A stretch of DNA of 64,000 nt, from positions 3,325,001 through 3,389,000 of the forward strand of contig NC_092680.1 in assembly GCF_964355755.1 (NCBI RefSeq), in the 5' to 3' direction. Source of the DNA: Antedon mediterranea (taxonomy: Eukaryota > Echinodermata > Crinoidea > Comatulida > Antedonidae). Every line of letters starts with the position of its first letter. Position 1 is the first letter of the stretch. A program made the position numbers and the translations under genes. Under the pieces are notes generated by a model. That model was not told the origin of the DNA. It did no database searches and saw nothing but the letters and a program-made list of their open reading frames with translations. Below, piece after piece: positions 1 through 64,000 of the stretch.

Positions 1-205
1 AAAGACAAAATAAACGGTTAATTATAACCAACATTTATTGTCTGACAGACAATTTAAGTATTTTGCTTTAAATTACATTTTTTTCAGGTAAATAATTTTT
101 GTTCGATCCAGTTTTTGGTCAAAGTGAATAACTAATATTTGACATTAAAATGGCATATTAAAAAAATTGAAAAAAAAAATGTTTGTTAAAGGGACAAGAT
201 ATATG
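1..205. mobile_element. MITE family M, left-truncated copy
   Basis: This matches the element at 53549-53823 through a shared central part (ttcaggtaaat, then cgatccagtttttggt). It ends in a diverged version of the terminal motif ggacaatacatctttaa. The window edge cuts its left end. It lies in the intron after the first transmembrane exon of the GPCR gene. Confidence 0.6.
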
Positions 206-249
206 TAAGCTCTTAAGTTATTAAAAGTGATGTAAAAGAACAAACTCAC

Positions 250-3200
250 GGTATCATGTATATAATGATTATTATTGAAACTAGAAATATGGTTGAAACT
301 GAAATACCGATCAACGTCAGTACGCTTGTCATCAGTTCCTTCACTTCGTCCAGTACCTAAAAACGTACAGTCAATTTATTATCAGAAATAATTTACGAAG
401 ATGCAAGAACATACTATGCCGTTAACGTTGTAGTTTTAGTTTATGTATAATTAGAACAGCCAAATCGAATCAAATCGACAATTTAGAAGATAAAAGTAGG
501 TCACAGGATAAAATGAAGATGTTACGGAAAGAATTCATGATAAATATGGAGAACATTTAGGAATGTATTGTCAAAGCTACTAATACTTAAAACCCAAACC
601 GAAGACAATTTAGAAGATTAAAGTATGTGTGGGATAAAAATGAAGATTTTACGGAAGCAAAGAATTCATGATATAAAATGTAGGCATGTATTGTGAAAGT
701 TACTTAAACGTGCGCAAGGACACAAGCGCACCACAGGAAATTTGAGCAAACCGCTTGCGTTGCACCTAAGTCGCTACACTACGTACAAGTGGGAACAAAA
801 ACAAATTAGTTATTGTAGGCACTTTGATATTTAAAGTCATGCAAATTACTGTGGTTAATCAAGTTTGCTTTCAGAAACGAATACCTCACTGCCACTGCTC
901 TCTACTTGCATAAGAATCGCAAAAGAAGTCAAATGGTTGCACACACACGTGACACTTGTCGCTTGGTTGTTATCCGTTTGAATTGAACAGCCTTCTGTTG
1001 ACCAAAATCTTACAAAGAAACAATAATAATTTCATAGTAATGTGTTTTTTGTTTATTTATGTGATACTATGAGTAGACCAATCCCTCATTGATTGAACTT
1101 ACGGTATATCTGATGTTGTTCCATCCAAAAAACAGCACGTTAGCTTTCGATTTTCTTGAATATTGTTTGCATGCTAAAAGTAAAACATATTATACATCAT
1201 TAGGCCTATACTCACCATAACAATATTGTTACTAAATTATTGGACAACAGTTTAAATAATAATAATACAGGTAAATCATTTTTTTGTTTATTAACTATAT
1301 AGGCCTACACATGATTAAAAATATTGAACCTCCAAAAGATTTAAGTAGGAGGGGTCCGGACAAATGTTAATAAATCATTTTTTTCGGGGGACAATGCCTG
1401 ATGACTTACTGGCGGCAATGTTACGTTGACGTTCACATCCGTTACTTCATCCAAATTTGCATCATATACATTTATAGATATGATATCGCTGATTAGTGTC
1501 ATCGGAATGCCAGATCTGTTGATAAAATTATATTTCTTTAGACAGCGTTGACTAAATTTTCTGGAGCTCTTATTTTATGATCGCCCTCACCCATATTTTT
1601 CAATATTATTAGGCCTATTATTGATACCTTGAATTGAAAAAAAATATCTTTATTGTTTACAGCTTTGTCTACAGTGTGATTTTCCTAAATATGGTAGTGA
1701 TATGCCGAAATATGGTAGTGGTATGTCCATGGGCACATCACATTTGTTGTAACATAAAGTTTGATAGTATAGACAAGGCTTTATAGCTTAATCGTATCCT
1801 TTAAGTTTATTCTAAAATCTCTGTAATTTAGAATTCAAACCCTTGGTATCTTTATTATAAAATCGTCTTCTATTAATAAAATACATTGGCAGTCAAATTA
1901 CAAAGACAGAAGACTTTTTTATTTTCTCTATAAACAGCAATAATTTAAGTTATCTAAAATTCCTGATTTTCTTTATTGAACTTCTACCATTAATGTTGTA
2001 GAACTCTAAAATGTTGGCAAGCAGTTTACAGTTTCTTTCTACATTAGAAACTATTGATCATTGAGTATTCTATATCGAATTATGACGATTTGTAGTTTAA
2101 AATATCTAGGCCTACTACGTGTTCTGGTCTAATAAATTATATTTATTTAGTAAATTGATTGTAAATCGTACAAGTTATGTACTGCCTCGGTTTCATTGGA
2201 GTTAACTACAAAGATTGCCATACCAAGAGATTCTGAAATTAAGTTAAAAAAGTAATCATGAATTATTTAAATCACAAATGCATGAATATAATATTAAACG
2301 CAACCATGTATAAATGATAGAAATAATATATCCCTAAATTTTACTTAAAGATGTATTGTCCACTTGAACACAATTTTTGTTGAATATGCCATTGTAATAT
2401 AACATTTATAGTTATCCACTTTGACAAAAAAAGTGGTTCGAAAAAAAATTTATTTCTTTGAAAAAAATGGTAAATTGACTGCCAGCCAATGGATTTTTGG
2501 TTGAGTTTAACAATAGACTGACGTTATTAAAACTACAAAATGACATATTCAAAGTCTGATTGAATAAATCTTCATTGTTCATGTTTTTGCGGGGACAAAA
2601 CATCTAAGCATTAAGTTCATTGCTCATTGAACTTTTGCTTGGAAAGTGTTGATGGTATGTATAAACAGGCATCTAAACGGTATGTAGCATTGTATTGGAA
2701 AGTGTTGATGGCATGTATGAACAGGCATCTAAACGGTATGTAGCATTGTATTGGAAAGTGTTGATGGCATGTATGAACAGGCATCTAAACGGTATGTAGC
2801 ATTGTATTGGAAAGTGTTGATGGCATGTATGAACAGGCATTTAAACGGTATGTAGCATTGTATTGGAAAGTCTTGATGGCATGTATGAACAGGCATCTAA
2901 ACGGTATGTAGCATTGCATTGGAAAGTCTTGATGGCATGTATGAACAGGCATCTAAACGGTATGTAGCATTGTATTAAATATAGAATGTTTTTAGTAATA
3001 AAGTTGTTACATCAGCGAAGAACATCAAATGAACTAATTGAGACTAAAGCATTGACGAAAAGCATTGACGGAAAAAATAGTATTAGCTGTACTGTTTAAT
3101 TGTCGTTACCGTCTGAACGGGCGTCTGAATTAGAAGAAGGGACGAGCTGTATTGCCGTTTCACTGATATCCACAGAAACGATTCCCTCATCAGTGTTGGA

Positions 3201-5098
3201 TGTCCATAACAAGACTCCTTCGACTGTGAATATATCAATAATAATATTCCAAATAAACGGCAAATTACTGAATAAAATGACAGATGAATCAGAGTTCTAT
3301 AACAGTTTTTTCTTTCGACAAAACTATATCAATGGTACGTAACGGTTTCGGAATACGCGTGACTTTTTTTCCGTATGTTTAGGCCTACACCACTTCGTCT
3401 TACCTGGTTCAGTAAAACGCTTTTCGCCGCCTTGTTTATTCATTTCACTAAGCTCTAAACGTGTCACCTCATTAACATTATCAATGTAGTTTATTGTTGA
3501 TTGAATAGAACTATCTTCAATATAGTTATCAGGATTTTCTAGAACAGAAATGAATCACTATATCAAAATATCAAATTAAGAGCCGTAGGACAACACTATG
3601 ACATTGTTTTATAAGGATTGATACGACACAAATTTACTTTGCTATCTTAATATACCATTTTGTAGATTAAGTCCACGAACACTTTGGAAGTGGAGTTGTA
3701 AATTTGTCCTTAGAAAAAATCCTGATATGTGACGGGACTTGAACCCAGGACCCTTGGAGTGGTAGCCAAGCATCATAACCACCAAGCCACAACTCCACTC
3801 CAAAGTGGTATCCAAATACAGGATACCAAATAGTGAAGTTTAAAATGTCTTATAATTATATTATAATTATGTATTGTTATTTTGCAATTATTGAAATAAA
3901 TAAATGAAATAATAATAATGATAATAATAACAATAATACTAATAATAATAATAATAATAATAGTACGAATTTGTAACGCGCCAATTCCAGCAGTAAGTGA
4001 TCAAAGGTGCGGTGTATGAGAGAGCTGAATCTGAAAGAAAAAGATGAAAACTGTTATAACACATTCACATACCTAAACAGCCTAGAATTTCAAATCGTAT
4101 GACGGGCCAGTTTTTCCATGATCGTGGTACGATAAAGGCGACGTGGACTTCGATTTCATACGGCAACATGTTCACAACCGGACTATTATTGTCCGTGTTA
4201 CCAGTAAATGTCTATAAAAACCACATACATTCATAAAAATGGTAATTACTCAATATTGTCGCCGTTTCAGTCACTTAAGCTTGGTTCCCACTAGAACGTA
4301 ACGCAAGGACGTAAACGCAACGCAAGCGTTTTTACCAATGACAAGCGAAGTTATAGACAGTTAGCAATCACAAGCGAATAAGCCATCGCTTGTGATTGGT
4401 CAATTCATTTGCGTTGCGTTACGTCCTTGCGTTGCGTCGCTAGTGGGAACCACGCTTTAATAGTGACTTTCTGATTGCACCTGCAATGCAAGTAAATGCC
4501 TGGTATTTTATGGAACGTAAATACGCCTCTTATTTCTATCCGGTAAATGGCCTAAAACTTAATTTTAAAATTGTCTACTTACAGTGTTATAGCAATCTTC
4601 TTGAAAATTAATTGTATAAGAATTAGAAGCTGCGACTTTATAACAGAACAAGAAAGAAGTGACCCATTCTGGATGAGTTGGAAAGTCAGGCGAACTATGT
4701 CTTCCTTGTGTTATGACTCCAGTAACTCTCTTCTTTTCTCCAAAATCGACACAAATCCACTGGTTTGTATCGTAAGTATGTGCAGGACCCCATCCACCGG
4801 CATGTAGACTATTGGCAACGGAATTGAGCCTTGCCCGTGGTGGACCAGCCCAATTATTATTATTGTCGTTAATGGTTGATGCATGCATTTGCTCATCTAG
4901 AATCTCTCCCGACTCCACTCCAAGAGCGTGAGGTAAACACGCTCCTATAAAAAAAAAGCATTCAGACGTTCAATGTTTAATTGATTTTCCTCGCGAAAAT
5001 GATTCTTATAAAACAATAAAAGAAAACTTACCACTACAACAGTCAACCAGCATCATCATTATATACAAAAAAATACAAAATGGGCAGAAAATATTCAT
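250..5098 (-). CDS. Adhesion-type GPCR with N-terminal discoidin domain (3' part missing)
   Basis: Ten phase-compatible exons, 5' to 3' on the minus strand: 5098-5032, 4944-4583, 4211-4073, 3538-3404, 3223-3110, 2232-2172, 1515-1410, 1173-1103, 1008-885 and 356-250. They give about 428 uninterrupted codons. The start is the ATG at 5098, followed by a hydrophobic signal peptide. Next comes an F5/8 type C domain, from CLPHALGVESGEI to the closing IRFEILGC (about residues 24-160). A GAIN-like region follows, including ESLGMAIFVVNSNE and MTLISDIISINVYD, then a GPS with WSTEGC and CNHLTSFAILM. The predicted autoproteolysis site is between L378 and T379. The last exon is a hydrophobic helix (LTLIGISVSTIFLVSIIII), the expected TM1, and it ends at a GT donor. 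TM2-7 must lie left of the window. The likely role is a cell-surface adhesion receptor cleaved at the GPS. The weakest exons are 3223-3110 and 2232-2172, the latter with donor GTACGA. The ligand is unknown. Confidence 0.85.
478..703. repeat. Diverged direct duplication, about 125 bp unit
   Basis: Two tandem copies start near 479 and 606. Both read caatttagaagat, then a version of aaaatgaagat, acggaa, gaattcatgat, and a related atgtattgt. They lie in an intron of the GPCR gene. Confidence 0.75.
704..797. mobile_element. Partial copy of TTAA MITE family B
   Basis: This degenerate copy contains gcgcaaggacacaagcg and ends in aagtgggaac. That matches the end sequence of the intact family B copy at 4279-4456. 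It lies in a GPCR intron. Confidence 0.45.
885..1173 (-). other. GPS motif exon pair of the adhesion GPCR
   Basis: Exon 1173-1103 supplies KLTCCFLD, the first GPS cysteine block. Exon 1008-885 supplies WSTEGC and CVCNHLTSFAILM. The order Cys, W-S-x-x-G-C, then C-x-C-N-H-L-T is the GPS consensus of adhesion GPCRs and polycystin-1-like proteins, which cut themselves between Leu and Thr. All the expected cysteines and the H-L-T catalytic triplet are present, so cleavage is predicted to work. The intron between them has phase 2. Confidence 0.92.
1661..1783. mobile_element. TTAA MITE family A, copy 1
   Basis: It starts agctttgtctaca and ends tttgatagtatagacaaggct. Inside are the family hallmarks atatggtagtgatatg and gggcacatcaca. 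It lies in a GPCR intron. Confidence 0.8.
2172..2232 (-). other. Short GAIN-domain exon of the adhesion GPCR
   Basis: This 61-nt exon is too short to show as an ORF. The acceptor is taatttcag and the product is ESLGMAIFVVNSNETEAVHN. It enters in phase 1 and leaves in phase 2, which is what is needed to join exon 3223-3110 to exon 1515-1410. The donor GTACGA is non-ideal, so the 3' end is less certain than the acceptor. Confidence 0.65.
2345..2607. mobile_element. MITE family M, intact copy
   Basis: Terminal inverted repeats are ttaaagatgtattgtcc on the left and ggggacaaaacatctaa on the right. The interior is AT-rich and noncoding. Related copies are at 30941-31290 and 53549-53823. A 63-codon minus-strand ORF inside it is incidental. 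Confidence 0.8.
2641..2976. repeat. Tandem repeat, six 56-bp units
   Basis: Units begin ggaaagtgttgatgg at 2641, 2697, 2753, 2809, 2865 and 2921. They are nearly identical, and the last two share gtctt in place of gtgtt. The array is intronic in the GPCR gene. Unit similarity suggests recent expansion. Confidence 0.95.
3718..3805 (-). mobile_element. tRNA-derived SINE head
   Basis: On the minus strand it reads ggagttgtggcttggtgg (A-box-like) and then gggttcaagtcccg (B box). This is the RNA polymerase III promoter layout of a tRNA-derived SINE. Flanking copies of a ggagtggagttg-like sequence form an imperfect inverted repeat. Confidence 0.6.
3908..3962. repeat. AAT microsatellite
   Basis: Imperfect run of aat triplets. 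Read on the minus strand, it would encode a short tyrosine run and a stop if the optional exon ending here were used. Confidence 0.9.
4073..4944 (-). other. F5/8 type C (discoidin) domain exons
   Basis: Exons 4944-4583 and 4211-4073 join in phase 0. Recognisable blocks in order are CLPHALGVESGEILD, RLNSVANSLHAGGWGP, WICVDFGEKKRVTGVITQGR, EWVTSF and WPVIRFEILGC. The first and last cysteines are the pair that closes this beta-barrel fold. Such domains bind membranes, glycans or collagen. Which one applies here cannot be told from sequence alone. Confidence 0.9.
4279..4456. mobile_element. TTAA MITE family B, intact copy
   Basis: Perfect TTAA at 4275-4278 and 4457-4460 flanks inverted ends: cttggttcccactag on the left and ctagtgggaaccacg on the right. 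Inner arms carry acgcaaggacgtaa and ttacgtccttgcgt. TTAA target duplication is typical of piggyBac-type transposition. The element has no coding capacity. Confidence 0.85.
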
Positions 5099-5802
5099 AT
5101 TTATTGATAACAACAACCATACGCGCAATAAACGAATCGTTACTCCGAAAGAGCAGATCGTGACTAACGTAAACCAATATCAATATAGATATAATGATAA
5201 TCACATTTATAGATATAAGGAAAATAATTATATTGTAGTAATGTCACAACCATGGAAGTGTTAACTCTGGTCACTACCAATTGTTAACGCACACAATACC
5301 GATATTACGGTTATTTGTGTACTTAAATTCTATACGAGTGTAACATTTCAAAATTACGTTAAATGTCAATTGTCAATAAGTGTAAATAACAAGTAATTCA
5401 CCAATAATTTGTTAATATGAAGATCGATTTGCGGTATTTTATAATACGATATGGGACCATTAGGCACAATTATAACTTGGCTAAAAGTTTACTAAATGCT
5501 GCATGACAAGAAGTCGATAACACTATACATCAGTAATAGTAATATTGGAAATCTGATCGTTCTATATAGCTTTTAAAATCAATCATGTGATGTAATGTGT
5601 TGTATGGAGGGTTACTATATCTCAATTAATGCCTATACAAATAATCAATGTCATGAGTTGAATCAGGAGAATTTATAAGTTGAAGACTGTTTGATTGAAC
5701 TTACACAGCGAAGTCGATTGAAAATAGGAAAAAAAAATTGGCTACGTCGAAAACGTAGGCTACTTTTCAGAACTAAAGAAGTAGGCCTACGTGGTGTACC
5801 GC

Positions 5803-5862
5803 AAACTTTATATCAACATTTGATTTCGACATGCAAACCTTCAAACAATATATTAATTATTA
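5803..5862. repeat. Dispersed repeat fragment, copy 1
   Basis: This segment (gtgtaccgcaaac, atatcaacatttgat, aaaccttcaaacaat) recurs with few changes at 42242-42304. It belongs to an interspersed family I cannot name. Confidence 0.7.
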
Positions 5863-6087
5863 TTACTGCAAATAATATTATATTTTATCCATAACAACGA
5901 ATACTGTAATAATAAACAGAACATCTAATGCCATTAAATGGTAAAAACTATATACATTGAATTTACAGAGAGTATGTTTTTGTGGAGATAAAGAATACGT
6001 CTGGATTGCACCTCTACTACAGCTGATGCAACAATAGTGTGTGAAACGTGAAACTTATTTTTAGCATATTGTATCTTTAATTATTCC

Positions 6088-6096
6088 TATAAAAAG
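6088..6096 (+). promoter_or_regulatory. TATA-like box upstream of NARS1
   Basis: The sequence tataaaaag lies about 50 bp before the NARS1 start codon. In such AT-rich DNA this may be chance, and the transcription start is not visible. Confidence 0.25.
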
Positions 6097-6144
6097 TGAA
6101 ACAATTAACCATTGCAGTCAATTGCGTACGAGGTACTTTGTGAT

Positions 6145-9100
6145 ATGTCTGAAGTAACTGATGCAACCGCTAAAATGAGTTTAGGTGAGTAAAGTATAAT
6201 TAAAATTAGCTCGTTAAGCTAGGCCTCCTTGATGTGCTGATTATTCCTACTACCCGAACCTATTCATGTGTGTCCAAAACGCCCTTTTAATGTCCGGGCC
6301 GGCCAAACTGTGCAGGCCTAGGATAAAAACAAGTTGTATTATTCATTCATTATTCATTATTTAAGACCTTCCTTTATTTTTGGGACCCCTCCCCCTCCTT
6401 TTTCATGTATAACTCTACTACTCAATAATATTACAATAAAAATTATACAAGTTAATTTGATGAGATATCTAAATATTGTATTTTTTTGTATATATTTATT
6501 TGAATACAGTAATAATCGTAAATACCACTTGTTAAAAAAATAGTGTTAATAATTAATACTGTACATTTGAATGTGTTCAGGTCATTTGTTAATGTATCAG
6601 AATAAATAGATCCAGTATAAAGTTTATTATTTGAATTAATTTAATAATTTTATGGTACAATTTTATTTATATTTGAAGATGAAAAACCACCGTTGTATAT
6701 CTCTGATAAAGAGGGAATCGATGAAGGAGATGGGTCAAAACAAAAGCCTTTCAAAACATTACTACAGGTACAGAAGCTATTGATTGAGTATAATTGTAAT
6801 TTTATAGTTAATACTTGTATAGTTAAAACATAGATAGTTAAAATCAATATACATAAACTCCTTCTACAGTGTAAATTAAATATTTTACTTTTCTCTTTTG
6901 ACAGGCTATGAAGACATCTGGTGAACCATTTCCAAAATTTATGGTCGATTCCAAGAAAGAGGGAGAGGTAAGGTCATTGTATTGTAAAGGTAAAAATTAA
7001 GCATTATCCAAACAATTGTATGATTACCTAATAGTGATTGTTACCAGTATATTTTTTCTCTCAAAAAGCTCTCTCTTTTATTTGCCATTAAAACATAGCC
7101 TGAACACTTGCCAGAATTAGAATATAAGACTGTGCCAAGTGTGAACGACATAATTGACATGGTTTAGAAGGGGATACAAGTCCAAAGACTAAAGTATAGC
7201 TATTATAATACAGATGTTTTGTTTATTTTTCCCAAGAGATGGGAAGAGGTTTCTCAAGCCCAGCGAAAGAAGATTTCAAAACTTTATTCTGCAGAGCAAC
7301 GCAAACAAGCTGACAGAGAAAAGAAAGAGGTAAATATAAGGAAACCAATTTATGTGACAAAAAAGTGTTATGTGCCCATAATAATATGGACATGATGATG
7401 TCATATTACTAACATATTTGGTCATATCACTACCATATTTGGGAACATCACAACTACTGTAGATAATGATAAAATGATAAATAATAATGCATTTACCAAT
7501 ACTTGTTTTCCTACAAGATTAAATTTGATGAAAATGTTACAACATTTTTACAGCCTGTATTTTTAAAAATTATGTTTTATGATTTGTTTTATTTAGGCAG
7601 AGAAGGCTGAGCAAAGAGAGCGTAATCTGGAAGAGGCAAAAAAAGTTACAATTGAAGAGGATTCTAGTTTGCCTAAGGCTGAGGTGGTAAGTGCATATGC
7701 AGTGGAAAATTGTACACAATTATAAATACTTAAAACAATGAACTCCACTACATAGGCCTACATTAATTACATCATCAAAAATGCGTCAATAGATTTATGA
7801 TGATGGAGTATATATTATTAATTTTACACAATGTTATTTCAGTTTTAATTATGAATAATTATGAGGTCATATGTAGAATCGGGGAAGAATGTCCCCTGGT
7901 AGAATCAAGAAAATTATATAAAATATTGCGAAAAAAAAAACAAAAACAGAAGCAAACGTGTTTTGTTTAATACTGTATGGATATCCTTTTTATTTATTTC
8001 CATTCTTTAACACTGTGTAGAGATACAGATAACAAAGCTGTACAATGTAAGCAAGATTTAAAATATTTCTTATAGATCAAGATTCGAGATGCAACAAAGA
8101 AGAGAGATGTACGCATCAAAGTACAAGGCTGGGTACATAGGCTTCGCAGACAAGGTATATTGAATTAAATTTGCAGTTTTAACGTTCTTTTCTTTGACAA
8201 ATTATATGTTTTAGAAATGAAGAATATATTACTTTCTCCATTGCTTCAATTATTGTTTTTTCTATTTTATCAGGAAAATCTTTGATGTTTATTGTGTTAC
8301 GTGATGGTACAGGATTTCTACAATGTGTGCTCAATGATAAAATGGTAAGTAAGTTAATTTGTGTATACTGACCACTGTTCCTTAGACATGCTCTTAAGCT
8401 CTGTCTACACCGACAAACTTTATGTGACAAAAAAAATGTGTTGTGCCCATATATGGACATGATGACATCATATCACTACCATATTTAAGCATATCATTAC
8501 CATATTTGGGCACATAACACTTTATTGTCAAACTAGTTTGATAGTGTAGACAGGGCTTAATAGTGATTTCTTCGTGTGTGTATAAATGCACATGATGGAA
8601 ATTGTCCAGGAGACCACCATATTGTACCATAAATGTTTTGATTTTTTGCATAATTAAAACCAACATTAAACAAAAAATTAGCTTGAATAATTTACTGAAT
8701 GTTAATGTTCATTATTTTGTATTTTCAGTGTCAGACTTACAATGCCTTGATACTTGCCACTGAGAGTACTGTAAGTCTTTATGGAGTGATCAAACCTGTA
8801 CCAGAGGGCAAACAGGTCAGTATCATTGTCATATTAGATCATAAATTTATTTTATTTAATATCATTTTTAATGAACTTGGCCTATCCAGTTCTTAAGAAA
8901 CTAAAAATATAGTTTTGTTCTTTTAATTCATTTTAAAGGCATAGTAAATATAAAAAAAGTTGTTTTTAATGGTGAAAATTTTTTTTTTTTTACTTCTCTT
9001 GCCAGGCACCAGGTGGACATGAGCTAACATGTGATTACTGGGAGCTTGTCGGTGCATCACCAGCCGGTGGGGTTGACAACTTAGTCAACGAAGTAAGCAT

Positions 9101-12100
9101 TCATTTTGTTGTCTCAACCCGCATTTATATTATCTGTTTTATTTTTTACAATGAGTACATTTATCTCTCCAAAAATGTACTTCCTTTGCGGTAACTGTCA
9201 TCATACTGAATCTTTGCGGCAGAAGTACTAAATAGACGGCGCTGTTGTGTTTCAAAACAATAGTATAAAAAAAATTATTTTCAAAACGTATATACGAAAA
9301 AAAAGTACTATTAAATAGTGCGTACTATTGCACGCCATGTGACCCACAATCGTCCAGTCAAATGAAAGGAATTTATTTAGATGTTATATAATTTGTAATA
9401 TTGAATCATGTTGCTTAACTTGATTTCTTGTTAAATTGTTAGGAATCTCATATTGATGTGCAGCTTGATAACCGTCACATGATGCTTCGAGGAGAAACTG
9501 TAAGTTTATGTAATTTTCTTTGAACATTTTTGTTTATTGGAATTTTCATTTTGTTATTTTAAATTTGAACCTCTAACAAATTTAATTGTGGAAACTGAAA
9601 TGTAATTATTAATGACTCGTACAGTATTGACTCATTCTAACTTTCCAACTTCCCGCAAATTGTTGCAATTTAATTATTAATGAATACAGAATTAAAAATG
9701 ATAATGTTATTCTGATTTTTAGCTTTCTAAAGTTATGAAAGTGAGGTCCAGTTTAACATATTGGTGAGTATTTTGTCTGGCTTTATATTTATTGATTCAC
9801 TTGGTTCAAATAGTATTTTTCGTAGACTGTCATCTGCTTATAATAGTTGTATTGTTGAAAATTGTGAATTAGATATTTTCTATTGTAGTTTTTCTAAGTT
9901 TAAACGTATGATACATAAGATGGTTAGATAATTTTAAGTATCTTAAATTTTAAATAATTTTATTAATGTTATTGATATGATTTTAATTGTTATATAGTTC
10001 TTATTTATATATGTATATTTTCATCCTGTAATTGGTGTTTACACTGTTGGATGTACAATAAAATAAAAAAAAAAATAAAAAATACTTAAACATCATCTTT
10101 AATAATGATAATAATTAAATATTATAGTGATGTGCTGTGAAGGAAAAATCACACATATGAAAGTAGAGACATTCTCTTAATTATATAAATTCTAAACATA
10201 TTCACACTTTTTACCCTTTTGTTTTAGTTTCAGACAACATTTCTTTGATAGAGGATACTGTGAGGTAAGTTATATTTAGAATCAACTTTTTTTGTTAAAT
10301 TATTGGCATACGGGCTGTTTCAGAAATAATTTGAAAAATTGGGTGGATTAGTATAAGGAAACCTGATTGTTATGGTTATGGTCTTGAGTTTTTATTGGTT
10401 TATTCTTCGTTCATCCATCAAACAGTTTGTAAAATTGTCTGTATTTTCATGACTAAGAAGAGTCAACTCTCTAAGACCTGTTTCAATCTGTATCACATAC
10501 GCTGCCTGTTAGTAACCTAAGCTATTTATAATTTTTATTTATTATATTTGAGCATAAAAGTGTCATTATCTTTCTTTCAAAGGTCTGGCCACCAACACTT
10601 GTACAGACACAGGTTGAAGGAGGTTCAACACTATTTAAACTAAACTATTTTGGAGAAGAGGTATTGTAATATATGATTTAAATCAACATCTATTACATTC
10701 TTTTTACTGTGAGTGTGAGTAAAATGAAGTACTATGAAATGTGTTATGTATGTGTTATAGAAATTTTTTTTATGTTCTCCTATAGAAAGAGTAATTCACC
10801 TTTGAGTTGTAACCATGTTAAAATTTGTATTTTATAGTCTTAAGCTCTGTCTACGCTATCAAACTTGTTGGTGTGTAGTGATATGCTTAAATATGGTAGT
10901 GCTATGACATCATCATGTCATGGGCACATCACATTTTTTTGTCACATGAAGTTTGATAGTGTAGACATAGCCTTAAATTGTCATTCTTTTTTCCAGGCGT
11001 ACTTGACACAGTCATCCCAACTGTACCTTGAGACAGCCTTGCCATCATTAGGAGATGTTTTCTGTTTGGCACAGTCTTACCGTGCAGAACAGTCTCGTAC
11101 CAGGCGTCACTTGTCTGAGTAGGTTACTTTTAATCTTGTTAGCACAAGTACTACTGTTACTGTTGCTACTACTGCTGCTACTACTGCAGCTGCTGCTACT
11201 ACTGCTGCTGCTGCTGCTACTACTGCAGCTGCTGCTACTACTGCTGCTACTACTACTGCAGCTGCTGCTACTACACTGTTGCTGCTGCTACTACTGCTGC
11301 TGCTACTACTGCAGCTGCTGCTGCTACTACTACTTCTTCTACTACTGCTGGGCTTTTGCCACTGCTACTGTTGCTGCTGCTGCTACTATTTCTACTGCTG
11401 CTGCTACTACTACTTCTTCTGCTACTGCTACTTCTACAACTTTTGCTGCTTCTACTACTTCTGCTGCTTCTACTACTTCTGCTACTGCTGCTGCTACTCC
11501 TACTACTGCTGCTACTAATACTATTACTACTACTCTTTGATTACTGACTATTTCTGCTGACGAACAACAAAAACAGCAGCAACAATACTACTAATGCAGT
11601 AATACACATTCTGCTATCGCTGCCACAACCATTAAATGTTAGCTGATTTACAACTGTACCCTACGGCATACATCTGCCACTTTCGGTACCACAGCTAACC
11701 ATTTATATAAATAATTGTTTTGTAGGTACACTCATGTTGAAGCAGAATGTGCGTTCCTTACATTTGAGGATCTTCTTGATCGCATTGAAGACCTTGTATG
11801 TGATGTAGCTGAACGTGTTATGAAAACCCCAGAAGCAGAATACATCAAAGAATTACATCCGGTAATAATCTCATTGCCAAATTGTGTGTAAAAACATATC
11901 GAAAAATACATCAAAAGTGTAAGAATAAAAACAGCATTAAAAATGGAAAAAACAATCTGGCAACCAAAAAAAAAAATCTCCCAAAACCAAAACAACTAAC
12001 TAGAATTTATAGCAGATTAATTAAAAATGACAAAATTATGACCTATTCTTTAAAATGCATTCTATAATGTCTGAAGGTTTTTGGAATATACAATGGGTGT

Positions 12101-14220
12101 ATAGATTTTGGAGTAATTGAGTCTTGTATTTTGTCTTTATTGTTTCTGTTATTTTGGTGGTATTTATATAATTCATAACCTCCTTACTAGGGAATACAGT
12201 AATTTACAAACTGCTTTTGCTTCAGTTTTTGTTTTATTTTGTTGCATATTAAATTGATTGGATTTATATTGATATGATTTTAATTGTTTTGCCAGAACTT
12301 TACAGTTCCAAAACGTCCATTTAAGAGAATGCATTATGCAGATGCAATCAAATATCTTAAAGAAAATGACATTAAGAAAGAAGATGGAACATATTATGAA
12401 TTTGGAGAGGTAAGATTCAACAAGTCATTGCTATCTTGTAATTTACAAAAATTTCAACAAAATTGTTGACAAAAATATTCATATTTCCGTGTTCTTTGGA
12501 GACCTAAATCTTGAAGAAAATTAATATTTACCAATTTTCTCAGCCAAGATTTGCATGAAATTCAAACTTGAAGTGTGTTGCCTAATAACCCAAAAAACAC
12601 AGATTTTTTTTCTCACTTTTGATTGCACCAAATTAATTGATTCATTATTAGGATATTCCTGAGATGCCTGAAAGAAAGATGACAGATAAAATCAATGAGG
12701 TATGTAATATACAATAATTAATAATTACAATTTAAAATAATATTTAATGTAAAAAAAGATCAATGTTTCGGAACCATCATGGAACCATTCTCAAGAACAA
12801 ATGAGTAAACTTAACAACTAAACAAAATACAAAGCACCAAATGGTGACAAGAAATACTTAAACAATTAGTTACAAACTTACAAAAAAGATTACAGATGTA
12901 CTTGATTATATCATTATTTCTTTATTGTTTTGTCACTTTTTCATTCATTTCTTTTTGTATATTATTGATAGATTTTGTGTTTTTCAGCCAATTCTTTTGT
13001 GTCGCTTTCCTGCTGCCATCAAATCTTTCTACATGCAGAAGTGTGCAGACGACAAACGAGTAACTGAATCGGTGAGTAAATATGCAAATACAGGAAGTCA
13101 GAGCGATCAACCACTGAGCCATTGTTTGCGTTGGTCAATTAAGACATTTTGAACTTATGAAATCTAATTTTTTATTTTATTTTATTCAATTTGTCTAATG
13201 TCAAATCCCATATATATTCAACGAGATTATAAATTTGTCATGAAAAATAGCATGTAAGGCCATCTGTTTGGAGTTTCTAGAAAACTGAGATCTAGAAAAC
13301 TTAAATTTCAGATATAGTTTTCTAGATCAATGGAATGTCAGATATCGTTTTCTAGATCAAAGGAATGTCAGATATCTGAATTGTTTAGACACCCAGCTGT
13401 TTTCTATTTATTTCTGTTAACATTTTTTATATTTCTTACAATATGTACAAAGTGTAACAAGGCCATATACAATTTTAAGTTAGTGTTTACTGATCAAAAT
13501 AGTGAGCTATAGAGTCGCGTTTGCACACGACTGAAAATATATGGTGATACTTGTAATACAATATTAATGCATTTGCAGGTTGATCTACTTATGCCAAACG
13601 TAGGTGAAATTGTTGGCGGTTCAATGAGGATGTGGGACAGTGAAGAGTTACTAGAAGGCTACAAAAGAGAGGGTATTGACCCCACCCCATACTACTGGTA
13701 CACAGACCAAGTACGTACATAACATTTGTTGTTGTCCCTTTTTCATAGCTCAGAGGAACCAAGTACATACTGTACTACCTTATGAAGAGCCAATTGAGTA
13801 ATTCTTGTTGTGCCTCTCTTCTCATTTGTTATTGGTTCTCGCACACCCCCTCCCCCACCCTCCCTTAATTTAAAAAAGTTACTCAGCAATGAAAATATTG
13901 TTTTAGGATTCAAAATGTTTACATTATGTCATCATGACTTTTTGCATATTTTTATTTCATGCCATAAATGTTGATGTTAACTTATCGTTTCCTATTATTA
14001 AACAGCCTTTGGAGTATGTATTATATTTCCTTCCACTGTTAATTGTTCCACTGTTAATTGTTCCACTGTTGTATTTTTTAACTTGCAGAGAAAATACGGA
14101 ACTTGTCCCCATGGAGGGTATGGCTTAGGCCTTGAGCGTTTCCTAACATGGTTGCTCAACCGCTATCATATTCGTGACGTCTGTTTCTACCCACGATTTA
14201 CCGAACGATGTAAACCATAA
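6145..14220 (+). CDS. NARS1: Asparaginyl-tRNA synthetase, cytoplasmic
   Basis: Attaches asparagine to tRNA-Asn in the cytosol (class IIb synthetase). Twenty exons: 6145-6184, 6679-6767, 6905-6967, 7237-7329, 7597-7686, 8076-8154, 8274-8344, 8729-8815, 9006-9092, 9443-9499, 9723-9763, 10228-10264, 10583-10660, 10997-11118, 11726-11861, 12296-12409, 12652-12699, 12988-13071, 13579-13710 and 14089-14220. All have GT-AG introns, phases match, and the sum is 560 codons including TAA. Human NARS1 is close to this length. The N-terminal extension (LYISDKEG, then a charged segment, residues 1-125) is the eukaryote-specific appendage. An OB-fold anticodon-binding domain follows ([13 protein letters not shown]). 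The catalytic core has motif 2 ([13 protein letters not shown]) and motif 3 ([10 protein letters not shown]). No key block is missing, so the gene looks functional. Introns carry MITEs and a triplet repeat. Confidence 0.97.
7349..7452. mobile_element. TTAA MITE family A, partial copy 2
   Basis: Contains tttatgtgacaaaaaa, gtgcccat, tggacatgatgatgtcata and catatttgggaacatcac, but lacks clear ends. It lies in NARS1 intron 4. Confidence 0.7.
8398..8556. mobile_element. TTAA MITE family A, copy 3 (intact)
   Basis: TTAA at 8394-8397 and 8557-8560 bounds an element starting gctctgtctacac and ending gtgtagacagggc. The interior has two ccatattt repeats. NARS1 intron 7. Confidence 0.9.
9790..10075 (+). 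mobile_element. Possible LINE-type 3' end with A-rich tail
   Basis: The segment ends in a polyadenylation-like aataaaataaaa run and an A-rich tail at about 10060-10080, as retrotransposed 3' ends do. No reverse-transcriptase coding is visible, so the family is unknown. NARS1 intron 11. Confidence 0.4.
10844..10972. mobile_element. TTAA MITE family A, copy 4 (intact)
   Basis: TTAA at 10840-10843 and 10973-10976 flanks gctctgtctacgctatc on the left and gatagtgtagacatagc on the right. Its right end is only 24 bp from the first base of NARS1 exon 14. Confidence 0.9.
11143..11540. repeat. CTG/CTA triplet repeat in NARS1 intron 14
   Basis: About 400 bp of interspersed ctg, cta, ctt and gct triplets. 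Several frames stay open, so it mimics poly-leucine, poly-cysteine or alanine/threonine-rich proteins. It starts about 25 bp after the exon 14 donor and is spliced out, so it is not coding. Confidence 0.95.
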
Positions 14221-14393
14221 ACTACTGTACACACAAATCAACCAAGTGTACTGTTCTCAATGGCATCCATCAACTCAAATAATTTCTTCATTCCATTTCA
14301 TTGGTGGTGGTTTACGTATGACCTGTTGTTTTGTTTCACTCAATATTAACATGTGCGATCAACAAATAATATATATATATATAATCCAGAAAT

Positions 14394-14399
14394 AATAAA
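14394..14399 (+). terminator. Polyadenylation signal of NARS1
   Basis: Canonical AATAAA 174 bp after the NARS1 stop codon, the first in this orientation. It gives a plausible short 3' UTR. Confidence 0.65.
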
Positions 14400-14497
14400 A
14401 ATTGTGCTTATAAAAAAATATACACATCTCATAACATGCTGATTAATCTATTTATTTGTAGAGTTACATTTATAACCAATTTAAAAAGCACAGTTGA

Positions 14498-14672
14498 TAT
14501 ACAATATAACCTCTATTAAGGGTCCACCTTCGGGACCAAACACAGTGTTCACTCAATAAAACTGTCCCCTGAATAGGGGTGTTTAAATATATTTTCCCGG
14601 CTTGGGAAAGTTTCCTCTTAGTAAGAGTGTTCCCTGAATAAGGGTGTCCCAAAGGAGGTGTTTGCTGTAGTA
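14498..14672. mobile_element. Small inverted-repeat element
   Basis: The left end (tacaatataacctctattaa, then gggtccacc) is roughly mirrored by the right end (cctgaataagggtgtccc, then aggaggtgtttgctgta). This layout resembles short Tc1/mariner-type nonautonomous elements. The ends have several mismatches. Confidence 0.5.
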
Positions 14673-14904
14673 TTTTTTCTCATAGAAACTACAGTAGCAT
14701 TAAACTGTAAAGAAGTGCTTTTGTAGTTATAAACTGTCTAAAAGATTATTGCTTGCTTTTTACTCGTACTCAGATAACTCAATTGTTAAACATTATTTTT
14801 AGACAGATTGGTACAAAATAATGCGTCCTGCCAAGGAAGAGTTTTCCCTGGTCCTGCTGAATGTCCAACATTATTTTGTCTAGCTCCACCGATGCCGGTC
14901 TAAA

Positions 14905-15052
14905 GCTAGACTAAACTAGTTTGAAAAAAAATGTGATTACTTTCCCAAATATGAGGTGATATGCCCAAATATGGTAGTGATATGACATCATCATGTCCAT
15001 ATATGGGCACATCACATTGTTTTGTCACAAAGTTTGATAGTGTGGAAAGAGC
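14905..15052. mobile_element. TTAA MITE family A, copy 5
   Basis: Contains two atgagg/atggta-gtgatatg repeats, gacatcatcatgtcca and gggcacatcaca, and ends agtttgatagtgtgga. The left end is diverged. It lies downstream of NARS1. Confidence 0.85.
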
Positions 15053-15775
15053 TTTAGGCTCTTGTAATATTGGACCTTAGCCAATCATAATAATGTTCAA
15101 GCTCTGTTGATGCATATATAACTATTCACTTTATCTACATGTTATTTATTTTGTTTTCAAGAGCATTTTGTATATCATAATTAATAAATTCATAAAATGA
15201 ATAAGATCCTTGTTATAGACTTTATGCCACAATTTAAGTTGCTGGGAAATTGACCATGTTTCAAATTTAGTACCATATTGAGGGCAAAGATGCAACTTTT
15301 AATATTTCCGTGAGATTTTGGTCACAATTTAGAATTAGTAAATGTTCTCAAAGAACAGAATTATGATGATGATGATCAGCTTAATGTACCTATTTGATAA
15401 ATTGATGCTTAAAATAAAAAAAGATAAATACATACATTTGTAATCATGATTATACCAGGAGCTAATGGGAACAAGTGGGGGAGAGGTGTTTCCAATACAC
15501 CCTGAATAATATAAGCTGTTCAGATTCAGATTCAGATAAAATTTATTCAGATAATGAATGAATACAAGATTGTTGTATTGCAAGCTGTGACAAATGTGAT
15601 AATAAATGAGATGAAACATAGCCACATTGTTTATTATATTCATTACATTTAATTTGTAAGATTTCGAGCACCATATAAAAAAGAATGTGGTTCATTGAAG
15701 ATTATAGAGGTTTGGTATTTAGGCAGTCATATTCAAGAGGACGAAAGCATTAGGAAACTATCTTGCGAAAGCTTA

Positions 15776-15900
15776 TACCGTAAAACCTCGAAAAGAAGCC
15801 CATGGACTTAAACCTCGAAAAGAAGCCCATCTCGAAAAGAAGCCCCCCTCTACAGTTTGCAAAAGTACTCCCGAAAAGAAGCCCATCTCGAAATGAATCT
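15776..15900. mobile_element. DNA-element end with gaaaagaagccc repeats
   Basis: Starts taccgtaaaacctcgaa and carries several copies of cgaaaagaagccc. A related complete small element with tacca ends is at 63636-63728. The expected right end is not found before the satellite begins at about 16081. Confidence 0.5.
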
Positions 15901-16080
15901 TTTCGAGAGAGACTACTACAAGCGATAGGCGAATTCTTATAACAAAGTGGGTTGGCAATCCATCGCTGCAAATTCGGTCGTTCATAAAGTGTGGGATAAA
16001 TGTAGCCCTTGATGGTTCTGAAAACAAAACAAAGAAGTAAACGTCGAAGGGTTGGTTGGATATGAGATGCCATCATCGAC

Positions 16081-18795
16081 AGACGACACTGTAATAATAC
16101 GTCTAGACGTCACTGTAATAATATGTCTAGACGTCACTGTAATAATACGTCTAGACGTCACTAATAATACGTCTAGACGTCACTGTAATAATACGTCTAG
16201 ACGTCACTGTAATAATACGTCTAGACGTCACTGTGACAATACGTCTAGACATCACTGTGATAATACGTCTAGACGTCACTGTGATAATACGTCTAGACGT
16301 CACTGTGATAATACGTCTAGACGTCACTGTGATAATACGTCTAGACGTCACTGTGATAATACGTCTAGACGTCACTGTGATAATACGTCTAGACGTCACT
16401 GTCATAATACGTCTAGACGTCACTGTAATAATACGTCTAGACGTCACTGTAATAATACGTCTAGACGTCACTATAAGAATACGTCTAGACGTCACTAAAA
16501 TAATACGTCTAGACGTCACTAATAATACCGTCTAGACGTCACTGTAATAATACGTCTAGACGGCACTGTAATAATACGTCTAGACGTCACTATAATAATA
16601 CGTCTAGACGTCACTATAATAATACGTCTAGACGTCACTATAATAATACGTCTAGACATCACTATAATAATACGTCTAGACGTCACTATAATAATACGTC
16701 TAGACGTCACTAATAATACCGTCTAGACGTCACTGTAATAATACGTCTAGACGTCACAGTAATAATACGTCTAGACGTCACTATAATAGTACGTCTAGAC
16801 GTCACTATAATAATACGTCTAGACGTCACTATAATAATACGTCTAGACGTCACTGTAATAATACGTCTAGACGTCATTGTAATAATACGTCTAGACGTCA
16901 CTGTAATAATACGTCTAGACGTCACTGTAATAATACGTCTAGACGTTACTTTAATAATATGTCTAGACGTCACTGTAATAATACGTCTAGACGTCACTAT
17001 AAGAATACGTCTAGACGTCACTCTAATAATATGTCTAGACGTCACTGTAATAATACGTCTAGACGTCACTGTAATAATACGTCTAGACATCACTATAATA
17101 ATACGTCTAGACGTCACTATAATAATACGTCTAGACGTCACTATAATAATACATCTAGACGTCTCTATAATAATACGTCTAGACGTCACTGTGATAATAC
17201 GTCTAGACGTCACTGTGATAATACGTCTAGACGTCACTGTGATAATACGTCTAGACGTCACTATGGTCACTATAATAATACGTCTAGACGTCACTGCAAT
17301 AATACGTCTAGACGTCACTGTAATAATACGTCTAGACGTCACTTTAATAATACGTCTAGGCGTCACTGTAATAATACGTCTAGACGTCACTGTAATAATA
17401 CGTCTAGACATCACTTTAATAATACGTCTAGACGTCACTATAATAATACATCTAGACGTCACTGTAATTCGTCTAGACGTCACTATAATAATACGTCTAG
17501 ACTTCATTATAATAATACGTCTAGACGTCACTATAATAATACGTCTAGACGTCACTATAATAATACGTCTAGACGTCACTATAATAATACGTCTAGACGT
17601 CACTGTAATAATACGTCTAGACATCACTATAATAATACGTCTAGACGTCACTATAAGAATACGTCTAGACGTCACTATAATAATACGTCTAGACGTCACT
17701 ATAATAATACGTCTAGACGTCACTGTGATAATACGTCTAGACGTCACTGTGATAATACGTCTAGACGTCAATGTAATAATACGTCTAGACGTCACTACAA
17801 TAATACGTCTAGACGTCACTATATCAATACGTCTAGACGTCACTATAATAATACGTCTAGACGTCACTGCAATAATACGTCTAGACGTCACTGCAATAAT
17901 ACGTCTAGACGTCACTGCAATAATACGTCTAGACGTCACTGCAATAATACGTCTAGACGTCACTGTAAAAATACGTCTAGACGTCACTGTAATAATACGT
18001 CTAGACGTCACTGAAATAATACGGCTAGACGTCACTGAAATAATACGTCTAGACGTCACTGTAATAATACGTCTAGACGTCACTGTAATAATACGTCTAG
18101 ACGTCACTTTAATAATACGTCTAGGCGTCACTGTAATAATACGTCTAGACGTCACTGTAATAATACGTCTAGACGTCACTATAATAATACGTCTAGACGT
18201 CACTTTAATAATACGTATAGACATCACTTTAATAATACGTCTAGACGTCACTATAATAATACATCTAGACGTCACTGTAATTCGTCTAGACGTCACTATA
18301 ATAATACGTCTAGACGTCACTATAATAATACGTCTAGACGTCACTATAATAATACGTCTAGACGTCACTATAATAATACGTCTAGACGTCACTATAATAA
18401 TACGTCTAGACGTCACTATAATAATACGTCTAGACGTCACTATAATAATACGTCTAGACGTCACTGTAATAATACGTCTAGACGTCACTGTAATAATACG
18501 TCTAGACGTCACTGTAATAATACGTCTAGACGTCACTGTAATAATACGTCTAGGCGTCACTGTAATAATACGTCTATAGACGTCACTTTAATTATACGTC
18601 TAGACGTCACTGTAATAATACGTCTAGACGTCACTATGATAATACGTCTAGACGTGACTTTGATAATACGTCTAGACGTCACTGTAATAATACATCTAGG
18701 CGTTACTGTAATAATACGTCTAGACGTCACTGTAATAATACGTCTAGACGTCACTGTAATAATACGTCTAGACGTCACTTTAATAATACGTCTGA
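16081..18795. repeat. Satellite array of 24-bp palindromic units
   Basis: The unit is ACGTCTAGACGT (a perfect 12-bp palindrome) followed by CACTGTAATAAT. The span divided by 24 gives about 112 units. The spacer varies (ctgtaataat, ctataataat, ctgtgataat, ctttaataat) while the palindrome is highly conserved. Because 24 is divisible by three and three frames lack stops, long artificial ORFs appear on both strands with 8-residue periods. These have no start context, splice signals or domain, and I do not call them genes. Confidence 0.98.
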
Positions 18796-18969
18796 ACGTC
18801 TGAACGTTCTTATAACGTTTAAACGATGTTATGAAAAAATATTCTGTGAATGAACGTTATTTGAATGTTAAACGAACGTTCGTAGTAAACCTAATCACAC
18901 GCTAACCAAAATATAACGTTAGCTGAACGTTATGTGTTTGCTGGGAAAATGGTAACAGATTCATTTACG

Positions 18970-20210
18970 ACATAATTATATGTATTTTTTTTCACGACGA
19001 CTCCGGCTATAGTTGGACTTAAAACAACGATTATTCTCTGTACCTTTCTGAGATTATTCGATGTACCGATTATGGCAACAATTTTCTTGAACTAAACATA
19101 AATAAAACGAAAGAAATTAAGGATTTATTTTCGAAAACATAATTGGTCTGACAGTATACATTAATTAAAGGAAAGAAGTAGAGATTGTTAACAATTATAA
19201 GTATCTGGCAGTAGTGTTTGACTAAAGCATAAATGGGTGGACATGTTGATCATAGTTAAGAAGTTAAATACAAGCTGTACTGCTTGAGGAAACGGTTCTT
19301 CGGGTTAAAGCAGTATATTGTACTATATAGAATGTTTATGTTTTACTAATCAGTGATGTTCTATTTGGGGATATTGTATGTTGGGCTGGGAATATCAGTA
19401 AGGGAATGTAAGGGGATAAAGACCGAATTGAGAAGGTGCTGGGTAGAGCGGGGAAAGTAATTGGTTTGTATATGCAAATGCTTGACTCGTTCTACAGCGA
19501 ACGACTTGCCGATGTATTCCATGCTATATTGAAAGACACCAATCATCCTCTTCATGGCGACATTATCAGCTCCGTTTTGCATTCGCTATTATAACGTTTT
19601 GATGGAAACGTTGTTCAATTAGAACATGTATTTATACACATAAACGTTTTAGAAAAACCAAACCTAAAAACACGCAATGTCAAACGCTGTGTTTTCTGGG
19701 AACAAAATGGTACAGATTTATTGACAAAATTATAGTGTTTATTTGTTTTACTGTGATTACCTAATAATCAGTATGTGATAGATCTTATTAAATGTAGGCC
19801 TACTACTGTCATCTTTATTAAATGTAGGCCTACTACTGACGTGTTATCGTTAGATAAATTATATTTTTTATTTGTAACTGGAATAAAAACTAATTTCTTT
19901 ATATACTTTTTGTATCTATAAATCCGTAAAAATTATTCAATATCCACCTCAGGGAATCCACCTAATATATATTAGGGAAGGATACCTAAAAATTATATAG
20001 AAATAAAGAGCCATAATTATACTGTATTAACTTGAAAACTGAAATTAATTCTACAGCATGCAGGGCGTAGTTGTTTTCCCTTTGTTGCTGAAACATAATG
20101 CACTAAACAAAAGAACAAAAGCAGCAGTATTTTAACACATTAAAAAAACACTCAATTAATAAATGGGACCCCTATTTTCCCATCTTTTTATAATGGTATA
20201 GTCCATATAT
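18970..20210 (+). mobile_element. Non-LTR retrotransposon remnant, duplicate copy 1
   Basis: Broken reading frames resemble the C-terminal part of a LINE reverse transcriptase: NNFLELNINKTKEI, then a YKYL-like segment. After these come RIEKVLGRAGKVIGL, SFYSERLADVF and LKDTNHPLHGD. Stops and frameshifts make it inactive. From about 19212 it is duplicated in tandem by the sequence starting at 20214. The tail contains aacgtt-rich sequence also seen at the right edge of the satellite. Confidence 0.7.
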
Positions 20211-20465
20211 ATATAGTGTTTGACAGCATAAATGGGTGGACATGTTGATCATAGTTAAGAAGTTAAATACAAGCTGTACTGCTTGAGGAAACGGTTCTTC
20301 GGGTTAAAGCAGGATATTGTACTCTAGAATGTTTATGTTTTACTAATCAGTGATGTTCTATTTGGGGATATTGTATTGGGCTGGGAATATCAGTAAGGGA
20401 ATGTAAGGTGATAAAGACCGAATTGAGAAGGTGCTGGGTAGAGCGGGGAAAGTACCCAGGTAAAA

Positions 20466-20715
20466 ATTCCAGTTGAAGACCAGTTGGGAAATTTCCCAGT
20501 TGGGAATTTTCCCTGTTGTGAATTGAGACAATTACCAGTTGTGAATTTTCCAACTGGTCTGATAATCCCAGTTGTAAATTTTACCAGTTGTAAATTTCTC
20601 AACTGGTCTGATAATCCCAGTTGTGAATTTTCCAACTGGTCTGATCAATCCCAGTTGTAAATTTTCCCAGTTGTACATTTTTCCCAGTTGAGAATTTTCC
20701 CAACTGGTAAATTTC
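20466..20715. repeat. Left subterminal array of the foldback element
   Basis: Repeats of cccagttgtaaattttcc alternate with the inverse motif caactggtctgat. The strand can fold on itself and can pair with the right array. Confidence 0.85.
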
Positions 20716-21179
20716 AGTACAAAAACAAATTACACAAACTACAGAACTTATTGTTTAACTGTTTATTTTATTAACTTTAATATTTACAATTACAGTAGTT
20801 ACTTTCAATTCTGCAGTACTGTAGTTAATTACCCCACAAAGGTCTTAACGACCTGCATAACCCCTACATCTACACAAATGTCAGCATATCCCTGCCGTTT
20901 CCTTTTTACAGGTCCATGAAAATGGAGATCTAGCATTTATTCAGTAATATATTTATGAAGTTATGGCCACCTTCTTTATTTAGTCATGTTGACAAAATTA
21001 GTCCTGAAAGAGAAAAACCAAAACAAATTGATTAAATAAACAATATACTGGTAGTACAAGGAATAAATCAAATTCAAATCTCAAGTATCAATTTATATAC
21101 TGTTTTACTGAAAAAGGAAGATGGAATCATATATTAATAGAAATGAAAGAATGATTATCCAAATAATGTTCTCTACAAG

Positions 21180-22041
21180 CAATAGAGAGAAATGGCGAAC
21201 CGCGATGACGTCACTCAAATTTCACCGAGTGGGTATAGATTGTAAACAAACCATTTCGCCACATGTTTTTGTATGGGAAATTCCGATGGGTTGAGTTAAA
21301 AAGGAAGGTAGAAAAGAACGTTTAAAACACACATAATAGCAGTATCTTTTTTTTTTTGCAACACCCTTAACAATTTTAATGTTATATGGGCAAATCTTAA
21401 CATATTTTATTTTAATTTGGATTGAATTAAGACGCGTTTTTGTTATATACTGTACCCAGCTCTAGGCCCTAGATAGTTGGCATGTATGCTGTAGTACCTC
21501 GAGCCTAGCACGGATTATCGGTTATTATAATAATAATAATATTGGAAATTCGTTATTGCGTACTGTACCCACTACTACTACTTTAGCTAGGGTGCTGTTA
21601 GGCCTCTCCTAGCTAGGTAGTAAGACTAAATAGAGCATCTCTAGTAGATGTAGGCCTAGCATTAGTTTCAGCTTGACAACTGCCATTTTGTTATGTGGCT
21701 AGTGATGCTTCCTGCAGGGCCCGGGGGGCTATCGCCAGTAATGAATACTTGATAACACCATTCTATTATAATACTATAGGCCAAGTCTAATGTAGACCTA
21801 CAGATATGAGATATTTTTAGGAATATGATTGTGAATGATGGATGACTTTTATACATATTTCATTGTTTTATTGTGTAAATACACAAATACAACAAGAATT
21901 ATGAGCGTTACAGCAACAACATTGGTTAGACAACGCCATGATTCACGTGTATAAACATAGGAAATGTGTCGCCCTCAACGGTTTGTTATGATTTTATACC
22001 CACTCGGATTTTAGACGTCGGTTCGCCATTTCTCTCTATTG
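21180..22041. mobile_element. 862-bp inverted-repeat element nested in the foldback element
   Basis: The first 20 bases, caatagagagaaatggcgaa, are mirrored exactly at the right end, and the identity runs to 23 bp. After a gap the arms match again (gacgtc, ccgagtgggtata). Direct AAG triplets flank both sides and may be a 3-bp target duplication. There is no coding region. Confidence 0.8.
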
Positions 22042-23540
22042 AAGATGAGTATCATTTCACTTTAGTTTGTCCCTTTTATTCAGATATTAGAACTAAATAT
22101 ATTTTCATTTTATACAAATAACCACTCTAAATTAAAATATATTTATCTTATGTCTACAAATATCTCATTACTAAGCTTGGAAAATATATATATTTTTTTT
22201 CATTTTAACGTAGTAGAACAGAATTCTTAAACGCACTCTAATGTTATTGATTGAATTGTTACATTTGTATATTATTTGGGCCAAAGGCCATATAAATAAC
22301 TATTTTCTTGGATCATTCCAAGAAAGAAAGTATACATAAATATATTTACCCTTCAAATTGTACTGCTGTACTTTTTTGGTTGGTTTATAGCCTTGTTGGT
22401 TGTATTCAAGTAAACTGGAAATCACCTGCAATTGTGTATGAAAAAAATTGAAGGAAAATTAAAAAATATAGGATATTTAGTTTAAGGAAACGGAGACAGA
22501 CTAAAACAGCATGGATTAGTTTGCTTTATTATTAGATTAGTAGGCTAGCCTAGGCTTAGGATATGTTAAAATAGCAGCCATGCATGTCATCACGACACTA
22601 GCTAGAGTAGTGATAATACAACATGCAGAACAGTAGTACTACTGTAGCTAGTTTGGGCCTACAACTACTAGAGGCCTAGGGCTAGACTTTAGAGGCCTAG
22701 CCTAGTAGGCCAAAATAACAAAAGTGATCATGAATGAATGGAAATAAATCTCGTTTGTGTGGTAATGACATGTAGGCTAATAATAGGTTAATAATATAGT
22801 ATTGTTGGGCTTTGTTTCTAGCCTACTATAGGCTAGTACTATGTAGAGGCCAATAAGACAATTTGCGGTCGTACACAGCCATGTAATCAATCAGCTAGCA
22901 AGGTGGGGCAAGCCAAAAGGCTGAAGCGCCTAGCTTACTAGCCAGCAGCGAGCGGCGAGGCCTCCATTTTGTTGTCGATCTTTGATCATAGTTTGTAGGC
23001 CTATGCCTATAGTAATAAGAGATAATAATAGACATATATGTCAGGCCTACCTTTTATAAAACAGCAAGATTTGTGCCTCATCCTTAATTTGATGCGATTA
23101 GCCAATAATACCCATTCTAGACCTGGCATCTCTGTGCTGCGTGATCGCCGATTTTGCCGCCGAGCTACACTGGCACAAAAACAAAGGGAGCCGTTTTTGG
23201 CTGTTGGCTTGCAGTTTTCTGATTGGTTGTTTACGGTCTGCCGGCCTATACGACGCATGCTCCATTATTTTCAAAAAGTTGTGCAGTATTTCTTATTTCT
23301 TTACTCGATTTTATTTGATTTAATTTAAATAATTGTTTGTTGCAATAATATAGGATTACAAATAATAATATTAATTATATTTTGAATGGTAATTCGGACC
23401 ATGCTTCTATTCCCGTCACCTCAACCCAGAACACCCCCCCCCCACCTCTCCCCTGGGTCCTCTCCCGTACTCCCACGACGTACACCCAGCCATCCGCTTT
23501 CGCTCTTCTCCGAATTCCCTTGGTTGTTAGGAAAAAAACT
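22042..23540. other. Interior of the foldback element
   Basis: About 1.5 kb, AT-rich at first and then rich in taggcct and gctagc motifs, with a C-rich run near 23430-23460. Small ORFs at 23007-23600 overlap on both strands and match nothing I recognise. Confidence 0.6.
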
Positions 23541-23544
23541 AGTT

Positions 23545-23960
23545 GCAAAACCAATTGAAACAACCAGTTGCCTGGTTGAAAAACCGATTGGACCAGTTGA
23601 CTAGTTGAACTCAGTTGAGCTTTGGGAATACCAGTTGGCCAGTTGGAAAAACCAGTTGACCTGTTGAAAAACCAGTTGACCAGTTTGAAAAACCAGTTGA
23701 CCAGTTTGAAAAACCAGTTGACCAGTTGAAAAACCAGTTGACCAGTTTGAAAAACCAGTTGACCAGTTGAAAAACCAGTTGACCAGTTGAAAAACCAGTT
23801 GACCAGTTGGAAAAACCAGTTGACCAGTTGGAAAAACCAGTTAGACCAGTTGAAAAACCAGTTGACCAGTTGTTAAAACCAGTTGAACCAGTTGGAAACC
23901 AGTTAGACCAGTTGAAGACCAGTTGGACCAGTTGAAATTTCCAACTGTTCTCAACTGGAA
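23545..23960. repeat. Right subterminal array of the foldback element
   Basis: About twenty units of aaaaccagttgaccagttg with small length changes. Together with the left array it makes long complementary ends. Confidence 0.9.
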
Positions 23961-24713
23961 TTTTTACCTGGGTAATTGGTTTGTATATGCAAATGCTTGA
24001 CTTGTTCTACAGCGAACGACTTGCCGATGTATTCCATGCTATATTGAAAGACACCAATCATCCTCTTCATGGCGACATTATCAGCTCCGTTTTGCATTCG
24101 CTATTATAACGTTTTGATGCAAACGTTGTTCGATTGGAACATGTATTTATACACATAAACGTTTTAGAAAAACCAAACCTAAAAACACGCAAAGTCAAAC
24201 GCTGTGTTTTCTGGGAACAAAATGGTACAGATTCATTGACAAAATTATAGTGTTTATTTGTTTTACTGATTACCTAATAATCAGTATGTGATAGATCTTA
24301 TTAAATGTAGGCCTACTACTGTCATCTTTATTAAATGTACTACTGACGTGTTATCGTTAGATAAATTATATGTTTTATTTGTAACTGGAATAAAAACTAA
24401 TTTCTTTATATACTTTTTGTATCTATAAATCCGTACAAATTATTCAATATCCACCTTAGGGAATCCACCTAATATATTAGGGAAGGATACCTAAAAATTA
24501 TATAGAAATAAAGAGCCATAATTATACTGTATTAACTTGAAAACTGAAATTAATTCTACAGCATGCAGGGCGTAGTTGTTTTCCCTTTGTTGCTGAAACA
24601 TAATGCACTAAACAAAAGAACAAAAGCAGCAGTATTTTAACACATTAAAAAAACACTCAATTAATAAATGGGACCCCTATTTTCCCATCTTTTTATAATG
24701 GTATAGTCCATAC

Positions 24714-25243
24714 AAGTCGAGGTGGCCGAAAACGGCACCTGATCCTGTTTTTTAATTGGTATATTAAACATATAATTTCATGGTTGAAAAAATGCCTCAA
24801 AAGTCATATTATTGTAGTAGAAATTCACAAAATTTACAGCATTCATTTCGACGTGTTTAATGTCTTTTCGTATGTTAATACACTGTGCTCAAGTGGACCG
24901 AACTTGGAGCCAGTGGAGCACAGTAGTGATAAAATAGAAATAAGTCACTGAATTTTAATATGTTTTCGTATTAAGCATATTTGAATACCTACCGGTATGG
25001 TACCATACATGTTCGACAATACAGTGTCACATATCTCTATTAAAAAAAAAAGGAATATTAAAAAAAAAAAATATCCGTCGAGGTTCGAACCCCAGCCGAT
25101 AGCACTCAAAACTGAGCATTAGGCTACTCGTTGCACCACAAACTGAAACATGACTGAACAGCTGATAATAGTCTATTTATACGTGTATTATGTCATTCAT
25201 CATTACGTCATTAATATCCTATTAACCTTGCTAAAACCAAAAT
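24714..25243. other. Intergenic stretch with a reverse tRNA-like segment
   Basis: No gene is visible. It includes a tgtgctc/gagcaca stem around 24883-24925 and, at 25080-25148 on the minus strand, a tRNA-like segment with B box ggggttcgaacctcg. Confidence 0.5.
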
Positions 25244-25480
25244 GATCAGTTAGCTCAGTCGTCTGAGCGTCGTGTTAACACACGTATGTCGTGGGTTCGA
25301 TTTCCACGCTGGTCGGTAGAATAGAGTAAAGGCTATGCGAGCCACTGTGTTTGGGGTTCGCAGATCATACGTCCCACTTTCCACCACACATCATGAGGCG
25401 ACAACATCAATGCATCTGGTGATGTGGTGGAAACGACCCCAAAAGGCTGTGGAGGCAGGGAGAGCACATTCATCTTTTTT
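25244..25480 (+). mobile_element. tRNA-like sequence, probable SINE head plus body
   Basis: 25244-25315 folds partly as a tRNA. Gatcagt pairs with gctggtc (acceptor stem) and gctc pairs with gagc (D stem). B box gggttcgatttcc forms a T stem. The anticodon stem does not form a normal 5-bp stem and 7-base loop, so it is not a convincing functional tRNA. Downstream is a strong hairpin (25378-25433), and the segment runs to a T-run near 25472. Confidence 0.5.
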
Positions 25481-25948
25481 TTTAAATTCTATTCGTTACG
25501 TGTTTAGAAGAGAATTAATTTTATCTCATCGTAGTTTGGTATGCCGTACGTTTGTTATGCAAATGAGTGTGCACAAACGGAGTTTATTTACATGAAAAGA
25601 AAGAGATAAATTTGAATCAATGTGAATGCCAAGATTTTCTGTTTGTCAGTTTGTGATATGTGTAGAGAATGCTCCAGTCGTCAGAATGACGCTCTGAATA
25701 TACCTCAATTTTGGATATAGGCAGGGTGGTGCCGACTATACTTGCATGGCGTCCTGCATGTCATCTCAGGATCTTCGTAGTTTGATCGAGGTTGAAAAAA
25801 CTCTGACCAATCAAAGTGCAGGAAAGAGAGCAGCAGCAGACAGACATTGTTTATAATAATAAATGGTGACTGCCATTGTAGGTTTTTGATTCGTACCCCG
25901 GGAAAACAACCTGTTCATGTAGCTTCTACGACATATTCATTTGGAAAT

Positions 25949-26053
25949 ATGAGTGAAAACAGAAGACGAAGGGTTAGCTCAGGATCAAAGCAACGTAGTA
26001 ATGGAAATGAAAGAGCCGATCCCTCTGGAGTATCCAGAAACTCTCACACAAAG
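25949..26053 (+). other. SCAPER: SCAPER candidate first coding exon 1a
   Basis: ATG at 25949 opens MSENRRRRVSSGSKQRSNG and ends SHTK at donor GTAGGC in phase 0, matching exon 2 (33506). A CCAAT motif lies at about 25806. The arginine-rich start fits SCAPER N-termini loosely. Exon 1b is a rival. Confidence 0.65.
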
Positions 26054-29000
26054 GTAGGCCTAACTGTTTTGGAAACGAGCGCCCAATCGATAATGTTTAT
26101 GCTTACCGCCGCCGTTTGGAAGTTGCCATCCGGTGCAGCAGTGGGATGGTCGGATGGTCATAGGGTAGCCTAGGCGAGCCTGTGTGGTGTGTGGTATTTG
26201 TATAGTACTTTGACTATTTAGGCTTGTTATATTCAGGCTTATCATATTCACATATAGAGTAGTCTGAAGTTGTAGCTTGTTGGTGGCTACAAGTACAACA
26301 ATAAACAAGCTTGAGTTCAATTTATTTACCTTCTTTAAAATCTTTAATTTTAATTTCATTCAGTCAATCATAATGAATAATATAATATATTTAAATGAAA
26401 TTGTTGTAGGGCTACTCCTAGTTGACGTTGCTTGACATTACTTATTTAGGCCTACTACTAGACTTAGGCTATACTTGGCCTGAGCTATTCTATTACATCT
26501 GGATTTGAAATACTTGCTTACCTTACAAAGAGACACGAAAATGCAGTAATAGTGCCACCAGTACCAAGGGCAAGGATAGGGATACAGTACCGTTTATTTT
26601 TCTGCTGGCTACAGTATTTATTGAGGTCGATTCTGTACTTCCCTTAATAATTCCATGTTTATTATTTTAAAAAAGAATTTCCATATAACACGGTCTTGGA
26701 TACAAATCCCTGTTCAGTGCAGCTTAAATGAAGCTATACTGGAATTGGGTTGCAGGTGAATCTGATATAAACAGCAGGCCCCCATAACTTTTTTAACATC
26801 AAAAGGGGCTGAATTTGAACCAGATCACTGGGGTAACCTCCTACTCTTCATGAAAGATACCCTGAGTTCTTTAGAGTGCCCACAAGCGATATATGTACAC
26901 TGGACCTCCGTTTTTAGGTTGTTATCTGAGAAAGCTTGTTCTACCACCACAACTAATAGAAAGGTTTCGCAATCTTACGTATACGATAACGAAAATGGAT
27001 ACGTCACGCATACGTATTCGTTTTTCGTAAGCCAGTAAAAATCTGTTTCGCATGGCAACGAAATATTGAGGCGCATCCAAAATATGACTGCGGTAAATTT
27101 GAGCGAAGCGCAGGTACGTGTTGCTTATTGCTTGGCTGCCTAGGCCTAGCGTAACATCAAAGCGAGTGAGGACTTTAAAAACTGCTATTTATCAAAATTG
27201 ACTTGGCATTTTAGTAAATTACTTTAGTAAATTACTTTCAATAAATCTATAATTATATTATAATCATGAATCATTCCTGATTCAAATGCAAAATGTGCAA
27301 AAATAGATCAAAAACTATACTCGTTTTGTAGTTACGAATATGACTGGTGATATTCGTCAACACAAATACGCTTTACGAATATGAAATGGGGATCAGCTCA
27401 AAAGTTTCACAAATTTTTGACGTATCCGTTATCGTATTCGTAAGGTTGTGAAACCTCCCTACTGTAGAACAATGGTCGAGGAGAGATTGTACCATTATTA
27501 TTTTTGGTTTCGGGTGCCCCTGCCTTAACTGCTCAGCCACTCGACTTGACCCAAGACCAACTAATGTTAAATACTCAATCCTTGATCACCTTGTGTGTGA
27601 CACACAAGGGGATCAAAGGCTCTAAAAATTGTGTAAAAAATCAACAATGCAAAGTAAACATTCGTGTAACTTGTGATTGTCAAAGATCATCTTTTTTCTT
27701 ATTCTTCTTTCTGTAATTTTTGTATCTCGCGTATCCCTAAAACTTGCAAAAATAACATTTCGTAACTTTCTCAACATATCGTCATTCAAGTTTTGCAACA
27801 TTTTGATGACGTTTAAAATTGCCCAACGTGACTTATGCACGATTTTATGAATTTTGCGTATTTAACTTAGGTTGAAAAACAAATACAATTTTTAATTGAA
27901 ACTTGTGTGTAAATATCATAATGTGCTAACTTTCTGTTGAAAAAAAAGGCATGTTCCACAGAAAGTTACACGAAAGTAACAATCATGAAAAATTTTGGCT
28001 CGTGAAGTGACCGACCCAAAGTTTATCATAAGCAATTTTAATTCTTTAATTGGTGAAGAATGACACAATTCACAGTATTACCATGGATTAAAGAATAGAA
28101 GGATATGCATCGACGTGAGATCAAGGGTTCCTTGACTCTCGCCGACAGAACGCGGACCGCCCACAATGTTACAGTTTAATTAACCGCATGGTAACAACGA
28201 AACGGTCGAGTGCCTAATATATTGTTTACTGCACATGTGCAACGACATTTAACCTTGTTGACTACGCTTCTTTCGCGCGTTCTTTGTTGCACTGTATGTA
28301 TTCATACATATTTGAACAGTATAATCAGTGGCGTAACGGCTATGTGCGCTCACTGGCTAAACCGAAGCTTGGGGCCCATGAGCAGTGCCCAGAGGAACGG
28401 GCATAAAATATGTCGAAAATGCTAAAAACGTCCGAGGCCTCGATCTTTGAAACTTGGAGGGCCACTTTAAGGTTTCCTAAACAAGTGGCTTCAGGCCTCT
28501 GCCTCACGCCACTAGTTATTAAATTACATTGTATGTTATTGTGAAGACCCTATAGTGTAGGCCTACTTCATCAATATACCAGATAAAAACAATACTATAT
28601 TGTTATTGGCTTAGAATTGTAGATGCTATAATTGTAATTAGTATAGGTTTCTGCCGCGATTGATCTACGCTAATGTTTTTATGACATTAAAGTAGCATTT
28701 TATGACCTGTAGGCCTAGTAGACCTACATCTGAGACAATAACTATTTATTTGTTGTCTCAGCCTACATACATGTAAAATTACAAAATCAGCAAGGATACT
28801 AGGCCTAGGCCTTCTAGGCTTACTAGTAAACCATATGATTTGCCGACATTGATACTGACTAGGTAGGCCTAGGCTAATCTTAGTAGATACAACGTGTAAT
28901 CATGATCTATATACTCGCCGTTGTCTTACTTCTTGTGTGAATAATAATAGGTACTTCGTTTGTTCGTGATTAAGTTTGCCCTGCGTGTACTTTTCAAAAC

Positions 29001-32000
29001 GACCGCTAGGTAACGAATCGCAACTATACATAGCCAGCCAATCCCGGATCAGGGATCGCTGTTTTCATTCAATTAGACCAGGTGATTGGATGTGATGTGG
29101 ATGACATAACCACTAGCCAATCACCAGGCACTACAATTTAAATATAATCACACCGATAATTAAGGAGATTTATGAAGAAACCACTGCTTAGCCATATATT
29201 AAAAACACGATTTTTGTATGGGTGAAAACCGGCCACGCTAACAACATACATGGTGAAATGCATAATTTAATATTCTATAGATTAACGCAATTTTTAATGA
29301 CAGAAGATGGCATGCAAATAATGATAATTCAAATATAAAAATTGCATATTTTATTAATATTACCAACTACTTAAAATTACCAGTCGTAAGAAAGTGAACT
29401 TTTCGTAGTCCGATTGTGATGAAACTAAAACAGAATTATTCAGCAATATATTGTTGTTGTCAATTAATCATCGACGCAGACATGTCAATAGAACATTCAG
29501 ACTGCGCATACGATTTCTACATGGTTACATTTTGGTCTCAAAAAATGTAACAGTTGATTCGCAGCGTTTGACAGAGGGCCGCGGTTAGAGACACGGAGTT
29601 CAATGAGCGTGTTTGTTTGATTGGCAGCAGTGCTTTAGTATAGGCAAGCGCGTTGTAAAATCGTTTGATGTCACCGTCGATGCATATCCTTCTATTCTTT
29701 AATCCATGGTATTACTAAGTACTCAGCTGTATAGGTATTTTCTTAATTGACCAATGACATCAGGGCTATTTTTAGAATTGGTCATAAATATTCATGAAAA
29801 GGTCAGAGTAAATCTAGCAATGATGTAATCAAAATGTAATGTTACACTAGGTACAATATTATTTCATTTAAATAATTCATAATTTTTATAATTATAGGAT
29901 TTTGCTAAATATGTTACAACAGTTGAAAATTAAATTATCAGAGGGATACAAATTTGCTTTATTTTAAACTTGAGAAAGGTTTTAGTGGTTGTAAGAAAAT
30001 AACTGGCAGTAAATTAATTTAATTAATTTTATACTTTAATCTTTTAATCTGTATTTTAATCTATAGTTTAGGAATATCCTCTCTCTCCATTCAACCATCA
30101 CATTTTCACAATACTATGGATACAAGGATTGAAATAATATGCAAATTTGGCAGTTAACAAAAACATCAAGTTGAATGAATAAGTTTAAATATAATACGCT
30201 GAATCTGTGTGTCATGTCATTTCCTACTTCATGGGCCTTTAGCAATGATTGGACCTCTACTAATGTTATTCCTGATTTAGCGTGCTTAGCTAAGTGACTG
30301 ACCTCTATACTATGTAGATGATCCATTTACTACAGCTGTAATATCTTCAAAACATTGAATACTACGTACTACAAGTAGTCAACAATACTCACTGTACACA
30401 CAGGGCTATGAGCAGCCTGAGTTGTACTCAAACAGGGTAACAATAGTGCAGAATGGTAGGTGATCAACTGTATCTTTAGCCTTTTGAATCTAGGCATTTG
30501 AAATTGTATGCTATAGATTTTAGATCATTAAAATTAGTAGCTATGCATGTCTTGATGTGATTAATGTCAGTGGATATGCTGTAGAATGCTGCTGCCTGTG
30601 ACGCAGTGTGTATTTCACAGTATGTTTGTTTATATTGTGACATGAAATATTCAGTGTACTTAAACCATGAATATTATTATGAAAAATACTAGAATTGTAT
30701 GGTTTTATTTTTGTACAATATGGATAGTGTTCAATTGTAAATTTATATACAAGTATATTATTATTAGTATTATTACTGTGTATATATAAAATTAATTTGT
30801 TGACATTGACATTGGTTTAAAATTTCAACCTATTCTTTCATTCAGTAAAAGTTTTGTAATATACCTTAAATCTTTTGATTTCCATGTACAGTATTACTAA
30901 CACAATTCCTAATTTTTTAATACACCATGCAAATACAGTACAGATATATTGTCGCTGTAAAAAAATTTTTTTTACAATTTTTTTGTTGGATATGTTATTT
31001 TAATGTCACATAATAGTTATTCACTCTCACAAAAAATTGGGTCTGGAAAAATTTTATTTACCTGAGAAAAATGTAATTTAAAGCAAAAAATGGTCAAATT
31101 GTCTGGAAGACAATGAGTTTTTGGGTAATTTAACTGTTTATTTTGTCTTTTTATAGGTGAAATAATTTTTTCCCCCCGTTTTTTTTCTTATGGAAGTGAA
31201 CAACTTCATTAAAACTGCAAAATGGCCTATTCAAAGTCTGATTTTAAAAATCTTTATTTTTCATGATTTTGGGAGACAATACATCTTTAACAATACAGAT
31301 AGGAATGTATTTTTTACCTAGAAATATGCCTACACACAGGGGTGTCAGATTCATATTCTAGAAGAATACAAATTGTAACGTTCACTAAAAAATCCATTCA
31401 TTCCTGTCGTCCATTAAAAAAAAAAAAATTATTTTTTTTTTAAAATTTAAATAATTATTACAATTCAAGGGTATTAATTTTGTACTGACATTAATTTTTT
31501 CACAATTTTTTTGACAGGTGATAGTATATAGTTAATTATTAATTATATATTATTAATATTTATTGTTTTACGTTTCAATAGACAATTAATAAGTAACTAT
31601 ACTATTTAGACTTATTTCAAGGTTAATCAATTATTAGAGAAAATTATTAATAAAATAGGACCCTCAGTATTTACCAAGACAAGTTTCTACTTTTGATATC
31701 AAGGACTCTATCATAGAACTAGTTTGACAAAAAAAAGTGTTATTTGCCCAAATATGGTAGTGATATGACATCATCATCATGGCACATCACATTTTTTGTC
31801 ACATAATGTTTGATAGTGTAGACAGAGCTTTACAATAAATGTTCTTACCAAGTGGAGGGACATACATATTTTTACTGTTGACAACCATGTTTCCTTAACA
31901 CTAATAATCGTATAGTAGTTGAAGACTTAATAGAGTCCTAAATTGGAGGGAGACCTTTATTTTTAAAATTAAAAATCCCAACAATACAACCAATTTACTG

Positions 32001-35000
32001 GATACTACAGCATGATTGAAAGTTTATTTCCATAGTAACTAACCACAGGAAACTATTTAAAATTATTTAACCAATTACAAATTATATAGCAGATTAAATG
32101 CAAACATATAAAATCTGCTGTACAATTTTTGTGCAATTTTCATGTGATGATATTGTTTTCAGTACATTGTATATAGATACTTTGATGGTCTGGTGTGAAC
32201 CAATAATATTTCTTGAATCTGGGAAACCCCTTATCGACTATAATGATAATTGTGATTAAAATGATAATTAAAGTTTCAGAGTTTTAAAATAAAAATTAAT
32301 TATTATAATTATTTGTAATTATTTGATAAATTATATATAAAAACATTTGTTATAATACAAATCATTACCCTTTTATTATATAAAAAAAATCCAATATATT
32401 ACTAATGGGCATGAGTCTGACAATATTGTATAGTATTTAAAAAAAATTAAAGTGTTTTTTTAAATAAGTGTCTACTCGCATATTCTAATTTAAGTACATC
32501 AATTAATGGCAAATTGAAAATTGTGAATTCTAATTAGCATAAGACTTCCCATTTCCAGCAGTGCATGGTATAATATTGATGACACTTTTAGTGAGTGTTC
32601 TCCGTTCATGCAATTCTAACATGCAGTCAGCTACAGACGGTTGTACATATAATAGCATTTTTTACAAATTACATGCTTAGGGATTCACCATTACATCTGA
32701 TTAACCTGCGATTGTTACGTTAGGCCAAGGTTAATCCGCTGTAGCCTCCAAAAACACAGACAGATTGTCACACCTTTATCGTTAGATGTTGCCCAACGAT
32801 GATGAGTAAGAAATATTAATTGCCTAGACAGTATTCGAGAGGCAGGGATCACTTCCTTTGAGATTCATTCATCTTGGAGAATACTGAAAAACAAGCATGG
32901 GGCCCTCAGTAGGACGTAGGCGTAAGGTATGGTCTAGAGTTAATTGAGCTTGCAAAAGTTCCATTGTATGTAGATGTTTATTATTTTTATCCTATTGTAA
33001 ATGATCAAGAAATTAGTTATTTAAATCAATTATTGTATGACCTCTCTGAATATTTCAGGCCATTGTTCTATTAAATTTATGATTCTTTCATATAAAATTT
33101 TATGGACTAAATATATAAGGTGGACAAAATATCTTTATTATAATACAGTATACATGGATACCTTTTATTATGAATTTTTACCCTTTGGCCTAGATTAAAT
33201 TACAGTATGTATCATAGTAATATTGAATTGGTAAATTAAATTAAAATTAAACTTAAAATTAAACTGGTTTGATCTATATTAAAAAAAAAAAATTTGAACA
33301 AATGATGTGCGGGAAAATTTCCTGAACTATTAACCAGGTTTCATCAACTAGCGTGCCTGTTCCCAACCAGGCATCCATTGATAGAAGTACGGATGAAGAA
33401 GACTCAAGCTCTGTCTACACTATCAAACTTTATGTGAAAAAAATGTGTGATGTGCCCATATATGGACATGATGATGTCACATCTCTTTGTTGTATATTTT
33501 TGCAGAGTGCATACCAACGTTCCACAAGCTATGATAAGGTGCGACGCCTAGTGAAAGAAGAAGGGCGCAATGCACGTAACTTGGTACAGTGGAGTGTACC
33601 AGTAGAGGACAGTGATGATAGTGATACTGCTGCTAGTAAGTCTTCAGTGCTTATTATTCAGCCTAGCTGCTGTATGGCAGTAAGCCAGCTTACTGTTGCT
33701 TTATATTTAGGTAGAGAAGTCCAGATAAGCTTGGGGGTGGGAGGGCTAAAAAAAAAACCAAAAACTTACAAATGGAGAAAAAAAAAATAAAACAATACTT
33801 GCAGGACTTATTATATTTTTTTTTTATTCAAATCTATACAGATTTGAATATCAATTTAAACCTATTTACTGTGTACTTAAAAAAAATATATACATTTTTT
33901 ACAGCAAAATTAGCTCCCCGTAGAAAACAGAAGGCGAGAACATCAATCCTAAAAGCGAGGAAAAGTCCTAGAGACAGCTCCACTGAAGAGAAGCGAAGCT
34001 CTAGTACGGAGGGACGGCTTCAAGATAAAACCGAAAAGAAAGCCAAGAAAATTGATCTAAGAGCTCGCTATTGGGCGTTTCTGTTCGATAATTTACAGAG
34101 AGCTGTAGATGAAGTATACCATACCTGTGAAGTAGATGAGAGTATTGTTGAATGTAAGGTTAGTATATTGTGATGAAATGGAGGAACACAAATATGGAAT
34201 GAAGTTCACCTTCCTAGTCCCAAGTCCTGTGTTATTGGTATTGTTGAATGTAAGGTTAGTATATTGTGATGAAATGGAGGAACACAAATATGGAATGGAG
34301 CTCACCTTCCTACAGTAGTCCCAAGTACTGTGTTATTGGTATTGTTGAATGTAAGGTTAGTATATTGTGATGAGAACAGTTATAATGGAGGAACACAAAT
34401 ATGGAATGGAGCTCACCTTCCTACAGTAGTCCCAAGTACTGTGTTATTGGTATTGTTGAATGTAAGGTTAGTATATTGTGATGAGAACAGTTATATGGAG
34501 GAACACAAATATGGAATGGAGCTCACCTTCCTTGTCCCAAGTGCTGTGTTATTTGTGCTGTATTTCATGTTCAGTTGGTTTAGTATGAGTTAATAAGTTT
34601 TCTGGTACAAACCTAAAAAGGAAGAAACGTAAATATGAGAACGTCTTGATATTTTAGTTGCTATACAGTACAACACCCGAAACATGGAGACATTGTCATT
34701 TTTGCTTCAGGAATTACACGGTGCACCGCTAGCCTTAATTTACTAGTGTTTCTTTGCCATACAAATCTTAAGCCTATATACACTAACAAACTATTGATTG
34801 GACAGCCTCTAGTAAACGCAGCCTTTTCCAAACAGTAGCAAGCTTGGGAGTTTGCAAACAAACAGTTGCTAGTGTAGATAGGCTTTAAACACAACTTACC
34901 AAACTAATGACCTTTTTGTGAATGCAACATTTCATATATTCATCAATGTCGTATAATGTCCCTTCTTTACTGTCTACTACTAATACATACTCTTACTCAT

Positions 35001-38000
35001 ACCTCATACTCAATACTCTTTTTTGTTGTTGTTATCTGTATGAATTCTTAGATTAAACTTCTTTATTCGATATGAATATAGTAGTCATCGTATTTTGAAA
35101 TAAAAAGATGCATGCATAATGAATTGTGTGATAAAATTATTTTTCTAATTTTTTAGGAGGTGATTATGATACTGAAGAGTGCAACCAGAGATTTTGAAGC
35201 TCTTATCAAGCGGATTAATGTACAAACAGCCTTTGAGAACGCAGATAAAGATAATAAGTAGGATTATGCAGTAACAATAATCTGTACTAATCCTAATTAA
35301 TCTTTATGTTCAATTTCATACTAATTCTCATCACCATAACTCAATTCAAACTTTTTCCAATTAAAAAAATTTAATATACACTATTCATTGACATGCAGTC
35401 ATTTTTGTTTGATTTAATAACTTAAAGTTTTACAGCCGATACTAGGTACTGTATCTGTTTCCAAAGTATCATAGGAATATTTGGTGATACATCATCACAT
35501 GTGTTTCACATGTATCTAGTAGTAAACCTAACCCTTAACCTGACCTTACATGATACAGGCACCACATTTGATATAAATGAGATGCTGTATTACCAAATAT
35601 TCCTACGATACTCTGAAATAGATAGTATGTAGAGATACAGCACTGGGAATCTGGTGCAATGTACACTAATCAAGCTTTTTTTAAGCTGTTAAAAAAATAG
35701 AGGAACTTACAAGATGCATGTTGGGAAATAAAGTGAATGTATATATTCTACAAAAACACAATATTCACAACAAAATAATAATTGAGAAAGTTCTTTGATA
35801 GTTACACTACTAATGTCTGGTTTCATTATCAAATTAAATCAAGCACCAATTTATGTAGAACATTTGCATCCAGGGGTATAAAAGTAGGTTATACATTTCT
35901 GTTATTTAGATTAGAGTTGACTATGAAATGACTTGTGTAGAACAATTAAGTTAAACATGGGATGCGAAATATTTTGATATTATCACAAAATAATTTAAAT
36001 TGCATGAACGAAACAATTTCATACAATTTTAATGAATGGAAAACATTTATATTTACAATACAATATTCATGTTTTATACAACATTTAAGTAGATCTTTGT
36101 AATTAGATGAAACCAATTTCAACCCATACCATAATGACAATACCTTTTTAGCTTAGACATACCAAACCACTTCAGTACACTCTTGCTTTCTCCATGGTTT
36201 AACCACTCTTAATACTGTGTAGTACTTTCACAGCAAGCACTGCACTGCTTTTAAAACAATATAGGTTATAAAGTACTATTAGTTATAAATCTGGGATCCA
36301 ATATCATCCAATCAAATTACAAGAATTTATTTATGTGTTGTATAAACTATTTTAATCATGCATGTTAAACATCCATAGCTTGGTTATAGTTCTGTATCCA
36401 TATCATAGAAATGTAAATACTTCTAAATCTTTGACAGTAATCTTTCTTTGTTGGAAAAAAAATGACGACATTATTTAAATACCGTAGTCTTATAATCAAT
36501 GTACAGGCAATATACTTTATAAAAACCTGTATAAGGTTCTTATGGTAATGTTTTCATATGGTAACGGTATGTTTTTCTTCCATATATCTCCTGTGTCTCT
36601 CTATACTATTGTACCAAAACCTTAGGCCTACATCTTTGGTGTGGGAGGTGCGCAAGATGTCATCTTCTCCTGCAAAGCATCGCACACCAAGCTGGCCTGG
36701 TGATGCTCGCACTACTCCTCGTAGACAGCGGTTTGTATTTATTTATTACCAAGCAGATAGATTTGTCCACCTTAATTATTGCATTGCTAGCGATTCCTTA
36801 TGGCTGCCTCATTTGTATGTTCTTGTATGTAAAAATATTAAGCTCTGTCTGCACTATCAAACTTTATGCGAACAAAATTTGGGCACATCACACTTTTTTT
36901 GTCAAACTAGTTTGATAGTGTAGATTTAGTTTGTAGAAATACCAACGGAATCCTTCACTTCACTCTAAATGAAAAATGTTATTAAATATAGGCCCTAATT
37001 ATTTGTTAGTATATTCGCCAGAAATAAACCTTTAATATGTACTTTTTATTCCATATTTGGTCATTCCATTTTTTATAATTATTATTTAGTTGATTAAATC
37101 TGTAAAAATTATATTTTATATTTCAGGACAAAAGATATTAAAATACATATTAATAGTTAGTTTATAGTTAACTTTCAAACTTTTTTTTTTCAATTGTTTT
37201 TAGTTTATATTAAACCTTTATAATACAGTTTTTGTTGATGTTACTTATTGTTTGTTTAATTTAACTATGATTTGCTGTTAAAGACTAACCTTTTATAATG
37301 TCATTACAAATAAAAATATCACATATTAAAATGTTAAGCATACATGCACAGATTGAATAATATCATATATTTAAATGTTTGATTCTTTGCTTAGCTAGCG
37401 TTAGGTGTGTACATTATTTTTTCTAAATAATTAAGTCAATTAAATTCCATTTTTTTAAATTTCAAATTTTGACTGCTTATTCATTGATGGATTTATAGAT
37501 CCTTTTATTATTGTGTTTCATAATGTGTACTATTCTGTTTTAGGCCTACATCACTTGCATGGGAGGTACGTAAAACATCACCTGGTAAGGCTCTTGGAAC
37601 TAGTCCTACCCCTGATGGCTTCCGCACTGGTAGCACTCCTAGCCCAGTCAGCAGGACGCTCAGTTTCAATAACCAAGAAAAAAGAAGGTAAGATTTTGGT
37701 TTCAACAGCTTCATTACCAAGGTCAGGTCAGGTCAAGGTTGTTTTAAAATCCAGTAATGATAAACTTAATACAATATACCTAAAGGCCCCATGTTATTTT
37801 TATTTCTTTCCTTTAGGAGCCCAGTACCGTTTGTTGAATCTGGCACAAGTTGGGCTGATAGAGTCAAAGGTCGCACACCTAAACCTGTAGCCAAAGCAGC
37901 GCTACAACCTAAAACAGAAGAACAGACTCCAGTAAACAACAAGCCAAAAGGTACACAAAATGCTGTCCTAGAAGAAATCAATGAAGGTGAATATTTAAAC

Positions 38001-41000
38001 ATGTATAGTAGCATGTTCAATGTAAAACTTTATGATTGTAAGCCAATTATGAATCATCCCGCAGAGGCCTACGATCATTGTCAAAAAACCTTCTTCAAGA
38101 GCGTAGAGCCAAAAATCTGTCGGGTCAGAGGTTTTTTTTTTTACGTTGCATCCCCAAGTGTAAGGAACAGTTTACCAGCAATGCTCCACTAGTCTGAACA
38201 ATTTCAAGACCAACCTAAAGACGTCACTATTCGCTGATGTACTCGCATGTTGCTAATGCACAAAGCGCTCTACATGGGTGGGGGACACCGGCGCTATACA
38301 AGTTTTCATTTATTATTATTAATAAAATCAATGGGTTAAATGTATTTATTTCGTTTATTTTGTTTAGGCTAACTAGTATGGCATTTATCATAACTCTGTA
38401 ATTTTATAACTGTTTGCCTTTTTGTTATTTTTGATATTGTTTTCCCAAACAACAATTCAGTTCACAAAACTTCTTTTTAGATGATACAGAAGGCTGGGAG
38501 ACTGTACAACGCGGAAAACAGGGTAAACAGAACAAATCTCGTAATTCATCCTGTTCCAGTTCCCCTGCCAACCATGGTAAACAAACACAAGGCAACGGAA
38601 CTCCGAAAACAGTCCAAGAAAAAATACAGATCACTGAGGAAGAAAAAAAGAATGTTGAAATTAAGGAGAGTCGTACTGACAGTGAGAAGGAGAATCATCC
38701 AGTAGAGTCTTCTAACATCCAGAAGAAGGATGTTGACATCAAAGAGCAAGACCCTGCCATTGTTGAAGGTAAGCAAAAAGTAGTTATTTCTTCTTCACAC
38801 ATCAAAAGTGGTCTTTTCACATCTGCAAAAGTTAACAACTTGTATAAAGTTGTATAACCAATTTTACATGAGTTTTTACTGCGCACAATTGCCCTGGTAT
38901 TAAACTGACCAATCATAGTAATCAAATAGCATGCAACTACACTTTCCTTCCGATGTTTCTCAGGGTTCATGTTTCAAACCAAGTTATGCAAAAGGGTATT
39001 AAGTTAACAACAATTGAACGAATATTAGAGGTTTATGTATTGCAACATTTAGATCTTGTTTATCTTTAATTAAGTGTAGTATTTGACTACATACTTTGTT
39101 TTTTCCTAAATCAAATTTTAAATATCTAAATGTGTTTTGTATTTAGTCAGTGGATCTACAGTTAAACCAGAAGTTAAAATAGAAATTGAGGAGAATGAGA
39201 CTGAAGCTGAAGCAAATTTAACTGAGGTATTTATTATATTTTTTACTGTCGGGATATCAACATGAGCAGAATTGTTTGAACTAAAACGAGGAGGTTGGGT
39301 GTTTGTGTTCTTGTTATTTAATTATTCATCCTTCGTTTTATCTCTTTGTCTATCAAACAGTCTATTTCATCTTCTATCTGTCTACTGTATCTATGGTATG
39401 TTCTGTTCTATCACCTTACTCATTTTATCTTTATATTATTTCATCTGAGTTGGATAGCCGAGTGGTTAGGACACTTGACTGTCGTACAGATAGACCCGGG
39501 TTCAATGCCTGACAACTCCCAGTTCACTCAGCTGTAAAATGAGTACCTGGTTGAAAATACTAGGGAGAAAAAAGGCGGCGTGGAAAGGAACTGGCCACCC
39601 TACCACATAATGCCGAGGCTTAGTACAATGAGCTCCTAACAGCTCATTCCCCTACGTTCAGAGAACACGGGACTCACCTCCTCCTCATTATTTCATCTAT
39701 CCTTTTGTCAATCCATTCATTTTTCCTATCCATGTATTCATCTATCCATTTGAAGGAGTTAAAATCATACCTTAAGAAACCCATTGACTTTTGTTTAATA
39801 TTTCATATTATCCTAAGCTTTGTCTACTCTATCAAACTAGTTTGACAAAAAAAAATGTGCCCAAATACGGTAGTGATATGCTTAAATATGGTAGTGATAT
39901 GACATCAGCATGTATATGGTCACGTCACATTTTGTTGTCACATAAAGTTTGATAGTGTAGACAGAGCTTTAGTTTCACTGACTCACTCTCTATAATTCCT
40001 GTAGGCTGTGATGGCTGCATTGAATGAGGAAGAAACACTGACAAGTGAACTGGAGAAGTACCAAGAGGAGGCCTTGGCGTCGGCTATAGCTGAAGAAGCC
40101 AATCTGACAAAGGAACTTGAAGAAGAAGAGAATAAAGAGTTAGAAACTGTAGAAACAGATGAGGGAGATAGTGATCTTGGGGTAAGGCCTTTACACAATT
40201 TTATTTTAATTCAATATTTCACTCCTAGGCTCCTCACAAGGCACAGCCTTAGTCTTGAGGAGCCTCTGCAACAAAACAAATGTGAGCTTTGCAACAGAAA
40301 GTGGAAATATATAACAACAAAAATCTATGCACTTTAAAAAACCTAGTACATCTTTCGAGACGACTAGGGGGGTTACCCCGGGGTGCTAGTATACCATACA
40401 CACAGCCACTGTCACACACAGACACTTATCATAACTCATCAAGAAGGTCCCTTGATTGTTAGCATACACTGTTCAGGGGCACCCTCTATAAATAAGGTGA
40501 AATAAAAAAAATTATATAATCAATATCCTCAATTACCTTCGTGAATATAATGTTTGTTTGAAAATCATTACGAAATGAACGTTAACTTTTTTAAACAGAA
40601 CACCATAAGCTCTCTTGAGTCCTCTCAGCGTACAATGGACTGGAATGATCTGTGTGCTGAATTTGAAGAAAAGAGAAATCAGCAGGGCATGTCATGGGGC
40701 GATATGGTTGACCTGGATGACAACTTGGAGGCTAGGCCTCCTGGACATGCTCTACTCATGCATGAAAAGCTTTCATCACCCTCTAGGAAAAAGTAAGTTA
40801 TCTCTTCAGTCAATTTTACAATTGCACATGTGAAAACTAGAATAATCGTTTAAACAGGGAGTTGGTTTAAACATTAAATTATGTTTAAGCATGCGATTCA
40901 AATTGCTAGACTTAAGGTTGATAAATGTAATTTGAATTGTTATTTATACATCTGTTTGGAGAGAGGCAAACGTAAGTAAAGTATCTTGTTTAAGGATACA

Positions 41001-44000
41001 AGCAATGCGGTGAGAGTTGGATTTGAACCTTGATCTCACGATCAGTAGTCGAACATCCAACACACTGCGCCACACGCCCTTACACGTTGGAATCATCAAA
41101 GCTGTTTCAGATCTCAATATATCCTTGTGAGTAACAAATTATATAACGGAAAAATTTTTTCAGGACACGTGCTGAAAGTAAGAAGATTCATGAGGAGAGA
41201 CAAGCACAAGCAAAAAAGAAACGAGAGATTATGCTGGAAGAAAAAGGACAGAAACTACGTGGTCTACATGAGAGAGTGTGTATACTTTATATTACATAGA
41301 TTCCCATTGCTTATCAAATATACCGTATTTATTCAAAAAAATAGCTGGTTTGGTTAAAAGCCTCCCTCAAATAAACGACCGACCCACCCACCCCTGTAGA
41401 ATTCCATTTGGAATAAATGCCTCCCTTCAATTCAAATAAACATCCCGGGGCCTTTAATTTTTTACTCAAATAACTGACACATGCATATACACACAATATT
41501 GAATTACTTTTATTTGTGTAGGAGAATTCATAGACTTTCAATTATCTACAATTGATCAAGCATTTTGATAAAAATTTTACTGCATCTTTTTGATATTAAT
41601 TTTGTTCTGTTTTTTTATATTTAGGAAGAATTTATTTAATTATACAAAACGCAAAAAAAAACCGCCTCCCCGATTAAATACCTCCCTCAAAATAAACACC
41701 CCTCTAAAAACCCCCCTGAACAATAAACACCCCGTGGCGTTTATTCAAATGAATACGGTACTTGATTTTCCCAACAACACAAAATCCACAACTGAGTGCA
41801 ACCCTACTCAATCAAGTATATCTGGTTAGCTTGGATCCCACTAGGACGCAGTGCAAGGATTTGACCAATGACACGTAATAGTTCAAATAATCACTCACTT
41901 GCCATGGTCAAATTGCTTACGTCCATGCTTTAGACTAAGCTTTAGAGCACCTTTTTAGATTGCTGAGGTTCAAGCATGGAAAGAAGTTTTGATTCAACAA
42001 CGCAAGAAAGAAATGGATGAAAAATTGAAACGAGCGGAAGAAAAACGCCAAGTTCAGCTCCAAGCCATTGTAAAGAAAGCTAGAACCGAGGACATTAAGG
42101 TAACAACATTTTAAAGGCAAATTTAAACATCTCTCTGAAAAGCAGTATTTTCTTTAAAAAATTGCTAAATAATTTCTATAAATAATGTTTATGCAAAAAT
42201 GGAAAATAAACTATTGCTTCTTTACAGAACTAAATATATGTGTGTACCGCAAACTTATATCAACATTTGATATCGCCATGTAAACCTTCAAACAATATAA
42301 GACTATTTAGGCAACTGAAATGTTGGTCCAGTTTGAGGGTGACTGGTTGTGGGAATAGTTAACAAACTAAAAATATACATAATTATAAACAATTAAGACC
42401 TGTATTTTTCATTAAAATAAACATAAATATTTGAGCTTGGGAAAAAGATATTATTATTTTCTTTTTATTTGTTACATCCTTTTCTGTTTATTCTTTAGGC
42501 AAATGAAATTGCATTTATAAATTCATTGGAAGCTCAAAACAAGAAGATTGACATACTTTCCAGACACCAAGGTATCGAGGCCCGTCTGCAAGACCTCATT
42601 GAAGAACGACAACGAAAGTCTGAAGAGAAGCAGGCTAAAGAGGAGGCAGCGCACGAGAGGAGAAGACAACTAGAGGAAGAGCGACAGGCTAGGCTGGAAG
42701 CAATGCAGAAACAGAGAAAGTTACAAGAGGAGAAGATATACCAGATAAGAGATGCTAGAGATAGGGCTAGAGAAGCCGCTGCTAAAGAAAAAGCTAGGTA
42801 TGTTTTTATTTATTCACATTTATTGACCCAGTTACAAATGTTTTTATATATTTGACAAGCAAGATAATTTTTGAGTGCTTGACGAAATAAAATAATTGAA
42901 TTGAATTCAATAGGTACCAAAAGAAACGGGTGCTTGTCAGTTTGGATACATTTTACATTTACAAATTTACATAAAATATACACACACATATTCCATAAAT
43001 GGTGGAGATCCTGAGATGATCTGATACCGGTGTTTTTTTTTTGTGTCTGCCTTTTTTATTAAAACTTATTTATGCAATTGATTTTTTAACTATGGATATG
43101 TCCGTTTCCAAAATAAAAGTAAAAAAAAATGAAATGAATAACATAGTAAGATGATATAAGAAATAACTAGTGGGATAGTCCCCCGCCCCTTCCTGGGGAA
43201 AGGGGCAGGAGTGAAGGAATTTGCCTTGATGACAGTTTTAGTAATTTGAGTAAATCCACTTTTTTTAGGGATAGAGTACAGAGATTATCAGCGCTCACTG
43301 CAGCTCAGTTAGCCAAGGAAGAAGAAATACAAAAGAAAATACAACAAAAGGTTTAGTTTAATCATTTATTACACAACAAATTAATTATGATTAATGTGTG
43401 TTATTTATTTAGTGTATATTTAATTTGTCTGTGCACTGTAAAGAAAATGCAAGCCATTAAATGCAAGCCATTAAATGCATTCTATGTTAATGGACATGGA
43501 CCTCAAGAAAGTTAATAACTGGCCACACTTTGTTAGTTATTATTTATGCTATCATTCTCATACACTGAAAAAGCAATAGACCTACTGCATTCACTGTAAT
43601 ATATTGTTCCAACAGCAAGATGAAAGTTCCCGTCGTCACACTGAACATCTTGAGCAGAAGCGAGAAAAAGCAGTCGAACTGAGCATGCTCAGACATTACA
43701 GAACAACCGATTTGGCACCGCAACAAAAGCCATATGAAAAGAAAAAAATCTGTACTCTTTGCAATATGCCTGTAAGTAAACTATCTTTTTATTTTATTTA
43801 GAATATGTTTAGCTTAAAATAATAGAATGAAGAAAAGTATGTTAAAAATAATTATTACATGCAACCTCCTGTTCCCCACTTCGCTTCCAAGACAATTGGA
43901 AAGCAATTTTTTGACAAACCAAGTCATTGACAGCTGGAATGTTCTAAATCCTAAATATTGAAGACCCTTTCCCAGGATCCTTCGTGATATGATTCAATTA

Positions 44001-47000
44001 ACAATTATTGTTATTTTTTTAATAGATTCCCTCAGAGGTGTACCTGTTGAGTCACTTAAAGGGAAGAAAGCATGCTTTGGCATTCAATGAAAAACATGCA
44101 GATCTGCAGTTATCGGAAGAAGACCGGGTAAACTATTGTTTATTTAAATAATTAAACTAAATTTTAAAATGTTTTCTTCGAGTTACCAATAAACTTACCA
44201 AATAAATTTTATTTTTTTTTATTTCCATCAATATATAACAAAACAAGAATTGTTGTAAAGATGTTTTTTTTATTTTAGGAGAGCTATTCTCTAAAGTATA
44301 TCGTTCAAGCACCCACTGATGAGCCAGACGCTAAACAAATTGCAGAGAAAGAACGTCAAAAGGGATTAAGAAAGAGGTCTAGAAAGCTGAGGCAGCGAAT
44401 GAGTTTAAGGGGCAAGGAGTATGAAACTAACTTACCATGCAAGTCACAAGCAGGTGGCTCGTCTGAATGCCGTGCTAAGTGAGTTAAGCTCTGTCTACAC
44501 TATTAAACTTTATGTGATGTGCCCATATATGGACATAATGATGTTATCTTACTACGATATTTTGGCACATCACACTAGTTTGATAGTGTAGACAGAGCTT
44601 TATGTTATAAAAAAAACCTAGGATGTAAATCGAAGGCGGGTAGGAATTCATGTAGATGGCTTATTGTCTTTCAAATGAGACGTTAAGCTGTTGTTGCATG
44701 TTAAAGAACGCAAGTACACTCTTTGAAAAAGCAGGGAATTGTCTTCCGGTGTTCACCACCAGAAGGACCCTACCTGAAACAAGTCTACAGCTCTGTTTAC
44801 ACTATCAAACTTGTGACAAAACAAATGTGATGTGCCCATATATGGACATGATGATGTCATATCACTACCATATTTGGGCATACTGTATCACTACCATATT
44901 TATGTACATCACAATTTTTTTGTCAAACTAGTTTGATAGAGCTTAAAGAATTTACAGTAGAAAGTTATCCTTGGTGTGCAACTTCAACACCAAAAAAAAA
45001 AATTGTTCTAACAAGCTTTCACTTAGAAAACTAAAAAAGCAACATTTTTATGTTATTACAATATTACGTCTTTTAAACAGATTACAGAAACTGACCAAAG
45101 ACATTAACAAGTACCTAACATCAGAAGGCAATAAGAAATGGCCGCAGAACAAAATATCGGCACTTGATAGAGCATTAGGAGAAATAGGAAGAATTCTTGT
45201 TAAAAAGGTAACATCATCATATTAAGTTATTATATTTTAACATTTTTTTATATTCTTTTTAATCATTGTTATTTGGATATTTAATAAAGCTCGGTTTACA
45301 CTGTCAAACTAAATTGACAAAAAAGTGTGATTTGATCAAATATGGTAGTGGTATGCCCAAATATGGTAGTGATATGACATCATTATGTCCATATATGGAC
45401 ACATCACACTTTTTTTGTTAAACTAGTTTGATAGTGTAGACAGAGCTTTAGATATTGTGATAATTTTCTTCACACATAACATGAATGCACACGTGCCATA
45501 GAAGGTCAACCAACGAACACAAATTTCCACCATATGACCATACTTTTCTTCACACATAACATGAATGCACACGTGCCATAGAAGGTCAACCCACGAACAC
45601 AAATTTCCACCATATGACCATACTTTTCTTCACACATAACATGAATGCACACGTGCCATAGAAGGTCAACCCATGAACACCATTTCCACCATTTGACCAA
45701 ATGACCATATTACTGTATTTTGCAACTTCTTGCAAAAATCTTTAGCTTTACACTAAGTTACATGTTGGGATTATAAGGCCATGGCTTAAAAAGTGCCTAT
45801 CACTACTTTAAGCATTGTTTATATAATTTTCCATATTTGGCATCATTTTAAGATAACTTTCTGTCAATCATCACTCGTCATCTTATTGACACGATATTAA
45901 TAAACTATAATACTTTAATACTTAAAGCTGTGTGTAGGAGTGTGATTCAAAACTTATTTTATTTATAAACTTGTATTCCATGTAGGATCAACCAAACCAA
46001 ACCTTATTTCGATCAGTAGGGGGTATATCAACGCTCTCTCGTGTGCTCTTACTTATTTGTATGTCTGATGATGATAAACCAGCTGCTTTGCCTGCTAAGT
46101 AAGTGTTTTTAAAATGTTGATTATATAATGTTGATTTGATATTTCTGATATGATTATTTTCATAATTGTTGTGATGTGGTTATGCCATATATATGATAGT
46201 TATAGTTTCCACAGATCCTTCTAAAATCTGTGCCTAAGGTCTTCTTTGTCAAGAACAAAATTTTCCAAAAAATCATACCAAGATTTTGTTTTATAACGGC
46301 ATAGATTGCCAGCTACTCTCTTCCATTCATTTTCAATATGTTTGTTTTTAATGCAGTGTTATGTTGGTCATTTTCAGCCTAGTATTAGAACTAGTAGAAG
46401 ATCTGTACCACCGATTTATGACTAGGCCTTTATAAACTGAGCCTAGCCTAGTAGTATTAGATTATTATTATTAATGTTAGGACTACACTATCAAATTGTA
46501 TGTGAAAAAAAATTTGGCGTGCCCATTTATGGACATGGTGAAGTCATATCACTACCATATGTAAGCATATCACTAGTAACTACCATATTTGGGCACATCA
46601 CACTTTTTTTGTCAAACTAGTTTGATAGTGTAGACAGAGCTTAACATGAAAATATCTGTAGACAGCATTAAAAATACCTATATTAATATTGCTAAGAAAT
46701 TTAAATTGAAGTTAAAATTATGTCAATAAAGTTTTGAATTTTAGCCACTGTTTACTCAATTTTGTTGATGTCCCCATTAAAAAGAAATGCTTTTTCCTCC
46801 ATCCCAAATTTGTTAGGAAAAATATCAGGCCTTGTCTTTTGAAAATTATAGGTGTGCTACAAATTGCGCTCCTCAATACATTTAGGGGTGCTGTAGGTGT
46901 GTTGTTTGTATTTGGTGTGTAGAAGATTAAAGAAAAATTAAGCGTGAAAAATCACACTCCTCACGGGCAGTTTAGGAGTGTGTTAGGTGAGTGATCGCAC

Positions 47001-50000
47001 TCGATCACCCTAAAAGACAAGGCCTAGAAAATAGAAGCAGCGGTTGACAGTAAACAAAATGTGTTCAGTCTTATGTAACGATTGTGATAATGATTTTATC
47101 GCTATGGTAGAGATAGATGTTATTATAGATTATATTTAGTATAGGTCACAAGAGTATTACTGTTGTATTAATAGTAAGATAGTAAGATATTATGTTATTG
47201 GTACCACAGCTTTGATATTTTGATAATTCTTGCGATTATACACTGATTATAGATTGCGTAATAGCTAAAAGAATACACACATATTTCGCTCTAATCTATT
47301 TTGGTATAAATGCTTTAATTAATTTAACCTTTCATTTTACAGGACTATATGCAATGCAACCAATGTATTAAAATTAGCTATCAAAGGCTGTTTTGAAAAT
47401 TGTCAATATTGTCTCTATAGCAACAAATTAGGACCATTGATTGATAGTTTGATGCACCAATTACAGGCAAGTAATTTAACCTTTAACCTTATTCAATTCA
47501 TATAATTAATTAAAAACTAAAAGGGAAGATAATGCAAACAATTTTTCATGGCTAGACTACAATAAATGTAATGATCTGTCTACACTATCAATGTTTATGT
47601 GGTAAAAAAAGAGTGTGATGTGTCCAAAATATGGTAGTGATATGACATCATCGTGTCCATATATAAGCACATCACATTTTTTTGTCGCATAAAGTTTGAT
47701 ATTGTAAATTACTAGAGCTGAAAGATCACCCTAATGTACAATTTTCTGTACTATCTGTGTGTACTTGCCAACTAGTCAAAAAAATTGAATTCTTCATTGA
47801 AAACCAAAAGCTGCCCGTCCTTTACTGACCTGGAATTAAACTAGAACCCTTTTTAGCCCATCCTCTAAAGTAGTATTTTCATAAACATGAACAACTATTG
47901 TATCCCTGTGGTATTTCATGTCTGTTTTTAAATATTGATTGATTTAAAATAATATATCTCGAGTATGTTTAAATATTTTTATAATTTTATTAATATACAT
48001 TTTAGAATTTAATGTTGAAAATGTACTCGTACTATTTCCATTTTAAATTGGCAAATAAAATAGAATCAGAAATCTGAATCTGAACTGATAACAATATAAG
48101 TGTTTATCTTCTGCAATTTTTTGTTATATTATTCAGAATATTATTGCCATGTGTATTCCATTAATTATAGATTTTTTTTTATTTATTTAAATTAGACTAT
48201 TATACCTGATGATGAAGAATTCTCTCCACTAAACACAAGTGGCAGTTCCGATAATTGGAAACCTCCCTCTGATCCTGTAGCTACCCATATCATGCAAGTA
48301 CTTTCTTCCATTTTCCTTTGTCTTTCCAAGAATGGGCCAACTACTACGAGTAACCCAGTAAATGAGAAGCGAGGTGAGGCCCAAAAGAAGAAGGCTGACA
48401 CTTTTCAACAGTGGGGTCAGGATGTTATCAGGTATGCAGACACAGTTTATTTTATTAATACCTTCTACTGCTACAAATATAATAAGCTTTGAGCGAGTCA
48501 AATGGCTGATCGGTTAAGGCAGGGGCGCTGTTTACCGTATTTAAAGAGCCAACAGCATTGGCAAGGGTTCGAGACTCGCTCCTAGTTCTGGTGGTGGAAC
48601 AAGGATAAGGACTATAAACCGTTCCAGTGTACACAGTTATAACCTGTGTACACTTTAAAGAACCCAGTTCATTATTCGAGAAGTGTAGGTGGTTACCCCG
48701 GTGAACTGGTTCACAAAATAGCCCCTGTATCAGGGGGATTATACCACCTGATAGATAGAATGTCCCTTTAATACAGGTTGGCTGTGGTGTTAAATTTCCA
48801 CTTGTTTGTTTCAGGGGATAGTGTTTCTTTCATAGGGGTCTCCTAAAGGATGGATTCTATTTGTATCTGGTGCTTTTTTTTCTTAATTAAGTTTTAACTT
48901 TAGTATTTTATGATGGTTTTTTTTCGTTACAATTTATCTATCATTCCCATTTTTCAATACAATACATAAAGATATAATACAAAAAGAAAGAAATTAAATA
49001 TCTATTTTTTGAAATTGTGTTTAATGTTTTGTACTTTTATCATTTGCCACTGTTACAGAAGTGATGATTTAAATCAATATTGTTATTCATATATGCTGTT
49101 GAACAATATTTCTATATATTTTGATTGTAGTTACTTGGTATGCAGTGGAGTTGTTGATAAGTTGACCACCTATTTTAACGGCATTAGAGGAACGATAGAT
49201 GAGGAGGAGAAGAGTGCAGACTTCCTGCAACATGGCCTTGCTGTACTTGCTGCAGTTACTAAGTTTGTCACTGTCACCTCATCAAAGTATGTGAATTATG
49301 AAATCTGTAGAATAAAGAAGGCTTGGACATCTTGTTAAAAAATTAACGCCATTACTTGTAGATAAAGGAGTGTAGAATGATAAGTTTTCAACCACGAGAT
49401 ACAATTAGGGTGAAAATACAGTCACTTGCTTAACTGGAAAAAAAACTGTTCATTTTGGATTGCCATAACAGACTTCCAATACCGTACACTTTTGAACTGG
49501 CCTAATATGTCTGGTTTTCTAGCAAGTCTAGTATTATGAATGTAAAGGGACTGGTATTGAAAGATTGACTGTTTTTATTTGAACCTAAAGGAGTTTGTCA
49601 AACATAACATTATTATTATCACAGTAAGATATCCAAACTCCCACTCCCTCCCAGTCTGAATATTGAAATTATTTCATTAAGTACATTGTTATTGAACTTG
49701 AACATCTTTACATCTATATATCTTATTCCTGCAGATCATATGATGTATTTGCTAGCAAGCATGAAGACCCTACGCAGCTAATTGTTACATTCCAAGCCAC
49801 TGGTCTTGGAGGTATTGTTTCATTGCTGTATGGTGTACTACTCCATGGCGGTGCTCCTTCGCGTGGGGATGCAGTCACTCCACCTGAGCTACCAGAACAC
49901 ACCTTGAGTGTTGTGAATGCTGGTATACGAATGCTTAGTAACATTGCATTGCTTGATCTTACCATATTACAGGTACAGTAACTGAATTGCAAAATAAAGT

Positions 50001-53000
50001 GCAACATGAAACTAGCATTGCATACTGCGTTGTCAGATCAAGTTAAGCAACGTTGTGCCTGGTTGCATTCACATATTGGTTATGTACAGATCTCACTGTC
50101 CTTATATTAAAACAAATTACAGTGTTGTAATTAAACATGTCCTATAACACCTCAGATACGTTCAACACATTATTAAGATATAACAATATTCATATTTGTA
50201 ATTGCAGAGTGCCTTAGGAGAAGAAGGAATCTCCCTTGAGTTCAGACACATTGCAACCTATTTAATTTGGTATTGTAGTCACTATGTGAACTATAGTGAT
50301 CTCCTACATGAAGTTATGTTGATTGTTGGCTATTTCACCGTCTTCCATCACGAAAACCAGGTAAACTTATTTTAAATTCAAGTTTTAAAATCATATCAAT
50401 GTTAAACATTTCAATTAGAAGTTCAAATGTTATTTAGAGTTTTTGAAAATTCCACTTTTACGTTTAATTTAAATTGTATATTTAAAGTTATATGTACCTT
50501 ATTTCTAGCTGTTGTCCGTACACAGAAAAATGTCAACTTTATTGTCCTCTAAGATGTTCTTTAAGACGACAGAATTTCACGCCAAACTCCGCCCAATTAA
50601 TCATGAGCACAGTCCAGTAACTTCCCGTCCTGTTTAGTAAAGTCCCTCATATGAATTTTGGGAAGTACTTTTCAGAAATATACATTTGTGGAATTCTCTA
50701 CCAATTTCAATCAGACAGTGTACAACTCTAAACTTGTTCCAAGACCCAGTTGAAATCTTTCCTTTTCAAACAAATTAAGATAATATATTTATTGGTTCAT
50801 CATAAAATATGTTGGAAATTCATTTTCCAAATGGCGTACACATACAAAAATACATATAAATTACAAATATTATTGTATAAATATTGCCACTTCTCATCCT
50901 AATTTATGTACAGTGCATTGAGAGCTTGCTTATATGCCCTATGTAAGAATAAAGTAGGTTAATATATTATTTGAGGTTCATGAATATAATAATGATTTGC
51001 ATAGATAAACTAGATTCAAATAGATTTCTATTATTACAAATTGCATTTCCTAGATGTTTCATATTATTTTATTTTGATGATAATAGTCCTTTATAATTTG
51101 TGTAACCTAACTGGATATGGGTCACAGATCTGTCATATGTAGGTTCAACGCACCTTTGTGTCCTAGACAATCAACACAAGCATCTTTATCTACCGTTTTA
51201 ATTTCAATTGTTTTTTTTTGTGGGGGTGGTTGTGGTTGTGGTGGAACAGACTAGCGTGCAAACACTCTGAGCTTAGCATGCATCTGTACACATGTTATTT
51301 AGGGTTCAGTATTTGCACCTTATAGTTCAATTCTGATTTTAAACATTATAACAAACTGCAAAGCATCCATTGATGTAGAATACAGTACACACAGTACATG
51401 TTCCACCCTGCACTTGCACATTTAAACCATGCTACCTGCCATGCATATTCCTTTAATTCTATAGATATTGTGGTTGATTGTTTTTTTTTTTTTTTTATCT
51501 TTATACTGGGTGACCTCTTCAGTCAAAGACTGATCTCCCAGAGGGCCCAGTTGGTGATCAGTGGCTGTGATGTACTAATACACCGGGGTAACCCCCTACT
51601 CGTCTCGAAAGATGTACTAGGTTCTTTAAAGTGCACACGAGCAAGTTGGTAGTAATTCTTTGGTGTCTACATTCTAGATGGATGTTGTATGAAAGATTAC
51701 TTAGTAATTTAAGTTAAACATACCACGAAATTTAAATTTGGACATCTTCAAAATAAGTGTCACGTGACATTTTAAATTGATTTTTCTTTATACTGGTTCA
51801 ATTTTCAGTATCAGACTGCTATCCCAGAGGGCCCAGCATACAAACCACAGAACAATTTAAAATTTGAAAAAACTAACAAATAGAAAACAACACACTTATA
51901 TATTTTATTGCCAGCATTCTTTGATCCTTGGAATCTTATTGTAAAAATGCATACTCTCAACTTTAATTAATAAATATTTTAAAGAAGTTAATGTTTGTTA
52001 GTATGAAGCAGAATAAATCTACTAAAACTTTTTCACTTCTGAAAATGTTCTCAAAGCTTCCCTTTTACATTTCTATTTTTTGAAAATATTAATTACTGTG
52101 AATTTGAACTAAAAATGTTCAAGCATGAAGTATGTAAGCATTTTATATAATGCTTACAAGTTCAAGTACATGTCAAGTGTAATCCCGCCAGTGGAAATTA
52201 CATGTTAATATTAATGTCGAACAAAAGTAGATTTAATGGAAATAAATCTATTAAATATGAGTTGAGATTTCGGGCACATTAGCGCAGATCTTGGATCGTA
52301 ACGCCATCGTCTTTGTTCGCAGATGGTAAAGTGTCTGTCTGATCACTTCACGTTAAAGAACACTTGAAAATAGTTTTTCAACTTTACAGTCAGTAGAGGA
52401 ATGATCTAGTGCTGTGCGAAAAAAAACCAAAATAATTGAGTTATAAGTTATATATTGAGAATTTTATTAATTAATAGACAAGTTATAAAGTTAACAAGTT
52501 CTGTTTTTCTTCATAAAACAACTTTGTATTTTTCTTCATGAAAAACGTTGTGTTTTTTGATGAACTTTTTTCTATTATTTTGAAAGAACATTTCATAATA
52601 TTATATTTGTGTATATATATAATGTACTGTACCTCTCTACAAAAAAGAAAAAGACAAGAACAGAAAAAGGAAACAAAATACATTTCATTTCATTAATATT
52701 AAACATACCCAGCAGCAATACGCTTACTTTCAACCGTCAAATATACACATAGCATCGTCACTTTTAATACGGCAAGAGCCAACCACGGTAGGTGTGAAAC
52801 CTGTGGTGTCGCCTCAATGTCTTGGCCTGATTTTCACGTTCGTTTTTGACTGTGTGTACTACACATGCTGTTTGTTTTCTTGATAACTTCATGTTCCCAA
52901 ATTCCCTCCATATACATAATTCATTGAGTTTACACTCTACCTATGGTTAAACATTCTGTACATCACTCGGAGTGTTATCTGCAATTTCCAGGTGAGAGTG

Positions 53001-56000
53001 ACTTGGAGACGGCCACGGACAGGTGTCTAGTTAATTTAAACCCTCGCTGATCAGCAGCTGCTTTGGGAAAAAAATTCATAAATTGAAATTAAAATATTAA
53101 GGCCATGCCCTTGATAATCTTAAAGGTTATATTGCTGATTGAGGATTGAATAATAATACTATTGATTATCAATACAGAAGTATGTTTACTTTAATACATT
53201 GTTTGTACAAAAGTACCCAAAGTTTTAGATCAAGTTAATTATATCAAATGATATTCTATATATTTTTCTATTCATATTTTTCTATCTTTTCTATTTTCTG
53301 CTACTGATACCGCTTACTGTTGTTACCTCTCACTGTAATCACTCGTTTGTGTAAATTTGGCCTTCAAACCTCATTATTAATTTTGTCAAATAAGTTGAGC
53401 AAATGTAATAATAATTATACATTTTGACGAGATATGTATAGTAATAGTCTCATATTGTCCTTTAACTTTAAGGGAAAAAAATTATTCATTTTTTGGCCAA
53501 AAATAAAAGAGTTAATTTATAAAAAACACACGCTAGTTCACTCTCTAGTTAAAGATGTATGTAACATGAAAAATGATGATTAATAAATCTGACTTTAAAT
53601 AGGCCATTTTGCAGTTATTCACTTCTGTAAAAAAAAATTAAAACAAATAATGATTTCAAAAAAAGACAAACAAAACGGTTTAATTTAAAGGAATTACATT
53701 TTCTTCAGGTAAATCATCTTTTTTTTTTCGATCCAGTTTTTGGTAAAAGTAAATAACTATTATTAAAATGGAATAATAAAAAAAAAAATTTTAATTTTTT
53801 TCCGGGGACAATATATCTTTAATTATATAACCTCTTTTTTTCTCTAAAGGTTTTTTTTATAATTTTTTGATTAAAAAGCAGCAATGTATGTAATCACTGG
53901 TCTCACAGAAACACTACCACAATCATCAATCTGAATTATTATTTTAAGATTAATTCTTTGTTTTCTTAAGTAGTGCAGTCGGAGTGTATTCATTTGGGTG
54001 GGGACAAATTAATATTTCTAACAATAACATGGAAATAGTAATAATAAATAGTACATTTTACTGATTGGAAATGAAAATAATTGCTTGAATGCACTACTGG
54101 TAGTTATTACATTCAAATGTGATAAAGGATGAGCTCTTGTTAAACTCATCACAGTTTTTTTTGTCGTCCTTCTTTATTTTCTTTTTTTTCCTACAAACAA
54201 TTTGACATAATAAATACTACATTTAATATTTTATTAACTTTCTCCTATTTAATAGGAATCTCTAAATAAGATGCAAAAAAAAAGAAGAAATAACAAAATA
54301 TAAAATTGACAATAAACAATTTTTAACCCCAATAATATTATACCCCAATATAGTCTTCCAATTTTAGTCTTCCAAATGTTATTTTTTAAGGAAGAAATTA
54401 CCATTTTGTAATCATACCTATTAAGATAAGTTCACAATTTCTTGATAGTGTCTAACTATTTTTATTTTCGTCGCCTCCTTCAATTATAAAGTACAGCATG
54501 CACCATAATAAAATCGCATTGCATTATGCTTTTGTAAAAACATTTTTGTTTGACCTAATTTTGGTTACCTTTAAAATAAGAGACAAATAAATATTTTGGT
54601 TGAAATCATTCATTCTTTTTATCTCCCATTTGTTAGCTGATTTATAGAGTTTCTAAAAAGATCACAGTTGAATGGAATTTCAAGGTCATTCATATATCTT
54701 TATCTATCTATTTATCTAAAACTACAAAATGTAATTGTACTTTTGAACTTTTCTATTTCTTAATCAAACTGCGCCAGTATGATTTATTCATAGGATATTA
54801 ATTACATCTTTGCCGTTTCATACATAGAGTCTATTTGTATCATCCCTATCGTATGGAAATAATAATTTATCTTTTGTTTTCGAAAAAAATCATTCAATTC
54901 GATCATAAACTTTTTTGAGATATTACATAAATGCATTCCTTGGTAAATTATATAATTATGAACATACTGTTCAAAATTTAAAATGTTCAGTATTATAGTG
55001 TATGAACAGTAACTTTTTTCAACATTAAAAGTTATTAAAATACATATCACATACTTACATTTTACCACTTAATTAGGGTGCTAATTCAATTTCATATTGT
55101 CTAAGAGATTTAATAATAGATAGATAATACTAAATAGTCAATTTATTTTGACAGAGGTAGTTATGTCATGTTTAAGTTTTTTCCAGATTTGGGGGCCAGG
55201 TAATGACCAATTACACAATAATGCGTAGGTGTACAAGCTCACTATTATATCCATAAGCACCCAGTACATACATCATTTTGCACTCTCTTACACTATGAAT
55301 GTGCTTTTTAAACACCTACTATATATTTTGTATTATATAAGAGATTATATTCCTCTATTAATACTAAGCCTATTCTATCTTTCAAAGTTAGGGCACTTTT
55401 TTTTATTTTGTCCAATTGCATTTTACTTAACTAAAAATATTAAATTCAATATTTTTTCCCTTATAATAATATAAGTAAATGACTATTGGACTATAGAGAC
55501 TCTGTAGTTGATGCAGAGGAACCATTTTATTGTTCTGTTCTCTAGCACTTTAAAGCGCCCAAATGACAGCTTGCCAGAAAATAATTCACAGGAGTTTAGT
55601 GAAAAAAGACATCTGAATATCCCATCCTATTTCTTTTAATGAATTCAATGATGACCAAAATAATTTGTAGATTGTAAAAAGTTGTTTTAGATATTGATTG
55701 ACACTGCTTCTTATTTTATTGACACTCATTGATACACCCTCAACTTTTGAAATAAAAATTTTCACTTTTTAGGGGATAGGTGATAGGAAAACCTGTTTAA
55801 AGGGTCTTTCACACCTCTTCCGGGAAACATTTCCGGTCCAGCTTCGAAAAATCTAATCGAACGCGTCAATGTTTCATTTTCACGTGGCTACTGTATGTGC
55901 ATATCGATTGCCGCATAGCCATGTGGAGTTTTATTTTCCGGAACCGGAACTGTGTCGCAAAAGGTGTGAAAGACCCTTAAAAATGGTGAGATATTAAAGA

Positions 56001-59000
56001 ATACATCATTTTCAATATCATAATCAAAAGTTTGGGTTTTAATGTTTCTAAAAGCAATGCTTCCAAAAACTAATTATTTTATTTATGAAAATAACAAATA
56101 TCGTACACTTGATAAGTGTTAGTTAAGTAGTTCATTATGATTTCATAGAAATATATAGAGCATAATTGTATATTTTATTGATGAGTCTCACTGTGAATTA
56201 GATTACCTGAGCGTCGGGCACCCCCAGGCTTATTGTCCGCTTCTCCCCAGTGTGCCAGGTAAATCCTTATGGATTCTCACTGTTTGTACTAGGAGGTGTT
56301 TGGTTATTAAATTTTTACGAGCTTTATGAAAAATACTGGAACAAACAATAAATATTTTGGTGAGAACCTGTACTGTTGTTACATTAGACTGAATACCTGT
56401 GTAAGAATTTGTAAATTTAGTGTTCACATTTTAGACGAAATTAATTTCCTTCGATTCATTATTAATATGTTGATTCATTTCTGACATACATTATAAATTA
56501 TTGATAAATCACCATTTGTTCTAATTCAAAATCACTGTTTTTTTTTATGGGCTTTTAAAAGCATGTGGCATGTATGTTTTATATTTGAGGCAGGAATTAT
56601 TAATTCATCTTTTTGTTTAAAGTGATATTTTCTTAATATTCATGGTTAATCCTTTTTAGTTCATTTATTTTACATGATACTTATTGTTAGAATAACACAT
56701 TTATTACAATTTCTAATGCAATTTTAACACAACATTGAAAAACAAATTATCTAAACATTTGTGGAAATTTATTCCAACCGATTTGATACATTTCGAATCG
56801 AATAAACTTTAATGAAAATCATGAATGAACCTGTCGCCTTGAAATTATAATAGGGCACTTATCTTCAAGGTCGTAATTTTGAGCGATTGCGAGGGATTTG
56901 TGTGTAGTGCTCTTATTGCGAATTTAAGTCGCAGGCAGTCTGAAATTGAGTGCATTATACTACTCGCTTAAGTGTTGTACTATCATTCAATTATGAATTC
57001 ATATGCTGTTAATAGAAAATGACATTAATTCCCGAGTTATATGCAAAATATATCACTACATGAAAAATCGTTTACGATGCTATGTGTAGATATATAGTAA
57101 AACAACATAATGTATTCTAGAGATAAAAATTAAAGATAGAAAGATAGAGTATAATTGTCAGTACCCACATTTCTCTGCCAACTTATTTCGCCAATGCTCT
57201 GGCTTTAAGAATAAACATCATAACTTGCAGAGAAAAATATATAAAAAAATAAATAATTCACTAGAATTATTTCTGATTCTGAAAATAATTATTTTATATT
57301 TATTTATAAATCTACTTTATAATCACCTGAATTTTTAATGAATTTTAATTTTTGGTTTTTATGTATTGATATTTTTATATTGGTAATGTATTTTAATATT
57401 GGATTTTATTTATCAATTTATTATTATTATTATTTGTTTATCTATTATACTTTTACCTATAAATGTAAATGATTTTGTAAATGCAATTTATTCAGATTTT
57501 TGGTTTTTTTTTTTTATACTATTTCGGTTGTTTCTTTTTCTAATTATCGATACAACATTTTTAAACATTTTAAAATCTTTTCTTTCTTTTTTTAGATTAT
57601 CGTTCAATCTGGCAAAACCCCAACCCTCCTGCAACAATTGTGTGCATTACCATTCCAGTACTTTAGCGATCCGCGTCTTATGGCCATTTTGTTTCCTACA
57701 CTCATTGCCTGTTGCCATAACAACTCGGAGAACAAGATAATTCTGGAGCAGGAGATGAGTTGTATGCTGTTGGCAATTTTTATTGAGGTGAGCCACCTAA
57801 TCATGCACTTTTTGTGTCCTTAATGTGTCTCCAATTAATTACTTATCCGACAAAAAGTACAATTGATTACCATCCCCAGTTCATGATTAACTTTTGAAAT
57901 TAAAGTCTACGGATATTTAACGATCTATTATACATGTATTTTAACAATAAATAAATGCATGCTAATTTGTCTTTATACTATGAAATATATGGTTCATAAT
58001 TCACCACAATGTTGATGTTTCTGTGCTTGCCTTCCAATCCCAAGGTCTAGTCCAGAGTTTGGCTCTATATTGCGAACATTAAATTGCATTTAAGAAAGTT
58101 ATCTGACATGACAATAGTTGTGACATCGTGATGTCATTTTACCAAATAGTATTTTCCATTGAGTGTCAAACATTCTGAAATAGTCTGAAATACATTTAGC
58201 CAGCAGAGGATAAATTTTCGATCCAATATTGAATGTTATGCATCTTTTTTAACAGTGTAAAAGGCTATTTGCTATTTTCACTTGCAAATTGCAGGTATAT
58301 TATCAATATGACAAATTTATGTTTTTAAATGCATTGGTATAAAAGAAAAAATAAAAGAAATTTTAATTATAATTATAATAATTATCAACATAAAATATAC
58401 TAAGTGTAATTTTATTATTGTTAAAATATTCATCAAATTTTGTCTGAAATATTAATGATGTTATTATTATGTAAGTACGTTGTCTGTTTCTCAAGTCACG
58501 TCTTTCAGATCTTAATACATATCCATAACACTATCATTACAACCATTGCCAAGATCATTTTTCTTGTTGAAAGGTAATTCTATTTTACACTGTCGTAGCA
58601 TTCGGCTAATGGCTGTTGTAATGGTGTTCTCACGATGTCTTATAAGCTACCTCATTATAAAATTCTTATCAGTTTCTCTTTAGCTAATTTATCCCTAATA
58701 TGTTGCACTCGTGTTGAACACAACGTTAAGTTATTTTGCTTTATGTCGTTTACCCGCTTATTGATTGATCCTAATGAATTTCTTATGTCGTTTATTTTGC
58801 ATTTTCATGACCAACAGAGTTCTAAGTTTTTACGCTCTTACTTAAGAATGCCAGTGCACTTAATTTTTAGACGTTAGTAACATTAGCTAATGTATTGGCC
58901 ATGCATTAGTTGTTTATAGACAGATCGGTAAAGATACACCGCACTTACTTACATAGAATATTGTGTGATTCTTAAACACATTGTAGTATTTCTGTTCCTG

Positions 59001-62000
59001 ATACTAATTCAAAATTGACTACACTGTTCAGAATTTGTTAATGTCAGAGTATGCAATGTATCTGTGGAATCACGAAATGATATACGCCATATTAGGTGAT
59101 TGAGAAAGTCACAGCAAAAATAATTCAAATTTAATTATTGATGCAGAAGACTGACGAGAAAAGGGTTAAACCACAAACATATAGGACAAACTAATCCAAA
59201 AAGTTACTTATGAAGAAAAGGATTGATGTTTTGAAAGCTGGTTCTTGACAGAGAAGCATAAAGATCTAACAATGACATCAATTGATGGAAAGTCTAAGCT
59301 GTATCATAGACCTAGCAGTTGGACACTGTCATAGCAATGTTAAATGTGAAAGCAATGGTGGATTTAAAACCAAGCAGTTTTTGGAGGTAAAAACCTTTGT
59401 AGCTGGGTACGAAACCTACCATACCAAGTCGGATGGAAGCAGTAGTACCTAGATGAAAAACTAGCAATGTTGAATAGAAAACTTCTGTAGCAATGTCGGA
59501 TAGAACACCTAGCAATGTTGGACACAAACTCAGCATTGCTGGACACAAACCTAGCAATGTTGGACACAAACTCAGCATTGCTGGACACAAACCTAGCAAT
59601 GTTGGACAACAAACTTAACATTGCTGGACACAAACTTAGCATTGTTGGACAACAAACTTAACATTGCTGGACACAAACTTATCATTACTGGATACAAACT
59701 TATCATTACTGGACACAAACCTATCATTGGTAGATTCTGGACGAATATACCTATAACAGCGTTGCTGCAGTATATCAGTTAATAGTTCATTATGTATATT
59801 AATACTTCACTCTAAAAGACACAGGACCTAATAGAAAACCTAATAGCGAGTTGTTAATTGATTGCAGGGAATTGCTGATGGGTTGTATTACATTAATGGA
59901 TATTTTCAGATTTGATCTGATAATTAGTTAATTATTGGTACATTCTGGTCATAAGAGTGATTGTTAGTATGTTCACATCAATCTAGTTTGGATATACGAT
60001 TAGAAGGTTGTGAATCCAGCTCTGAAGACCCACTGTTTTTTTTACAAATAACGTCTTCTTTTAATTGCAAGATCCATCAAGAAACAATTTGAAAACTTAA
60101 TATTCGTGGAAATAATGATTGAGTTTAATCGTTCTTTTTATGGTTGTCATCTATTCATCAGTTTTTATTTGTGTGTTGCTCTTAAAGTATTCCTTTCGTT
60201 GTTTTCTGTATGCTATTTTGTAAAACGAAAATGAAATCTCTGTGTTATATTGGAAGGTTGTGAGGCATTCTTCAAACACACACATGTGTTCTCAAATTTT
60301 GGATCATGAACTGTTCTATCCACTGCTGAATGAAAACCTCAACATTTACTTATTCTTTCTTGAGACTGGTTAACAGAATTTGCTTGGTAGTTGTACCATT
60401 TTCTTCTTTATCTATTTTGACTTCCTTTTAAACATCAGTTTGCATGGATGAATACTGTTTTGCAATATGTTTTTATTTACAAAATATGAATACATTCATT
60501 GAATAGTCGGCATGAGTATAAAGGATAATAGTCTTTGGAATAATAATATTTCAATCATTGCAAGTTATTTCTGCTATTTGAGGAAAGAAATTCAATTTTA
60601 TATCATAAGATCATATCTTTTGAATGTTTTCCTCATCTGAACGTCATCTAATGATTATTGTAAAGATTATTCTTTTTGGAAGAATAACTTTAAAAAGTTG
60701 GATAACCTGTTTGGAGATATATATCTACTGTTCCTTTGTGTTATGATCTTCGTTCTGAAAAGGTAATTGTTTAGGATTCTTCATTGTATCTCCAATGCCT
60801 TTTGTATCGTCGACTGACGTTGGAATTGCAAAAGGTTAAGCGCTGTCATATCAGTTTTATACAAATCTGAATTGTTAAAATCCTCATTTTTCTTATCCAA
60901 TTATTCCTTTGATGAGTAGATATATTTTATGGGTTCATTTTTATTCATTTGCTAGGCTCTAGATCAAATTGTATTAAACTCAATTATGTTCTGAGTGTCC
61001 TGTTCGTGTCAGATTTAAGATAGTTGTTTAAGTCACTTAACAGCATTCTACCTGATGATGATTTTCCCCCTCTTCTTTTCCCCCAGGGTTGCAAACTTGC
61101 ATATAATGTTATACTGTTATATTTTATTTCTCAGTGTCCCGTTCGTGTCAAATTTGTATACACTTAAAATAACATTTTATCTAAGGAAGATTCCTACTGT
61201 CTACTCCCCAGGTTATGTACAACTTGCATGGAATTAATAATGATATTTAAATTAGATAGTTTTTCCTTGAATTTAAATTCATCACATGTTTGGTTTGAGT
61301 AAACTTTGGTTGAGTTTATCATTTTTTATATTTGTATTTTTTATTTTTGCAATGTTTCAAAATATTTTCTTTGAAAACTTGTGTTGCTGCACAACATTTC
61401 TGAATGGAGCCCTCTATGTTTAGATATCTTAATCCATAATATCATTTTATATTATTCTTATTAATTTCCATATAGTTTCAAACAGTTATATAAAAAAAGA
61501 AGTAAAGCAAAAAATATCTAAAAAAAATTTTTTCACTATTTTAAAAAAAAACTTTTAAATTCCTTGCAAGAACATACATACATTAATATTTTGCATATAT
61601 TTTCTTATTGTTACTACTAATACTATACAGTACATGAAAAATATAAAAAGGCAGGGAAACAGCATTTATCTATTTATAAACATGAACAACATTTACAGTA
61701 AAAAAACAATATACAGTCAAATCTCCAAATACTAGACACTTTGAAAACTGGAAACTCTCCCAAAACCAGACTTTTCCAAAAAGGTCCAAATTCATTTTTA
61801 TCATTAGAAACACATTCCGAATACCAGACTTTCTGGAAAACCAGACATATTAGGTCATCCCAAAGGCGTCCGGTATTGGGTGAGTTTACTGTATTATTAA
61901 ATTAGACAAGAAAAAGTTGAAGAAATAGGAGTTTATTTTGTTACATATACCATTCATTTCAACATTTTGTTTTGTTATTAAAAGAAGGTTGATGTTTAAC

Positions 62001-63231
62001 CCCCAAGTAATTTAACAAATGCAACAATGTGTTATCACAACATTTGAACTGAATGGTAATCATTTTCAAAATGAATTTGAAATGAATTTACCAAACAACA
62101 TGATTGTAAGGTTTCCATTTGTGACCTTTTCTTGTTTCACCACTCACTGTCCCTATTCAACATTTTGTTCTCTTTAATAAAAAAACAACAATATAAGAAG
62201 GTTAATCTTTAACCTCAACCAGAAATTAATTAACAAACACAAACACAACATTGTGATATCATAACATTTAAACCTTAATAATCTTGAATATAAATAATAT
62301 TGTTATAATAGTATAACTTATTTCTTTCAAAATATGTAGGATTAGGTCACAAGATCAAATGTAGTTATTATTATAACTGCTCACTGTTCTTGTTGTTTAT
62401 CAAACGCTTTGTTTTTATTATGTTGCTTTTTTCATGATGTTTTACTTACCAATTTATTTGGTGGTTGTTAACCCTTATATGGAAATAGTAATGAATTTTG
62501 AACATAAACATTAGTTTTGCGCGTCAATCTGTCTCGTTCTTCACAAAATATTATTTTGAGAATAATCAAAACATAATGCATTATGATTGTAATGATTTGG
62601 TTTTTTCCGACTTCCAAATTATTAGATAATTATTATTTTATCTCTGCTACGTTGTTTTGATTTGAATATATTTTGTGCTGGTTGTTTATGATAAATGAAT
62701 TCAATGATATGATTTTTAGAAATATATTTCTAAATTATGAATTAAATTATAAATTTATTAAATGTATATGAATTCACTGTACTATGTTGAAATAGATTTA
62801 GTTTGTACAAATTGTATTATTGAATCCATTTAGTGTAAATCATATTAACAACCAGCACAAAATATATTCATAGTGGTTTAACATGCTTGCCTTCTAATTT
62901 TAATGTTCATGGTTCAATCTTGACCTAGTCTCACAGGATTGTTTCTCACTACTTAGTGTTGTTAGTTGATTGTACTTTTTACTGTATTAAATCCATCCTG
63001 ATTGGCAAGTTACTTGTTTTTAGATAAAAATAAAATTGTAAAAAATATTGTTATAATTTATTTAATCAGACTCATTTTAGTAAACATGTCATGTCATAAC
63101 TTAAACAATTTCAGTCACAGTTGTCTGTATTTAAAGTACTTAACTTAGAGCTATATTAATTGTATCTTAACAGGAAAAGCTAAGAGACAAAGAGAAGGCA
63201 AAGCTTTTACCAACAGCAGCCAAAGCAAAAG
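25949..63231 (+). CDS. SCAPER: SCAPER, S-phase cyclin A-associated protein in the ER (3' end missing)
   Basis: The exon chain, by intron phase, is 25949-26053 (1a), 33506-33635, 33905-34158, 35157-35257, 36626-36730, 37544-37687, 37817-37986, 38481-38768, 39147-39226, 40005-40181, 40599-40792, 41164-41275, 41959-42099, 42499-42797, 43269-43350, 43616-43771, 44026-44127, 44279-44478, 45081-45207, 45986-46098, 47343-47466, 48196-48431, 49131-49286, 49735-49972, 50208-50360, 57596-57787 and 63174-63231. That is about 1,412 codons, near the 1,400 of human SCAPER. The last exon (or exons) lies beyond the edge. Diagnostic blocks in order: YDKVRRLVKEEGRNARNLV, IDLRARYWAFLFDNL, PTSLAWEVRK, SGTSWADRVK, EGWETVQRG, ALASAIAEE, MDWNDL and RPPGHALLMHEKLSSPSRK. 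A long charged coiled coil, a C2H2 finger and a conserved C-terminal region (PFQYFSDPR, NKIILEQEMSC) follow. In mammals the protein associates with the ER and cyclin A and acts in tubulin mRNA autoregulation. Confidence 0.96.
26792..26905 (-). mobile_element. SINE tail fragment
   Basis: The minus strand of gggtaacctcctactcttc and ttctttagagtgcccacaag matches the body of the SINEs at 48490-48790 and 51481-51655. Confidence 0.6.
26962..27456. mobile_element. 495-bp inverted-repeat element
   Basis: The left end has aggtttcgcaatcttacg and then acgataacg, with ggatacgtca further in. The right end mirrors it: tgacgtatccgttatcgta, then taaggttgtgaaacct. No protein is encoded. Confidence 0.75.
27582..27616. 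repeat. Short strong hairpin
   Basis: Arms ttgatcaccttgtgtg and cacacaaggggatcaa (15 of 16 pairs) are separated by the loop tga. It is intronic and the role is unknown. Confidence 0.8.
28074..29716. mobile_element. 1.64 kb inverted-repeat DNA element
   Basis: Ends of about 42 bp are mirrored with one mismatch. The left end contains taccatggattaaagaata and the right end tattctttaatccatggta. There is no transposase inside, so it is non-autonomous. The target duplication is unclear. Confidence 0.8.
28327..28512. mobile_element. hAT-like short element nested in the 1.64 kb element
   Basis: It begins cagtggcgtaacg and ends ctcacgccact. The cagtggcgta start is common among hAT-type nonautonomous elements. 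The flanking 8-bp duplication is not clear. Confidence 0.45.
30941..31290. mobile_element. MITE family M copy
   Basis: It ends gggagacaatacatcttt and starts with a diverged agatatattgtc. The inner text aaaatggcctattcaaagtctga matches the 2345-2607 copy. Confidence 0.75.
31705..31830. mobile_element. TTAA MITE family A, copy 6
   Basis: Has actagtttgacaaaaaa, atatggtagtgatatgacat and cacatcacattttttgtcac, and ends tttgatagtgtagacagagc. The left end is eroded. Confidence 0.85.
32897..32926 (+). other. SCAPER: SCAPER alternative first coding exon 1b
   Basis: ATGGGGCCC opens MGPSVGRRRK and ends at donor GTATGG in phase 0, so it can splice to 33506. It is short and basic like exon 1a. It would need its own promoter in intron 1. 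Confidence 0.45.
33338..33505 (+). other. SCAPER: Open in-frame extension before SCAPER exon 2, containing a MITE
   Basis: After a possible acceptor (taaccag) 56 codons run without a stop into exon 2 (VSSTSVPVPNQASIDRSTDE and onward). The second half (33407-33490) is family A MITE copy 7. It may be an alternative 5' extended exon 2 or only intron sequence. Confidence 0.35.
33407..33490. mobile_element. TTAA MITE family A, partial copy 7
   Basis: Gctctgtctacactatcaaa through tggacatgatgatgtcaca, with the right half missing. It stops about 15 bp before SCAPER exon 2. Confidence 0.85.
34145..34560 (+). repeat. SCAPER: Tandem repeat carrying four copies of a SCAPER 5' splice site
   Basis: The last bases of exon 3 and its donor (ttgttgaatgtaag then gttagt) recur with GT at 34159, 34255, 34356 and 34467, spaced 96, 101 and 111 bp. 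Each unit also has atggaggaacacaaatatgg. Only the first donor keeps the reading frame that continues to exon 4. Confidence 0.9.
36626..37687 (+). other. SCAPER: Duplicated SCAPER exon pair (exons 5 and 6)
   Basis: Exon 5 (36626-36730) begins PTSLVWEVRKMSSSP. Exon 6 (37544-37687) begins PTSLAWEVRKTSPGK. Both follow ttag at gcctacatc. Both enter and leave in phase 2 (105 and 144 nt), so either or both can be included without a frameshift. I know the block only once in human SCAPER. Confidence 0.85.
36842..36930. mobile_element. TTAA MITE family A, copy 8 (short)
   Basis: TTAA at 36838-36841 precedes gctctgtctgcactatc. The copy ends tttgatagtgtaga and has lost its middle. It lies between the duplicated SCAPER exons. 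Confidence 0.85.
38055..38330 (+). mobile_element. LINE 3' end fragment
   Basis: Translated in shifted frames it gives VRNSLPAML, then SLNNFKTNLKTSLF. This is the usual C-terminal tail of CR1/L2-like reverse transcriptases. The segment after it ends in attattatt repeats. It lies in the SCAPER intron between 37986 and 38481. Confidence 0.7.
39447..39686 (+). mobile_element. Complete tRNA-derived SINE with target-site duplication
   Basis: The 12-bp repeat attatttcatct flanks it at 39435-39446 and 39687-39698. Inside are an A box (tagccgagtggttagg), a B box (gggttcaatgcc) and the body ggcggcgtggaaaggaactg. Its 240 bp length is typical of SINEs. Confidence 0.9.
39816..39967. mobile_element. TTAA MITE family A, copy 9
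   Basis: Starts gctttgtctactctatc and ends tttgatagtgtagacagagc. It finishes 37 bp before SCAPER exon 10 (numbering 1a as exon 1). Confidence 0.9.
40338..40460 (+). mobile_element. SINE tail fragment
   Basis: Cctagtacatctttcgagac and gggggttaccccgg match the body of the SINE at 51481-51655 read on its own strand. Confidence 0.65.
40985..41090 (-). mobile_element. tRNA-derived SINE
   Basis: The minus strand gives gggcgtgtggcgcagtgtg, gttcgactactgatcg and ggttcaaatccaactctcac, and then a segment ending in tatccttaaacaag. This is a typical A-box/B-box tRNA-derived SINE. Confidence 0.75.
41321..41760. mobile_element. Mariner-like MITE, 440 bp
   Basis: Ends taccgtatttattca and tgaatacggta are inverted and bounded by TA. 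The interior has repeated cctccctcaaataaac and aataaacacccc. There is no coding region. Confidence 0.75.
41825..41942. mobile_element. TTAA MITE family B, diverged copy
   Basis: Ttagcttggatcccactagg matches the left end of the 4279-4456 copy. The right end is degraded. It ends about 16 bp before the SCAPER exon at 41959. Confidence 0.6.
42242..42304. repeat. Dispersed repeat fragment, copy 2
   Basis: Matches 5803-5862: accgcaaac, tatatcaacatttgat and gtaaaccttcaaacaatat. Confidence 0.7.
43751..44073 (+). other. SCAPER: SCAPER C2H2 zinc finger split by an intron
   Basis: CTLCNMP ends one exon (43771), and IPSEVYLLSHLKGRKH starts the next (44026). The spacing is C-x2-C-x12-H-x5-H, residues about 840-862. 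All four metal ligands are present. Confidence 0.93.
44488..44599. mobile_element. TTAA MITE family A, copy 10
   Basis: TTAA at 44484-44487 lies inside the exon donor region: the exon ends at 44478 and the donor is gtgagttaa. The copy runs gctctgtctacactatta to gatagtgtagacagagc. Confidence 0.9.
44606..44789 (+). mobile_element. SINE body fragment
   Basis: Aaatgagacgttaagctg and gcatgttaaagaacgcaag are typical of the body of tRNA-derived SINEs in marine invertebrates. The tRNA head is not clear. Confidence 0.5.
44790..44944. mobile_element. TTAA MITE family A, copy 11
   Basis: Gctctgtttacactatcaaa to actagtttgatagagctta, with the central tggacatgatgatgtcata present. The right end has lost a few bases. 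Confidence 0.88.
45299..45447. mobile_element. TTAA MITE family A, copy 12
   Basis: Gctcggtttacactgtcaaa to gatagtgtagacagagc, with two atatggtagtg motifs inside. Confidence 0.9.
45463..45700. repeat. Tandem repeat, three 80-bp units
   Basis: The motif ttttcttcacacataacatg starts at about 45464, 45544 and 45624. The units are nearly identical. It is in a SCAPER intron directly after MITE copy 12. Confidence 0.93.
46479..46640. mobile_element. TTAA MITE family A, copy 13
   Basis: The left end is eroded (gactacactatcaaa). The right end is gatagtgtagacagagcttaa. Confidence 0.85.
46827..47024. mobile_element. 198-bp inverted-repeat MITE
   Basis: Aggccttgtcttttgaaaa on the left is mirrored by ctaaaagacaaggcct on the right. 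The inner arms also pair (gtgtgctac, ctcctca). It belongs to neither family A nor B. Confidence 0.8.
47466..47468 (+). other. SCAPER: GC-AG splice donor in SCAPER
   Basis: The exon ending HQLQ stops at cag followed by gcaagt. The reading frame and conservation fix this boundary, so the intron 47467-48195 uses a GC donor. The rest of the site matches consensus strongly, as GC donors usually do. Confidence 0.85.
47573..47706. mobile_element. TTAA MITE family A, copy 14
   Basis: Ctgtctacactatcaatgtt to ataaagtttgatattgtaaa, with eroded outer ends. Confidence 0.8.
48490..48790 (+). mobile_element. tRNA-Leu-like SINE
   Basis: Gagcgagtcaaatggctgat at the start pairs with gactcgctc, forming an acceptor-like stem. 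B box is gggttcgagactc. The long distance between A and B boxes suits a tRNA with a long variable arm. The body has tttaaagaacccagttc and ggttaccccgg. Confidence 0.8.
50563..50800 (+). mobile_element. LINE 3' end fragment
   Basis: Frames give IYIWNSLPISIRQ-like text followed by LFQD, the C-terminal tail of a CR1/L2-like reverse transcriptase, with stops. Confidence 0.6.
51481..51655 (-). mobile_element. SINE with poly-A tail
   Basis: A T-run at 51481-51497 is the tail in reverse. Its minus strand reads ttaaagaacctagtacatc, gggggttaccccggtg and gggccctctggg. A partial second copy is at 51790-51845. Confidence 0.75.
52265..52380 (+). mobile_element. SINE-like fragment
   Basis: Gggcacattagcgcagatct followed later by cacttcacgttaaagaacac resembles a degraded tRNA-derived SINE. 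Confidence 0.4.
53549..53823. mobile_element. MITE family M copy
   Basis: Starts ttaaagatgtatgtaac and ends ggggacaatatatctttaa. The centre matches the copy at position 1. Confidence 0.8.
55801..55976. mobile_element. TTAA MITE family C
   Basis: TTAA at 55797-55800 and 55977-55980 flanks agggtctttcacacc on the left and ggtgtgaaagaccc on the right. The ends are near-perfect inverted repeats and there is no ORF. Confidence 0.88.
59436..59730. repeat. Tandem repeat of 20-21-bp units
   Basis: About a dozen units of ctagcaatgttggacacaaa alternate with ctcagcattgctggacacaa. Earlier, more diverged units reach back to about 59360. Confidence 0.88.
60985..61240. repeat. Diverged tandem duplication
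   Basis: Two copies about 140 bp apart share agtgtcctgttcgtgtca, attctacct or cattttatct, and gcaaacttgcat or acaacttgcat. Confidence 0.65.
61711..61894. mobile_element. Tc1/mariner-like MITE
   Basis: Atacagtcaaatctccaaat on the left is mirrored by ggtgagtttactgtat on the right, bounded by TA. The interior repeats ccagact-type text. Confidence 0.75.
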
Positions 63232-64000
63232 GTAGGACCTAACTGGCTTTTTTTCATGTTCATTTCTCATACCTCAAATAATCATGCTGATTGCAGTTTT
63301 TTGAGACAGTTTAGTTGTATGCATCTTTTTGTCCAGAAACATTAAAATTGAATCACTCACTCACACTCTTAATTCTAAGGTGGTAAAGCTCACCTTTGAT
63401 TGAGGATATTACTGTATATTGTGTTGTCTTGATGCGTCCTAAACTTTCTCAAATTGTGTGTGATATAGGAGGAGGATGAGAAATTTACTTTTTTAACAAC
63501 TTAACTACTGTAAAAAGGTAGAAACGTCGTACTATTATGATTATGATAATTCATTTAAAGTAAATCTTTCAACATTTTCAACAGTCAGTCTAGTTTTGAA
63601 CACATATACAAGTAAGGATTTAAATAAAAGTATTCTACCATAACACTTCGAAGAGAAGCTCATGGGCTTATTTTTAAGGACTTGTGTAGGCTTCTTTTCA
63701 TTCATTTTTTTTCCGAGTTTTTATGGTAAGTTTAATTTAAATTTGATGGAACTTTTGCATGCTACATATTGAGATCTATATTTATAAGTATTACTATTAT
63801 GTACAAGTCTAATTATATAAAACTTATGGATACAAAAATGATTCAATGAGGTAGTATACCATATACCATTATCAGTCACTAGACCATATGGATGAAAAAT
63901 GGTTTATATCCAGTACACAATGTTATTGAGGCAGAATCAGAATTATCAATGCGCCATAACAATAACTATGAAGAACATGAAAGCTATATGATGCATTACA
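63232..64000. other. SCAPER intron to window end
   Basis: This follows the exon ending at 63231 (donor GTAGGA). It contains a 93-bp element at 63636-63728 with inverted ends taccataacacttcg and gagtttttatggta. No further exon is seen, so the terminal exon or exons lie outside. Confidence 0.65.

Follow-up and report, generated by a model that had tools for sequence, protein, structure and literature searches.

The window analysed here is a stretch of 64,000 nucleotides (nts) of the Antedon mediterranea genome (C11:3325001-3389000), and the assembly searched with it consists of 18 contigs (354 Mb). At its left end lies a gene on the minus strand (C11:3322003-3330098), hereafter the window gene, which runs from window position 5098 leftwards past the window edge. 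Of its 16 exons, ten are located inside the window and six beyond its left edge (positions -672 to -2997), and joined together they encode 682 amino acids and a stop codon. The introns are bounded by GT and AG throughout with matching phases, and the first ten exons, with start phases 0, 1, 0, 1, 1, 1, 2, 0, 2 and 0, form a single open frame. These joins were chosen on the DNA alone so as to keep the frame, and the gene model is a predicted one. An earlier note on this DNA had proposed the ten minus-strand exons; its coordinates proved right, and it had placed the junctions 4073-3538 and 3110-2232-1515 correctly, with splice sites and phases in agreement.

Exon 1 (5032..5098) carries the start codon and a signal-peptide-like hydrophobic N-terminus and ends in phase 1. 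Exon 2 (4583..4944; residues 23-143) encodes most of an F5/8C (discoidin) domain and exon 3 (4073..4211) its C-terminal part, and besides Pfam a leave-one-out profile matched the two exons at 1e-20 and 6.1e-18, respectively. The linker and the start of a GAIN-like region are found in exon 4 (3404..3538), whose DNA is 81% identical to that of a paralogue described below. The GAIN-like region continues through exon 5 (3110..3223), also present in the paralogue, exon 6 (2172..2232), which has a weak donor (GTACGA) and the same length, 61 nt, as its counterpart in the paralogue, and exon 7 (1410..1515; 94% DNA identity), which probably represents subdomain B. The GPS motif starts in exon 8 (1103..1173), as judged from the gene model and Pfam, and exon 9 (885..1008; 97% DNA identity) contains its Trp and Cys residues, the HL/T triad and the Stachel TSFAILMQV; in the gene model, exon 10 (250..356) encodes TM1. 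Exons 11-16, left of the window (-777..-672, -1406..-1189, -1694..-1628, -2113..-2010, -2506..-2338 and -2997..-2899, minus strand), encode TM2-TM7 and the tail, so that the leftward extension suggested in the earlier note led to the remainder of the receptor. Two repeats lie within the introns. Intron 2 contains an element of about 190 bp (window 4274-4463) that aligns with its own reverse complement (75%) and recurs elsewhere in copies of 95-99% identity (at least 116 genome matches, 40 of 1194 candidates scored); it resembles a short palindromic transposon that has spread recently. Intron 5 contains a tandem array (window 2639-2976) with a period of 56 bp, 6 copies and 97% matches.

When the joined protein was compared with Pfam, three domains exceeded the curated cut-offs: F5_F8_type_C at residues 47-184 (E 2.8e-13; 50.5 bits against a cut-off of 28.2, covering positions 7-126 of the 127 in the profile and hence nearly the whole domain), GPS (PF01825) at residues 340-384 (E 2.2e-9) and 7tm_2 (PF00002), of the secretin/adhesion type, at residues 403-640 (E 4.7e-33). 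The GPS sequence, CVCNHLTSFAILMQ, shows the Cys/Trp pattern and the H-L/T cleavage triad. Hydropathy gave 12 local maxima above 1.5, several of them overlapping, one at the N-terminus (residues 3-21) and the others within residues 407-645, where they fit seven helices. Cysteines at residues 25 and 188 lie close to both ends of the F5/8C domain and would form a disulphide as in known domains of this type. Within the 198-residue GAIN stretch, solved receptors match the C-terminal part only (ADGRG2 from 93, ADGRG6 from 102 and ADGRL3 from 137); subdomain A was not recognisable, and the Pfam matches of the joined protein included no GAIN model. The best phmmer matches of the protein are adhesion GPCRs. 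Judged from its sequence, the window gene is confirmed as a real, complete adhesion GPCR gene that joins a discoidin domain to the receptor, and the combination of a signal-like start, one F5/8C domain, GPS and TM1 in one gene, read earlier from the letters, is borne out by the joined frame and Pfam. In addition, exons 2-3 are flanked by phase-1 introns on both sides, which is the usual mark of a shuffled module.

A protein search of the genome, with matches at C11:3.0712-3.0784 Mb, revealed a diverged paralogue at about C11:3.0708-3.0816 Mb, approximately 240 kb from the window gene, in which the F5/8C, GAIN, GPS and 7TM exons are ordered in the same way. The splice-aware aligner modelled it with 16 exons covering query residues 1-651, where 464 of the 659 aligned columns are identical, and the tail exon was added separately. 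One of the 16 exons is an 11-nt filler that we judged not credible; it arises because the TM1 exon, 84 nt compared with 107 nt in the window gene, does not join exon 11 in frame. For this reason the paralogue may be a pseudogene, may be misassembled or may be spliced in another way. Nei-Gojobori dN/dS between the two genes was 0.38 for F5/8C (bootstrap 0.24-0.57), 0.44 for the linker and GAIN, 0.33 for the GPS region and 0.24 for TM2-7, with single exons reaching 0.78; point estimates were below 1 in every domain, and for the short signal stretch the upper bootstrap limit is 1.19. That domain and exon order are kept at dN/dS of 0.24-0.44 argues that the discoidin-receptor fusion is a conserved arrangement rather than a chance join.

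The divergence between the paralogues is uneven along the gene. Identity is 58% in F5/8C and 90% in TM2-7, and dS is 0.73 (0.51-1.06) and 0.20 (0.13-0.28), respectively, with non-overlapping intervals, falling to 0.04 in exon 9. Exons 7, 9 and 12-15 are close, exons 1-3 are far diverged, and most of the intron sequence cannot be aligned. Positive selection on the discoidin head was considered and found unsupported, as dN/dS of F5/8C is 0.38 (0.24-0.57), although dS differs too. The near-identical exons suggest gene conversion of the 3′ half, whereas the introns beside them do not, because about 20 bases at most align there; in the other introns up to about 60 bases align, with one stretch of 122 bases in intron 6.

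Profile searches of the genome gave at least 139 GPS matches (150 of 180 candidates scored) and, for F5/8C, the best 150 of 159 matches (150 of 260 candidates scored). Among the matches listed, an F5/8C domain was found within 10 kb upstream of GPS on the same strand in 7 of 139 cases, and in none downstream or on the opposite strand. At 20 kb the numbers were 9 upstream, 1 downstream and 0 opposite, and at 30 kb 9, 1 and 1; both the downstream and the opposite-strand case occur at neighbouring receptor loci on C7. Six more adhesion GPCR loci carry F5/8C (C8:11.26, C6:31.2, C3:1.21, C7:16.89, C7:30.09 and C7:30.11 Mb); some of their models were cut by the ends of the DNA read, and that of C3:1.21 was completed later. 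With the leave-one-out profile, both halves of the domain were detected at all 8 loci, namely the window gene, the paralogue and the six just listed, and the reverse strand gave no match at any of 15 loci. The receptor at C6:31.2 Mb has two F5/8C domains (four exon matches in order), and the one at C7:30.11 Mb an EGF domain after F5/8C (1.4e-5). Two loci whose F5/8C matches are located at least 13 kb (C1:34.98 Mb) and at least 15 kb (C7:16.85 Mb) upstream of GPS were kept outside this set; the latter locus is tagged 'other' in the trees and yet may carry F5/8C. The same searches also returned an F5/8C match (C7:25884587-25884973) within one open frame of 4597 amino acids, and 11 consecutive GPS matches on the minus strand at C7:2.285-2.321 Mb, ten of them equal in score and spaced by about 2.9-5.7 kb, which represent either a recent tandem array or an assembly artefact. 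Single long open frames of about 410-1280 amino acids with 7tm_2 were observed at C10:1.697-1.713, C3:1.126 and C7:22.23-22.31 Mb, among others; by their sequence these would be adhesion/secretin-type receptors with a 7TM region not split by introns.

Trees were calculated from the GPS-to-TM7 region, first with 29 loci of this genome and later with 35, in each case together with ADGRL3 and ADGRD1. The rows were built with our splice-aware aligner, some being partial or containing small doubtful exons; the aligner returns 16 exons on the window gene, a check in which the query is that protein itself. Rows outside the clade described here and without F5/8C were hand-picked from the GPS and 7tm_2 matches, and C7_16.89 and C2_11.12 form long branches. 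The window gene and its paralogue fall inside a clade of 15 rows (support 100/99), which ADGRL3 and ADGRD1, the sole human-class references in the trees, do not join. F5/8C was absent in all 13 other members of the clade (7 and 6 loci) in the approximately 5-7 kb read upstream of each GPS, a distance at which a remote F5/8C could be missed. The other F5/8C receptors are placed elsewhere: C6:31.2, C8:11.26 and C3:1.21 group with one another (100/98), the two receptors at C7:30 form a pair, and C7:16.89 stands on its long branch. When the AU test was applied to the 31-row tree, it rejected a single clade of all eight F5/8C receptors (lnL lower by 147, p 7e-55) and likewise two subsets of them as clades (p 9e-7 and 1.6e-5); these p-values are formal only, the F5/8C group having been named after the loci were seen. 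For the presence of F5/8C the best tree requires 4 changes and the starred branches no fewer than 2, a count that is blind to gain versus loss.

Inspection of TM3 revealed a signature of the clade. The references read WMFLEGVQLY (ADGRL3) and WMLVEGLHLY (ADGRD1), and the glutamate, common in adhesion GPCRs though not treated here as a defining feature, is at a position that we take to be E3.50. In the 15 clade rows this site is occupied by W, M, I, L, V, Y or F, with Trp in the window gene, and an acidic residue is found three positions on; in the 22 rows outside the clade it is Glu in 20 and Gln in 2. All of 14 further loci matching the TM3-4 exon likewise combine the absence of Glu with the acidic residue three positions on, so that 29 of 29 detected family loci have no Glu at this site. 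This count means at least 29 loci (65 of 519 candidates scored) in a set chosen by similarity to the window gene, and it leaves out a weak 7TM match at C3:1.126 Mb (26% identity). With the glutamate replaced, the G-protein coupling of the window gene may differ from that of usual adhesion GPCRs. The shared loss serves both as a marker of the family and as a test of how necessary the residue is.

We then turned to what stands upstream of GPS in the clade. Same-strand open reading frames (ORFs) were compared with Pfam, 15 ORFs from 11 of the 13 relatives (C10:4.83 and C8:11.63 were left out), picked by coding score and by eye; 66 ORFs in 12 loci had exceeded that score. Instead of F5/8C, another module is present upstream in 7 of the 13 relatives: SRCR twice at C7:23.82 (5e-15 and 2.6e-22) and twice at C2:6.76 (1e-12 and 4.4e-20), HYR at C9:24.09 (2.4e-6 and 1.2e-5) and at C4:14.07 (7.7e-4, the tested repeat being under the curated cut-off, 20.2 against 21.7 bits), MAM at C3:7.64 (6e-11), the first half of a C-type lectin domain (Lectin_C) at C3:26.75 (8.3e-13) and LDLa at C5:12.02 (2.9e-9). 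C2:11.12 showed a Thr-rich stretch only, part of which was run against Pfam and had no match, and the ORFs submitted from C10:6.99, C10:5.87 and C3:5.21 gave no firm module. In all, four relatives (C10:6.99, C10:5.87, C10:4.83 and C8:11.63) had no identified module. C3:5.21 had been read by eye as carrying an F-type lectin and EGF, a reading that was dropped, as the lectin stretch had no Pfam match and the EGF stretch one at E 0.04. As a control, 10 ORFs (of 47) from the reverse strand were compared, and none matched at E 0.01.

Sister 7TM regions on different contigs agree in their module, C9_24.09 and C4_14.07 both having HYR (100/100) and C7_23.82 and C2_6.76 both having SRCR twice (96/94). 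From this agreement in two pairs, the shared strand and the nearness of a few kb, we infer that module and 7TM belong to one transcript, presumably by splicing of the relatives' upstream modules to the exons of their 7TM regions. One HYR repeat and LDLa have candidate phase-1 splice sites on both sides, and the evidence for SRCR, MAM, the lectin and the last HYR repeat is mixed or incomplete. Similar receptor cores seem to be fitted with different sensor domains in this animal, and the N-terminal modules (F5/8C, SRCR, HYR, MAM, C-type lectin and LDLa) were probably exchanged by exon shuffling.

Taken together, we consider the window gene a complete adhesion GPCR with an F5/8C domain as ligand-catching head on a GPS-7TM core that is common to a family with exchanged sensor modules, and put the probability of this reading at roughly 0.85. 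Glycan, phospholipid and protein ligands are all known for F5/8C domains, and the head of the window gene may bind any of these, glycans of matrix or membrane being one of several options. In the proposed mechanism, the outer fragment presents its single F5/8C domain, the GPS region would cleave itself between HL and T, and the fragment would stay held on the 7TM part. Once the head is bound to something fixed, such as matrix, a particle or the surface of an adjacent cell, pulling it off or rearranging it would free the Stachel TSFAILMQV and turn on G-protein signalling. Self-cleavage, activation by force or ligand, and G-protein coupling are all predicted by analogy with the adhesion GPCR scheme of cleavage, held fragment, Stachel release and G-protein activation, as it is outlined in passages of PMC13197933 and PMC12716839.

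Alternatively, exons 1-3 could be a gene of their own that encodes a secreted discoidin lectin, and exons 4-16 an adjacent gene on that strand for an adhesion GPCR whose N-terminus is short, so that the join would exist in our model only. Many F5/8C exons do lie away from GPS, for example in the clusters at C2:23.97-24.0 Mb and C10:24.50 Mb. Nevertheless, exon 3 continues in phase 1 into exon 4, the arrangement is kept in the paralogue, and F5/8C followed by GPS recurs in the genome while the reverse order and the opposite strand were unseen within 10 kb among the matches listed, which makes two genes very improbable. Another question is whether the joined protein signals at all, for a decoy or pure adhesion protein would stick without signalling once the glutamate network of TM3 is lost, and that glutamate is replaced in 29 of 29 family loci. 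On the other hand, the Stachel is kept, no other large part is as conserved as TM2-7 (dN/dS 0.24, 90% identity between the two genes), the acidic residue three positions on is retained in 29 of 29, and Glu is also absent from 2 of the 22 other rows, where Gln stands instead. We therefore regard a silent protein as improbable, less so than the two-gene model, and retain the signalling receptor.

A further alternative concerns the origin of the head: F5/8C could be ancestral to these adhesion GPCRs and have been lost or replaced several times, without repeated gain. The change counts given above, at least 2 by the starred branches and 4 on the best tree, leave room for this, as they cannot separate gain from loss. 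However, the F5/8C pair is nested in the 15-row clade, so that several losses there and the insertion of other modules would be needed, and one clade of eight F5/8C receptors is rejected; we consider an ancestral head unlikely, if less remote than the two possibilities above. A broader possible picture is that the 29 loci detected make up a lineage-specific family built on a single GPS-7TM core, recognisable by the loss of TM3 Glu and the acidic residue three positions on. Phase-1 exon shuffling would have given this core new heads many times over, of lectin, scavenger and matrix-binding kinds (F5/8C, SRCR, HYR, MAM, C-type lectin and LDLa). Such a family would form a modular repertoire for surveillance or contact sensing, and F5/8C would have been captured several times by different adhesion GPCR lineages. 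We put this forward tentatively, at slightly below even odds; the shuffled-head family is less certain than the single discoidin fusion. If true, one core with swapped heads is a natural experiment: it would allow the part that determines the ligand to be told from the part that determines the signal, and show whether the trigger responds to any head.

The nearest solved structures are ADGRD1 and ADGRL3, homologous to the window gene in GPS and 7TM (E 6.8e-32 and 4.5e-34, respectively). The Stachel of ADGRD1, TNFAILMQV, is one residue apart from that of the window gene. The matches to both begin past F5/8C (residue 327 or 331), both keep the TM3 Glu that the window gene does not, and in the trees they pair with C6_25.36 and C11_1.23 of this genome, apart from the clade of the window gene. 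For the head, the nearest relatives are the b1/b2 domains of neuropilin-1, the C domains of factors V and VIII and C2 of lactadherin, matched over nearly the whole domain length; unlike the window gene, these proteins have no GPS or 7TM.

A discoidin domain on an adhesion GPCR is known already: as reported in the passages of Nordstrom et al. (2008, PMC2246102) on amphioxus, DS (discoidin) is among the N-terminal domains absent from the human receptors, and domain shuffling is invoked. Those passages share with the present case the discoidin on an adhesion GPCR and do not give the DS gene, its copy number or its arrangement. The suggestion in the earlier note that this is not a standard class and may be lineage-specific holds in part, in that ADGRL3 and ADGRD1 fall outside the clade (other human classes were left out of the trees), while the combination is not unique, given the amphioxus precedent in these passages and the six further F5/8C loci. 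The term 'discoidin' was not found in PMC4302439 or PMC12716839, neither discoidin nor echinoderm was found in the portion covered of the 2026 review PMC13197933, and PMC13228809 had no GPCR match by term. Within the part of the adhesion GPCR literature that was searched, no paper on the 15-receptor clade was found, and what looks new is the setting of the discoidin receptor within a clade whose 13 sampled members besides the paralogue show no F5/8C in the DNA read and, in 7 cases, have other modules upstream. As in the adhesion GPCRs treated in the sections drawn on of PMC12716839, GAIN, GPS and 7TM are combined here with exchangeable extracellular domains. In the subfamilies described in those sections, the sets of N-terminal domains follow the 7TM phylogeny; unlike that pattern, one 7TM clade here seems to bear six modules, and F5/8C occurs in several clades.
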